Shown piece by piece: positions 1-48,779 of a stretch of DNA of 48,779 nt (position 1 is its first letter; each line of letters opens with the position of its first letter). The DNA lies in assembly GCA_903821875.1 (NCBI GenBank), contig CAIJMU010000143.1, positions 1-48,779 on the forward strand, written 5' to 3'. A model generated the notes under the pieces. The model was not told where the DNA came from. It saw only the letters and a list, made by a program, of their open reading frames with translations, and made no database searches. The stretch comes from an uncultured Spirochaetota bacterium. GTDB taxonomy: Bacteria > Spirochaetota > Spirochaetia > Treponematales > Rectinemataceae. The translations under genes and the position numbers were made by a program.

Positions 1-1
1 G

Positions 2-349
2 AGGATCATTGACTTCGCCTCAGAGGCATTCATTTCCTCTGCTGTGAGGGACTACAGCCGTATTGATATCATCCTTGCCGGCAATGAGCTTCATGCCATC
101 GAGATCAATGGCCAGCCTATGATACCTGACCGCTGGTTTCGGGAATGTGCAGCAAGTCAGGGTCTGGAAGACCACTACATATCGGCGATCTTTCTGGCTG
201 CCCTTTTGCGTACTGCCGCCAGCCGAGATTCGGATGTGGAGTTCCCCGACGCATTGTTCAGCGGCATTCCCGAGGCGGCCTGTCGAAGGTTGGCTGCCAC
301 AGCTGCAGGATCATCGGTGAGAGCAGAAGCCGGATATGCGACACGCTGA
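2..349 (+). CDS. ATP-grasp ligase, D-Ala-D-Ala ligase-like (C-terminal part, 5' end outside window)
   Basis: The reading frame is open from base 2 to the TGA at 347-349, so the gene begins upstream of the window. The visible 115 residues contain YSRIDIIL followed by HAIEINGQP (about bases 92-118). This matches the end of the ATP-grasp fold in D-alanine-D-alanine ligases, where R-x-D is followed by an E-x-N motif that binds the metal. The family makes a peptide or amide bond using ATP. The substrate cannot be read from this fragment, and it could be a Ddl-like enzyme acting on other amino acids. It overlaps the start of the next gene by 14 bases, indicating translational coupling. Confidence 0.72.
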   Translation, partial: RIIDFASEAFISSAVRDYSRIDIILAGNELHAIEINGQPMIPDRWFRECAASQGLEDHYISAIFLAALLRTAASRDSDVEFPDALFSGIPEAACRRLAATAAGSSVRAEAGYATR

Positions 350-2228
350 CCCCGCCACCGACCGCTTCGGATTCCTGCGTCTTCCTCCCGATGCACATAC
401 CCTTGGCGCGACCAACGCTGCAAGAGCTGTCGAGGCTTGTGGATTCAGGGTCCATCAAGCTGATGATGAAGTGAGGTCTGCGGCGAAGGAGCCTCTGGCA
501 GCGGAAAACGGCAGGCGCATTCTCTCCTGGATTCGAGGCAAGGGCATCACGATGCTTGCCCTGAGCTGGCGGCTGGATCCCGAACTGGGATCAGAGCTCT
601 TCGACCGATTTTATTACTTCCTCGACGCCACCGATCTCCTCGCGCGCTATGGCGGTCCGATACGTGGGGTTTTTTTCGCCGGTCTCCCATCCACCTGCGA
701 CCTGATCAGGGAACGACATCCCGACATCAGCGGTTTGTTCAGTGGCGAGGAAGATAGTGGCGAACTCCTCGATATTCTAGGAATCGCACGAGTCCTCTAC
801 CCGACAGAAATGCTTCAAAGCGTCGTCTATGACGAGGCAAGACTCGCTTTTGGCAAGGACCTGGTCCGCCGCGGTGATTTCGGCAGGATCGGGAAGATCG
901 ACCGTAGTGCCTCGCGACAATTCGGCAGGCGGGGAGACAGTCTTGCCTCGCGTCTCGCCCATGGCGAAGAGCATGGGCTTCCTCCGCTCGTTCGGGCGCA
1001 CGCAGGACCATGGTTGCCCGACAGGAAGGAAGCGCTCAAGCTATTCATTGGCTGGGCCAGAAGCCTTGGCGCGGGAGGCATGCTGGATGTGTTGTCAATC
1101 GGAAGTTCCCAATTAAGTCAATCGCGCTTTGGAGAGGACTGGGGTGAATCACCGAACGGAGGTGGCGTACCCGTAAACTCCGCTGAGGAGTATGCCGCCA
1201 TCTGGAATGCTGCACGGCCTATGCTGGTTCGCAGCTACTCAGGTGCCGGCAGCGCTGCCAGGCTCGTCCCTGTCTACGAGGCCAGTCTCGACATCGCATG
1301 GCACGCCCTGTCCTTCTGGTGGTTCAGTACGCTCGATGCGCGCGGTCCCCTCGGCGTTAGGGAGAACCTCGATGACCACTTTGCTGCCCTTCGTGCCATC
1401 GCAGCGACAGGCAAGCCTTTCGAGGCCAATGTGCCTCACCATTTCGCTTTCAGAGGAACAGATGATGCGAGCTATGTCGCAACGGGCTACCTTGCGGCCT
1501 GTGCTGCCAAGAAGGCCGGCATCCGTCTCTACATCCTCCAGGTGATGCTCCAGACACCTCGCTGGACCTGGGGTGTCCAGGATCTCGCCAAGGCCCGAGC
1601 CCTTCTGGCCATGACGAGGGACCTCCAGGACGGGACCTTCAAGGTCGTGCTCCAGCCGAGGGCCGGCCTCGACTACCTTTCCCGGGACACTACCCGGGCC
1701 AAGATCCAGCTGGCGGCAGCGACGGCACTGATGGATGACATCGAGCCTGGAAATTCAGGAAGTCCCTCGATCATACATGTTGTCAGCCATTCCGAAGCTA
1801 CTGGGCTCGCCGATCCTCCAGTTATTGATGAAAGCATTAGGATCACCAGGATGGCTCTCGACAAATGGCGAGAGTCACGCGCGAACGGTTCGGTCCCCGA
1901 TATGGGACTTGATGCCGAAGCCCGTGAACGAACACGGATTCTCCTTGCCGATGCTCGCGCCCTCGTGGCGGGCATCGAAAGCGCCATTCCCGATCTCTAT
2001 ACGCCAGAGGGATTTTACCTGGCCCTTGCTGCGGGTTTTTTCCCCCTACCCTGGCTTGCCGAACAGCGGGATATCTATCCACATGCGGCGGCTGGCCTCA
2101 CGGCATTTTCGGACGGGGGCATGACGTCAATCGATGAAGATGGCAAGCCCTTGGCGATGAAGGAACGCCTTGTGCGTGCCTCCGAGGCACTCCGCCTGAT
2201 CACGGGCGCCAAGGGTGGAGTGAATTGA
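336..2228 (+). CDS. Fused B12-binding and glutamate-mutase-like protein
   Basis: This is a 630-residue protein. Near the N-terminus DAHTLG (residues 19-24) fits the D-x-H-x-x-G motif that supplies the lower axial histidine to cobalamin in glutamate mutase, methylmalonyl-CoA mutase and methionine synthase. An S-W-R-L segment near residue 77 can serve as the S-x-L motif. The expected GG of the third motif is weak (VFFAGLP). The remainder resembles the catalytic E subunit of methylaspartate mutase; for example, the stretch VSHSEATGLADPPVIDESIR aligns by eye with the K-T-P-H-E-A-I-G-I-P region of GlmE. It would be a single-chain counterpart of the MutS plus MutE pair. Known relatives rearrange the carbon skeleton of an amino acid using adenosylcobalamin; the substrate here is unknown. 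The ATG at 336 overlaps the upstream gene. Confidence 0.68.
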   Translation: MRHADPATDRFGFLRLPPDAHTLGATNAARAVEACGFRVHQADDEVRSAAKEPLAAENGRRILSWIRGKGITMLALSWRLDPELGSELFDRFYYFLDATDLLARYGGPIRGVFFAGLPSTCDLIRERHPDISGLFSGEEDSGELLDILGIARVLYPTEMLQSVVYDEARLAFGKDLVRRGDFGRIGKIDRSASRQFGRRGDSLASRLAHGEEHGLPPLVRAHAGPWLPDRKEALKLFIGWARSLGAGGMLDVLSIGSSQLSQSRFGEDWGESPNGGGVPVNSAEEYAAIWNAARPMLVRSYSGAGSAARLVPVYEASLDIAWHALSFWWFSTLDARGPLGVRENLDDHFAALRAIAATGKPFEANVPHHFAFRGTDDASYVATGYLAACAAKKAGIRLYILQVMLQTPRWTWGVQDLAKARALLAMTRDLQDGTFKVVLQPRAGLDYLSRDTTRAKIQLAAATALMDDIEPGNSGSPSIIHVVSHSEATGLADPPVIDESIRITRMALDKWRESRANGSVPDMGLDAEARERTRILLADARALVAGIESAIPDLYTPEGFYLALAAGFFPLPWLAEQRDIYPHAAAGLTAFSDGGMTSIDEDGKPLAMKERLVRASEALRLITGAKGGVN

Positions 2229-2230
2229 AA

Positions 2231-3352
2231 ATGCATCGAAAGGAAATTGCCCAGGACTGCGCCGAACCTCGTTCGGTCTATTGTGTTGTGGGCGCCGGTA
2301 ACGGTGGCATGGCTATGGCGGCCCACCTCGGGGTCATGGGTTTCCGGGTGCGATTGTTCAATCGAACAGCCGAACACCTCGAGGGTGTCCGCTGGCATGG
2401 TGGTATCAAAGTCGAGGGGGAGATCGAGGGCTTTGGCCCCGTCGAGCTCGCGACTTCGTCAATGGAGGAAGCGCTCGAGGGTGTCGATATCGCCATGGTC
2501 GTCACACCATCGACAGCGCATCGCGGGCTCGCGAGCCTGATGGCTCCTCATCTTCGCGACAACCAGATCGTCGTCCTGAATCCAGGACGCACGGGGGGAG
2601 CCCTCGAGTTCCTCAAGCAGATCCGCCAGGACGGCCTCAGTGGAAAGCCCATTATCGCCGAAGCCCAGACCTTCCTCTATGCCTCACGCGCGCTTTCAAG
2701 GTACGAAGCCAGGATATTCCGAATCAAGAACGAGGTCCCTGTAGCTGCCCTGCCAGCCCACAAGACGGCCGAGGTACTCAGGCGTCTCGAACCAGCCTTC
2801 CCCTGGTTTTCACCAGGGGGGGATGTGCTGTCTACGAGCCTTGAGAATATTGGCGCGGTCTTCCATCCGGCACTCACCATCCTCAACGGAGGATGGATCG
2901 AGGCGACCCACGGAGATTTCGACTATTACTCTGATGGGATTACACCCTCGGTCGCCCTCGTCCTCGAACGTATCGATGCCGAACGGCTGCACGTCGCCCG
3001 CCTTCTCGGCGTCCGATCGCTGTCCTCGCGCGAGTGGCTCTACCAGAGCTACGACTCCCATGGAGACGACCTTTGTGAGGCTATCAAAAACACCGAGGCC
3101 TACCGGGGAATCCGCGCACCGGTCAATCTTCAGCACAGGTACATCTGGGAGGATGTTCCGATGAGCCTCGTCCCCTTGTCCTCCCTTGGGAAAGCGCTCG
3201 GTGCGCCCACGCCGACAATCGACCTGATAATAGAACTTGCTTCGATTCTTCACGGTCGCGACTATCGTGCCGAGGGACGAACAGTTGAGAGTCTCGGTCT
3301 CGCCGGACTCACTGTGAAGGAAATCCGGAAACTGGTAGACGAGGAAGCATGA
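2231..3352 (+). CDS. NAD(P)-dependent octopine/nopaline-type (opine) dehydrogenase
   Basis: An N-terminal Rossmann fold is marked by VGAGNGGMAMAAHL (about residues 18-31), followed by an acidic/basic loop (LFNRT) where NAD(P) binds. The length of about 373 residues and a helical C-terminal half fit the octopine/nopaline dehydrogenase family. These enzymes reductively join the amino group of an amino acid to a 2-oxo acid, or run the reverse reaction. The frame also allows a TTG start at 2225 overlapping the upstream stop. I prefer the ATG at 2231 because GGTGGAG at 2214-2220 is then 10 bases away rather than 4. It directly follows the mutase-like gene, so the two probably act on related amino acids. 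Confidence 0.82.
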   Translation: MHRKEIAQDCAEPRSVYCVVGAGNGGMAMAAHLGVMGFRVRLFNRTAEHLEGVRWHGGIKVEGEIEGFGPVELATSSMEEALEGVDIAMVVTPSTAHRGLASLMAPHLRDNQIVVLNPGRTGGALEFLKQIRQDGLSGKPIIAEAQTFLYASRALSRYEARIFRIKNEVPVAALPAHKTAEVLRRLEPAFPWFSPGGDVLSTSLENIGAVFHPALTILNGGWIEATHGDFDYYSDGITPSVALVLERIDAERLHVARLLGVRSLSSREWLYQSYDSHGDDLCEAIKNTEAYRGIRAPVNLQHRYIWEDVPMSLVPLSSLGKALGAPTPTIDLIIELASILHGRDYRAEGRTVESLGLAGLTVKEIRKLVDEEA

Positions 3353-3374
3353 CCTTACCCGAGGAGCACTGAAC

Positions 3375-4061
3375 ATGGAAATCTTAATTCAGACAATCAC
3401 CGCCCTATGGCTGAGCATCCCTCCGGCAGCACAGGCAGTACTAATTGTGGTCATGGGCTGGATTGCCGCCTTTCTCGTGAGATGGATCTTTTCCGGCCTT
3501 TTTTCGCGCCTGGGATTCAACCGCTTCTGCGACCGGGCAGGACTCAGCAAATTCCTTTTGACGGGCAATGTTTCCTACAAGCCTTCGAAGTTCCTCGGCG
3601 TCATTGCGTATTGGCTTATCTTGCTGCAGGTCTTTATCCTTGCCGCCAGGAGCCTCGACATCGGCCTGGTTAAATCGGTCGCAGACACAATCGCCCGGTT
3701 CCTGCCCTCATTTGTGGCCTTTGTGCTCATTTCCGTCACCGGACTTGTCATTGCGTCTTTCCTGGGAAACTTCACCCTGACGATTGCGAAGAATGCCGGG
3801 ATGCACGGAGCCCGAATGATTTCCCGGGCGGTGAAGTACGCCGTGATCGCATTGGCTCTCGTATCAGCGCTCCGCCAGCTTGGGGTAGCTGCTGGGGTGC
3901 TCGAGAATGTGGTTTCCATCAGCTTTGCCGCCTTGGCTTTCGGAGCAGCCCTTGCATTCGGACTAGGCTGCAAAGACCTGGCGAAAGCGGCAATGGAGAA
4001 ATTCCTCAGAAACATCAGGGAGAGCGAGCGGGAAGCGGTGGGAAAGGATATGGAAGGCTGA
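3375..4061 (+). CDS. Small MscS-type membrane protein (conserved TM-helix family)
   Basis: The 228-residue protein has about five hydrophobic segments (roughly residues 18-40, 70-92, 110-130, 148-168, 178-198). It ends with a Gly/Ala-rich helix, ALAFGAALAFGLGCKDLAKA, of the type that lines the pore of small mechanosensitive channels. The soluble beta domain of full MscS is absent, which fits the short conserved-TM-helix relatives. GAGGAG at 3361-3366 provides the ribosome binding site. It lies 22 bases after the opine dehydrogenase, so it is probably the last gene of that operon. It might release a product or respond to osmotic stress; that role is only inferred from position. Confidence 0.65.
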   Translation: MEILIQTITALWLSIPPAAQAVLIVVMGWIAAFLVRWIFSGLFSRLGFNRFCDRAGLSKFLLTGNVSYKPSKFLGVIAYWLILLQVFILAARSLDIGLVKSVADTIARFLPSFVAFVLISVTGLVIASFLGNFTLTIAKNAGMHGARMISRAVKYAVIALALVSALRQLGVAAGVLENVVSISFAALAFGAALAFGLGCKDLAKAAMEKFLRNIRESEREAVGKDMEG

Positions 4062-4205
4062 TTTTCATCCGGGGCTGGCAGCTTCTGGTTTGAACGGAGC
4101 AGTCACAGGGAAGGATCAATGCGTATCGTATCCCTTTACTGCCTGAATATGCTGCATCGATAGACCAATGCGGCGAGATTTACTGTAATGCCAAGGAGGC
4201 ACTGA

Positions 4206-5405
4206 ATGGGAAAGGTCAGGTTTTTTGTGGTTCTTCTGAGCATCTTTATTTTGGCGACCTGCGCCACACCACCAAGGGAGTCACCTCCAGAAGATCCGCA
4301 CAAGGGAGAGCTGCAGGGGCAAGTGGATGGTTTCCAGAAATCAGTCGCAGAAAAAGACGCCACCATCCTCCAGTTGCAGGGGCACGTGGATAGCCTTCAG
4401 AAAGCAATCCCTGAAAGGGATGCCACCATCCTGCAGTTACAAGGACAGATCGCAGACTTACAGAATCAGGGGACTGCGAAGGGCCCGACCATCGTACAGT
4501 TGCAGGATGGCAACACCGAAGTTGGAAGCTCCCAGGATGCGGCAACCAGAAGTGAAGCGGTCCTCGAACCCTTGCAGTACCAGAATATGGCTTCCGATGA
4601 ACGCATCACTGCGGCAAGCGCCCGGGCAGGACAGTTGCAGGCGGAGCTGGATGCGCTCAAGAAGAGTGCTGCAGTCAAGGATTTGGAACTGGGCGTGCTA
4701 AGCGCGAAGCTCGCAGGCATGGGCACTACTGACGACGGACTAGCTGTCAACCTGCCTTCGCAGGAATCGGGAATAATCAATCTACAGGCTGACTTCCGTG
4801 CGCAAATCCGGTCACTTGACAAGGAGAAGGCCGAGCTTCAGGACAGGATCAGTGATCTTGAGAAAGAAAGTGATGCCCTCGCGATTCTGGCAGCAGCTGA
4901 TGAGAAAGATCTCGACGCGAGGATCTCAAAGCTGAAAACCACCTTTGCCGCGGAAATTGCCCGAGGTGAGCTCGATATCAAGAAGGTCAAGGATGTCTTG
5001 ATCGTCAGCGTCAGCGATGCCGTACTCTTCGATCCTGATTCTCCGAAGCTCAGGCCGACAAGTCTTGCGATCCTTTCGCAATTGGCAGCTATCTTCAAAA
5101 ATGCGCCAGAGAAGATCGTCCGAGTGGAGGGGAATACAGCTATCGCTGTCTCCAGCGCAGATACATTGAGGCTGTACCCGACATCGTGGCACCTTGGTGC
5201 GGCGCGGGCGGCGAATGTCGTGCAGTACTTGCAGGAACAGTGCGGGATGGATCCTCACCAGCTAGTCGCCGCATCCCTCGGAGAGTACCGGCCGCAAGGC
5301 GACAACTCAACCGAAGCCGGAAAGGCGATAAACAGGCGAGTTGAGTTCGTCCTGGTAAGCCAGGATCTTTACGAGATAGAGCGACTTGGAAGCATGGCGA
5401 ACTGA
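4206..5405 (+). CDS. OmpA-like lipoprotein with coiled-coil repeats
   Basis: The 399-residue protein begins with a lipoprotein signal; Cys19 sits in ILATC, a relaxed lipobox of spirochaete type. Residues about 40-240 are Gln/Glu/Lys-rich coiled coil and include three copies of a 21-residue repeat (see the repeat entry). Residues about 255-385 form an OmpA/MotB domain: it begins near the segment around DVLIVSVSDAVLFDPDS and contains LGAARAANVVQYL and the terminal NRRVEFVLV, the parts that bind peptidoglycan in this family. It would tether the outer membrane or envelope to the cell wall. AAGGAGG at 4193-4199 is a strong ribosome binding site. The domain carries a short insertion before the LGAARAANVV helix. 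Confidence 0.8.
   Translation: MGKVRFFVVLLSIFILATCATPPRESPPEDPHKGELQGQVDGFQKSVAEKDATILQLQGHVDSLQKAIPERDATILQLQGQIADLQNQGTAKGPTIVQLQDGNTEVGSSQDAATRSEAVLEPLQYQNMASDERITAASARAGQLQAELDALKKSAAVKDLELGVLSAKLAGMGTTDDGLAVNLPSQESGIINLQADFRAQIRSLDKEKAELQDRISDLEKESDALAILAAADEKDLDARISKLKTTFAAEIARGELDIKKVKDVLIVSVSDAVLFDPDSPKLRPTSLAILSQLAAIFKNAPEKIVRVEGNTAIAVSSADTLRLYPTSWHLGAARAANVVQYLQEQCGMDPHQLVAASLGEYRPQGDNSTEAGKAINRRVEFVLVSQDLYEIERLGSMAN
4308..4520 (+). repeat. 63-base (21-residue) degenerate coding repeat
   Basis: Within the OmpA-like lipoprotein gene, the motif K/R-D-A-T-I-L-Q-L-Q occurs at residues 50-58 and 71-79 and in weaker form (K-G-P-T-I-V-Q-L-Q) at 92-100, exactly 21 residues apart. A partial earlier unit (LQGQVDGFQKSVAE) precedes the first. 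Three heptads per unit fit a coiled-coil spacer whose length could change by slippage or recombination. Confidence 0.7.
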
Positions 5406-5430
5406 GTCGTACCGAATAGCGTCATAGCAG

Positions 5431-5462
5431 GTACAGGAGGCGGTATTTCCCGCCCCCTGTAC
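5431..5462 (+). terminator. Hairpin after the OmpA-like lipoprotein gene
   Basis: GTACAGG-A-GGCGG pairs with CCGCC-C-CCTGTAC around a six-base loop, giving 12 pairs and one A/C mismatch. It lies 26 bases after the stop codon. No T-run follows, so it may act as a weak or Rho-assisted terminator, or protect the mRNA 3' end. Confidence 0.5.
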
Positions 5463-5492
5463 TGAAGCAATGCAAGCACTGAACTTAGCCCT

Positions 5493-5512
5493 GCTCGGCG
5501 ATGTAGCCGAGC
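5493..5512 (+). promoter_or_regulatory. Leader hairpin just before the SUMF1 gene
   Basis: GCTCGGC and GCCGAGC form a perfect seven-pair stem around GATGTA. The stem ends nine bases before GGAGG at 5521-5525, the ribosome binding site of the next gene, so folding could affect translation. No partner sequence masking the site was found. Confidence 0.35.
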
Positions 5513-5530
5513 CTCATTGTGGAGGCTTTC

Positions 5531-6868
5531 GTGAGATTCAGAGATACTGTTTTACTCTTCATCGGGCTTTCAGTCGGAGCGGCTGCGCTCGTCGCCGAAC
5601 AACCCAGTGCTGCCCAGTTCCGGGCGGCGGAGGAGGCCAGGCTGGCCAGTGAGAAGTCGGCCCAGGCTGCGGCTACAGCCATGGATACGGGCGACGCTGA
5701 CCTGAAGGCTGTCTGGGATACTGCTCGAAGCACACTAGAGGATGGCGTCTGGACTGTCGGCGCTGCTGAGCTCAGTCTTAGTCTCGGCGATTGGGACCGC
5801 AACAAGAAGCAATGGGATCTGGTAGTTGTCGGCCAGTACATGGGTTTCCCTGTGAACCTGCAATTCACATGGAACATCGCACAAACGAGTGATCCCAAAC
5901 GGGCCTACGACCAGGTGAATGCCCAGGTCAAGGCGAAGGCCTTGGGCTGCCGAATTATCTACCATGTCAGCTGGCGGGGTGGAAGCCAGTGGAGAGCGGA
6001 GCAGGCCAGTCTTGAGCTGCTGGGGGAAGACGAAGTCGGCAAGGAAATGACCTTGGCAAGCTTCCAGATTGACCCCATGGTCGGCCACTATGACTTTGCG
6101 GCAAGCAGCCCGGACACGATCAGCAAGGTTGCATTTATCGACCTGGTAAGCGTTAGAGGCGGGAGTTTCACCATGGGCAGCCCAAAGAGCCAGGCTGACA
6201 GGCGAGACGACGAGGTAGAGCATACGGTTACGGTATCGGATTTCAGTATTGGGAAGACCGAGGTTACGCAGGTCCAGTACCAGGCAGTCATGGGGTGGAA
6301 CCCGAGCTACTTCTCCAGGGTCGACAATGCGCCTCGGCATCCGGCAGAGCAGGTCAGCTGGTATGATGCCATAGCCTTTTGCAACAAGCTATCAGCCATG
6401 GCGGGCCTGATCCCCGCATACGAGATCAAGGGTACGACTATTAGCCATGTGGCCACGGCTACAGGCTATCGTCTGCCGACCGAAGCGGAGTGGGAGTACG
6501 CTGCGCGTGGCGGAGCTACGGCCGATGGGACGCTCTACGCGGGCTCAGCGTCCTTGGATGAGGCAGCCTGGTTTTACGGGAACTCTGACCAGTGGACCCA
6601 CCCTTTCGGCCAGCTCAAAGCCAATGGGCTTGGTCTCGTGGATATGAGCGGGAACATATGGGAATGGTGCTACGACTGGTATGGGGATTACCCGACGATG
6701 GCTGGAGTGGATCCCGTCGGAGGCACCTCGGGGCCCTATCGCACCTTACGCGGCGGCAGCTGGGGCAGTACCGCCGACTACTGCACTGTCTCCAACCGGA
6801 ACTACAACTATCCGAACTACAGGCACTACTACGTCGGGTTCCGGGTTGTCGCCCCTGCCAGCCTGTAA
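5531..6868 (+). CDS. Exported SUMF1/FGE-fold protein, candidate DGR variable protein
   Basis: I place the start at the GTG at 5531, five bases after GGAGG, rather than at the earlier GTG at 5519. The 445-residue product then begins with a signal peptide (RFRDTVLLFIGLSVGAAALVA) and an Ala/Glu-rich helix. The C-terminal half, from about residue 205, is a formylglycine-generating-enzyme/C-type-lectin fold: GGSFTMGSP, KTEVTQVQYQAVMG, VSWYDAIAFCNKL, RLPTEAEWEYAARGG, GNIWEWCYDWYGDY, then RGGSW and GFRVV. In bacteria this fold is often a binding protein rather than an enzyme, and I see no clear FGE catalytic cysteine pair. The last 35 residues look like a DGR variable region (separate entry). Residues 30-200 are not recognised. 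Confidence 0.82.
   Translation: MRFRDTVLLFIGLSVGAAALVAEQPSAAQFRAAEEARLASEKSAQAAATAMDTGDADLKAVWDTARSTLEDGVWTVGAAELSLSLGDWDRNKKQWDLVVVGQYMGFPVNLQFTWNIAQTSDPKRAYDQVNAQVKAKALGCRIIYHVSWRGGSQWRAEQASLELLGEDEVGKEMTLASFQIDPMVGHYDFAASSPDTISKVAFIDLVSVRGGSFTMGSPKSQADRRDDEVEHTVTVSDFSIGKTEVTQVQYQAVMGWNPSYFSRVDNAPRHPAEQVSWYDAIAFCNKLSAMAGLIPAYEIKGTTISHVATATGYRLPTEAEWEYAARGGATADGTLYAGSASLDEAAWFYGNSDQWTHPFGQLKANGLGLVDMSGNIWEWCYDWYGDYPTMAGVDPVGGTSGPYRTLRGGSWGSTADYCTVSNRNYNYPNYRHYYVGFRVVAPASL
6749..6850 (+). other. Possible diversity-generating-retroelement variable region (VR)
   Basis: The segment has the frame RGGSW-xxx-A-xx-C-xxxx-R-xxxx-P-xx-R-xxx-VGFRVV, as in known DGR targets of the C-type-lectin fold. 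Of the 18 x codons, 15 end in C (NNC) and 3 in T; many are AAC, TAC, CAC or GAC, as expected if AAC/AAT codons of a template repeat were mutagenised at A. The spacing of the invariant W, A, C, R, P and R residues is the main support. No template repeat and no reverse transcriptase is present in the window, and a GC-rich genome favours NNC codons anyway. Confidence 0.5.
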
Positions 6869-7063
6869 AAACGGAAGTGAGACCTGCCAGGAGCGGCGCA
6901 GGGGACGCGGGAAAAGTCGAAGCCTCCGCGCCCCAGGCGTCGCGAGAGGCAGGGCGGTATGGGTCCTGCTATCCGCTGTTACAAAAATGCGAGCTTTCCC
7001 GATTATAGTCGCGCTTGAAACCGAATATCCAGATCCTTTTTCAGCTCTTCGTCGCTGGCCATA

Positions 7064-8647
7064 TCACCCACCGACTACCGTCACGCTTCCCCCCGCCGTC
7101 TCGCACAGCTCCCAGCTCAGGCGCTCTTCCCAGGTCTTTTGCCTGCCCGCGGGCGTGCGGTCGAAGACTACGAGCCAGGCATCGGCGCTGCGGTCGATCG
7201 TGTCGCGGTAGCGGATAACTTGTTCGAGACCCTCGGTCACGGTCGTGGTCCTGCCGTCGCCGGGATGAACGAGCTTGATCTCGATGATGGACCAGTGGCC
7301 GCTGTACAGCACGGCCAGATCCATGCGCCCGCGACCGGCGGCATATTCGCGCTCGATGCGGCCCCCGCCGTTTACCACGCGCTGCAGGAAGGCCATAAGC
7401 AGGAGGTGGGGAAAGGCCTTGGTGTAGTCGGCCTTCTCTTCCCAGATGTCAGCGTGCCTACGCCAGAAACGCTGGAACTCGTGGAAGAGGGCTTCCATGT
7501 CGAGCGTTCCGTCGGGCCGCTGCCAGCGGAACTCGGGCTCTGGAATGGCCAATTGGTACCTGTAGGACAGGACCCTGGCGATGGTTTCGCGGTAGATGGG
7601 ATTGGCAATGACCGGTGTGCCTTTTTCGACACGTATGAGCCCTAGGTCGAGGGTCAGGAGAAAGTCGTCGCCTGCGGCAAGGTCGGGATCGATCTCCCCG
7701 ATCATGATGGACTGTACGATGCGTTTAACTCGTGGATCCCGCAGTCGCTCGGCCAGGCTGTCCAAATGCACAGCCCGCTCGCTGATCAGGATCTCCCGTG
7801 CCTCCTCGATGTGCTCAACTCCGACGGGTTCGCCTTTGGAGCAAAGCTGCCAGACGCATTTTTTGCAGAGGTAGTTGACCAGCCAGGGCTGGCCTCGGGT
7901 GATCTCATAGATCAAGGCTAGAGCCTCGTCGCTGAAGACCTGGCCAGTCTCGTCGGTATGTTGGGACACCAGGCTGCGGACATCAGCGGCGGAAAAGGAA
8001 CTCAGGCTGGCTGAATCTTCCTTGATGTTGAAGGGGCTGCCGGGATTGAGGGAAACACCGTCCTTGCTGCGCATGAGGTAGTCGCGGAGGTCACGCATGC
8101 CCACCAAGGCCACGCTGACGGGGAACTGTCCCACGCCACGGGCTGCAAAACCCCCGCGAAGCTGCCGGAGGAAGCTCACCATAGCCTGGTCCTGGAGCAC
8201 ATCCACCTCGTCGAAGAGGACCACGAGGGGCTTGGGGGCGACGAGGGCTGCCCAGGCCTTGAGGATAGCCGACAGGGCGCTGGCGGGCTCGGCTTCAGGC
8301 AGCCCGCGGGCTTCAGGAAGCCCGGGGACAAGGGCGGGGCCGAGAAAGGCATCGGCGTATTCCCTGATCGCGGCCGAGATCGCAGGAATCGCATCTTTGG
8401 CGTCGGGGAACTCCTGGCAGCGCTCCACACTTACGTAGCAGGCAACAGCCTGCCCTTCGGCATTGAGTTTCCGCATCCAGGACTGAAGAAAGGTCGTCTT
8501 GCCGCTCTGCCTGGGCGCATGGAGGACCCAGTAGAGCTTGGACTCGACGTAGCGATCCAGCTGGGCGCGCACCAGGCGGGCTTCCGGCGGAAGCAGGTAG
8601 TGATCGTCCGGATTGCAGGGGCCGGTGGTGTTGAAAAAGCGCTTCAT
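7064..8647 (-). CDS. AAA-type ATPase fused to a PD-(D/E)XK nuclease-like domain
   Basis: The 527-residue protein has a Walker A site at APRQSGKTT (Lys50) and a Walker B site in PLVVLFDEVDVL (about residues 142-153), typical of the AAA-like/STAND ATPases often annotated as 'ATP-binding protein'. A winged-helix-like middle follows. The C-terminal 100 residues contain GRGRMDLAVLY followed by SIIEIKL, which fits the D-x(n)-E-x-K core of PD-(D/E)XK nucleases. No ribosome binding site precedes the ATG; instead a promoter ends just upstream, so the mRNA may be leaderless. Relatives occur in many copies in bacteria of varied lifestyle, and their role is unclear (possibly DNA-related or defence). Confidence 0.75.
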   Translation of the reverse strand: MKRFFNTTGPCNPDDHYLLPPEARLVRAQLDRYVESKLYWVLHAPRQSGKTTFLQSWMRKLNAEGQAVACYVSVERCQEFPDAKDAIPAISAAIREYADAFLGPALVPGLPEARGLPEAEPASALSAILKAWAALVAPKPLVVLFDEVDVLQDQAMVSFLRQLRGGFAARGVGQFPVSVALVGMRDLRDYLMRSKDGVSLNPGSPFNIKEDSASLSSFSAADVRSLVSQHTDETGQVFSDEALALIYEITRGQPWLVNYLCKKCVWQLCSKGEPVGVEHIEEAREILISERAVHLDSLAERLRDPRVKRIVQSIMIGEIDPDLAAGDDFLLTLDLGLIRVEKGTPVIANPIYRETIARVLSYRYQLAIPEPEFRWQRPDGTLDMEALFHEFQRFWRRHADIWEEKADYTKAFPHLLLMAFLQRVVNGGGRIEREYAAGRGRMDLAVLYSGHWSIIEIKLVHPGDGRTTTVTEGLEQVIRYRDTIDRSADAWLVVFDRTPAGRQKTWEERLSWELCETAGGSVTVVGG

Positions 8648-8653
8648 GCCTAG

Positions 8654-8682
8654 ACTATACGGAGGACGCGGGCAGGGGACAA
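8654..8682 (-). promoter_or_regulatory. Promoter of the AAA ATPase gene
   Basis: On the minus strand TTGTCC (8682-8677) and TATAGT (8659-8654) are separated by 17 bases. The expected transcription start about seven bases further falls on or next to the ATG at 8647, leaving no room for a leader. Confidence 0.5.
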
Positions 8683-8743
8683 GCCTTCTGCCGCCTGTCC
8701 GCTGGGGCAGGGTCGCTTCGCACAGCTTCCCTGCCTTGCAGCC

Positions 8744-9019
8744 CTAGCGTTTGCCTGTAACCCTGATGATGTGGTAGCCGAACTGCGTCGAGACGACGTC
8801 GGATATTGAACCAACTCCCAGGTTCTTGCAGGCGTTCTCGAAGGCGCTCACCATCTTTCCGGGGCCGAACCATCCCAGGTCGCCGCCTGAGCTTTTCGAG
8901 GGGCAGGTGGAGAACTCGCGGGCGAGACCCTCGAAATTGGCCCCTTGCTTGATCTTGACAAGCAGGGACTGGGCCTGGCCCTGGTCCTTGACGAGTATGT
9001 GGCTGGCTTTCCATTCCAT
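8744..9019 (-). CDS. Parvulin-type peptidyl-prolyl isomerase
   Basis: A compact 91-residue single-domain parvulin. ASHILVKD, GGDLGWFGPGKMVSAFE and QFGYHIIRV are the conserved family blocks and contain the active-site histidines (His7 and His84) and hydrophobic pocket residues. There is no signal peptide, so it should act in the cytoplasm, like E. coli PpiC. AAGGAG lies nine bases before the ATG. It follows the aminotransferase gene by 30 bases on the same strand and is probably co-transcribed with it. It catalyses cis-trans isomerisation of peptide bonds before proline. Confidence 0.88.
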   Translation of the reverse strand: MEWKASHILVKDQGQAQSLLVKIKQGANFEGLAREFSTCPSKSSGGDLGWFGPGKMVSAFENACKNLGVGSISDVVSTQFGYHIIRVTGKR

Positions 9020-9049
9020 GTAGTTGACTCCTTTTTCGGCAGCGCCGAA

Positions 9050-10405
9050 TCATGTGTAGCTGGTGTGAAATGTCGCTATCCGCTCGACGACCTCGCGGAT
9101 CTGGTCGGTCGGCGGCAGGATGGTCGTGCGGAAGTGGGCCGTGCCGGGCCTCTGGCCGAAGCCGGTGCCGGGGACGACGCAGATCCCGGTGGATTCGAGG
9201 AGGGCAAGGCTCCAGTCCTCGTCGGTCCTGCCGGCGGGAAGGGTGATCCGCGGGTAGGCGTACATGGCACCGGCGACCTCGTTGCATACAATTCCCGCTA
9301 TCCTGTTGAGGCCCTCGGCCAGGAGCTTCGCCCGCGTGGCGAGCTCGGCCAGGATGGCGTCGCGTTCGGCCATGAATGTAGCCGCACCCGGGCTGCCCGG
9401 GGGAGGGGGGCTTACGAGGCACCAGGTGGCGATCTGACCGGGAAGGTTCGAGCAGAGGCTTATGGACTGGAGCTTGGTGATCTGGGCTACGACCTCGCCT
9501 GGGATATTGCGGATCTCCATGTAGCCGCCGCGATGTCCACACTCGCCGAGGAAGCCCTTGGAACAGGAATGGAAGGAAAAGAGGGACACATCCCTGATGT
9601 TCTTTTCAGTCAAGACCCTTGCAAATGAAACGAATTTCTCTCCGGCGCGGTAGATGTTTTCCTGGTAGACCTCGTCGGCGAGGAGGGCGATACCCTTGTC
9701 GCGGGCGAAGTCGACGATCATGCCGATGTTCGCGTGGTTGAGGACCGAGCCTGTGGGGTTGCCGGGATTGATGACACAGATGGCCTTGACACGCGTGCCT
9801 GCGGCGATGGCCTTGGCCCAGGACTCGTCGAGCATGGCGCGCGAAAGCCGCCAGTCCTGCCCCTCATCAAGGTAATAGGGAACCTGGCGGCCCTCGTAGA
9901 GGGTGATGGTTGCCGAGTAGAGCGGATACTGCGGGATGGGGATCATGATGCCATCCGACGGGTTGGCGATGAGGAGGCGGAGGGCAGCCTGCACCCCTTT
10001 TGAAGCACCGTCGGTGAGGTAGATGGCCTCGGGATCGGCCTCGATGCCATCCCGAGAGGTGATAAATGCGGCTACCGCGTCGCGTACGACCTTCAGGCCC
10101 TTGGACTCGGAGTATGCCCCGAGGCCGTGCTTCGAGCCCGCAAGAAGGCTCCGGGCAGCGCTGATGGCCTCGGCAGGGTAGAGGTCGACTGCCTTGTCGA
10201 GGAGTTCTGGCCACTCGCAGAGCGAGATGACCTGTCGGAGCCAGGTGAGGGGCTTCTGTCCGAGGGACTGGGGATTGCCGATGTTGCACCAGATGATGCG
10301 GCGTCCGGCTCGCTCGAGTTCCTGGGCCCGTGCGACGATGGGGCCGCGGACTGCGTATTCGGTCTCGAGGACCGCCTTGCCGAGGTCGGAAAGGGACAGA
10401 GGCAC
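9050..10405 (-). CDS. Alanine aminotransferase-like class I/II PLP enzyme (eukaryotic GPT type)
   Basis: The 451-residue protein is a fold-type I aminotransferase. CVINPGNPTGSVL, ADEVYQENIY and SFHSCSKGFLGECGHRGGY are present; the lysine in the last block should hold pyridoxal phosphate, and the FLGECGHRGGY tail is characteristic of the plant/animal-type alanine aminotransferases. The N-terminal INIGNPQ-like block (CNIGNPQSLGQKPLTW) fits the same group. The likely reaction is alanine plus 2-oxoglutarate to pyruvate plus glutamate. It starts with GTG, six bases after AAGGAG. It is transcribed away from hflX and leads into the parvulin gene. Confidence 0.85.
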   Translation of the reverse strand: MPLSLSDLGKAVLETEYAVRGPIVARAQELERAGRRIIWCNIGNPQSLGQKPLTWLRQVISLCEWPELLDKAVDLYPAEAISAARSLLAGSKHGLGAYSESKGLKVVRDAVAAFITSRDGIEADPEAIYLTDGASKGVQAALRLLIANPSDGIMIPIPQYPLYSATITLYEGRQVPYYLDEGQDWRLSRAMLDESWAKAIAAGTRVKAICVINPGNPTGSVLNHANIGMIVDFARDKGIALLADEVYQENIYRAGEKFVSFARVLTEKNIRDVSLFSFHSCSKGFLGECGHRGGYMEIRNIPGEVVAQITKLQSISLCSNLPGQIATWCLVSPPPPGSPGAATFMAERDAILAELATRAKLLAEGLNRIAGIVCNEVAGAMYAYPRITLPAGRTDEDWSLALLESTGICVVPGTGFGQRPGTAHFRTTILPPTDQIREVVERIATFHTSYT

Positions 10406-10497
10406 GTATCGCTCCTTTGGTCAGACTTGCGTGGCTGAGAGTAGCATTTGCGACCGTGATGGGCAAGCTTCGTGGCTCCTCTGCCTAGGGGGCGAAC

Positions 10498-10527
10498 TTG
10501 TACCTGACGAAGCTCCTCGGGTATTCT
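10498..10527 (+). promoter_or_regulatory. hflX: Possible promoter of hflX
   Basis: TTGTAC (10498-10503) and TATTCT (10522-10527) are 18 bases apart. The predicted transcript would begin within a few bases of the ATG at 10537, which lacks a ribosome binding site. The match to consensus is modest. Confidence 0.35.
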
Positions 10528-10536
10528 CGCCGCACG

Positions 10537-11811
10537 ATGAGCGAACTTCTTGAAACAGCCCTCCGGCCCGAGCGCAGCTGGCTTGTGGGGATACAGACCG
10601 ACAAGGTCGGAAAGCACGAAGCTGAAAGCCTCCTTGGCGAACTGGGCAGCCTCGCGGCGACCCTTGGGCTCGAGGTGGTCGGCTCCACACCCGTACGCGT
10701 GCGCGAGCGCAATCCAGCGCTCTTCGTGGGCACGGGCAAGGCCGACGAGGTCGTTGCCTCCGCGAAGGCTGCCCTGGCCGACTCCATCCTCTTCGACCAC
10801 GTGCTCTCCCCGGTCCAGCAGCGCAACTGGGAGGAACTCTCCGGCCTCAGCGTCTTCGACAGGGCGGAGCTCATAATTCGTATCTTCGCCGGCCGGGCCC
10901 TCACGAAGGAGGCCGGTCTCCAGGTCGAGCTCGCCGAACTCGAGTACGCGATCCCGCGGCTTTCGCATTCCTATTCCGCCCTGTCGCGGCAGCGGGGAGG
11001 CCGTTATGGCAACAAGGGCAAGGGCGAGCAGAAACTCGAGCTCGACCGCCGCGGGATAGAACGCCGGATCCATGAGATAAAAGAGGAAATGAAAACGGTC
11101 CGGAAGAGCCGCGACACACAGCGCAAGCGCCGCGAGAAGACCGCGGTGCCAAGGGCTGCCGTTGTAGGCTATACCAACGCCGGCAAGTCGAGCCTGCTCA
11201 ACGCCCTTTCGAAGGCCGCAGTGCTGGCAGAGGACAAGCTCTTCGCTACCCTCGATCCGACCACGCGGCGGATGTCCGTCGGGAAGGGTGGAACCCTCCT
11301 CCTCACCGATACCGTCGGCTTTGTCCGCAACCTGCCCCACGGCCTCATCGAGGCCTTCAAGGCAACGCTCGAGGAAGCTGCCACCGCCGACCTCCTGGTG
11401 GAAGTCGCCGATGTCTCCGATCCCGAGTGCGAGAGGCACCTGGTGACCACTGCCTCGGTGCTCAGGGAGATCGGGGCGGGCGAGGTTCCCCGCGTCCTGG
11501 CCTTCAACAAGGCTGACCTGGTCGAGGAGCCCTCGGTGATCGCCGATTTCCTGGCTCGCCATCCTGGCGCCCTCGCCATCTCGGTGCGGACCGGTGCGGG
11601 TCTTCCCGAGCTCGCGGTCGCCATCGAGGCGGCCCTCACCGCTGGCGACGGCCGCGTACGGGTGCGCGTGCCCGATACCGACTACGCCCTCGTGGCTCTC
11701 CTGCACCGCGAGGCGCAGGTACTGTCCGAGACACGGGAAGACGATGCGACGGTCATCGAATGCCTCCTGCCGCAGAAATTCGCCGACCGCTTCAGGAGCT
11801 TCCAGGTCTGA
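10537..11811 (+). CDS. hflX: GTPase HflX
   Basis: The 424-residue protein has the HflX N-terminal domain (NPALFVGTGKADEV, FDHVLSPVQQRNWEEL), the Gly-rich/Arg linker (SRQRGGRYGNKGKGEQKLELDRRGIERRI, seen here in two adjoining parts) and the G domain. The G domain shows G1 GYTNAGKSSLLNAL, G3 DTVGFV and G4 NKAD. HflX binds the 50S subunit and splits or rescues stalled ribosomes, notably after heat stress. The frame extends to a TTG at 10498 behind an AGGGGG sequence, but family alignments start close to the ATG at 10537, so I prefer that. Confidence 0.93.
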   Translation: MSELLETALRPERSWLVGIQTDKVGKHEAESLLGELGSLAATLGLEVVGSTPVRVRERNPALFVGTGKADEVVASAKAALADSILFDHVLSPVQQRNWEELSGLSVFDRAELIIRIFAGRALTKEAGLQVELAELEYAIPRLSHSYSALSRQRGGRYGNKGKGEQKLELDRRGIERRIHEIKEEMKTVRKSRDTQRKRREKTAVPRAAVVGYTNAGKSSLLNALSKAAVLAEDKLFATLDPTTRRMSVGKGGTLLLTDTVGFVRNLPHGLIEAFKATLEEAATADLLVEVADVSDPECERHLVTTASVLREIGAGEVPRVLAFNKADLVEEPSVIADFLARHPGALAISVRTGAGLPELAVAIEAALTAGDGRVRVRVPDTDYALVALLHREAQVLSETREDDATVIECLLPQKFADRFRSFQV

Positions 11812-11835
11812 GTCAGGGTCCTCGCAGACTTCCAC

Positions 11836-13401
11836 TCACTCTGGATCCGTCGCTCCCTTCTTCACGAAGTTCTGGAGGAGCTGGACGATGTAGTAGATCT
11901 TCTTGTAGGCATCGGTAATGTGCTCTTTCAGTGATACATCGCCAATGTTCTCGATTTCCTTCCAGTTCATGATCTGCTCGTGCCTGCCTACCTTGCCCTG
12001 GTCTTCCAGGAGGGACTTGAACTGGCGTCCGATCTGGATGAGGTTGACCAGAGCCTTTGTTGCGAGTGCCGTGGCCTGGTCGTTGACGTCCTTGAGCATC
12101 GTGCGCAGATACTTGAGCTGCTCCTTGTCGCGATCGCTCTTGGCGAGTGCCTGCTTGAGTTTGGCTCCTATCCCGGTGTCCTCGGCGACGGAGTCGTCGA
12201 AGGCCAGGAGCGTGGTCGAGACTTCCATGAGGGCGTGGTAGGCGTCGGAGAGCTGCTGCGACTGGACGCCCGTCGTCCACTTTCCGCGGATGAGAAGGAT
12301 GTCGACTATCTCGCGGATGTCCTTCTTGAAGTAGTCGATCAGATAAGCCTTGAGGTAGTTCAGGGCGGTGACCTGGGTGTAACCGCCGAGCATCTTCTTG
12401 GCGAAGACGACGTTGGCTTTCTCGGTATAGTTCTTCATCCGGACGACAATGCTGGTGCCAAAGACCTGGACTGCAACTTCGTCGATCTTGGCATTCCTCC
12501 GCTCGGCGCTGACCCGGTGGATGAGGGTCTCGACCTGGGCCTTGAGCTTCTGGATGTAGGGCTCGACGATGCGCTCGTTTGGATAGCGGGGCTGTATCGA
12601 CCAGTAGGGATCCTTTTTTACGAAGCGTACGATCTGGTCGAGGGTCTGGCTGCGCCTGATGTCGAGGGAGACGGGGAGGATCTTGTTCCAGGAATCGATC
12701 TGCATGATCTCGCTGTCGCGGAAATTCCTCAGCGCTGTGAAGATCCGTTCCCATTCGGCCTCGAGGTCGAGGGTCATGAAGACTTCAAGGAAGTCGGCGA
12801 GGTCGTCGGCTATGTATTCGGCGTTGATCGCCTCGAACTTGGGCTTATAGGAGAAGTTGCGCTCCGGAATGCTCGAGTCGAATTTCCTGAGGAGGAAGTA
12901 GAAGTCGAAATTGACGAAATTGGTGAAGGAAAGCAGGGTGTTGAAGGAGGCGTCGATTTCCTTCGTTTTCTCGCCATCAAAGATGGCGAGGAAGGTTGCG
13001 AGTTCCGTCTGGCAGAGTTCCGACAGCTTCTTGACATCGAGGGTCTTGGACTTCTCGAGGATGTAGGCTTCGCTGAGGCGCTCGGTCAGGGCCATTTGCT
13101 CCGTGGTCAGGTAGCTCTCGATCACGAAGTTCCGCAGCGCACCTGATCCGCTCGCGTTCTGGAGCTGCATCTGCGCCGGTGCCGTCACCTTGTAGAGTTC
13201 GAAGAAGAAGCGGGCGAGCCCCGGCAGGGCCTCATTGCCCTTTGGTTTGAGGAATTTGTAGCGTGAGCGCGTCAGATCCCTGGCAATCGTCTTGAGGATC
13301 TTCTTCTTGTCCGAATCCGGATCACCCATGCTGACAAAAATCGAGAAGATTTTTTCGAGGAAGTTCCCTTTGTCGGACTCGGGCTTTGAGGGCGCACTCA
13401 T
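11836..13401 (-). CDS. Large hypothetical protein of spirochaete type
   Basis: A 521-residue soluble, mostly helical protein with no signal peptide or membrane segment. The N-terminus (NFLEKIFSIF followed by KKILKTIARDLTRSRYKFLK) and the overall length match a family I recall only from treponemes and relatives (annotated as DUF5312, from memory). No catalytic motif is visible. I chose the second ATG (13401) because AAGG lies seven bases before it, whereas only one base separates AAGG from the first ATG at 13407. It follows birA by nine bases and is probably translated from the same mRNA. Function unknown. Confidence 0.8.
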   Translation of the reverse strand: MSAPSKPESDKGNFLEKIFSIFVSMGDPDSDKKKILKTIARDLTRSRYKFLKPKGNEALPGLARFFFELYKVTAPAQMQLQNASGSGALRNFVIESYLTTEQMALTERLSEAYILEKSKTLDVKKLSELCQTELATFLAIFDGEKTKEIDASFNTLLSFTNFVNFDFYFLLRKFDSSIPERNFSYKPKFEAINAEYIADDLADFLEVFMTLDLEAEWERIFTALRNFRDSEIMQIDSWNKILPVSLDIRRSQTLDQIVRFVKKDPYWSIQPRYPNERIVEPYIQKLKAQVETLIHRVSAERRNAKIDEVAVQVFGTSIVVRMKNYTEKANVVFAKKMLGGYTQVTALNYLKAYLIDYFKKDIREIVDILLIRGKWTTGVQSQQLSDAYHALMEVSTTLLAFDDSVAEDTGIGAKLKQALAKSDRDKEQLKYLRTMLKDVNDQATALATKALVNLIQIGRQFKSLLEDQGKVGRHEQIMNWKEIENIGDVSLKEHITDAYKKIYYIVQLLQNFVKKGATDPE

Positions 13402-13410
13402 AAGCATACC

Positions 13411-14250
13411 TTAGTTGATCGATGGATACGGGGTCAACGCTCCCCTGCCGGGCCTGGCTGATGAAATCTCCCCTGCAAGCAATTCCCTGACCCTTCCATC
13501 CGCTGTTTCTGCCAGAAGCTGGCCCGCAGGGCCAATTCCGATGATGGTGGCGGCAAAGCTTGCGCCGGAACCAGGGCGGCCCTCCTCGAAAACGCATTCC
13601 CGCCCGCGCATCCACAGGCGTGCTGTGAGCGCCTGGTGCCAATCCTCGCTCTCGGCCAGTCCGGCCAGAGTGGCAAGGCAGGTTTCGAGGAGGCGGTCAC
13701 GAAGGCGCTCGCGCCTGCCCGCTGGGCGCGCATGTTCCGGAAGGGCCTCCTCGAGGCCGGCGGCAGCTGCTGCTCCGGCTGGAAGGACCGGTCTCGCGAG
13801 GTTGATGCCGAAACCCACAAGGAGGAGGCCTGGACCAGCCTCGCAGAGGATGCCTCCCAGCTTCCGGTCGATGCTGAGGGCTTCACCCTTGAACATGAGG
13901 TCATTGGGCCATTTCATTCTGATGTCGATCCTGCCGCCCTCTGTCTGGACTGTCGCTTCACAGGCTTCGGCGAGGGCAAGACCTATCCTCAGGGGGAGGG
14001 CGGGAAGGAGGGCCCAGGCCGGGTCGAGGATGACTGTGCAAAGGAGGGCCTCGCCCGGCTCGGCGATCCACTGCCTTCCTGGGAGCCGCCCTCGGCCCTG
14101 GGACTGCCGACCGGCGACGACGGCCGTTCCCCAGGGAGCCCCCTCGGCTGCCAGGGGCCGCGCCTCGTCCTGGGTCGAAGTAGTTTCGGCGAAAAGCCAG
14201 ACGGGGCCGCCGAGGCGGTTGGCGACGGAAAGCGGTGCGGCTGGGTCCAT
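13411..14250 (-). CDS. birA: Biotin-[acetyl-CoA-carboxylase] ligase
   Basis: The 279-residue protein carries the ligase core: TTSTQDEAR, the biotinyl-AMP loop GRGRLPGRQW (about residues 51-60), the catalytic MKWPNDLM and the lysine in KLGGIL, then GFGIN. There is no N-terminal helix-turn-helix, so this is a monofunctional ligase that does not regulate its own operon as E. coli BirA does. It attaches biotin to carrier proteins such as the acetyl-CoA carboxylase BCCP. It lies between an acyltransferase gene and the hypothetical gene on the same strand. Confidence 0.92.
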   Translation of the reverse strand: MDPAAPLSVANRLGGPVWLFAETTSTQDEARPLAAEGAPWGTAVVAGRQSQGRGRLPGRQWIAEPGEALLCTVILDPAWALLPALPLRIGLALAEACEATVQTEGGRIDIRMKWPNDLMFKGEALSIDRKLGGILCEAGPGLLLVGFGINLARPVLPAGAAAAAGLEEALPEHARPAGRRERLRDRLLETCLATLAGLAESEDWHQALTARLWMRGRECVFEEGRPGSGASFAATIIGIGPAGQLLAETADGRVRELLAGEISSARPGRGALTPYPSIN

Positions 14251-14336
14251 TGCCCACGATACGCGGGAGGGGGCTACTGCCTCAAGGGCGCTGATTCCGG
14301 CAGCGGCCTCGTGGGCATCATCGCATCCTTCGGGCC

Positions 14337-15101
14337 CTAGCCCGGGCGTCGTGAAGCGCTCTTTTCGAGGGCGGCCATGCGCTTGATGGGAAGGGCAGCG
14401 AGGCTTGTGTACACCGCTCCGTCGGGCACTGTGGTGCCGCGCCGGAGGAAGGATCCGAGGCCTATCACGCAGCCGGTCCCGATCGTCACCCCCGGCGAGA
14501 TGTAGCAGTGCGCCCCGATGAGGCTGCCCGAACCGATGCGGATCCTGTCCAGTATCAGTGTATTCCCCTCGAAGGAATGGGCTGACACGTCGGTCTGCCC
14601 GCCTATGGTCACGTCATCGCCGATCTCGATGAGGTAGGGGTCGAGAAGCATGTAACTATTAAGATAGACGCGCTTTCCGAAACGGCAGCCGATGATCCTG
14701 AAGTAGAGGTTCGAGAAAAAACTCACCGGGATGAGGGGAAGGATCGTTGTTGACGTAATCGTGTAGATCCCCGAGTAGATCAGCCAGCGCAGGGTCGTGG
14801 GCGAGGCAAGGGGATAGCGGCCCGGCCCGACTCCGAGGGACAGGAGTCGGAAGATCGATCCTTGCACGAGGATTCCCGCGATGAAGTAGAGGTAGACGGC
14901 GGCGCCGAGGCCCAGGGCGAAGAGGAGGATGTCTTCCGCGCCGACCGGAGCTCCGAGGAGGCTTCCCGCAGTCCAGTACACGAAGGCGACCGATGGCGCG
15001 AGCGAAAGGCCCAGCACGGTCGCGTAGACTCCGTAGATCACCAGCGTGATGAGGATCTGCGCAGGCGTGGAATCGGCCAGGCGCTGGAGGGGGCTGCTCA
15101 T
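14337..15101 (-). CDS. Membrane-anchored hexapeptide-repeat acyltransferase
   Basis: The start is placed at the ATG at 15101, preceded by GGAGAGGA, giving about 254 residues; the frame extends to 15167. Residues 15-110 contain two or three hydrophobic segments. The C-terminal half has imperfect I-G-x-x-x-x hexapeptides (EIGDDVTIGGQTDVSAHS, RIGSGSLIGAHCYISPGV, TIGTGCVIGLGS) of the left-handed beta-helix fold. Relatives transfer acetyl or longer acyl groups to sugars or cell-surface polymers, and similar modules occur in Pls/NRPS-like proteins. The acceptor is unknown. It probably heads an operon with birA, 86 bases downstream. Confidence 0.78.
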   Translation of the reverse strand: MSSPLQRLADSTPAQILITLVIYGVYATVLGLSLAPSVAFVYWTAGSLLGAPVGAEDILLFALGLGAAVYLYFIAGILVQGSIFRLLSLGVGPGRYPLASPTTLRWLIYSGIYTITSTTILPLIPVSFFSNLYFRIIGCRFGKRVYLNSYMLLDPYLIEIGDDVTIGGQTDVSAHSFEGNTLILDRIRIGSGSLIGAHCYISPGVTIGTGCVIGLGSFLRRGTTVPDGAVYTSLAALPIKRMAALEKSASRRPG

Positions 15102-15343
15102 GGAGCTATCCTCTCCGAGGATGGGCGGGGAGTCAACCGGGCTGCGAATACGCATTTTGCCCAGCATCGGCGATGCGGAATGCGCTCTCGCTCAGGCTGT
15201 TTGAAGACCTGGAAGCACGCTGGAAACCACAGCGCTTGCCGTGCTATCCTGTCCTCCGATACCACGAAGCCTTCCTCCGGATGGTTGCAGCCGACTAGGG
15301 CGGTTCCGCGGACCAGGGGGCGAAGGATCGACAGGAGCATTTC

Positions 15344-17167
15344 ATGTGCGGAATCATCGGCTATGTCGGCCCCAAGCGGGCCACTCCCATCCTGCTCGAG
15401 GGCCTGAAGCGCCTCGAATACCGCGGTTACGACTCGGCGGGCGTCGCGGTCGGGCTTCCGGGCTCGCTCACCGTCGTCAAGAAGACAGGGAAGATCGCGG
15501 CGCTGCGCTCGGTGACGCCGAAGGAACTTCCGGGCAACTGGGGCATCGGCCACACGCGTTGGGCGACCCATGGCGGCGTCAACGATGTCAACGCACACCC
15601 ACACCTCGACAGCTCGGGCAAGATCGCGGTCGTACACAACGGGATCATCGAGAACTACCGCACCCTCCGAGGCATGCTCGAGCACGATGGGGTCGTCTTC
15701 AAGAGCGACACCGACTCCGAGGTCATCCCCAATCTCATCGCCCGCTACTTCGAGGGCGACCTCGAGGCGGCGGTGAAGGCAGCGCTCAACCATCTCGAGG
15801 GGACCTACGGCATCGCAGTCGTGCACGCGGACAGGCCCGGCGAGATCGTCGGCGCGAGGAACGGAAGTCCCCTGGTGATCGGCATCGGCGAGGGCGAGAT
15901 GCTCCTGGCCAGTGATGTGACGGCGATGATCGCCCATACCAAGCAGGTGGTCTACCTGAACGACGGGGAGGTCGTCTTCATCGACGCGGAGGGCTACCGG
16001 ACGACGGACCGCGACGACCAGCCGGTGCGCAAGCAGGTCGACGAGGTAACCTGGGAGCTCAACCACATCGAGAAGGGCGACTACCCCTGCTACATGGAAA
16101 AGGAGATATTCGAGCAACCCGAGTCCATCGCGCGGGCCCTGTCGGGGCGCATCGAAAGGGACATAGCTACAGCCAAGCTCGGGGGCCTCAACCTCGACCG
16201 GCGTCACCTCCGCGAGGTCAACAGGGTACGGATAATCGCTGCCGGCACGAGCTGGCACGCTGGTCTCGTCGGCGCCTCCCTCCTCGAAAGCGTTGCACGC
16301 ATCCCCGCCCAGGCGGAACTTGCCAGCGAACTCCGCTACCGCAATCCGGTGGTGGAAAAGGACTCGCTGTGGTTCGCGGTGTCACAGTCGGGGGAGACGG
16401 CCGACACGCTCTACGCGATGCGGGAGATCAAGCGGAAGGGCGGGACCGTGCTCGGCATCTGCAACGTCGTCGGCTCGACGATCGCGCGCGAATCCGACGG
16501 CGGCGTCTATGTGCACTCCGGCCCCGAGATCGCAGTAGCCTCCACCAAGGCCTTTACGAGCCAGCTCGCTGCCTTCTACCTGTTTACGCTCTTTGAGGCC
16601 CGCATGCGGGACCTCTCACAGGAGGAGGGGAAGCGCTTTGTCGAGGCCCTCGAGTCGGTGCCGGCGGCAGTCGCGAAGGTCCTGGCCGGCCGCGACGAGA
16701 TCCAGCGGATCGGGAAGAAATATTCCAAGGCGCGCGACTTCCTCTTCCTCGGACGTGGGCTCATGTATCCCATCGCCCTCGAAGGCGCGCTCAAGCTCAA
16801 GGAAATCTCCTATATCCACGCCGAGGGCTACGCCTCGGGCGAGATCAAGCACGGTCCCATCGCCTTAGTGAGCGAGGAGGTGCCGAGCGTCTTTATCGTG
16901 CCCAACGATGGCCTCCGGGAAAAGAACATCTCCAACATGCGCGAGATCAAGGCGCGTGGTGGCCCCATCATCGCGGTCGGTGTCGAGGGTGACGAGGAGG
17001 TGGCCTCGATAGCAGATGACTTCATCGCTACGCCGCGCATGGACCCGCGATTCTATCCCTTTACGATGGTGGTGCCGCTTCAGCTGCTGGCATATTTCTG
17101 TGCGCTGGACCTCGGACGGGACGTGGACCAGCCTCGCAATCTTGCCAAATCGGTGACCGTCGAATGA
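15344..17167 (+). CDS. glmS: Glutamine-fructose-6-phosphate aminotransferase (isomerising)
   Basis: 607 residues, the normal length. Processing of Met1 exposes the catalytic Cys2 (CGIIGYVG), and the glutaminase domain has GIGHTRWATHG and HNGIIENY. Two SIS domains follow: the first with SQSGETADTLYA, the second with GRGLMYPIALEGALKLKEISYIHAEGY, written here only to identify the phosphate-sugar site. The C-terminus ends NLAKSVTVE, as is typical. It makes glucosamine 6-phosphate for peptidoglycan and lipid synthesis. AGGAG lies six bases before the ATG. No glmS ribozyme sequence was recognised in the 170-base leader. Confidence 0.96.
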   Translation: MCGIIGYVGPKRATPILLEGLKRLEYRGYDSAGVAVGLPGSLTVVKKTGKIAALRSVTPKELPGNWGIGHTRWATHGGVNDVNAHPHLDSSGKIAVVHNGIIENYRTLRGMLEHDGVVFKSDTDSEVIPNLIARYFEGDLEAAVKAALNHLEGTYGIAVVHADRPGEIVGARNGSPLVIGIGEGEMLLASDVTAMIAHTKQVVYLNDGEVVFIDAEGYRTTDRDDQPVRKQVDEVTWELNHIEKGDYPCYMEKEIFEQPESIARALSGRIERDIATAKLGGLNLDRRHLREVNRVRIIAAGTSWHAGLVGASLLESVARIPAQAELASELRYRNPVVEKDSLWFAVSQSGETADTLYAMREIKRKGGTVLGICNVVGSTIARESDGGVYVHSGPEIAVASTKAFTSQLAAFYLFTLFEARMRDLSQEEGKRFVEALESVPAAVAKVLAGRDEIQRIGKKYSKARDFLFLGRGLMYPIALEGALKLKEISYIHAEGYASGEIKHGPIALVSEEVPSVFIVPNDGLREKNISNMREIKARGGPIIAVGVEGDEEVASIADDFIATPRMDPRFYPFTMVVPLQLLAYFCALDLGRDVDQPRNLAKSVTVE

Positions 17168-17213
17168 GGACGGTCCCCTGGGCTTCTGCCTGAGCCCTCG
17201 TCTACCACCCTGC

Positions 17214-17711
17214 GTGCTGGCGCTCCTTGTGCTGGCAGCGGGCGGCCTTGCCGGCGGTGCCCAGACCGCCGCGCCCCCCGGCGGAATCGTCGCGGGCGGC
17301 ATGCCCCTGGCTGCCCCTCCCGGCCGAGGCCTCCTGGCGGAGGGTCCCGCCAGGGTGGGGGGGCTGCCATTTTTCCCTTCCAATGCGACGCCTGCGCTTT
17401 CGGGAACCTATCTTGTCGGCCCGGATCGCATCACTTTCTGGTTTACCCGTTCGGCGCAATTTTTCAGCGAGTCCTGGAAGGACTATCCCGCCCTGGCAAG
17501 CGCTACGGGAGTGCCCTCCTCGCTGCTTGTCCTTGATGGCCGGCAGGTTTTCGCCCTTCGGTGGAAGGATCACTGCCTTTTCCTCTCTGCCCCTGCCGGG
17601 CGCGAACTGTCTCGTGCCTTTATCGTAGCCTTTGTCCGGCGATTTTCGTTTTTCTACGGGACTGCCGCCACTGACGCCGAACTTTCCTTCCCTGCAGCCG
17701 TCGACTTCTGA
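17214..17711 (+). CDS. Small secreted protein of unknown function
   Basis: About 165 residues starting at a GTG. The frame is open further upstream, past the glmS stop, without an ATG, so the true start is uncertain. The first 20 residues are strongly hydrophobic (LALLVLAAGGLAGGA) and end in an Ala-x-Ala-like site, consistent with a signal peptide. A Pro/Ala/Gly linker precedes a C-terminal domain with FFPSNATPALSGTYLVGPDR and ITFWFTRSAQFFSESW. No family was recognised. It begins 46 bases after glmS and may be read from the same transcript. Confidence 0.55.
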   Translation: MLALLVLAAGGLAGGAQTAAPPGGIVAGGMPLAAPPGRGLLAEGPARVGGLPFFPSNATPALSGTYLVGPDRITFWFTRSAQFFSESWKDYPALASATGVPSSLLVLDGRQVFALRWKDHCLFLSAPAGRELSRAFIVAFVRRFSFFYGTAATDAELSFPAAVDF

Positions 17712-17719
17712 TTTTTCGA

Positions 17720-17748
17720 TTGTGCCTCTGCCCACCCTCGTCTATACT
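17720..17748 (+). promoter_or_regulatory. Promoter of the liv operon
   Basis: TTGTGC (17720-17725) and TATACT (17743-17748) lie 17 bases apart, in the gap between the small secreted protein gene and the binding-protein gene. This would give a 5' leader of about 115 bases. No riboswitch or operator palindrome was identified in that leader. Confidence 0.6.
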
Positions 17749-17869
17749 TCCCCTACGTTTACGCATTGGCTGACCAGTCCTCGATCGGATTCCGATCCCT
17801 GCCCTCCGCGGAGCAGAACTCTGTGGGCAGGGTAGTGTACTGGTTTGCCGGAACCAACAGGAGGTTTCA

Positions 17870-19087
17870 ATGCGACTTCGCACTTTTGGTATCGCGCTTC
17901 TCGTCGCCTCGATCGCACTGGCCGGATCACTCGCCCTTGTGGGCTGTGCGGGCAGCGGCTCGTCCGGCAACACGGTCAAGATCGGCTGGTTCGGCCCGCT
18001 CACCGGCGACAGTGCCCTGTGGGGACAGGCCGAGTTCAACACCTTCAAGATGATGGCCGACGACTACAATGCCGCGGGCGGCATCGACGTCGGTGGCAAG
18101 AAGTACAAGATCGAGGCCATCGGCTACGATGACAAGGGCGATTCCACCGAAGCCGTCAATGTCGCCAAGCGCCTGATCACCCAGGACAAGGTCTCGGCCA
18201 TCGTCGGACCCCAGGGTTCGGGCGAAGCCATCCCGATCGTACCTATTGCGAACGAGAACAAGATTCCCGTAGTCGCCACCACGGCGACCAACCCCAAGGT
18301 CACGGTTGCGGATGATGGCAGCGTCAATCCCTACATGTACCGCGCCTGCTTCACCGACCCCTACCAGGGCAAGGTCGCCGCCTTCTACGCATTCCAGAAA
18401 CTCGGCAAGAAGTCCGCCGCCATCCTCATGACGATCGACGATCCCTATTCGGCGGGCCTCTCCCAGTACTTCAAGGAAGCCTTCGAGAAGCTGGGCGGAA
18501 AGGTCGTCGAGGAAGTGAGCTTCACCTCCGGCGAAAAGGATTTCCGTGCGCCCCTCACCAAGATCAAGGCTGCCAAGCCCGACATCATTTTCATGCCTAA
18601 CTATTACAATGATGTCGCTCTCTCGGCCAGGCAGGCCCGCGACCTCGGCATCGACCAGGTCCTGCTGGGCGGCGACGGCTGGCCCTCGGAGAACCTCATC
18701 GAGCTCGCAGGCAATGCCCTCGAGGGTGGCTACTTCATCAACCACCTCGACTTCGACGGAGCCGCCGCCAAGCCCTTCCGTGACGAGTACAAGACCAAGT
18801 ACCAGAAGAACGCCGAGCTCAATTCCTACATGGTCCACGACGCCCTTGTCATGGTCATCGATGCCATCAAGCGCGCCAAGTCGATCAAGGGCGAGGACAT
18901 CAAGAAGGCCCTCGATACCTGCGATCTCCAGGCCGCCACCGGCGCCAACGGCGATACCATGACCAACCCGATCACCGGTCACATCAAGATCGGTCCAAAC
19001 CACGACCCCGTCGGCAAGACCGCCTGGCTCACCAAGATCATCGGTCCCGACATGAAGTTCCAGGAATCCTTCGCAGCGGAAGAATAA
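17870..19087 (+). CDS. livJ: Branched-chain amino acid-type ABC transporter binding lipoprotein
   Basis: The 405-residue protein begins with a lipoprotein signal ending in LVGC (Cys26). The mature part is a type I periplasmic-binding fold: VKIGWFGPLTGDSALWGQ, ITQDKVSAIVGPQGSGEA, VPIANENKIPVVATTATNP, and TAWLTKIIG near the end. Relatives bind leucine, isoleucine, valine, other amino acids, urea or aromatic acids; the ligand here cannot be read. AGGAGG lies five bases before the ATG. It is the first gene of a complete livJHMGF operon, and a strong hairpin follows it. Confidence 0.9.
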   Translation: MRLRTFGIALLVASIALAGSLALVGCAGSGSSGNTVKIGWFGPLTGDSALWGQAEFNTFKMMADDYNAAGGIDVGGKKYKIEAIGYDDKGDSTEAVNVAKRLITQDKVSAIVGPQGSGEAIPIVPIANENKIPVVATTATNPKVTVADDGSVNPYMYRACFTDPYQGKVAAFYAFQKLGKKSAAILMTIDDPYSAGLSQYFKEAFEKLGGKVVEEVSFTSGEKDFRAPLTKIKAAKPDIIFMPNYYNDVALSARQARDLGIDQVLLGGDGWPSENLIELAGNALEGGYFINHLDFDGAAAKPFRDEYKTKYQKNAELNSYMVHDALVMVIDAIKRAKSIKGEDIKKALDTCDLQAATGANGDTMTNPITGHIKIGPNHDPVGKTAWLTKIIGPDMKFQESFAAEE

Positions 19088-19111
19088 TCCCGGAGGAAGC
19101 AAACCACGGGG

Positions 19112-19138
19112 CACGGAGGAGTACTCAACTCCTCCGTG
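19112..19138 (+). terminator. Hairpin between livJ and livH
   Basis: CACGGAGGAGT and ACTCCTCCGTG form a perfect 11-pair stem with a five-base loop, 25 bases after the livJ stop. There is no long T-run. It probably works as a partial terminator or 3' stabiliser, which would yield more binding protein than permease. Confidence 0.65.
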
Positions 19139-19196
19139 TTCTCTATTCTACCGTGGTGACCCCAACTATCTCCCGCCCACCCAAGGAGAGCCACGG

Positions 19197-20075
19197 ATGC
19201 TCCAGTTCGTACAGCAGCTCGTCAATGGACTTTCGATCGGTTCGATCTATGCCCTTATGGCCGTCGGTTATTCGCTCGTGTACTCGATCATGAACTTCTC
19301 GAACTTCGCCCATGGCTCGGTTATAATGCTCGGGGCCTATTTCGGTTTCTTTGCCATGCGGCTTTTGGGCCTGCCCTTCGCCGTGGCTGTCCTCGTCGCC
19401 GCTGCGGGCACTGCCCTCGTCGCAGTTGTGCTTGAGCGCCTTGCCTACAAGCCGCTCCGCGACAGGAAGGCGCCCTTCCTGTATTTCATCATCACCGCGA
19501 TGGGCGCTTCCATCTTCATCGACAATTTCGTCATTGCCACGATCGGTCCGACCCCGAAGATGTATCCCGATGTCTTCGGCCAGGGGCCCATCATTCTCGG
19601 CGACATCGCGATAGGCCGGGTAGACCTTGCGATGTTCGCCATCTCGGCTGTCTGCCTTGCCGCCCTCATCGTGTTCATCGACCACACGAGGCTCGGAAAG
19701 GCCATCCAGGCAACTGCCTACAACATGAAAGCCAGCGCCCTCATGGGCATCAACCCCAGTTTTGTCATAATACTGGTATTCGCCATCGGAGGGGCCCTCG
19801 CCGGCATCGCGGGAGTCCTCTACGGCATGAAGTACCAGGTCTTTCCGCAGATTGGCGCAATTACCCTTAAATCGTTCATAGCGGCGGTCTTCGGCGGCCT
19901 CGGCAGCCTTCCCGGCGCCCTTCTGGGCGCCCTCCTCCTCGGGCTCATCGAGACTTTCGTTTCCGGCTACCTTTCCACCCAGTACCGCGACCTCATCGCC
20001 TTCATCATCCTCATTGCGATGCTCGTCGTGCGCCCCTCCGGCATCATGGGCAAGAGTTCGGAAGACAAGGCCTAA
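19197..20075 (+). CDS. livH: Branched-chain amino acid ABC transporter permease LivH
   Basis: 292 residues with about eight membrane segments. QLVNGLSIGSIYALMAVGYSLVY at the N-terminus (shown to identify the family), MNFSNFAHGSVIMLGAYF and AAVFGGLGSLPGALLGALLLG near the C-terminus are hallmark LivH blocks; the last should contact the ATPases. AAGGAG precedes the ATG. It forms the membrane channel with LivM. Confidence 0.93.
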   Translation: MLQFVQQLVNGLSIGSIYALMAVGYSLVYSIMNFSNFAHGSVIMLGAYFGFFAMRLLGLPFAVAVLVAAAGTALVAVVLERLAYKPLRDRKAPFLYFIITAMGASIFIDNFVIATIGPTPKMYPDVFGQGPIILGDIAIGRVDLAMFAISAVCLAALIVFIDHTRLGKAIQATAYNMKASALMGINPSFVIILVFAIGGALAGIAGVLYGMKYQVFPQIGAITLKSFIAAVFGGLGSLPGALLGALLLGLIETFVSGYLSTQYRDLIAFIILIAMLVVRPSGIMGKSSEDKA

Positions 20076-20084
20076 GGAGCACCC

Positions 20085-20987
20085 ATGGAATACATACTCG
20101 GCATCTTCGAGCTGTCGGCGATCAACCTGGTTGCCGTCCTGGGGCTCTCTATACTCACCGGTTTCACGGGGCTGTTTTCCTTTGGACACGCTGGCTTCAT
20201 GGCGATCGGGGCCTACCTTTCAGCCATCCTCACGAAGAACTTCCACCTTCCCTTCGTGGTCGGCATCCTGGCGGCAGGGCTGGCTGCGGGGCTCGTGAGC
20301 CTCCTCCTCGGACGGCTCACCCTCAAGCTCAAGGGAGACTATTTCTGCATCGCCACGATGGGCTTCGGCGAGGCGGTTCGGCTGGTCTTCTCGAACTGGA
20401 CCTATGTCAATGGCGCGCGGGGAATGGCAAGCATTCCTAAGTACGATGATCTTTCCCTCGCGATTCCCTTTGTCACGGCCCTTGTCGCTGTGGTCGTCTC
20501 GTGGAACCTCGTGAACTCGAGGCAGGGACGCAACATGGTCGCCGTCCGCGAGGAGGAACTCGCCGCGCAGATGGCCGGAATCGACGTGCTGCGGTCCAAG
20601 ATGACCGCCCTCGTGGTCAGCGCGATCCTTGCAGGCATCGCCGGGGCGTTGATGGCGAACTTCATCGGCTTCATCGCCCCGAAGACCTTCAACATGACCA
20701 AGTCCACGGAACTTACCATAATCGTGATATTCGGCGGCCTGGGTTCCATCTCGGGATCGGTCGTCGGGGCCTTTATCCTGACTGCGCTGCCCGAGGTCTT
20801 CCGCGCCTTCTCCGACTGGCGCCTGGTGTTCTACGGGCTGGCGGTCATCGTCATCATGGTAGGACGCCCCCAGGGCCTCCTCGGGGGCATGGAACTCACG
20901 CCGTCGGGCTTCAGGAAAAGCATGGCAGCCAGGAGGGCCCGGGCTGAATTCGCCAGGCTCAAGGCAGAGGGCGGGGGTGCTGCGTGA
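20085..20987 (+). CDS. livM: Branched-chain amino acid ABC transporter permease LivM
   Basis: 300 residues with about eight hydrophobic segments. LTGFTGLFSFGHAGFMAIGA, LKGDYFCIATMGFGEAVRLV and VIFGGLGSISGSVVGAFIL are the family blocks. It begins nine bases after livH, and its last four bases overlap the GTG start of livG. It pairs with LivH as the second permease subunit. Confidence 0.93.
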   Translation: MEYILGIFELSAINLVAVLGLSILTGFTGLFSFGHAGFMAIGAYLSAILTKNFHLPFVVGILAAGLAAGLVSLLLGRLTLKLKGDYFCIATMGFGEAVRLVFSNWTYVNGARGMASIPKYDDLSLAIPFVTALVAVVVSWNLVNSRQGRNMVAVREEELAAQMAGIDVLRSKMTALVVSAILAGIAGALMANFIGFIAPKTFNMTKSTELTIIVIFGGLGSISGSVVGAFILTALPEVFRAFSDWRLVFYGLAVIVIMVGRPQGLLGGMELTPSGFRKSMAARRARAEFARLKAEGGGAA

Positions 20988-21793
20988 GTCCGGAAAACAG
21001 CCAGGCGGGAAGCGGCGGCGCGCAACCCATCCTCGAGCTCAAGGGCCTCACCAAGCGCTTCGGCGGCCTCACTGCGGTCAACGAGGTGAGCTTCACGGTC
21101 ACCGAGGGCGGAATATCGGGCCTGATTGGCCCCAATGGAGCCGGCAAGACGACGGTCTTCAACCTCATCACCGGCGTCTACAGGGTTTCTTCAGGCGATA
21201 TCCTCTTCAGGGGCAGATCCATCGCAAACCAGGAACCCTTCAGGATCGCTGACGCCGGCGTGACACGTACCTTCCAGAACATCAGGCTTTTCAAGAACCT
21301 TTCGGTCCTCGACAACGTCCTGACAGCCTGCCATACCAGCGCGCGCTATGGCCTGTTCGAGGCCTTCTTCAGGCTGCCGATCTTTGCGCGGGAGGAGAAG
21401 GCCCTGCGTGAGAAGGCCATGGAGCTCCTCGGAATCATGGGCCTGGCCGAACGGGCCGACATCATTTCCAACAACCTGCCTTACGGACTCCAGCGCCGCC
21501 TTGAGATAACACGCGCCCTTGCCCTCGATCCGAAGCTCCTCCTCCTCGACGAGCCAGCTGCGGGCATGAATCCCGACGAGACCATCCAGCTCATGAACCT
21601 GATCGCGGAGATCCGGAGGAAGTTCAAGCTTTCGGTCCTCGTCATCGAGCACCATATGGACCTGATCATGGGGATCTGCGAGCACATCCACGTGCTCAAT
21701 TTCGGATGTACCCTCGCTGACGGCCAGCCCGAGCTTGTAGCCAACGATCCGAAGGTGGTCGAAGCCTACCTTGGCGCGGAGGAAACGGAATGA
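20984..21793 (+). CDS. livG: Branched-chain amino acid ABC transporter ATPase LivG
   Basis: 269 residues, GTG start overlapping the livM stop (GTGA). Walker A is GPNGAGKTT (about residues 46-54), and the Q-loop region is FQNIRLFKNLSV. The signature loop is LPYGLQRRLEI instead of LSGGQ, as usual in LivG; Walker B is LLLLDEPAAGMNP. The C-terminus ends with the conserved VEAYLG. It powers transport together with LivF. Confidence 0.94.
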   Translation: MSPENSQAGSGGAQPILELKGLTKRFGGLTAVNEVSFTVTEGGISGLIGPNGAGKTTVFNLITGVYRVSSGDILFRGRSIANQEPFRIADAGVTRTFQNIRLFKNLSVLDNVLTACHTSARYGLFEAFFRLPIFAREEKALREKAMELLGIMGLAERADIISNNLPYGLQRRLEITRALALDPKLLLLDEPAAGMNPDETIQLMNLIAEIRRKFKLSVLVIEHHMDLIMGICEHIHVLNFGCTLADGQPELVANDPKVVEAYLGAEETE

Positions 21794-22515
21794 GCATGCT
21801 TGAAGTCAGGGACCTCCATGTTTCCTACGGAGGCATCCGCGCCTTGAAAGGTGTTTCGCTCAGGGTGGAGGAGGGCGAGATCGTGACCATAATCGGGGCC
21901 AATGGCGCAGGGAAGTCGACCCTCCTCAACGCGATCTCGGGTTTCCTCAAGCCCGGCAATGGCGAGGTGACCTTCAAGGGCGGGAAGATCGGCATGAAGG
22001 CCTCGAAGATCGTCAAGGCCGGCATCTGCCACGTCCCCGAGGGCAGGCTCATCTTCGCCAACCTCAGCGTCGAGGACAACCTCAGGCTCGGAGCCTACCT
22101 GCGCAACGACCGGAAGAAGATCGCCGCCGACCTCGAGCGGGTCTACGAACTCTTCCCCCGGCTCAGGGAGAGAATGAAGCAATTGTCAGGAACCCTGTCC
22201 GGGGGCGAGCAGCAGATGCTCGCGATGGGGCGGGCCCTGATGACGGACGGGGACCTGGTGCTCCTCGACGAGCCCTCCCTCGGCCTGGCACCCCTCCTCG
22301 TAAAGACTGTCTTTGACATAATCGTGGAGTTCCGGGGCCTCGGGAAGACGATCCTCCTGGTCGAGCAGAACGCCTACAAGGCACTCCGGATCGCCGACAG
22401 GGCCTATGTCCTCGAGCAGGGGCACATCGTGAAGACCGGAGTGGCCCGCGAGATCGCGGAGGACCCGGCCATCAAGGCAGCCTATCTCGGCGCGAAATCG
22501 ACGCCGGTTACCTAG
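21790..22515 (+). CDS. livF: Branched-chain amino acid ABC transporter ATPase LivF
   Basis: 241 residues. The ATG overlaps the livG stop (ATGA). Walker A is GANGAGKST, the signature LSGGEQQMLAMGRALM, and Walker B LVLLDEPSLGLAP, followed by the H-loop-equivalent LLVEQNAYKAL. The C-terminal AAYLG is typical of LivF. It is the last gene of the operon; a GC-rich tandem repeat starts at its stop codon. Confidence 0.94.
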   Translation: MSMLEVRDLHVSYGGIRALKGVSLRVEEGEIVTIIGANGAGKSTLLNAISGFLKPGNGEVTFKGGKIGMKASKIVKAGICHVPEGRLIFANLSVEDNLRLGAYLRNDRKKIAADLERVYELFPRLRERMKQLSGTLSGGEQQMLAMGRALMTDGDLVLLDEPSLGLAPLLVKTVFDIIVEFRGLGKTILLVEQNAYKALRIADRAYVLEQGHIVKTGVAREIAEDPAIKAAYLGAKSTPVT

Positions 22516-22556
22516 CCGGCGGCCGGGGAGGCCGGCGGCCGGGGAGGCCGGCGGCG
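22515..22556 (+). repeat. 16-base GC-rich tandem repeat after livF
   Basis: The unit GCCGGCGGCCGGGGAG occurs twice in full (22515-22530 and 22531-22546), followed by a partial copy ending at 22556. Each unit contains the palindrome GCCGGC, so single-stranded copies can fold. It lies between the convergent livF and the next gene and may act as a transcription barrier. Confidence 0.8.
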
Positions 22557-22564
22557 CGATCCGG

Positions 22565-23677
22565 TCAGTTGGTGGGCGGCCCTGAGAGGGTCATCCGATT
22601 AGTGAAGGAGGCCTGGTCCGGTTCGGAGCCAGGCTTCCGGGCCAATGCTTCCTGCGCCGGATCAAAGAGCCCGGCGAGGTCGAAGAGGAGGGGGAAGTCG
22701 CTTGGTACCCTGGTGTTGAGGTACTCCTCGCTGCGGTCGCCCCGGGCTTGTTCGGCCGGGACGCGTCCGGCGAGGGCCACCCAGGTACGGAGCGGAGAAG
22801 AGGTCGATTCGCCCCGCTCGAAACTGAGTTCCTGTGCGCGGAGGATATCCCTGATCCGGGTGTGGAGGGCGGGGGCATAGTAGCTGGGATTGAGGAGCTC
22901 GTCGAATTGCCAGTCGATCCAGGTCCTCCAGTCGAAGGTGGCTACTCGCTCGAGGGATCCATCGTCCTCGAAGCTGAAATAGTGTGAAAGCTCCTTGAAA
23001 AACTGATAGCCCTTCCAGTTGGCCCGCAGGTCTCCGAAGGAAAAGACCCCATCGATAGCCACGCCATACCAGCCCCACTCGGTGCCGACTCCGTAGTCGA
23101 TGGCGGCCTGGTCGTCCCTGCCATGCCGGGAAACAAGCCAGTACTCGTAGCCCTGGTCGAAGAAATGGTCGATCTTGTCGGTGCCGGTAAGGACGCCATT
23201 GATCTTCATCACCTGGGCTTCATTGAAGCCGGGGAGGTAAATGTCCCTGTATATATTGTCCCGGATAGTCAGGACATAACTGCCCTGGTCGGAACGGTTT
23301 TCCAGCCAGGACTGGAGGGGACCGCGACCTACCTTGCTGAAGGCGCGCATCAAGGTGAGTTCTGGCGGAAAAACTTCCTCTTCCTGGGGAAGGAAGAGGC
23401 GGTTTTCCCTGGCCAGGGCGTTATGGATCATCAGGGCAAGGTAGCCTTCGCGCTCGGAGTCGTCTGGCTGTTTCTGTGCGCTGCGGAAGCGGAGGTTGTA
23501 GTCCTCTACAGCGAGGTCGAGAAAGGCGTTGGTCTGGGCGTTGACCCTGTCTATGGAGTCAGGCAGGGTCGTTTCGTAGACATCCCGGAGGGTAAACTGG
23601 TCGCACTCCGTCGCCAAGGCCATGGTGACGACCGAGCCGGACAGGAGTAGCGCAGAGACAAGCCGAAGCTGCATCAT
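22565..23677 (-). CDS. Secreted protein of unknown function
   Basis: A 370-residue protein with a signal peptide (MMQLRLVSALLLSGSVVTMALA) and a cysteine just after the cleavage region. The middle has notable conserved-looking blocks: DKIDHFFDQGYEYW, IDYGVGTEWGWYGV, GVFSFGDLRANWKGYQFF and DDGSLERVATFDW. These resemble parts of an extracellular enzyme or binding protein, but I do not recognise the family. It is convergent with the liv operon and on the same strand as, but separated by 62 bases from, the adenine deaminase gene. It has no membrane segment after the signal. Confidence 0.7.
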   Translation of the reverse strand: MMQLRLVSALLLSGSVVTMALATECDQFTLRDVYETTLPDSIDRVNAQTNAFLDLAVEDYNLRFRSAQKQPDDSEREGYLALMIHNALARENRLFLPQEEEVFPPELTLMRAFSKVGRGPLQSWLENRSDQGSYVLTIRDNIYRDIYLPGFNEAQVMKINGVLTGTDKIDHFFDQGYEYWLVSRHGRDDQAAIDYGVGTEWGWYGVAIDGVFSFGDLRANWKGYQFFKELSHYFSFEDDGSLERVATFDWRTWIDWQFDELLNPSYYAPALHTRIRDILRAQELSFERGESTSSPLRTWVALAGRVPAEQARGDRSEEYLNTRVPSDFPLLFDLAGLFDPAQEALARKPGSEPDQASFTNRMTLSGPPTN

Positions 23678-23739
23678 ATGCCCCCCAAATCTAGCGCATC
23701 ATGCCGTGAATTCCTGCATCATGACAATGTGCCTTTCCT

Positions 23740-25476
23740 TTAGTCCGTGAAGAGTTCGACTGGCACGAAGCGGTCGACGTCGATGAGGCCGCGGTCGGTG
23801 ATCTTGAGGCTCGGGATGACCGGCAGGGCCATGAAGGAGAGGGTCATGAGGGGCGAGGGATTGGCAAAGCCCTCACGCCGGAAGAGCTCTTCAAACTCAT
23901 GGAGTCGCTCGACGACGAAACGCGCGTCCCGGTCGCTCATGAGGCCGGCGATGGGGAGGGGAAGGTCGAGGAGGACCTCGTCGCCCACGGCGAAGACGAG
24001 CCCGCCACGGAGCTTGTTGAGGTGCCGCGCCGCCTTGAAGATCGAGGCGTCATCGACGCCTGCGATGATCATGTTGTGCGAATCGTGGCTGATTGTGCAG
24101 CCGAGGGCGCCGCGCTTCATGCCAAAGCCCGTGATGAAGCCCTTGCCTATGCTTCCCGACCCGGTATGGCGTTCGATCACGAAGAGCTTCATGAGGTCCC
24201 GCCCTGTGTCCGAGACTGCGTGGCCGTCCACGATCAGCGGCTCGATGAGGAGCTCCCCGGTGATGATGGAGTTGGGGCGGGCCTCGATGACGCGGATGCG
24301 CCCCCTCCCTGCCGTGAAGGCTGCCGGCAGGGGTATCCTGAAATCCTCCAGGGTGAGCCACTTGATGTTGACCGAATCGCGGAGGGGAGGGCGCATCGCC
24401 TGGGGTTCCTCGCGGAGCTTGCCGTCCTCGGCGACAACCTGGCCCGCTTTCCAGACGATCTTCGCCTCGAAGCGGTCGAGGGACTCGAAGGCGACGAGGT
24501 CGGCCTTCCAACCGGGGGCGACGGCGCCCATGCCGGGCAGGCCGAACCAGGTGCCGGGGTTGCGGCAGGCGATGCGGAAGGCATCGATCGGGTCTACTCC
24601 GCCAGCGAGGAGGAGGCGGAGGGCGTGGTCCATGTGCCCCTCGTCGACGAGGTCATCGGGGTGGCGGTCGTCGGAGCAGATGAGGAAGCGGTCGGCGGTG
24701 GAGCGTGTGATCGCGGGGATGAGGTTGCGAAGGTCCTTCGCGGTGGAACCCTCCCGCAGCATTATATACATCCCCTTCGCGAGCTTTTCCCGCGCCTCCG
24801 CGGGCGTGGTGCACTCGTGGTCGGAGCCGATGCCGGCAGCGATATAGGCGGAGAGGTCCTTGCCCGCAAGACCGGGTGCGTGGCCGTCGATTGGCTTGCC
24901 GGCTCCGCGGAAGATCGCGATCTTGTCGAGGAGTTTCTGGTCCTTCGACAGGACCCCGGGATAGTTCATCACCTCACCGAGCCCGAGTACGCGCTCTTCG
25001 CGGAGGAAGGGGTACATGTCAGATGCGAAGAGGGCCGCTCCCGCCGTGTCGAAGTCGGTGGCTGGGACGCAGGAGGGAACCATGAAGTAGATGTCCAGGG
25101 GGAGGCCCTCGCTGGCGGCGAGCATGTAGCGCATGCCGTCGTAGCCCTGGACGTTCGCGATCTCGTGGGGGTCGGCTATGACCGAAGTGGTCCCCCTCGG
25201 GACAACGACCCTGGCGTATTCGGCAGGCGTGAGGAAGGATGATTCGATGTGGACATGCGAATCCACCAGGCCTGGCGCGAGGTAGAGGCCCTTCAAGTCG
25301 ATGGTTTTCGCTGCGCGGAGCCCGTCGTTCACGCCTACGACAACGCCTTTCCGGATCGATACCGTCATGCCCTTGCGGATCTCCCCGGCGAGGAGGTCGA
25401 TGAGCTGGCAATTCGCGAGGTTGAGGTCGCAGGGCAGGGCGCCACGCGCCGCGTCGATGAGGTCCTTGTCGAGCAT
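23740..25476 (-). CDS. ade: Adenine deaminase
   Basis: The start is set to the ATG at 25476, seven bases after GGAGG, giving 578 residues (the frame is open to 25548). The amidohydrolase core is clear: LVDSHVHIESSFLTP with the metal-binding His-x-His, TSVIADPHEIANV, the DGHAPGL and SDHEC blocks, and ICSDDRHPDDL. The C-terminal ALGCTISHDSHNMIIAG block is diagnostic of Ade rather than other amidohydrolases. It converts adenine to hypoxanthine and ammonia for purine salvage or nitrogen supply. Divergent from a UroD-family gene. Confidence 0.94.
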   Translation of the reverse strand: MLDKDLIDAARGALPCDLNLANCQLIDLLAGEIRKGMTVSIRKGVVVGVNDGLRAAKTIDLKGLYLAPGLVDSHVHIESSFLTPAEYARVVVPRGTTSVIADPHEIANVQGYDGMRYMLAASEGLPLDIYFMVPSCVPATDFDTAGAALFASDMYPFLREERVLGLGEVMNYPGVLSKDQKLLDKIAIFRGAGKPIDGHAPGLAGKDLSAYIAAGIGSDHECTTPAEAREKLAKGMYIMLREGSTAKDLRNLIPAITRSTADRFLICSDDRHPDDLVDEGHMDHALRLLLAGGVDPIDAFRIACRNPGTWFGLPGMGAVAPGWKADLVAFESLDRFEAKIVWKAGQVVAEDGKLREEPQAMRPPLRDSVNIKWLTLEDFRIPLPAAFTAGRGRIRVIEARPNSIITGELLIEPLIVDGHAVSDTGRDLMKLFVIERHTGSGSIGKGFITGFGMKRGALGCTISHDSHNMIIAGVDDASIFKAARHLNKLRGGLVFAVGDEVLLDLPLPIAGLMSDRDARFVVERLHEFEELFRREGFANPSPLMTLSFMALPVIPSLKITDRGLIDVDRFVPVELFTD

Positions 25477-25563
25477 CGAATGTCCTCCGGCCTCACTGTA
25501 GGCGGGGGCCTTGCGCAGCGCAAGGGCGTGGATCGCGCCGGAGGCCATCCGGGAACTTCAAGA

Positions 25564-25591
25564 TTGACAAGCCCTGCAGCGATGCTATGGT
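25564..25591 (+). promoter_or_regulatory. Promoter overlapping the apparent start of the lone UroD-family gene
   Basis: TTGACA (25564-25569) and TATGGT (25586-25591) are 16 bases apart. Transcription would start about 25598, on the in-frame GTG at 25599, so the ATG at 25587 would not be in the mRNA. Confidence 0.5.
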
Positions 25592-25598
25592 TGCCATC

Positions 25599-26690
25599 GT
25601 GTTGACCAAACCGAAATCTCCCCTGGGCAAGGGCCCCCTCCCCGTTGATGTTGTCTTTCACCCCTCCTGGTGGCATCGCGCAGCGGGGATCATCTTCGAC
25701 GAGGACTTCTTCTACCACCCGGCCAAGCGGGTCGAGTCGGAGCGCTTGATGGAGCAGGTGCTCCACGAACGCTTTGGGGACTGCGGACTCGGTGGAGACC
25801 ACGAGAGCGACAGGCCGGTGATAGGGGCGGTTCACCTGGCCGCCGGCTACATAGTCTCCGAAATGCTTGGCTGCGAGGTCAGCTACGCTGCGGATGCCGC
25901 CCCCCAGGTGCACTGCGCCCAGCGGGAGGAACTCTCGATAGATCCCGATGAGGCGAGTTCGAGTCCTGCATGGAAGCGCTTCGAGAACCTTGCCGATTCC
26001 CTGAAGAAGCGCTTTGGCTACCTCTCGGGCGACATCAACTGGGGAGGCATCCTCAACACGGCGATCGACCTTCGCGGCCAGGAGCTCTTCCTGGACATGA
26101 CAGACAGGCCCGGGGAGCTGAAGACCTGCTTTTCCGGAATCGCATCGGTCATCGAGGCCTTCACCCGGAGGATCGAGGCTGCCACGGGCACGAGCTCCAT
26201 TTCAGTGAACCGCAACCTCGTCAACCTCGACGCAGCGGTCTTCCTCCATTCAGAGTGCTCGCACACCATGATCTCGGTCGCCGACTACGAGGACTACCTC
26301 CTCGGCTACGACATCGCCTGGAGCGGGTCGCACCGGCCCTTCGGAATCCACTTCTGCGGCAAGGATCCCCATCGCTTCGCCGATTCCTTCGCGAAGATAC
26401 CCCGGCTCGATTTCCTCGATCTCGGCTGGGGCGGAGATGTGGCTGCCCTGCGGAAGAGCCTGCCTGACACCTTCTTCAATATCAGGCTCGATCCCGTCCA
26501 GATCGGCGCCTGGTCAACCGACGAGATCGCCAGGACGATCGGGACTCTGGTCGGGGAATCGGCGAATCCCTGGCTTACGGGGCTCTGCTGCATCAACATG
26601 GACGAGAAGGTCCCTGACGAGAAGGTGCGGGCGATATTCCAGGCTGTCTTCGAACTCCGACAGCGGGCCTGGAGGGATTCAGCGGCGTAG
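25599..26690 (+). CDS. UroD/MtaA-family protein (methyltransferase-like), stand-alone
   Basis: About 363 residues of the uroporphyrinogen-decarboxylase fold. The block FGIHFCGKDPHRFADSF contains the H-x-C-G motif that binds zinc in the corrinoid-dependent methyltransferase branch (MtaA, MtbA, CmuA) and is not found in true HemE. The heme-pathway arginine motif near the N-terminus of HemE is absent. The late GLCCINMDE could give the third zinc ligand. No corrinoid protein is adjacent. The frame allows an ATG at 25587, but that codon lies inside the predicted -10 box, so I prefer GTG 25599. No ribosome binding site precedes either. The substrate is unknown. Confidence 0.68.
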   Translation: MLTKPKSPLGKGPLPVDVVFHPSWWHRAAGIIFDEDFFYHPAKRVESERLMEQVLHERFGDCGLGGDHESDRPVIGAVHLAAGYIVSEMLGCEVSYAADAAPQVHCAQREELSIDPDEASSSPAWKRFENLADSLKKRFGYLSGDINWGGILNTAIDLRGQELFLDMTDRPGELKTCFSGIASVIEAFTRRIEAATGTSSISVNRNLVNLDAAVFLHSECSHTMISVADYEDYLLGYDIAWSGSHRPFGIHFCGKDPHRFADSFAKIPRLDFLDLGWGGDVAALRKSLPDTFFNIRLDPVQIGAWSTDEIARTIGTLVGESANPWLTGLCCINMDEKVPDEKVRAIFQAVFELRQRAWRDSAA

Positions 26691-26693
26691 TGA

Positions 26694-26714
26694 GGCGCCG
26701 GCCCGGCCGGTGCC
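26694..26714. terminator. GC-rich hairpin between convergent genes
   Basis: GGCGCCGG can pair with CCGGTGCC (one G-T pair) around five bases. It sits between two converging stop codons (26690 and 26723). It has no T-run on either strand, so its efficiency is uncertain. Confidence 0.35.
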
Positions 26715-26722
26715 CGGGGGGG

Positions 26723-29700
26723 CTATTTCCTCAGTATTCCCACGATCGACAGGTCATCATACTGCTCATCCTCCCTGATGCCGCGGAAAAGGAAATAGTT
26801 GGGATCTTCCACGATCTCGTCCTTGCCTTCACGATCCTTCCTGCCAGTCTTGACCATTATGGATTCCTTCCTCCGGAACACCAGGGAGTACTGGTCGAAG
26901 AAGACCGACAGGAAAGCGTCCACCCTCCGGTCGACCATGATGGTCGCGTCGTCACCGGCGTTCCAGTCGTAGATCGAGAAGACCTTCCCGATTCCGAGGT
27001 AGGAGATCAGTCGCTCCTCCAGGGCGCCTGTGGCCTTGGTGAAATCGAAGCTCATCACCAGGTCGCGGTCGGTTTCGTGGTCGTGGCGGATGGTGAAGAC
27101 CTCGCGCCTGTCATAGGAGGCGATGAAGGCGTCGAGGCGCTCGGGTCCCAGGTGCTCGGCGTCGCCGGGGTCGTGGTGGAGGTCCTTGTGGTCCATGCCT
27201 GCGCAACCCGGCATTTCGGCGCACTGCCTGACGGCACCGCTTAGGTCGCGGAAGCGGTGGATGGGATCCTCCATGCCGTCAGAGTACAAAAGGAGGACGT
27301 CGCCTCGCTCGAGCTTGCGCCGGTAGCTGTAGAAGCCGGTTCCCCCAAGCTCCATCATGTCCTGCGGGATCAGCCCCGTGGCCGGCGAGGATTTCCTCAA
27401 GTCCGGCTGGAAGGGCTCGGAGACGGTCGTGCCGGTGGAGGCCTTCCAGACGCGGTACATGTTGTCGCCCGCATGGCAGAGCTGGCAGCTGCCATCGGAG
27501 AGGTTGATGACACCGAGGGTGAAGGCCGCGAACTTGCCCTTGTAGTCGCGTGCGACGAGGAAGTCGTTGACCCGGTAGGTGAGCTTTACCAGCTCGTAGT
27601 CGGGTACCCGCTGCAGGCGCTGCCACTCGTTGAAATGGTTGATGACGATCGTACCGACCTGTACCATGATGAAGGCGGCGGCGACGTCCTTGCCGGAGAC
27701 GTCGCACTTGATGAAGTAATAGTACTTGCCTTCGGCATCGAGCTTCTCGAAGTTCCAGTAGTCTCCCGATACCTTTTTGGCGCCCTTGTAGTAGCCGTAC
27801 ATCTCGTGGTACTTGCCGCTCTCCTTGGCGATGGACAATGTGATTGCCCCCGCCTTGAGCAGGGGGATGAAGTGGTTCTGGATGTCGGAGCCCTCGATGA
27901 GGGCGTGCGACTGCTTGGCTCCCTCCACGAGCTCGACGGCGAGGGCCTTGGCGGCCATGGCAAGGGTCGCGATCTCGTCCCGGCCGCGCACGACTATGTC
28001 GAAGCCCGCCAGCGAGGCCTTGTCTTCTGTCGTACGCATTGTGTCTATCTTGGCGACGATCTCGCGGATCGGCCTGACGATCGACCGGGCGAGGAAGAAG
28101 GCACCCAGGATGCCGCCAAGGAGGACCAAGGCGGCGATCTGCGCGGTGCTCAGGATGAGGGCCGTCGTCCGGGCGGCGACGTCGGCGACGATGAGGGCGG
28201 TGTTGGCCGAGAGCCGGACCATCCCCCGGTAGAGTATCGAGTCTCCGGGGCGGTACTCGAGGATGGGCTTGAAGAAGAGGTAGGAGGAGGCGGTCTGCGA
28301 CAGGACCGTGGGGTCGAAGGCAGGGACCGAATCGACAGCCTCGTCGGAGATGGCGCGGAGCCGGTCCCTGATGGTGCGGTCGATCTCGTCGAGGCTTGCG
28401 TTGAGCCTCTTCCTGTCCTCGTCGCCGGCTGAGCCAGGGGGGAGGGCCGTCTTCTGCTTCTGGAGCTCGGCCTTGCGGTCGAGGTCTCCCTTGATGGCCT
28501 CCGCCGACTTCGTCTCGAGTTCCCGGGCCATGTCGCCGACCCGGGCGGCCAGGGGGTCGACCGTCAGGTTCAGGGGCGAGACGCCGAGCTCGAGCCGCGA
28601 CGAGCTGATCTTGCCTGCGATGGCGGGATCGTTGGTCGAGAAGACGACGTCGCGTCCGGCGACCTTCGGATCCTGGGAATTGCCGGTAATTGTTATGTAT
28701 TCGGCCCCGGGGAGGGCCTTGACCTGTGTGGGAAGGAATCCGAGCTGGGTAACCGCGCCTTCGCGGTCGAGGAAGAAGCGTCCTCCCTGGGCCGCAGACT
28801 CCAGGAGGACCCTGGCTGCGTCCTCGAGGCCCCTGGCCAGGGCCGCGCTCTGGTTGCGCACCATGGACACGCCAAGGGAGAAGGCGACCAGGAAGACGAC
28901 CATGAGGATGAGGATGGCGATGAAGAAGGTGAAACGCACCGCGAGGTGGCCGCGATTCGTCCTGGCCTTCCTGATGGCCTTGTCCTTGACAGCGTCTGGC
29001 ATTGGACCTCCGTCCACGAGGGCGAGCACCTGGAGCCGCACCGACCGGGCGTCGCCGAGGGTGGCGACTGCCTGCCAGAGCGACAGGAAGATTCCGAGGC
29101 CGAAGAAGATCCAGGCCGCGGCGACTATGAGATCGTAGATCGAATAACGAGAGGAGGGCTGGGGCGCGAGGGTCCAGGAGGGACGGTACTCGTATTCGAT
29201 GCCGTACTTCAAGGTTCCGCTCGCATCGAAGGTCACACGGCGCGGGGCCCAGTACATCCCGCGCAGGGGGTGCTGGATGCCGAGCCAGTACTCGCCCTCG
29301 GGGATGTCCTCGACGGCGACCTCCTCGATGAGGCGGTTCGTGGAGATGCTGAAGCCGCCTGTGGCCAGTTCGCGACGGAAGTCCCAGGGCTCGGCCCGCG
29401 ACTTCGTAAGGACTACGCGCGTCACCGGACCCTGGTCGGTGAAGCCGCGGCCGACGATGGACAGGCTCCGCCTCCCGATGAGGTCCGTGGTCTGGCGTAT
29501 GTCGGTAATCAGGGTGAAAGGAACCTGTTTGTCCGCGCGGAACAGGACGGTGGAGATGTCGGAGACGTTTGCCGTGCCGTCTATGGCCGCTACGGAAAGG
29601 AGCCAATACCCATCATCGATATTGTCGAGGACCAGGAGGGGCGAGTGCCCCTGGATGGCCGGGGGCGGCCGAGGAAGTCCGTAGCGCTCGATGATCGCCG

Positions 29701-31666
29701 CCTCGATCGGGGACTGCCCTTCGATGACGCTGCGGCCGGGACGCCGGGCCTCCTTCGTGATGCCCGCAAGGTCGAGGGGCCCGACGAGGGTCCAGGTGTA
29801 GCCCTGGGTATCGTCGGCCAGGGGCGGCAGCCAGGCGATGTCCGCGCTGTTCGAAATGATGCTGCCCCCGGCGTCGAGCGGGGGGGGAAGGATGATGGGG
29901 GGGTCGGGCGGGGTGCGGTCGCGGAACCAGGTCAGGGTGACCGGCACCGACCTGTTGCCCGCGTTGTCCTCAACCGAGACTGCCAGGGCCCAGGCCCCGT
30001 CTTCAGGGGCACGAAGGGTGAGCGAGCCGGGGGAACCGTTGATGACCGTCCCCTTTGACCAGAGCCCGTCGCGTCCGGGGACGCCCCCCGGGTAGCCCTC
30101 GAGCATGGCATCGCCGGTCCGCGTCCAGAGGCTCACGACCTTCCCTATGCCTGCGGAGGTCTGGGGCATGCGAAGCACGACGGTCACCACCTCGTCCCGG
30201 GAGCGGCGGCCCGCCACATAGTTGGGAACCGATATGGCCGGGGGATCGACGTGGAGTACGGGTTCGAGGAGGAAGATGCGCTGCCTGACAAGGGGCGCGT
30301 TCCTCGTTCCGACCTGGTCGTCATATTGCCATAATGCGTACAATCTTCCGGCCATCGTGACGGCGTATGCGAAGGAGGTGGCGCCCCGCCGGGCCGGATC
30401 GGATAGTGCGGTGAAGCCCATCGCCTCGGGGGCGACCCAGGTGCCTGCATCGTTCATGCGCCGCCGCCAGACCTCGTTGGCGGCGACCTGGTCCTGGATG
30501 TAGACCGCAGTGGTGCGCCCGGCATCGTTGAGGAAATCGGCGAGGATGAAGGAGGAGGCGGGGTCCGAGATGTAGAGGAGGTCCTTTGTTTCCAGCCTTC
30601 CGCCGGCGTCGAGGCTGGAGGTGACAATGCGGACGGGATTGTCCCGGTTGTCCTCCTCCCGCTTCCTTGTGTCCCTCCGCTGCCATGCGATGCGCAGTCT
30701 GCCTCCGGATTCGATGAGCCGCGGAGCCTGGTTGTCGAAATATCGGTGGTTCGGTGTCTTGCTGGCTGCCTGGCTGCCCGGCTCCTGGTACTCGGTCAGG
30801 GGCAGGGCCTTCGACCAGGTTACCCCCCCGTCCTCGGAGGCCTTGGAGTAGAGCGCGTAGTGGGAAGCCGCGTCTTCGGTCCCGTTGACCTGGTGCTGGA
30901 ACACCACGAGATCCCTGCTGCCGTAGGCGAGCGAGTAGGGCAGGTAGTTGTTCACCAGACCCTCGTCAGGCGCGACAAGGGCTGATGGGGAGGACCAGGT
31001 CGATCCGTCTTCGCTGTGCGCGACCTGGATCGAGTTCGTGTTGTCGAGCGAAAAGCCTTTTTCGGTTCCACTCGCCGCCGGGGTGCCGGACGCAGCCGGG
31101 CTTCCCGCTGCAGCCGCCGCCTCTCCCTGGCCTGCCGGGCCTGTCGACGTGACGCCCGCCAAAGGCTGGGTCACGAAGAGGAGCCATCCGCCCCTGGCGT
31201 TCGGGAAGAGCCTCGGTGCGACCACTGTCGAGTCCGATCGGACAGTTCCTGCTCGGGCGAAGCTGGCTCCCGCGTCGTGGGAAAGGAGGATTGCGATCTC
31301 GCTGCCTGACATGGCGATGGCGAGCCCGATCGTGCCATTGCGGGCTACTGCCACCGAGTAGAGGATCGGAACGGCGCCCCGGAAATCCAGGGGGCCAGCC
31401 ACGCGCGAGGTAATCCACTTGCCCTCGACCCTGCGCGAACGGACTATCCAGGCCTGGCCCTGCGCCTTTGTATCGGAGGCTTCCTGCCAGAACAGGAGGG
31501 GCTCGTCGCCGGACTGGATGAAGGTGGGGGCGATGCCTCGACCCACGGGACGCGGCGGTTCCGATCGATCCGAAGCCGCGCTGGCAGGACCCGAGGTCGC
31601 CACGAGGGCGAGGAGGGCGACGACGAGGGCTGACAGCGGAAGGAGGGTGCGGAGGCCTTGACGCAT
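26723..31666 (-). CDS. Giant sensor phosphatase: sialidase-like propeller, membrane/HAMP, SpoIIE-type PP2C
   Basis: A 1647-residue protein. A signal peptide (about 1-31) precedes an extracytoplasmic beta-propeller with three Asp boxes, SHDAGASF (~128), SEDGSTW (~217) and SEDGGVTW (~276), as in BNR/sialidase repeats. Fibronectin/Ig-like segments follow. Membrane helices lie at about 840-862, 910-932 and 1172-1193; a sensor-like domain fills the gap between the last two, and a HAMP domain (ARSIVRPIREIV) follows the third. The PP2C/SpoIIE domain shows SGDYWNF (~1300), CDVSGKDVAA, LLLYSDGMEDP (~1460) and the terminal YDDLSIVGIL, the metal-binding Asp set. About 170 residues separate the last two motifs, more than usual. 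Relatives dephosphorylate anti-sigma-factor antagonists. Start chosen at the ATG at 31666; an ATG at 31780 is possible. Confidence 0.85.
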   Translation of the reverse strand: MRQGLRTLLPLSALVVALLALVATSGPASAASDRSEPPRPVGRGIAPTFIQSGDEPLLFWQEASDTKAQGQAWIVRSRRVEGKWITSRVAGPLDFRGAVPILYSVAVARNGTIGLAIAMSGSEIAILLSHDAGASFARAGTVRSDSTVVAPRLFPNARGGWLLFVTQPLAGVTSTGPAGQGEAAAAAGSPAASGTPAASGTEKGFSLDNTNSIQVAHSEDGSTWSSPSALVAPDEGLVNNYLPYSLAYGSRDLVVFQHQVNGTEDAASHYALYSKASEDGGVTWSKALPLTEYQEPGSQAASKTPNHRYFDNQAPRLIESGGRLRIAWQRRDTRKREEDNRDNPVRIVTSSLDAGGRLETKDLLYISDPASSFILADFLNDAGRTTAVYIQDQVAANEVWRRRMNDAGTWVAPEAMGFTALSDPARRGATSFAYAVTMAGRLYALWQYDDQVGTRNAPLVRQRIFLLEPVLHVDPPAISVPNYVAGRRSRDEVVTVVLRMPQTSAGIGKVVSLWTRTGDAMLEGYPGGVPGRDGLWSKGTVINGSPGSLTLRAPEDGAWALAVSVEDNAGNRSVPVTLTWFRDRTPPDPPIILPPPLDAGGSIISNSADIAWLPPLADDTQGYTWTLVGPLDLAGITKEARRPGRSVIEGQSPIEAAIIERYGLPRPPPAIQGHSPLLVLDNIDDGYWLLSVAAIDGTANVSDISTVLFRADKQVPFTLITDIRQTTDLIGRRSLSIVGRGFTDQGPVTRVVLTKSRAEPWDFRRELATGGFSISTNRLIEEVAVEDIPEGEYWLGIQHPLRGMYWAPRRVTFDASGTLKYGIEYEYRPSWTLAPQPSSRYSIYDLIVAAAWIFFGLGIFLSLWQAVATLGDARSVRLQVLALVDGGPMPDAVKDKAIRKARTNRGHLAVRFTFFIAILILMVVFLVAFSLGVSMVRNQSAALARGLEDAARVLLESAAQGGRFFLDREGAVTQLGFLPTQVKALPGAEYITITGNSQDPKVAGRDVVFSTNDPAIAGKISSSRLELGVSPLNLTVDPLAARVGDMARELETKSAEAIKGDLDRKAELQKQKTALPPGSAGDEDRKRLNASLDEIDRTIRDRLRAISDEAVDSVPAFDPTVLSQTASSYLFFKPILEYRPGDSILYRGMVRLSANTALIVADVAARTTALILSTAQIAALVLLGGILGAFFLARSIVRPIREIVAKIDTMRTTEDKASLAGFDIVVRGRDEIATLAMAAKALAVELVEGAKQSHALIEGSDIQNHFIPLLKAGAITLSIAKESGKYHEMYGYYKGAKKVSGDYWNFEKLDAEGKYYYFIKCDVSGKDVAAAFIMVQVGTIVINHFNEWQRLQRVPDYELVKLTYRVNDFLVARDYKGKFAAFTLGVINLSDGSCQLCHAGDNMYRVWKASTGTTVSEPFQPDLRKSSPATGLIPQDMMELGGTGFYSYRRKLERGDVLLLYSDGMEDPIHRFRDLSGAVRQCAEMPGCAGMDHKDLHHDPGDAEHLGPERLDAFIASYDRREVFTIRHDHETDRDLVMSFDFTKATGALEERLISYLGIGKVFSIYDWNAGDDATIMVDRRVDAFLSVFFDQYSLVFRRKESIMVKTGRKDREGKDEIVEDPNYFLFRGIREDEQYDDLSIVGILRK

Positions 31667-31795
31667 CAGTGTCCTTGTTCTGCCCTCAGCATCGGGTCGG
31701 GGCTGCACGAATTGTGTTCTCGCTTGGCTGGGTGGCTGAGAATGGCATCCGGCAGGGCGGGCATGCAAGGCAAATCTCATGGTCTCCGTCCGTCC

Positions 31796-34700
31796 CTAAT
31801 AGTTCAGCTGGTTGAGCTGCTGGTCGAGGAGGAGGACGTCCCGCGTCTTTGTGCCCTCGCTCTTGAGCAGGGCGTTGAGGGTGTCCCTCGCCTGGTTGTA
31901 CTGGCCCTGCGAGAAATAGAGCCGTGCCTCGTTGAGATTCTGCGAATCCGTGAGGCCGAGGACCTTCTCAGGCCCCCCTCCCTTCAAGGTCTGGATGTTG
32001 AGTGAGACAGTCTGGGCGTCGCGGTCGTTCGGATCGAGTTCCATGGCCTGGGCGAGGAGCTGCTCTGCCCTCGTGAGGTCGACCGCCCGTCCTGTCTTGA
32101 TGAGTTGCCGGGCCTGTTCCGCGAGCCTGAGCGATTGTGCCTTCTGCGATGCCGTGGGTTCGGGGCGGCGTTTTCCGATGGCTATCTCTGCCTGGACGAG
32201 GAGTCGGCCAAGCCGGCTGTTGTTCGGTTCGATGTGAGAGAGGTCGGCGATGCGCGCGTAGCCTGCCGGCGGGTTCTTCTTGAGGAGGGCTGCCGCGTCG
32301 TCGATGCGGTTCGGGAGGGAGGACTGGAAGTCGGCCTCGTTGGTGGCTTTCAGGATCTGGAGGGAGAGGAAGCCTGCATCTTCGTTGAGGGGGAAGGTCT
32401 GTGTCACGTTGGCAACGATGGCGAGGGCCGAGGCGAAGGTCTGCCTCGCATCGGTCCTCTTGCCGGATTTCTGCAGCGTGATGCCCTTTTCGTAGGTGAG
32501 GCGAGCAAGCGACAGGTATTGGGTCATCTCCCGGTACAGCGGGTCGTTCTGCCGGATTATGCGGCTGTTGCCGGTGTCGCGCGCCATTCGCACGAGTGAG
32601 AGCCAGAAGTCGAGGGGCGGATAGGTCAGGCTGGGGTAGCGCTCCTTCCAGAGCGTATTGGCCTTGGACAGGGAATTGTAGGCATCGTCGAAGTTGGCAA
32701 GGCTGTATGAATGCTGGGCGTCTGCCAGGAGGCGGTCCACCTCGAGCTTGGCGTACTGGTCGCGCGCCTCGTTGATGGCCCGGCCGATGGCGGCATAGCG
32801 CGTGACTCCCTCGTCCCAGACCTGCCGGTCGAAGTCGCTGCCCAGAGCGTCCAGGAAGCGGCTGTAGCCGACCTCCCTGGCATTCGTGGCTTCCTCGAGG
32901 GCATTGCGTGCCGTCTGCCGCCTGGCGAGGGTGGAGAGGCCGCTGACCGATCCTGCGAGGGTAGCTTCTGCTTCGGTGAAGGACTTGCGGGCTCCTGCCA
33001 GGGCAGTGGCAGCGGCCTTTTTGCGGGCTGCCGCAGTGGCGAGCAGGGTGCTTCTCTGCCCCTGGATCTCGGCCGTGGATTTTCCCAGGACTTCGTTCCG
33101 TGCGGCGATCGCGGCCACCGAGTCATCGCCGCGGATCCAGTCAGCCTCCTGCCTGATCCTGCCTCCGAGGCCCGTGGTCGACTGGGCCAGGACAGAGAGC
33201 CCGAGCTCCTCGTCGGCGAGGATCGCTGCCGCCTGGCTCGGGAAGGAATCAAGGCGGCCTTGGCGCTCAGGGACGGGAGATGGAGAGCCGGCCATCAGCG
33301 CCGCAGCCTTCCCTATCATGTCGAACCGTTCCTTGTACTCCTTCTCGAGGGCTGCCACCTCAAGATCGAAACCGAAGGCTACGAGGGCTACCTCATCGCC
33401 ACGGGCCTGGCTCATGGAGGCTGCGAGCCGGCTGCTCCAGAGCTCGTGTTCGGCAGCAGGCCAGTCAGCCGGCTGCGAAAGCGAGGCGAGTACGGCCCCG
33501 GTCCTGTCGGCCAGTGCCTTGAGCTTTCCCGATCGCGTCCCTTCGGTCTCGAGGGCTGCTTCGAGGGAACGGATTCCTCCCCGGAACAAGGAGATGTTCC
33601 TGAGCGCGTCTGCGAGGAGCATCCCCGACGCCTCGCCTGTCTCGAATTCGGCGACCTTGCCCGTGAGGACGGTGAGGCTGTCCCTGAGCTCCGCCAGCTT
33701 TGAAAGCGCGGGGGAGATGCCGTTCTCGAAATCCAGCAGGCTCAGGTTGGCGGCCTTCCCCGCAATCAGCGTCGTCTCACGCGCTCCAAGGCCCGAGTCC
33801 CCGGCCCTGTCTCCCAGCCTTCCCCAGAGGGCTTCGATCCTCTGCGCGGCTGCGACCAGACCTCCAGCCCTGTCCTGTTCCCCCTTCGAGGCAGCCCAGA
33901 GGCCTTCGTCCCAGGCTGCTGCAGCCGCCTTCCATGCTTCCTCGATGGCGGGGGTCTGTCGCGACTCCACGCCTTCGATGCCTCGTGCCAGCTGGTAGAA
34001 GGCCAGTCCCGCGATTCCCTCGGAGAGATCGCGCTCGGCCTCGGGCCGCCAGAGCGGGTCGGTCTGCTCGTCGCGGGTAGCGTAGTCGGAGACCATCTGC
34101 CTTCCTCGCAGGAAGAACCCCGCGTAGGTAAGGTAGGAGAAATTGAGTGGCGATCGGGCCCGCCCGTCGCTGTGTTCCTTCGGCAGGGCCTGGAATATCT
34201 CGGAGAGCCTCGTATAGGTCCCAACCAGCGATCTACGGTCCACATCGAGGCGAGAGAAGGCTTCGAGGGCGACAGCAAGGGCCTGTGCCGTGAGCCCTGG
34301 ATCGCCTTTAGAGAAGGCCTCCCCGAGGGCCGCCATGGCCGCTTCGAAGGCCGGCCCGCTTCCTCCCGGCTCCTCGAGCGCGCTCGACCGGGCCGTAGCC
34401 TCGTTCATGAGGCTGCGCATGAGGGTGACGATGCTCTTCGAGGATTCTATCTGCTTCTGGCCGCCGAAATCCTTGAGCACCAGGCTGCGGGCTGTCCCAT
34501 TCGCCTCGGTTTCGTACTGCCAGCCGAAGAAGCCCCGCATGGGCTTCCCGTTCGCGTCGGTCCGTATGATCTTCCCCGCCTCGTCGAGGAACTTCGTGCC
34601 CACCGCGCCGTCAGCCCCAATTACGACAATCTGCCCCGCGTCGGCGTCCCTGCGGTCGAGGATATCGTAGCCCGCATCGACGAACTCCCGCCAGTACAGG

Positions 34701-35560
34701 GCAGGGAGCTCCGATTCCGGAGAGAAGGCTGCCACGTAATCGGCCACCGCGCCTGCGAGGTCCCCCGCTGCGGATTTCCCGAAGGCGGAGCTCATCGTCG
34801 ACTTGAGGAGACCGAGGTTTTTCACCCTCGACTGGACCTCGAGGAGGACCGTCAGGATGTCCTTGTTGGCGTAGGGGTCAAGGGCCCTGAGCTTGTCGAT
34901 TTTCGCCGCGATAGCCGGATCGGAGCCATTGCTGGCGAGGGCGCGATCCCTGATCTCCGTCGCGAGCTTGGTGTACTGCTCCCTGATCACGAAGATGTTC
35001 TTTACCTTCTCGTTGGCCTGGTCGAAGCGCTCGGGGTACTTGGCGCTGAAGGACTGGAGGGAGATGAGGGCCTGGTTGAAGTTCTTGCGCCTGATGTTCG
35101 CGTCTGCGTTGTTCATGTAGGCCTGCGACAGCAGGCGGTCGACAGTGTCGCGGTTCGACCGGTCGCCCGCCGCAAGCGTGTCGAGCAGGGGTTCAAGGAG
35201 GGCTATGGCCTTGTCGAAGGTTGCCGAGGCAGCTCCGTCGAGGTCATTGGCGTTCTGCATATGGGCATCGGTGGGATCCCGGGACAGCGAGCGTTCCTTG
35301 TTGGCTCCGCGGACCATCCCTGCAGCCTTGTCGAGGTAGGCCTGCCCCAGGATGATGGTTGCGTCTGTCTTGACTGTCTTGGTCAGCTCTGTCGCAAGGA
35401 GGGGCTCGAGGGCGGCTGTCACGAGGTCGTTCTTGTGGGCCTGGAGGTCTTTTTTCGCCTGGACGACCACGGGATTCTTCACGGCTGGTGCAGCCGCCAG
35501 GCCAGGAGGCTGCGCGAATGCGAAGACACACAGGAAGAAGGCCCCTAGTGGGCCTCTCAA
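31796..35560 (-). CDS. Very large secreted helical/TPR-like protein
   Basis: About 1254 residues, exported (RGPLGAFFLCVFAFAQPPGL signal). The body is helical and Ala/Leu-rich. TPR-like helix pairs are visible near the N-terminus (DATIILGQAYLDKAAG, YMNNADANIRRKNFNQALIS) and especially at the C-terminus (LYFSQGQYNQARDTLNALLK). A long coiled-coil-like Ala/Gln stretch lies between. No enzyme motif. The frame is open to a GTG at 35710, but a TATAGT box at 35681-35676 and the signal peptide argue for a later start; TTG 35560 is the best candidate, though its spacing to AGGA is short. It ends 129 bases before the sensor phosphatase gene and is probably co-transcribed with it, perhaps as its envelope partner. 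Confidence 0.7.
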   Translation of the reverse strand: MRGPLGAFFLCVFAFAQPPGLAAAPAVKNPVVVQAKKDLQAHKNDLVTAALEPLLATELTKTVKTDATIILGQAYLDKAAGMVRGANKERSLSRDPTDAHMQNANDLDGAASATFDKAIALLEPLLDTLAAGDRSNRDTVDRLLSQAYMNNADANIRRKNFNQALISLQSFSAKYPERFDQANEKVKNIFVIREQYTKLATEIRDRALASNGSDPAIAAKIDKLRALDPYANKDILTVLLEVQSRVKNLGLLKSTMSSAFGKSAAGDLAGAVADYVAAFSPESELPALYWREFVDAGYDILDRRDADAGQIVVIGADGAVGTKFLDEAGKIIRTDANGKPMRGFFGWQYETEANGTARSLVLKDFGGQKQIESSKSIVTLMRSLMNEATARSSALEEPGGSGPAFEAAMAALGEAFSKGDPGLTAQALAVALEAFSRLDVDRRSLVGTYTRLSEIFQALPKEHSDGRARSPLNFSYLTYAGFFLRGRQMVSDYATRDEQTDPLWRPEAERDLSEGIAGLAFYQLARGIEGVESRQTPAIEEAWKAAAAAWDEGLWAASKGEQDRAGGLVAAAQRIEALWGRLGDRAGDSGLGARETTLIAGKAANLSLLDFENGISPALSKLAELRDSLTVLTGKVAEFETGEASGMLLADALRNISLFRGGIRSLEAALETEGTRSGKLKALADRTGAVLASLSQPADWPAAEHELWSSRLAASMSQARGDEVALVAFGFDLEVAALEKEYKERFDMIGKAAALMAGSPSPVPERQGRLDSFPSQAAAILADEELGLSVLAQSTTGLGGRIRQEADWIRGDDSVAAIAARNEVLGKSTAEIQGQRSTLLATAAARKKAAATALAGARKSFTEAEATLAGSVSGLSTLARRQTARNALEEATNAREVGYSRFLDALGSDFDRQVWDEGVTRYAAIGRAINEARDQYAKLEVDRLLADAQHSYSLANFDDAYNSLSKANTLWKERYPSLTYPPLDFWLSLVRMARDTGNSRIIRQNDPLYREMTQYLSLARLTYEKGITLQKSGKRTDARQTFASALAIVANVTQTFPLNEDAGFLSLQILKATNEADFQSSLPNRIDDAAALLKKNPPAGYARIADLSHIEPNNSRLGRLLVQAEIAIGKRRPEPTASQKAQSLRLAEQARQLIKTGRAVDLTRAEQLLAQAMELDPNDRDAQTVSLNIQTLKGGGPEKVLGLTDSQNLNEARLYFSQGQYNQARDTLNALLKSEGTKTRDVLLLDQQLNQLNY

Positions 35561-35679
35561 TTCCTGTGCCGCGCCTCTTTGGCGTTGTCCGCGTCGTATC
35601 GGGATCAGGGTCGTGCGCCTCGGGTGTTCGCGCTTCCTTCCGGTCGTGAAGGGTCTCGCGATCCGTACAGAAGATACTA

Positions 35680-35698
35680 TACCGCCAAACAGGCGGTA
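35680..35698. promoter_or_regulatory. Inverted repeat in the divergent promoter region
   Basis: TACCGCC-AAACA-GGCGGTA is a perfect seven-base inverted repeat. It overlaps the TATAGT (minus-strand 35681-35676) -10-like box of the TPR/phosphatase unit and lies about 160 bases before the UPF0164 start. It could be a repressor site or a leader hairpin. Confidence 0.4.
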
Positions 35699-35854
35699 CG
35701 AACCGGGCACTCAGATGCCCACTCTGTAGTTTCGGTATTTTCTTTTGCCTATTTTAAGGAATATCACGTGCCGACAAGGAGCTACGAGGGCTGCCCTGAG
35801 CACCATAACTTGGATATCCAGCCTCTCCACGATACATTGATTGTGAGCACCACC

Positions 35855-37117
35855 ATGATGTCCACGCAGCTCCGCGCCCTTCTTGGCGCCCTTGCCCTGC
35901 TCGCCCTGCCTCTCGCAGGCGCCGCCCAACCTACCTCGGACATCTATAGTTTTATTTCGAGTTACTTCAACCCCGATCCCAACGCCGGCCTCACCGCCTT
36001 CCGCTCCCTCCACATCCCCATGGGAGGCCTCGCCGAGGGCATGGGCATGGCGTACACGGCTGCTGCCAGGGATTCCTCCTACTTCGAGGCCAATCCCGCA
36101 GCCTCCGCCATCATCGACCAGACCGAACTCGGCGTCTTCCACAACAACTGGATCTCCGACACCAAGATCGAGAGCGCGGTCTACACGCTGCGGGCCGGGA
36201 ACCTTGGTTTCGGCGTCATGGGAAAGTGGCTGTACCTCCCCTTTGTCGGCGTGGACGACTTCGCCAACAGCATGGGAACGGGTTACTACTCCGAGGCCAT
36301 CGCTGCCTTCAACGCCTCGTATAATTTTTTCCAGGGTTACAATTTCACCGGGATAGCCCTCGGTGCCACCGGCAAGCTGGCCTACCGCTCCGTTCCTACG
36401 ACCCTGGCCAAAGCCGCTGGCAACTCGGGCCTCGGGCTCATGGTCGATGGCGGAGCCCTCATCCGCTTCAACTTCCTGAAGCTCTACTCGTCCCGGACAA
36501 AGAACTTTGCTGTCGGCCTTGCCCTCAAGAACGTCGGGCCTCCAGTCCTCAACGAGCCACTCCCGACAGTCGCGAGCCTCGGCCTTTCCTGGTCCCCCTT
36601 CCGTTTCATTACCTTTTCCGGAGACGTGGCGAAGCCCGTCAATCTCATGGACCTCTCCAAATCGGAGCGGCCTATCTACGCCGCCGGCTTCGCGATCTCG
36701 ATGACCGACGCCTTCGGGCTCCAGGGCGGCATTCTCATGAAGGGCAGCAATCCCAGGATCAGCGTGGGTTCGATGATCCTCCTCGACCTCGTAAAGTTGA
36801 ACATCAACTACACCCTCGACCTCACAACCCAGTTCACCCCTCTCAACCGCATCTCGATCCAGACAGCCTTCGTGCTCGGAGACCTTGGCCGGTCTGCGCT
36901 TGCCAAGAAGGTGGACAGGCTCTATCTTGAGGGCCTGGGCGAGTACGGAAAGGGCAACGCCGACGCCGCGATTACGCTCTGGAACCAGGCCTTGGCAGCC
37001 GATCCGACCTTCGACCCCGCCCGCGAGAGCCTGCACGCGGCGGAGAACTCAAAGAAACTGAAGGCTGCCATGGATGCCATCGGTACCATGAACCTGAGTC
37101 CCAAGCCTGGCAATTGA
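35855..37117 (+). CDS. UPF0164 family outer-membrane protein (FadL/PorV-like)
   Basis: 420 residues from the ATG at 35855, starting with a clear signal peptide (LRALLGALALLALPLAGAAQ). GGLAEGMGMAYTAAARDSSYFEANPAAS matches the spirochaete UPF0164 family (FadL-like beta-barrels; cited by two overlapping parts). The rest alternates Gly/aromatic beta-strands, and a TPR-like helix pair closes the C-terminus (LYLEGLGEYGKGNADAAITL). The protein probably forms an outer-membrane channel for hydrophobic compounds or assists export. An in-frame GTG at 35768 behind AAGGA would add 29 residues before the signal, so I reject it. Its neighbours include a SpoIIE-type phosphatase; in Treponema pallidum, from memory, UPF0164 genes also sit beside one (TP0854-0859 region). 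Confidence 0.83.
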   Translation: MMSTQLRALLGALALLALPLAGAAQPTSDIYSFISSYFNPDPNAGLTAFRSLHIPMGGLAEGMGMAYTAAARDSSYFEANPAASAIIDQTELGVFHNNWISDTKIESAVYTLRAGNLGFGVMGKWLYLPFVGVDDFANSMGTGYYSEAIAAFNASYNFFQGYNFTGIALGATGKLAYRSVPTTLAKAAGNSGLGLMVDGGALIRFNFLKLYSSRTKNFAVGLALKNVGPPVLNEPLPTVASLGLSWSPFRFITFSGDVAKPVNLMDLSKSERPIYAAGFAISMTDAFGLQGGILMKGSNPRISVGSMILLDLVKLNINYTLDLTTQFTPLNRISIQTAFVLGDLGRSALAKKVDRLYLEGLGEYGKGNADAAITLWNQALAADPTFDPARESLHAAENSKKLKAAMDAIGTMNLSPKPGN

Positions 37118-37131
37118 TCCTGGAGGTGGCT

Positions 37132-37725
37132 GTGTTGCTTTCGATTCTCGCCCGGGTGCTCGCCGCCACGGTCACTATCTACATGCTTGCCTGCTCGGTG
37201 CGCATTTTCCTTACCTGGGTTCCCGGCAACGGGGTCGGGCGGGCAGGGGAACTCCTGGCCAGCATCGTCGATCCCTACCTTCGCTTTTTCGCCCGCTTCA
37301 GGATCTTCCGCGTCGGGCACTTTGATTTCTCCCCGATAGCCGCCCTCTCGCTCCTGGCGGTTGCCAACCAGGTCTTCCTCTCCCTCGCCTTTTCCGGAAC
37401 CATGACCCTGGGAGGGGTTTTCTCCCTGGCCATCGATGCCCTCTGGTCTGCCCTGGCCTTCATCATCACCTTCCTGGCCGTTGCCACCCTGGCGCGGCTC
37501 ATAGCCTACTCGGCGCGCTGGAACTCCCTCCATCCCCTCTGGCGCGTCGTCGATGACATGCTCAATCCCCTCCTGTTCCGCATGAAGCGACTCATCTGGA
37601 GGGATCGCGTCATCAACTACCAGAAAGGCCTGATCGCGGGCTTTGCCATCCTCGTCGTCGTGAGGGTGGCCGGAGAGGCCCTGGTGGGCTTTCTCCTCAA
37701 GTTCCTGAGAAGCCTTCCAATCTAA
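37132..37725 (+). CDS. YggT family membrane protein
   Basis: About 197 residues. GGAGG at 37122-37126 points to the GTG at 37132 (or TTG 37135) rather than the TTG at 37114 that overlaps the preceding stop. Two YggT units are visible, each with a membrane pair and a polar, proline-containing loop: RIFLTWVPGN followed by VDPYLRFFARF, and VVDDMLNPLLFRMKRLIW. YggT/Ycf19 proteins are small envelope proteins linked to osmotic resistance and, in plastids and cyanobacteria, to cytochrome assembly or cell shape; the exact role is unsettled. Confidence 0.82.
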   Translation: MLLSILARVLAATVTIYMLACSVRIFLTWVPGNGVGRAGELLASIVDPYLRFFARFRIFRVGHFDFSPIAALSLLAVANQVFLSLAFSGTMTLGGVFSLAIDALWSALAFIITFLAVATLARLIAYSARWNSLHPLWRVVDDMLNPLLFRMKRLIWRDRVINYQKGLIAGFAILVVVRVAGEALVGFLLKFLRSLPI

Positions 37726-37751
37726 GGGAAGCAGAGAAGGAAAAGGACAGC

Positions 37752-38045
37752 ATGCTTACTTCCAGACAACGCAGCCGCCTTGCCGGCATCGCTCAGACAA
37801 GGGGTGACCTTGTCCAGCTCGGAAAGGGCGGAGCGAGCCCCGGCCTCCTCGCCCAGTTCTCGCGCCTCCTTGAAGAGCACGAGCTCGTCAAGCTGCGCTT
37901 TATCGGCCACAAGGGCGAAGTCGCGGAGCTGGTGCGCACGCTTGCGGAAGCGAGCTCGAGCGAGGTCGTCCGCATGATCGGACACACTGCCATCTTCTGG
38001 AAGCGGAACCCCGATCCCAAGAAGTGGAAAGTCGAGCTGGAATAA
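37752..38045 (+). CDS. yhbY: Ribosome-associated YhbY (CRM domain) protein
   Basis: The 97-residue single-domain protein fits the CRS1-YhbY family: LTSRQRSRLAGIAQ at the start, LVQLGKGGASPGLL in place of the usual GKGG loop, HELVKLRF, and VVRMIGHTAIFWKRN, the GxxxxxWR-like RNA-binding block. YhbY binds pre-50S ribosomal particles. It lies 26 bases after the yggT-type gene with AAGGA-like purines before the ATG, so the two are probably co-transcribed. Confidence 0.9.
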   Translation: MLTSRQRSRLAGIAQTRGDLVQLGKGGASPGLLAQFSRLLEEHELVKLRFIGHKGEVAELVRTLAEASSSEVVRMIGHTAIFWKRNPDPKKWKVELE

Positions 38046-38047
38046 GA

Positions 38048-38064
38048 GCGGGGTTCGGCCCCGC
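38048..38064. terminator. Hairpin between convergent yhbY and kinase genes
   Basis: GCGGGG and CCCCGC pair around TTCGG. On the minus strand the hairpin is followed by TCTTATT, so it probably ends the kinase transcript and may also stop yhbY. Confidence 0.5.
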
Positions 38065-38080
38065 CGGAATACCTTGGGTA

Positions 38081-38971
38081 CTACAGCGCTGCGAGCGTTT
38101 CGGCCAGGGTCGGTATCGAGGGAGAGGCTCCCCTGCGCTGCACGCAGATCGACGCGGCCTTCTGGGCAACCCTGAGGCGGACCCGCGGGTCCCTCTCGCC
38201 TCGCGCTATGGCCGCCAGATAGAATCCCGCAAAGCAATCTCCCGCAGCGGTGGTATCGAGGGGGACGACGGGAAAGGCCGGTTCTACCCAGCGCTCGTGG
38301 CCCCTGCCTACCATGGCCCCATCGGCGCCCAGGGTCAGGACGATTTCAGCCCTGGGATAGCGTTCCAGCAAGAGGCTCACAAGCCCTTCCGGACCTTCCT
38401 TCGAATCGGCGATAGCCTCGGCTTCGTCGAGATTGAGGACAAGGCGGTCGACGCAGTGCAGGGGGTAGTCTGCGAGGCCGGGGCTGACCGGCGAGGGGTT
38501 GAAGCAGAGCTCCATGCCTCGGCGCCGCGATTCCTCCATGATGAAGGGGACCAGGTTGGTCTCGTTCTGGACCATGACCAGGTCGCCACCCGAAGCTCCC
38601 TCCAGGATTCTCCGGACATAGGCCTCGTCGAGACCCTGGTTGGCCCCACCGTGCACGATTATCGCGTTTTCGCCTGAATCGCTGACCTGGATGATCGCGT
38701 GCCCCGAGGGCAGCTCCCCTCTGGTTTCGATCGAGGATACATCGACACCAGCCTCGCGCAGCGATTCAAGGAGGAATCCGCCATCCAGTCCGACTCCCCC
38801 GGCGTGACGGACGGATGCGCCTCCCCGGGCAGCCGCGATGGACTGGTTCAATCCCTTTCCTCCAGCAAAGGTCTCGAGACCCTTTGCGGCGATCGTCCGA
38901 CCAGGGATGACAAAATCAGCGACACGGTAGACCCTGTCCATGTTGAGCGAGCCAAAATTGATGATCTTCAT
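38081..38971 (-). CDS. rbsK: Ribokinase-like PfkB sugar kinase
   Basis: 296 residues. FGSLNMDRVYRV and GGKGLNQSIAAARGG are the N-terminal sugar-binding motifs. DTTAAGDCFAGF contains the catalytic Asp and anion hole, TLGADGA the ATP-binding turn. The N-D-R-V variant and the overall pattern match ribokinase. It phosphorylates a furanose sugar at O5 or a related hydroxyl. AAGGA lies nine bases before the ATG. It stands divergent from the mannosidase operon and has a partner RbsD at 47617-48012, so it is probably part of this sugar locus, although no ribose-releasing gene is near. Confidence 0.85.
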   Translation of the reverse strand: MKIINFGSLNMDRVYRVADFVIPGRTIAAKGLETFAGGKGLNQSIAAARGGASVRHAGGVGLDGGFLLESLREAGVDVSSIETRGELPSGHAIIQVSDSGENAIIVHGGANQGLDEAYVRRILEGASGGDLVMVQNETNLVPFIMEESRRRGMELCFNPSPVSPGLADYPLHCVDRLVLNLDEAEAIADSKEGPEGLVSLLLERYPRAEIVLTLGADGAMVGRGHERWVEPAFPVVPLDTTAAGDCFAGFYLAAIARGERDPRVRLRVAQKAASICVQRRGASPSIPTLAETLAAL

Positions 38972-39029
38972 GCCGATTGGTCCTTATCCATCCCGATTTA
39001 CTGCAGGGGCGATCCTCAAGGTGACTGCT

Positions 39030-39059
39030 ACTATTGCTGCCGGCTTTTCTGCCTGTCAA
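39030..39059 (-). promoter_or_regulatory. Promoter of the kinase gene
   Basis: On the minus strand TTGACA (39059-39054) and AATAGT (39035-39030) are 18 bases apart, leaving a leader of about 50 bases before the ATG at 38971. Confidence 0.45.
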
Positions 39060-39173
39060 CGCGCTTTTGGCGTATTGAATGCCTTGGCCTCAGCTGAATT
39101 TTCCGGGCACGATGATTTTTTCATTGACAGATGGAGACTCTAACCTCATCATGCCGCCTGTTGGTTCCTTGTT

Positions 39174-39189
39174 GAGTAAACGTTTACTC
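39174..39189. promoter_or_regulatory. LacI-type operator before the mannosidase operon
   Basis: GAGTAAACGTTTACTC is a perfect 16-base palindrome with a central CG, as expected for LacI/CcpA-family operators. A TCTAAT box (39188-39193) overlaps its end, so a bound repressor would block RNA polymerase. Almost the same sequence occurs at 44412-44429. The likely ligand protein is the LacI regulator at 48039. Confidence 0.82.
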
Positions 39190-39237
39190 TAATTCAGCCC
39201 AGGCCTGCAAGCTGCGGAAAGGCGAAGGTGGAAGCCC

Positions 39238-41949
39238 ATGATTCGTGCACATCTGGTCAGCGAGACGCATTGGGACAGGGAATGGTACCTCACCAAGGAA
39301 GAGTTTGGAGTCAAGCTCGCCAGGCTCATGGACGGGCTTCTGGACACCATAGACAGCGTTCCGGGCTTTGTTTCCTTCATGATGGACGGTCAAACCATCG
39401 CGCTCGAGGACTATCTGTGCATCCGCCCCGACAATCGGGAGCGTCTGCGCAAGGCTGTAGCCTCGGGCAAGATTGTCATCGGTCCCTGGTACATCCTGCC
39501 GGACGAACTCCTCGTAAGCGGCGAATCCCATATCCGTAATTATCTGGCAGGAGACAGGTTGGTCAGCCAGTTTGGCAGGAAGAACAACATCGGTTACCTT
39601 CCCGACAGCTTTGGGCACCCCGAGCAGATGCCGCAGATACTCAAGGGCCTCGGGATCGATTCGATCCTGTTCTGGAGAGGCACAGGCAAGGAAATCGGGA
39701 AGACCGAGTTCTGGTGGGAAGCCCCCTATGCAGCGGCTAAGGTCCTGGCTGTCCACATGCCCTACGGCTACGGCAATTCCGCCAGACTTAGTGCCGACAT
39801 GGCCGAGACGGTACCGCGCCTGAACGCCATGATCGACAGCCTCCACCGGCGCTCGACTTCGGATGTCGTCCTCCTCATGAATGGTTCTGACCATGTCCTT
39901 CCCCAACAGGACATCGTCGAGATCCTCCATGCCTACGCACAGGCAGCGCCTTCGGACAGGGAAATCCTCTTTTCCACGATGGAGCACTTTCTCGGGGAGC
40001 TGAAGAAGGGCGGGCAGAGGCTTGCCAACTATCAAGGGGAGCTGCGCTCGGGCGACCGCGACATGGTGCTCGGCGGCACGCTCTCGACGCGCGTCTATCT
40101 CAAGCAGCGCAACCTCCGCGTCCAGCGGACAATGGAACGCTGCCTTGAGCCGCTCGCGGCAGCGGAACTCCTGTCCCTGCCCCAGGGGCAAAGGCGCAAC
40201 GGGGATTTCCTCGACTACCAGAACCTCGTCTGGAAAAAGATCCTGGAAAACCATCCCCACGACAGCATCTGCGGCTGCAGCGTCGATGCGGTCCATGCGG
40301 AAATGCTGCAGCGCTACGACTGCATCGACCAGCTGCAGGCGACACTCCGTGGCGACATTTTCTACGGCCTCGAGCGCTCGCTTGTGCCAGGTCCCGAGCC
40401 CGCGAAGGGCCTCTGCGATGCCCAGATGCTCTACTTCGAGGGCAGCCAGGACTGCCTTCCCCATTATCAGGAATTCGAGGTCGACTTCGATGCGACCCTG
40501 GTCAACAAGGTCAATTTCGCCCGGTCCATGATCGAGGATTATGAGCCGGGCCTCGCGCATCCCGATCTTCCCCAGGCTGTCGCCGCTGTCGACCAGTACG
40601 GCCGCGACATACCCTGCACGCTGATCTCCTCCACAAAGGCCTATCACATGGACCTCCAGGACCAGACCCTCCCCGAGGTCTACAAGGTCAATCGCTGCCG
40701 CGTCGGCGTGCTGCTGCCGGGCTTCGACTATGGGCTCCACGTGCTGCGCCTCGGCCGCTCTACGGCGGCCCCCGGACTTCCGGACCGCCCCGACAGGGTT
40801 CGCATCGAGAACGAATTCTTCGTGGTCGAATATTGTGCCTCCGACGCCGGCTTTACCGTGGAAGAGAAGGCGACGGGGCGTCGGCACAGCGCTGTGGGAA
40901 GGATCTCGGACCTTGCCGACGCAGGCGACGAATACACCCACTCCTGGATCGGGAATGACAGGCCGTACAGGCTCGATCCCTCAGGCATGACCTGCCGCGG
41001 ATCGGGACGCCACGGCCTGTACGAGGAGCTCACCGTCGACGGCAGCCTCTTCCTGCCCGAGGGTCTCGACGAAGATAGAAAGAGCCGTTCCCAAAGGCTT
41101 GTCGACTGTCCGCTTCGCATCGCAGTCCGTCTCTATCCCGGCATCGGCCGCATCGACTACTCCCTTGAAATCAATAACAATGCCAAGGATCATCGCCTCC
41201 AGGTGGAATTCCCCTCAGGCCTGCTGGCCGGCTCCTGCTCGGGTTCGACCGCCTTTGCTGTCACCAGCCGCCCGGTCACGCTGATTGTACCCGACACCTG
41301 GGTAGAGTATCCGCAGAACTGCCATCCGACCCATGGCTTTGTCCACGCAGGCACTGCGGAGCATGGGATTTCCATAGCCAGCGATTCGACCAACGAGTAC
41401 GAAAGCCTCGACCAGGAAGGCCAGACCTGGATCCGCCTGACCCTGCTGCGCTGCGTCGGATGGCTTTCACGAGCCGACCTTTTCACGCGGAAGGGCAACG
41501 GCGGCTGGAACCTGCCCACGCCCGGCGCCCAGTGCCTGGGTCCGCAGCGCTTCGAGTACGGCGTGATCTATCACAGGGGCGGTTTTCTCGAGGCCGGGAC
41601 CTTCGCAGAGGTCGACCGCAAGCAGCATCAGGTCCAGCCCTGCCAGCTCAGGAAGACGGGCAGGGCCGTGGAGGTCGCCGTCAATCCCCTCGCTTTCGTC
41701 ACCAGCCTCCCTGACTGTGTCCGCCTGTCTGCCCTCAAGCTCCGCGAGAGGGGAGGGGGCCTTGTACTCAGGATCTACAGCATTGCACGAGAGACAAGGC
41801 GTTTTGCGCTCCAGCTGCCGGAAGCGGTAGTCTCGGCAAACAGCGTGACCCTCGACGAGCGTTTCATCGAGGCGCGGCAGCTCAGGGGCCAGGTCCTGGA
41901 AGTTGAAATCGCAGCGGGGGAGATACAGTCATATGAATTGCTTGTATAG
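39238..41949 (+). CDS. GH38 alpha-mannosidase
   Basis: 903 residues. SETHWDREWY (His11, Asp13) supplies zinc ligands and YLPDSFGHPEQMPQ the catalytic nucleophile Asp123 (D-x-F-G-H) of glycoside hydrolase family 38. A GSDH block (near residue 220) and NHPHDSICGCS (near 338) are also conserved; the latter contains further zinc/active-site residues. The C-terminal half is the beta-sandwich region. There is no signal peptide, so it should act in the cytoplasm on imported mannosides, like MngB-type mannosylglycerate hydrolases. It is the first gene after the operator at 39174. Substrate uncertain: mannobiose-type, mannosylglycerate or modified mannosides. Confidence 0.92.
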   Translation: MIRAHLVSETHWDREWYLTKEEFGVKLARLMDGLLDTIDSVPGFVSFMMDGQTIALEDYLCIRPDNRERLRKAVASGKIVIGPWYILPDELLVSGESHIRNYLAGDRLVSQFGRKNNIGYLPDSFGHPEQMPQILKGLGIDSILFWRGTGKEIGKTEFWWEAPYAAAKVLAVHMPYGYGNSARLSADMAETVPRLNAMIDSLHRRSTSDVVLLMNGSDHVLPQQDIVEILHAYAQAAPSDREILFSTMEHFLGELKKGGQRLANYQGELRSGDRDMVLGGTLSTRVYLKQRNLRVQRTMERCLEPLAAAELLSLPQGQRRNGDFLDYQNLVWKKILENHPHDSICGCSVDAVHAEMLQRYDCIDQLQATLRGDIFYGLERSLVPGPEPAKGLCDAQMLYFEGSQDCLPHYQEFEVDFDATLVNKVNFARSMIEDYEPGLAHPDLPQAVAAVDQYGRDIPCTLISSTKAYHMDLQDQTLPEVYKVNRCRVGVLLPGFDYGLHVLRLGRSTAAPGLPDRPDRVRIENEFFVVEYCASDAGFTVEEKATGRRHSAVGRISDLADAGDEYTHSWIGNDRPYRLDPSGMTCRGSGRHGLYEELTVDGSLFLPEGLDEDRKSRSQRLVDCPLRIAVRLYPGIGRIDYSLEINNNAKDHRLQVEFPSGLLAGSCSGSTAFAVTSRPVTLIVPDTWVEYPQNCHPTHGFVHAGTAEHGISIASDSTNEYESLDQEGQTWIRLTLLRCVGWLSRADLFTRKGNGGWNLPTPGAQCLGPQRFEYGVIYHRGGFLEAGTFAEVDRKQHQVQPCQLRKTGRAVEVAVNPLAFVTSLPDCVRLSALKLRERGGGLVLRIYSIARETRRFALQLPEAVVSANSVTLDERFIEARQLRGQVLEVEIAAGEIQSYELLV

Positions 41950-41994
41950 TATCGGCAGGGCCGGGCCTGCCTGGCGCGGCCAAAGGGAGGGGGC

Positions 41995-43089
41995 ATGACT
42001 TCCAAGGAACGCATGATGCTCGCCTTGAACCGCGAGAAGCCGGATCGCCTCCCTGTGACCATCCACCAATGGCAGCCCTACCATCTGGCCGAGCACATGG
42101 GTGGCGTCTCCGATATCGAAGCAAACCGCGCCACGGGCCTCGACGCCTCGATCACCTTTTTCGAGACCCTCGAAAGGCCCTCGCCCGACTGGCGCCTGTC
42201 CTCGGTGAGCTCGAAGGCCGATGGCTATGTTCTTATAGACCATACGATCGAGACTCCGGGTGGAACGCTCCACTACCAGCAGGGCCGGAATGCCATCACG
42301 ACCTGGGTCAGCGAGCACCTGGTCAAGGGGGAGGCTGAACTCGAGCTCCTGCGGAAATACCGGCCCCTGCCCCTTCTCGACAGGGAAAGGGCCAGGAAGG
42401 TCCACGCCGAGCTCGGGGACGACGGCATCCTCCGGACCTTCCTTTGTGGCTTCCAGGGAGGCTGCTGGCAGGATGCCTGCGAGCTCTACGGGGCCGAGAA
42501 TCTCATAATGGCCACCTTCGACAAACCGCACTTCGTCCACGATTTGCTGTCGGTATTGCAGGCAGAAAAGCTGCGCTACATCGAGGAAAGCCTTCCGGGC
42601 ATGCCCTTCGACCTCATCGAGACCGGGGGCGGCGCTGCCTCCAATACCCTCATATCCCCCGCCATCCACGAGGAGTTCTGCCTCCCCTACGATCGCGTGC
42701 AGCACGATGCCTTGCGCGCCCTCGGCTTCAAGACCGTCTACCACACCTGCGGGGGAATGAGCCGGATCACCACCCTCATCAGGGACAACCACTGCGACGC
42801 CTCCGAAACCCTGTCCCCGACTGGAGTGGGCGGGGACATCGATACCGACGCCACTGCCCGGCAGGTCTACGCCGACCTGCATCCGACGCTCGCCCTCATC
42901 GGAGGCATGGACCAGAACAACATCCTCGAGCGCGGAGACGCGGCGATGATCGAAGGGGAGGTCGAGCGCCTCTTCGGCCTCTACGGCCAGGACGGGGGCT
43001 ACATCATGAGCGCCTGCGACCATTTCTTCGCCGCTCCGAGGGAAAACATCCGGCATTTTGCCGAAGCCGCAAGAAAATATACCTATTAG
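41995..43089 (+). CDS. UroD/MtaA-family protein with zinc-methyltransferase motif
   Basis: 364 residues. KERMMLALNREKPDRLPV is the typical N-terminus of this family. YHTCGGM provides His250-x-Cys252, and Cys341 lies in MSACDHFF: together the H-x-C...C zinc site of MtaA/MtbA methyltransferases. A full set of zinc ligands argues for thiol or corrinoid methyl transfer rather than uroporphyrinogen decarboxylation. GGG(A)GG-like purines lie before the ATG. It sits 45 bases after the mannosidase gene and 11 before a second family member. No corrinoid protein or reactivator is found nearby, so the methyl donor and acceptor are unknown. Confidence 0.8.
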   Translation: MTSKERMMLALNREKPDRLPVTIHQWQPYHLAEHMGGVSDIEANRATGLDASITFFETLERPSPDWRLSSVSSKADGYVLIDHTIETPGGTLHYQQGRNAITTWVSEHLVKGEAELELLRKYRPLPLLDRERARKVHAELGDDGILRTFLCGFQGGCWQDACELYGAENLIMATFDKPHFVHDLLSVLQAEKLRYIEESLPGMPFDLIETGGGAASNTLISPAIHEEFCLPYDRVQHDALRALGFKTVYHTCGGMSRITTLIRDNHCDASETLSPTGVGGDIDTDATARQVYADLHPTLALIGGMDQNNILERGDAAMIEGEVERLFGLYGQDGGYIMSACDHFFAAPRENIRHFAEAARKYTY

Positions 43090-43100
43090 GAGGAAAAGAC

Positions 43101-44357
43101 ATGAAATACTCCGAACAGGAAGGCATTGTCAGGAATCTCGCCCGCGAACTCGCCGAAATCGCGGCCCTGCCTGAAAACGATGTCAAGCGCCGGAAGTGGG
43201 CAGACCACAACGAACTGTGCGGGGATGCCGGTCCGCTGCTCTGGGTATGCATAGACGAGGACGGCGGCTGGCTCGAGCTGGTACCTGAGTCGGCCATCCT
43301 GAGCGAGGACGCGGAGCTGCGCGTCCTGGAGCGCAGGCTGCGCCACCAGATCTACCAGCACGCGCACTTCGATGACGACTTCGTCTACGAGGGCCTCGTC
43401 CGCTTCGACATGCCCGGAGAGTATACCGGCTACCTCTACGGCGATGCGTCACAGAAGAACGCCTGGGGCATCGATATCGAGGCCAAGGGCGTGGGCAAGG
43501 GTGCCTATCATCTTGACAATTACCTTTCCGACGAAGCCAACCTTGAGAAACTGCTCGCCCATGAGGTTGATTTCATTCCCGACCAGGAGGAAACCCGGCG
43601 CCTGCGCGAAAAATACGAGTCGGCCCTCGGGGGATTCCTCGGCCTCCAGCTCGTGCTCCCCTACTGTGCGCTTGTCCAGAGCCTCCTCATCGATCTGGTA
43701 CATCTGCGTGGCATGTCGGAGCTGATGCTCGACCTCTACGACAATCCGGAAATGCTGCATCGCGTGATGGATCACATGTCGGCAAGCAAGGTGCGCCTGC
43801 TTGACCGGCTCGAGGCCAGGGGGCTTCTTTTCGACAACCACACGAATATCTATACGGGCTCGGGCGGCCTTGGCTATACCAATCGCCGCCTCGATCCCGG
43901 GCAGCTCAGGATCTCGGAGCTCTGGGGCTTTGCCGACTCGCAGGAGTTCAGCAATGTGTCCACTTCCATGTTCGAGGACTTTGCCCTCCAGTACCAGAAA
44001 CGGGGACTCAACCGTTTCGGCCTTGCCTGCTATGGCTGCTGCGAGCCCCTGGATACCCGATACGAATCCATCTTCAGGGAGATTCCGAACATCAGGAGGC
44101 TCAGCGTGAGTCCCTGGTCCAGCGTCCCCCTGGCGGCCGAGGCGATCGGCGACCGTGCAATCCTTTCCTGGAAGCCCAATCCCGTCCTGTGCATGGGCTT
44201 TGACCGCGGGCAGATGGAAAGGGAACTTGCGGAGGTGGCGGCTGCTACCCGGAACAACACAACTGAGATCATCCTGAAGGATGTCCGGACCTGCGCAGGC
44301 ACTCCGGCCCATGTCGAGGAATTCGTTGGCCTTGTACGGAAGCACTTTTCCTCATGA
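43101..44357 (+). CDS. Divergent UroD-family protein (second in the mannosidase operon)
   Basis: AGGAGG at 43089-43094, seven bases before the ATG at 43101, fixes the start; the longer open frame to 42444 overlaps the preceding gene in another frame and is not used. The 418-residue product has the UroD-fold C-terminal half: RGMSELMLDLYDNPEMLHRV, FGLACYGCCEPLDTRY, and DVRTCAGTP near the end. In place of H-x-C it has Y-G-C-C-E, a form I associate with family members in sugar-catabolism operons. The N-terminal third differs from the upstream gene. It is the last gene before the binding-protein unit. The activity is not established. Confidence 0.75.
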   Translation: MKYSEQEGIVRNLARELAEIAALPENDVKRRKWADHNELCGDAGPLLWVCIDEDGGWLELVPESAILSEDAELRVLERRLRHQIYQHAHFDDDFVYEGLVRFDMPGEYTGYLYGDASQKNAWGIDIEAKGVGKGAYHLDNYLSDEANLEKLLAHEVDFIPDQEETRRLREKYESALGGFLGLQLVLPYCALVQSLLIDLVHLRGMSELMLDLYDNPEMLHRVMDHMSASKVRLLDRLEARGLLFDNHTNIYTGSGGLGYTNRRLDPGQLRISELWGFADSQEFSNVSTSMFEDFALQYQKRGLNRFGLACYGCCEPLDTRYESIFREIPNIRRLSVSPWSSVPLAAEAIGDRAILSWKPNPVLCMGFDRGQMERELAEVAAATRNNTTEIILKDVRTCAGTPAHVEEFVGLVRKHFSS

Positions 44358-44375
44358 CTCTCCCGACTTTTCCCC

Positions 44376-44404
44376 TTGACAGATCCGGAAAAGCGGTGAT
44401 ATTT
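44376..44404 (+). promoter_or_regulatory. Promoter of the sugar ABC operon
   Basis: A perfect TTGACA lies at 44376-44381, 17 bases after the preceding stop codon. Weak -10 candidates follow at about 44398-44404 (GATATT or ATATTT, spacing 16-17). The operator at 44412-44429 lies over the expected transcription start. Confidence 0.6.
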
Positions 44405-44411
44405 GATGGAT

Positions 44412-44429
44412 AGAGAAAACGTTTACTCT
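44412..44429. promoter_or_regulatory. LacI-type operator before the sugar ABC operon
   Basis: AGAGAAAACGTTTACTCT differs from a perfect 18-base palindrome at one pair and shares 15 of 16 bases with the mannosidase operator. Its position just after the promoter fits repression of the transporter genes. Confidence 0.8.
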
Positions 44430-44500
44430 GGAGGGTGGCTACATAGGCCGGGCGTTGGTCCGAGCCAGGCAGAAGGATCGTTTTCCAAAAGGAGAAGGGC

Positions 44501-45778
44501 ATGCTGAAGAAACTGGGTCTCATTCTCGTCGCTCTCTGCGCTCTGGCGGTTGCGCTGAGCGCGCAGTCGAAGAATCCACCGGTCACGATCGAATATTGGA
44601 CGGTCTACGAGAAGGACAGCGCCCTTCTTGTGACCATGCAGAAAGCGGCTGACATCCTCAAGGCCAGGGACAACATCACGGTCGACATCGTCTCCAAGGG
44701 CGACGCTGGTTTCCGCGAACTCCTCACTGCCAGTGCGATGTCGCAGTCAGGACCCGACCTTGTGTTCAATTGGACGGGTCTGGCCGACATCGTCACCGGA
44801 GGCATGCAGGGCCTCCATTACCCGCTCAACAAGGGGAACCTCTTCTCCAAGGCCGAGCTTGCAAAGCTTCTCCTCCTTGACAGCTGCACCGACGTCAAGA
44901 CAGGAAATGTCTACGGAACGGCCACTGGCAACAACTACATCGCCATCGCCTACAACAAGGACATGATGACGAAGGCTGGCATCGACTGGTCCAAGTTCCC
45001 CGCCAAGTGGACCTACGCCCAGTTCCTCGATGTCTGCAAGAAGCTGAAGGCCGCTGGCTTTGCACCCTTCGGCTACGCCAACAAGGAAGGCATCTTCGCC
45101 GACTGGTGGCACAGCTTCTCCTTCCCCTCCTATGTCGACAAGATTTCCGACGTCATCCCCTACTACGGGAAAAAGCCGATCTACAACAAGGTTTTCGACA
45201 AGTTCTGCAAGGACTGGAAGGCCTTCTATGACGCCGGCTACTTCGTCGAGGGCGGCAACACGATTTCCATCAACGACCTCTGGGGTCAGTTCACTGCCGA
45301 AAAATGCGCGATCATCCCCCTCTTCCCCGCCCTGTATTCCGTCTATGTAAACGCACTCGGCGAGGACAAGGTCGGCATCATGGAGTGGCCGAGCATGGGT
45401 GGCACTGGCAAGCTCGCGATGGCCAGCCCGATCTACGGCGATGCCATCGGCATCACCGCCTGGACCAAGCATCCCAAGGAGGCTGCGGCCTTCATCAAGG
45501 AGCTCGTGTTCAACAAGGAAATCGTCGCCGATTTCGTTTCCCAGGGCCTCTTCCCAGTCAACAAGGAATTCAAGCTCACCGATTTCGACATCCCTGGCAC
45601 CGAGCTCAAGAGGTTCGCCGCCCTTCACGGCCAGCAGACCCTGTATCCCGAGGGCCACGCCTTCTGGGTCCGTGAATACTCTTCGGTTGTCGAGAAGTTC
45701 TGTAACTCCATGGTGCTCGGACAGATCACCCCGCAGCAGTACGCAGCCGAGATCGAAGCGGCGCTCAAGCTCAAGTAA
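44501..45778 (+). CDS. Sugar ABC transporter substrate-binding protein
   Basis: 425 residues with a signal peptide (KKLGLILVALCALAVALSA) and no lipobox cysteine. The mature part is a type II sugar-binding fold of the UgpB/MalE group: VTIEYWTVYEKDS, GPDLVFNWTGLADIV, NYIAIAYNKDMMTKAGID, GKLAMASPIYGDAIGITAWT with HPKEAAAFIKEL. The many aromatic residues in the last two-thirds fit carbohydrate stacking. It heads a unit with two permeases and RbsD. The ligand is likely a mannoside or oligosaccharide by context only. Confidence 0.9.
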   Translation: MLKKLGLILVALCALAVALSAQSKNPPVTIEYWTVYEKDSALLVTMQKAADILKARDNITVDIVSKGDAGFRELLTASAMSQSGPDLVFNWTGLADIVTGGMQGLHYPLNKGNLFSKAELAKLLLLDSCTDVKTGNVYGTATGNNYIAIAYNKDMMTKAGIDWSKFPAKWTYAQFLDVCKKLKAAGFAPFGYANKEGIFADWWHSFSFPSYVDKISDVIPYYGKKPIYNKVFDKFCKDWKAFYDAGYFVEGGNTISINDLWGQFTAEKCAIIPLFPALYSVYVNALGEDKVGIMEWPSMGGTGKLAMASPIYGDAIGITAWTKHPKEAAAFIKELVFNKEIVADFVSQGLFPVNKEFKLTDFDIPGTELKRFAALHGQQTLYPEGHAFWVREYSSVVEKFCNSMVLGQITPQQYAAEIEAALKLK

Positions 45779-45793
45779 TCCTCTTGCAGGATA

Positions 45794-45825
45794 CCCGCCG
45801 GAGCGCCTTGCCGCGCTCCGGCGGG
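45794..45825 (+). terminator. Strong hairpin between binding-protein and permease genes
   Basis: CCCGCCGGAGCGC and GCGCTCCGGCGGG form a perfect 13-pair stem around CTTGCC, 15 bases after the stop codon, and no T-run follows. As in the liv operon, it probably raises binding-protein mRNA above permease mRNA by stabilisation or partial termination. Confidence 0.7.
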
Positions 45826-45858
45826 ACAGCCTGATTCTCACGATCGGGGAGGAAGACC

Positions 45859-46755
45859 TTGGCGAAGAACAAACTGACGTACCGGAACAACGGTTACTGG
45901 TTCCTGTTGCCGGCCCTCCTCGTCGTGGCTTTCATCTTCCTCAACCCGATCATACGGATGTTCCTGTTCAGCCTCGAGGGCTGGAAGTACCTGCGCCCGA
46001 CCGGATTCAACAATTTCGAGAACTACCTCGCCCTTCTAACCGACCCGCATTTCTACGGGACACTCAGCAACAACGTCATAATCATCATCGGCGTCGTGCC
46101 GGCTGTCATCGTGATCTCCCTTACCTTTGCCCAGGCCATCTTCGGGAAAATACCCGGATATTCCCTGTATACCTTCCTTTTCTTCATTCCTGTCGTCCTT
46201 CCCGACATCGTCGTCGCGAAGATCCTCACGGAGGTGCTGAACAAGGCCGGCCCCCTTAATGATTTCTTCAACTGGTTGGGCCTGGGCTTTCTCGACCAGG
46301 ACTGGCTCGGCGCTCCAGGGCTCTCGCTCTTCACGATCATCGTCTCCCTCATCTGGAAGAACATAGGCTTCGCGCTCCTTCTCTTCCTCGCCCGCCTGAC
46401 GACCGTGGACATCTCGATCTACGAGGCTGCGGAGATCGACGGTGCCAGTGCAACCCAGAAATTCTTTTTCATCACTATTCCCATGCTTGCCTCCACGATA
46501 TCGGTCTATGTCGTACTGCAGGTCATCGGCCTCATGTCCTTCCTCTTCAGCTACATCCATGTCATGACTGCCGGAGGTCCGGGCTACTCTTCCACGGTGC
46601 TCGAGTACTTCATCTACCTGAACACGTTCCGCCTGCAGGAAATCGGGGTGGGCAGCGCCGCAGGGATGATACTTATCGTTATTACCATGATTTTCATCTA
46701 TAATTACCTCTTTGCCTCGCGGAAAAAGGCGGCGAAGGCCCAGGAGATACGGTAA
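45859..46755 (+). CDS. Sugar ABC transporter permease (MalF/UgpA type)
   Basis: 298 residues, TTG start behind GGGGAGG. Six hydrophobic segments are visible. The coupling motif YEAAEIDGASATQKFFFITI has the EAA-x3-G pattern that contacts the ATPase. It is the first of two permeases; its final stop overlaps the next ATG (TAATG). No ATPase gene follows. Confidence 0.92.
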   Translation: MAKNKLTYRNNGYWFLLPALLVVAFIFLNPIIRMFLFSLEGWKYLRPTGFNNFENYLALLTDPHFYGTLSNNVIIIIGVVPAVIVISLTFAQAIFGKIPGYSLYTFLFFIPVVLPDIVVAKILTEVLNKAGPLNDFFNWLGLGFLDQDWLGAPGLSLFTIIVSLIWKNIGFALLLFLARLTTVDISIYEAAEIDGASATQKFFFITIPMLASTISVYVVLQVIGLMSFLFSYIHVMTAGGPGYSSTVLEYFIYLNTFRLQEIGVGSAAGMILIVITMIFIYNYLFASRKKAAKAQEIR

Positions 46756-47603
46756 TGGGCAGGAAAAGACGGATCACCTGGCTCGAGCTTCTCCTGCAGA
46801 TTCCCTTCATCGCCTATTCCGCTACGATCCTCGTCATCTGTTTCCTCCTGGTATTCACACCCTTCCGCTCGACCGCGGACCTGGCGAGGGGCATCCTGGT
46901 CAGTCCAAACTCTTTCACCTTCGACAATTTCGCCGACGCGTGGCGCAACGGCTTGGGTATCGCCATCAAGAACAGCATGACCCTGAGCCTCCTGACCTGC
47001 CTGTTTACGGCCCTCCTCGGGGGCTTTGCCGGATATGCCTTTTCCTTCCTCCGCTTCCGCCTCAGGAACGGTCTCTACATCTTCATGTACTCGGGCATCT
47101 ATGTTTCCACGATGCTCATCGCCCTGCCGCTTTTTCTCCAGTACCGGCAGCTCGGCCTGGTGAACAGCATGTTCGGAGCCCTCCTGATCTTCCTCGGCCT
47201 TCGCCTTCCCTTCTCGGTCTACCTGTTCAAGAATTTCTTCGACGAATTCTCGATCGAGCTCATCGAGGCGGCGCGCATAGATGGCCTCGCAGACCTGCGC
47301 ATATTCTTCTGGATCGTGATGCCCCTTTCCGTCGGCGTGCTCAGCACCGTGATCCTGTTCAACTTCACCGCGGTCTGGTCCGACTACCTCATCGGGCTCC
47401 TTTTCCTGCAGAAGGACAGCCTTATGACGATCATGCCGAGGATCATGAACATCTTCGGCTCGGGACCGATGGTGACCCAGGCGACGCCTCTTGGGCAGGG
47501 CTTCGCGGGGCTCCTCGTAAGCACGATTCCAATAATTGTAATTTACGCCCTTGCGAAAAAACACTACATTACCGGACTCACGCTCGGCAGCGTGAAAAGC
47601 TGA
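46755..47603 (+). CDS. Sugar ABC transporter permease (MalG/UgpE type)
   Basis: 282 residues with about six membrane segments. FRSTADLARGILVSP and the coupling loop IEAARIDGLADLRIFFWIVM identify the second permease of the CUT1 group. The start overlaps the preceding stop by one base. The partner ATPase is not encoded here; spirochaetes and many Firmicutes share one MsmK/UgpC-type ATPase among such systems. Confidence 0.92.
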   Translation: MGRKRRITWLELLLQIPFIAYSATILVICFLLVFTPFRSTADLARGILVSPNSFTFDNFADAWRNGLGIAIKNSMTLSLLTCLFTALLGGFAGYAFSFLRFRLRNGLYIFMYSGIYVSTMLIALPLFLQYRQLGLVNSMFGALLIFLGLRLPFSVYLFKNFFDEFSIELIEAARIDGLADLRIFFWIVMPLSVGVLSTVILFNFTAVWSDYLIGLLFLQKDSLMTIMPRIMNIFGSGPMVTQATPLGQGFAGLLVSTIPIIVIYALAKKHYITGLTLGSVKS

Positions 47604-47616
47604 AGGGAGTCCATCA

Positions 47617-48012
47617 ATGAAGCGGATCGGGATACTGAATTCGAGGATATCGGCAGTGGTTGCCGGGATGGGTCATACCGATACGATCGCGATCGTCGAT
47701 GCAGGCTTTCCCATTCCTGCATCGGTTGAAAGGATAGATCTTGCGGTCAAGCCAGGCCTGCCAAACCTCTCCGAAGTCCTTGAAAGCCTCTTGTCCGAGC
47801 TCTGCGTCGAGGAAGTGACCATTGCCTCCGAGATGCGCTCGAAAAACCCCGGGCTTTACTCGAAGCTGGTGGAGGACTTCCACGATGTTCGCCTTCTCGA
47901 AGTCTCGCATGAGGAGCTGAAGCTTAGATCCGCCAGCTGCAAGGCGATAATCCGGACTGGTGAATGCAAGCCCTACGCCAACATCCTCCTTCGATCAGGC
48001 GTTACTTTCTAG
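47617..48012 (+). CDS. rbsD: D-ribose pyranase RbsD-like mutarotase
   Basis: 131 residues. VVAGMGHTDTIAIVDAGFPIP contains the catalytic His20 (cited as motif only), and the end IIRTGECKPYANILLRSGV is typical of RbsD (N-x-x-L-x-x-G-V). RbsD converts beta-pyranose to beta-furanose forms of ribose and related sugars. It begins 13 bases after the permease gene. Together with the RbsK-like kinase at 38081 it suggests a furanose-forming step, possibly for a sugar other than ribose. Confidence 0.9.
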   Translation: MKRIGILNSRISAVVAGMGHTDTIAIVDAGFPIPASVERIDLAVKPGLPNLSEVLESLLSELCVEEVTIASEMRSKNPGLYSKLVEDFHDVRLLEVSHEELKLRSASCKAIIRTGECKPYANILLRSGVTF

Positions 48013-48038
48013 GGGCTTCCGGAAGGAAATGTGACAGC

Positions 48039-48779
48039 ATGCGCTTGACCATAAAGGATATCGCCCAGATTGCCGGGGTATCCAATGCGACCGTTTCGCG
48101 GGTCATCAACAACAGGGATGCGGGTGTCGGCGAAGATACCCGCGAACGGATCAAGCAGATAATCCGCGAACAGGGATACCGTACCAACGTAATCGCCAAG
48201 AGCATGATAACCAGGCGGACGAATTCCATTGGCCTCATCCTGCCTGATGTATCCAATCCTTTTTTTTCCGACATAGCCAAGAGCGTCGAGGCGACGGCCG
48301 AGGCTTCCGGCTATACGGTATTCCTGTGCAACAGTGACGATACGCTCGAACGCGAGCGCCGCTATATCAACGCCCTCGGAGACCGTGGAGTTGACGGGAT
48401 CGTGCTGGTTCCTGCCTCGATCGGGAAGCGCGGACCCGAGGACCTGAGCTTCATCGTGCCAGTAGTGCTCATGGACCGGCCCCTTTCGGGCAAGAACGTC
48501 GGGGTCTACATCGACAATGCGCAGGGTGAATACATGGCGACGGAGATCCTGATCAAGGAAGGGCACAGGAAACTGGCCTTTGTGGGAGGACTTCGAAGCG
48601 ACCACAACGTAGCAAGCCGCTTCAAGGGCTTCAGGAAAGCCTGCGCTGACTATGGCATCGAAGTCGATGAGGATCGCTGCCTTTTCGGAGAATTCACAGT
48701 CCAGGCTGGCATTGCGTATTCAGAGCGAATTGCGTGCATGGAAGTAAGCGCCTGCGTCTGCGCGAACGACCTCATCGCC
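48039..48779 (+). CDS. LacI-family transcriptional regulator (3' end outside window)
   Basis: 247 residues visible. The N-terminus TIKDIAQIAGVSNATVSRVI is the LacI helix-turn-helix, followed by the hinge VIAKSMITRRTNSIGLILPD and the sugar-binding domain (NPFFSDIAKSVEATAEASGY, VVLMDRP, GHRKLAFVGG). The gene runs off the window end, so the C-terminal third of about 80-90 residues is missing. GGAAGG at 48021-48026 lies 12 bases before the ATG. It follows rbsD by 26 bases, so it is probably in the same operon, under its own operators at 39174 and 44412. Confidence 0.92.
   Translation, partial: MRLTIKDIAQIAGVSNATVSRVINNRDAGVGEDTRERIKQIIREQGYRTNVIAKSMITRRTNSIGLILPDVSNPFFSDIAKSVEATAEASGYTVFLCNSDDTLERERRYINALGDRGVDGIVLVPASIGKRGPEDLSFIVPVVLMDRPLSGKNVGVYIDNAQGEYMATEILIKEGHRKLAFVGGLRSDHNVASRFKGFRKACADYGIEVDEDRCLFGEFTVQAGIAYSERIACMEVSACVCANDLIA

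Follow-up and report, generated by a model that had tools for sequence, protein, structure and literature searches.

A cobalamin mutase-like protein paired with an opine dehydrogenase in a Spirochaetota operon and in other bacterial genomes

The analyzed window, a stretch of 48,779 nucleotides from an uncultured member of the Rectinemataceae (Spirochaetota), begins inside an operon that encodes a Ddl-like ATP-grasp ligase (LIG), a single-chain mutase-like protein (MUT), an opine dehydrogenase (ODH), and a membrane protein (MSC). The operon is real, with the MUT–ODH pair as its universal core. The arrangement of the pair is not due to chance, since full-length MUT homologs are present in 80 fetched loci and ODH is located beside MUT, on either side, in 81 of 85 homologous loci. 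We suggest, at roughly even odds, that the operon is a biosynthetic module that would combine an adenosylcobalamin (AdoCbl)-dependent mutase, the formation of an acidic opine, and a lineage-specific amide ligation.

Operon layout and genomic setting

The four frames follow each other in the order LIG–MUT–ODH–MSC and were found where the original prediction of a tightly packed operon had placed them (Table 1). MUT overlaps LIG by 14 bases and ODH overlaps MUT by 4 bases, and a gap of 22 bases separates ODH from MSC. A LysR-type gene is located upstream in divergent orientation. Because the window is the entire contig C143 and the operon is broken by the contig end, LIG is truncated. Its 5' part was located at the end of contig C77 (G000:C77:1-729, minus strand), which overlaps C143 by 10 bases.

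Table 1. Features of the operon, with positions in the window.
Feature	Position	Strand	Basis
LIG: Ddl-like ATP-grasp ligase, C-terminal ~115 aa, truncated at the contig end	2..349	+	weak Ddl-model match
MUT: single-chain AdoCbl mutase-like protein, 630 aa	336..2228	+	predicted fold; homologs in 80 loci
MUT cobalamin-binding domain, residues ~1-150, DxHxxG at 19-24	336..785	+	invariant residues, domain model
MUT TIM-barrel catalytic domain (predicted), residues ~200-611	933..2168	+	invariant columns, alignment to GlmE
ODH: 1BG6-type opine dehydrogenase, 375 aa, Arg122/Gly210 and His214	2225..3352	+	PF02317, 1BG6 profile match
MSC: membrane protein with mechanosensitive-channel TM helix, without MscS beta-domain, 228 aa	3375..4061	+	PF05552

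The LIG fragment and the C-terminus of the ligase in locus L024 share 47% identity. In agreement with the predicted Ddl-like ligase, its full-length relatives match Ddl models and PF07478 (the wider Ddl-like family). One of them, L014, reaches 72 bits, below the curated D-alanine--D-alanine ligase cut-off of 243. MSC had been described as an MscS-type protein. It shares with mechanosensitive channels only their conserved TM helix (PF05552, 2.3e-8), as the MscS beta-domain (PF00924) gave no match; the score of MSC against NF033912 was below the cut-off. MSC adjoins ODH or MUT in 16 loci.

The number of loci with ODH beside MUT was obtained with tblastn, and three of the four exceptions are cut by a contig end. 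The pair spans about ten bacterial phyla and is often placed within capsule or O-antigen gene clusters, with ODH preceding MUT in most loci. The MUT family is common in rumen and gut Bacteroidales, and its hosts include Prevotella sp. P5-92 (L047) and Polaribacter marinus (L060). The complete set of four genes also occurs elsewhere, for example in loci L019, L020, L024, and L147, and the predicted genes thus co-occur in other genomes. No homologs were identified in the viral contigs and plasmids searched, and a search of the window and 12 related loci against Rfam at the gathering score revealed no cobalamin riboswitch or other RNA, save one tRNA.

The type of ligase differs between lineages: Ddl-like in the Spirochaetes, a PylC/LAL-like ATP-grasp in the capsule loci of Bacteroidota, and an asparagine-synthetase type in other lineages. 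Most Firmicutes loci, as well as some Spirochaetes, have no ligase beside MUT–ODH. An ATP-grasp or Asn-synthase gene is located at most 4 kb away in 43 of the 60 loci with flanks, and its absence nearby in the remaining 17 rules out the ligase as a universal partner. The density of ATP-grasp genes (0.147 per kb inside versus 0.023 per kb outside 2.5 kb) is a biased estimate because the seeds came from the neighbors, and is therefore no proof of linkage. The original three-gene set is thus reduced to a core of MUT and ODH, to which the ligase does not belong, the Ddl-like type being mainly a Spirochaete partner.

The single-chain mutase-like protein

In the MUT protein, a cobalamin domain is followed by a TIM barrel on one chain. 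The window MUT had no sequence match in Pfam, NCBIfam, or PDB, where searches with the single sequence and a profile returned only chance matches to PRPP-synthetase, and no curated family model was found here for the MUT family, the members of which are about 620 residues long. PF02310 matches 21 of 47 family members at E<=10 (best 3.2e-4). PF06368 (Met_asp_mut_E) does not match the window MUT and is absent from the 14 families matching the 47 members; in the genome, G000, its only match is a weak one to a methylmalonyl-CoA-mutase-like gene. The DxHxxG motif reads D-A-H-T-L-G, and all 47 homologs share its residues D19, H21, and G24. S77 in the same domain is also invariant in the homolog alignment.

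The structure of MUT was predicted with a pLDDT of 92.4, and that of the cobalamin domain with 94.1. The best Foldseek matches of this domain were the B12 domains of MeaB-target mutase, methylmalonyl-CoA mutase, and 2-hydroxyisobutyryl-CoA mutase. The closest fold to the MUT model is glutamate mutase E (GlmE; 1cb7_B, Z 26.4, 376 residues, rmsd 3.3), with MUT residues 195-614 aligned to GlmE 40-439, and the Foldseek value against the GlmE-type barrel was 9.3e-12. Nearly as close are the folds of lysine 5,6-aminomutase (Z 25.5) and D-ornithine 4,5-aminomutase (Z 23.4), while the acyl-CoA mutases (MCM/ICM/HCM) are weaker (Z 18.9 and below). The two aminomutases depend on PLP, which is bound by a lysine in their cobalamin domain, whereas the homolog alignment shows no invariant lysine within MUT residues 1-210. 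The kinship of MUT with GlmE rests on the predicted structure, because the profile-profile alignment gave nothing significant for either the whole protein or the barrel.

Similar to glutamate mutase (GlmS/GlmE; 1CB7, 6H9E), MUT has a DxHxxG cobalamin domain and, in the model, the same barrel fold. However, it differs in its single-chain build, in which the cobalamin domain comes before the barrel, in lacking a PF06368 match, and in being linked to an opine dehydrogenase rather than to methylaspartase. The predicted fold, the cobalamin-domain model, and the invariant motif support the earlier suggestion of a single-chain S+E-type B12 mutase.

About 80 columns are invariant across both domains. 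Those in the barrel include R220, R299, H323, E363, R373, R442, and E487, and further cationic residues, H368, H369, and K360. By strand order, R66 and R149 of GlmE correspond to R220 and R299 and are probably kept, while the R100, E171, and Y177 positions are probably changed, with H323 at the E171 position. Two residues of the glutamate site, Arg100 and Glu171, are thus probably missing from MUT, and therefore glutamate itself may not be the MUT substrate. The expected similarity to GlmE appears to hold for the barrel and the upper arginine claw but not for the Arg100 and Glu171 equivalents, again by strand order, and the modeled substrate pocket is not a simple match to that of GlmE.

These residues also bear on a reverse order of the two steps, in which ODH would make an N-carboxyalkyl amino acid and MUT would rearrange the opine itself. 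The invariant histidine that appears to replace Glu171, the residue contacting the amine, would be compatible with a substrate whose amine is substituted and which has one more carboxylate, and it is accompanied in the barrel by the invariant R373, R442, H368, H369, and K360. R100, the residue that binds the acrylate part in GlmE, is apparently not conserved in MUT, and ODH lies ahead of MUT in most loci. We nevertheless regard this order as unlikely, as strand order is the sole basis for equating the residues, little can be read from gene order, and no AdoCbl mutase with an opine substrate is known to us.

In the distant relative L117, MutL (PF13941, 3.3e-80) forms a fusion with a MUT-like barrel, and the fusion gene follows that of an opine dehydrogenase. 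MutL is a known partner of glutamate-mutase systems; none was found in genome G000. The fused relative, the GlmE-like barrel, and the invariant columns through both domains make it very unlikely that MUT binds cobalamin without mutase activity, as a sensor or dead relative with a regulatory linkage to ODH, even though no recognized mutase family model matches it, some known B12-domain proteins are light sensors, and MerR-type B12 proteins are among the Foldseek matches.

The opine dehydrogenase and its specificity signature

ODH matches PF02317 at 4.5e-47 and is closest to N-(1-D-carboxyethyl)-L-norvaline dehydrogenase (ArODH, 1BG6; profile E 1.5e-111), with scallop octopine dehydrogenase at E 4.4e-26. 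It is thus of the opine type, as predicted, but its nearest relative is not the octopine enzyme. Arg122 and Gly210 in the window ODH correspond to positions 111 and 198 in 1BG6. ArODH, with Ala111/Asn198, favors hydrophobic amino acids, whereas Arg111/Gly198 and the N-R-T cofactor loop (N46-R47-T48) of the window ODH resemble the changes described for the hot-spring mODHs of the same family (PMC10787698). In that paper, residues 111 and 198 switch the preference between Phe and Asp in mutagenesis, and the mODH enzymes turn over Asp with very low efficiency, the published kcat/KM for Asp being 0.04 per s per mM; the parts consulted do not mention a mutase partner. Because Arg111/Gly198 is described there as selecting Asp/Glu over hydrophobic amino acids (PMC10787698), the window ODH appears, from its sequence, to be tuned for acidic amino acids.

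The Arg111/Gly198 signature is present in 78 of 82 MUT-linked ODHs versus 1 of 17 unlinked ones (Fisher p 7e-14, shared ancestry ignored), and is retained in L146, where the ODH beside MUT is only 30% identical. The catalytic histidine (H202 equivalent, H214 in the window) is found in 81 of the 82 linked ODHs. That the signature tracks the linkage, and that the linkage extends across phyla irrespective of the side of MUT on which ODH lies, with most exceptions cut by contig ends, makes it extremely improbable that the two are mere neighbors, brought together by chance or shared transfer without a joint pathway. One genome, G072, would fit such a view, as it contains ODH and MSC while MUT was not found there.

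A proposed route to acidic opines

The domain make-up, fold, invariant residues, ODH signature, and gene linkage were computed directly; from these we infer the adenosyl form of the cofactor, the substrates, the step order, the amide target, and the role of MSC. MUT would act as an AdoCbl-dependent radical mutase on an acidic amino acid, with glutamate or a close relative as the likeliest substrate, and would shift a glycyl-type group so that a branched amino acid such as 3-methylaspartate results. An N-(1-carboxyalkyl) opine would then be formed by ODH, which would reductively couple an acidic amino acid, in the likeliest case the MUT product, through its amine to an alpha-keto acid; pyruvate and NADPH are the probable co-substrates. 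An ATP-dependent ligase would then form an amide on one carboxylate, the candidates being the Ddl-like LIG here and the PylC/LAL-like ATP-grasp in the Bacteroidota capsule loci, and MSC may release the small product.

In Bacteroidota, the product would probably be an amide-linked substituent on an amino sugar of a surface polysaccharide, for which an O-antigen amino sugar substituted with alanopine is a precedent (cited in PMC10609480). The alanopine O-antigen of Providencia alcalifaciens O35 has an opine amide-linked to an amino sugar and a similar polysaccharide gene setting, but an acidic opine, which may also be branched, would be expected here. We know of no B12 mutase in the Providencia system. 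By analogy only, pyrrolysine biosynthesis (PylB, PylC, PylD) follows the same logic of a carbon-skeleton mutase, an ATP-grasp ligase, and a dehydrogenase. However, PylB is a radical SAM enzyme rather than a B12 enzyme, PylD is not an opine dehydrogenase, and the products are, as far as we know, unrelated; the capsule-locus ATP-grasps match the PylC model weakly, far under the cut-off.

In L037 and L038, the pair is located between histidine-degradation genes (urocanase/formiminotransferase) and an amidohydrolase, a setting that would fit breakdown rather than biosynthesis. ODH would then oxidize an opine to an amino acid and a keto acid, and MUT would channel the amino acid into glutamate or methylaspartate metabolism; the neighboring D-glutamate cyclase-like and MttB-family genes in L117 are consistent with this. 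Such a role is quite improbable for the pair in general, as most other loci have ATP-dependent ligases and polysaccharide genes next to it and no methylaspartate ammonia-lyase was seen beside it. The non-significant profile alignment with GlmE, the apparent replacement of Arg100 and Glu171, the frequent absence of a ligase, the lack of a detected MutL in G000, and the poor use of Asp by the mODHs speak against a biosynthetic module.

A literature search for these genes together retrieved no paper, with most subscription journals outside its coverage, which agrees with the earlier statement that no named pathway has this set. The enzymes are of known kinds in what appears to be a new combination, with the single-chain MUT undescribed, and to our knowledge few AdoCbl-dependent isomerase reactions are known. 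It is possible, though doubtful, that MUT represents a novel AdoCbl isomerase catalyzing a distinct rearrangement of a non-glutamate acidic amino acid or an opine, and that it forms with ODH a widespread cassette making branched acidic opines for the capsules of gut Bacteroidales.

The recurring pair points to a route to unusual amino-acid building blocks. The tie between MUT and ODH provides a direct, assayable hypothesis on their substrates and could explain the poor use of Asp by mODH-type enzymes. If true, it would connect the chemistry of surface polysaccharides in gut bacteria with the supply of vitamin B12.

Operon layout and the conserved MUT-ODH pair

The four open frames of the original prediction were confirmed on the plus strand and encode the 3' part of a Ddl-like ATP-grasp ligase (LIG), a single-chain B12 mutase-like protein of 630 amino acids (MUT), an opine dehydrogenase (ODH) and a membrane protein with the transmembrane-helix part of mechanosensitive channels (MSC). 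LIG and MUT overlap by 14 bases, MUT and ODH overlap by 4 bases, and a gap of 22 bases separates ODH from MSC, a spacing compatible with a single operon. The window is one complete contig (C143), whose start truncates LIG. The proposed upstream extension located the N-terminal part of LIG at the end of contig C77, which has 10 bases in common with the start of C143. Since this junction brings LIG next to a divergent LysR-type gene, and since the intact order in L147, a locus from another genus of the same family, is a divergent LysR-type gene followed by LIG-MUT-ODH-MSC, LIG is most likely the first gene of the operon.

Coordinates of the operon genes, other frames in the window and related loci
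Feature	Contig or locus	Positions	Strand	Remark
LIG, 3' part	C143	2-349	+	open frame
MUT	C143	336-2228	+	open frame
ODH	C143	2225-3352	+	open frame
MSC	C143	3375-4061	+	open frame
LIG, missing N-terminus	C77	1-729	-	at contig end
LysR-type gene	C77	944-1855	divergent	adjoins LIG 5' part; putative, named from its own sequence
527-aa frame	C143	7064-8647	-	by eye ATPase-like, C-terminal nuclease-like part
Tandem frames (1685, 1304 and 441 aa)	C143	26723-37036	-	SpoIIE phosphatase domain near C-terminus of 1685-aa frame
ODH-MUT, Clostridiaceae	L037	1-8663
ODH-MUT, Clostridiaceae	L038	3376-11352
ODH, MSC and DapB-like gene	L115 (G072:C27)	2149-4752
MutL-fused MUT-like gene and neighbors	L117 (G105:C161)	671-8824

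Elsewhere in the window, the 527-, 1304- and 441-aa frames had no Pfam match at 1e-8.

MUT homologs with at least 38% identity were present in 80 fetched loci. In a tblastn survey, ODH adjoined MUT in 81 of 85 loci, among which L003 and L023 are apparently one contig; three of the exceptions (L035, L063 and L088) are cut by contig ends, and only L085 lacks ODH. According to their record titles, the loci come from Spirochaetota, Bacteroidota, Bacillota, Armatimonadota, KSB1, Raymondbacteria, Aminicenantes, PVC, Deltaproteobacteria, Gracilibacteria and SAR86. Among 198 genomes of the host class, six of the eight with a close ODH (at least 390 bits) contain a near-full-length MUT.

Of the three families in the original prediction, MUT and ODH form the constant part, and the ligase partner differs by lineage. 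The Spirochaete form contains LIG, MUT and ODH, mostly with MSC, and LIG is downstream or convergent in L005, L006 and L118. The Bacteroidota form is ATP-grasp-ODH-MUT, accompanied by DegT aminotransferases, sugar transferases, glycosyltransferases and flippases; the complete genome G364, from the host's class, has a similar locus, but with the ATP-grasp gene 3' of MUT. Asn-synthase-type neighbors were found in L012, L015, L026, L027 and L086, and many Firmicutes contain ODH-MUT alone. In 43 of the 60 loci with flanks, a gene for some ATP-dependent amide-forming enzyme is found no more than 4 kb away. The gene set is real and conserved, and its core is the MUT-ODH pair with a varying ligase.

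The pair is flanked by urocanase/formiminotransferase and amidohydrolase genes in two Clostridiaceae (L037 and L038). In the Firmicutes loci L053, L056 and L074, a prolyl oligopeptidase (S9) gene lies upstream of ODH and thus two genes ahead of MUT. Four Firmicutes loci (L072, L079, L080 and L083) have a small gene immediately 3' of MUT; that of L072, the one tested, encodes an aminoacyl-tRNA editing protein (PF04073), which perhaps keeps an unusual amino acid from being mischarged.

Predicted fold and active site of MUT

Searches of Pfam, NCBIfam and PDB sequences with MUT from the window gave no matches, and PF02310 matched 21 of 47 aligned members weakly (best 3.2e-4). The alignment of these members has about 80 invariant columns; none of its 47 rows departs from D19, H21 and G24 of the DxHxxG motif or from S77. 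The AlphaFold2 model (mean pLDDT 92.4) was most similar to glutamate mutase E (Foldseek 9.3e-12; VIA-align Z 26.4 over 376 residues, rmsd 3.3), with which lysine 5,6-aminomutase (Z 25.5) is tied, as the scores differ by less than 1, followed by ornithine aminomutase (Z 23.4) and methylmalonyl-CoA mutase (Z 18.9). Since the whole-chain comparison, according to a VIA-align warning, had hardly covered the N-terminal part, residues 1-163 were modeled separately (pLDDT 94.1); their best matches were cobalamin domains from acyl-CoA mutases and from B12-dependent regulators. The models thus predict a cobalamin mutase-like protein in one chain. A PLP-dependent aminomutase is disfavored, since the invariant columns include no lysine in the cobalamin domain.

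On the tests applied, MUT is not a glutamate mutase: PF06368 was unmatched by the window MUT and among the members tested. In GlmE, the glycyl part of the substrate is held by R66 and R149 with E171, and the acrylate part by R100 with Y177 (PMC10947579), a numbering that agrees with the fetched GlmE sequences. Equivalent residues were assigned from strand order (β1 LVRAHA, β2 VLSIGSSQL, β3 LVRSY, β4 AWHALSFWW, β8 IIHVVSHSEA) and collinear ranges of the fold alignment, rather than residue-level superposition; a profile alignment with GlmE gave nothing significant. On this assignment, R66, R149 and E330 would correspond to the invariant R220, R299 and E487, R100 would fall in the L260 region, which has no arginine, and E171 on the invariant H323. 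If this mapping is right, MUT would keep its grip on an α-amino-acid-like migrating group and bind the other half of the substrate differently.

The host genome encodes several B12-binding proteins and, on C44, a methylmalonyl-CoA-mutase-like protein, which makes the use of adenosylcobalamin plausible; neither GlmE nor MutL was found in it. MutL is an accessory protein of glutamate-mutase systems. A distant relative of MUT in another genome (G105, about 32% identical) is fused to MutL (PF13941, 3.3e-80) and lies beside genes for a D-glutamate cyclase-like protein, an octopine-type dehydrogenase and an MttB-family methyltransferase. This locus may be a catabolic cousin of the MUT-ODH system.

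Substrate signature of ODH and the proposed reaction

The profile of ODH matched N-(1-D-carboxyethyl)-L-norvaline dehydrogenase (1BG6) at 1.5e-111. A 2024 study showed that metagenomic ODHs with Arg 111 and Gly 198 (1BG6 numbering) favor L-Asp and L-Glu in reactions with pyruvate and NADPH; exchanging both residues flips the preference between Phe and Asp (PMC10787698). In the window ODH, these two positions are occupied by R122 and G210, and the cofactor loop contains N46-R47-T48. The Arg/Gly signature is present in 78 of 82 MUT-linked ODHs versus 1 of 17 unlinked Spirochaete ODHs (p 7e-14, a value that ignores shared ancestry), a group with which the dehydrogenase beside the MutL-fused relative was tallied. 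This dehydrogenase also has the signature, as does the ODH adjoining MUT in G364, which is only 30% identical. Judged by these residues, ODH appears tuned to acidic amino acids. The ODHs of L037 and L038 have Arg/Ser instead, and in G072, where MUT was not found, an ODH with the acidic signature adjoins MSC and a DapB-like gene (L115).

The same source gives an Asp turnover of just 0.04 per s per mM for published enzymes of this type (PMC10787698), so low that these enzymes probably have another natural substrate. An obvious candidate for ODH would be the product of its glutamate-mutase-like partner, such as 3-methylaspartate. In the best-supported reading, MUT would use adenosylcobalamin radical chemistry to isomerize an acidic amino acid, ODH would N-carboxyalkylate an acidic amino acid, and the ligase would form an amide. 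A less likely alternative, slightly favored by the change from E171 to histidine at H323, is that ODH comes first and its opine is then rearranged by MUT. The proposed route resembles pyrrolysine synthesis in its logic of mutase, ATP-grasp enzyme and dehydrogenase, although the enzymes there belong to other families. Since opines linked to polysaccharides are known from O-antigens, namely alanopine in Providencia alcalifaciens O35 and carboxyethyllysine in P. rustigianii O14 (reviewed in PMC10609480), the route in Bacteroidota would by analogy naturally end in a capsule substituent.

The original prediction knew no named pathway with this gene set, and the open-access literature searched likewise gave no description of it. 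We classify MUT as a new protein family with an AdoCbl-mutase fold, whose partners are opine dehydrogenases of the acidic type.
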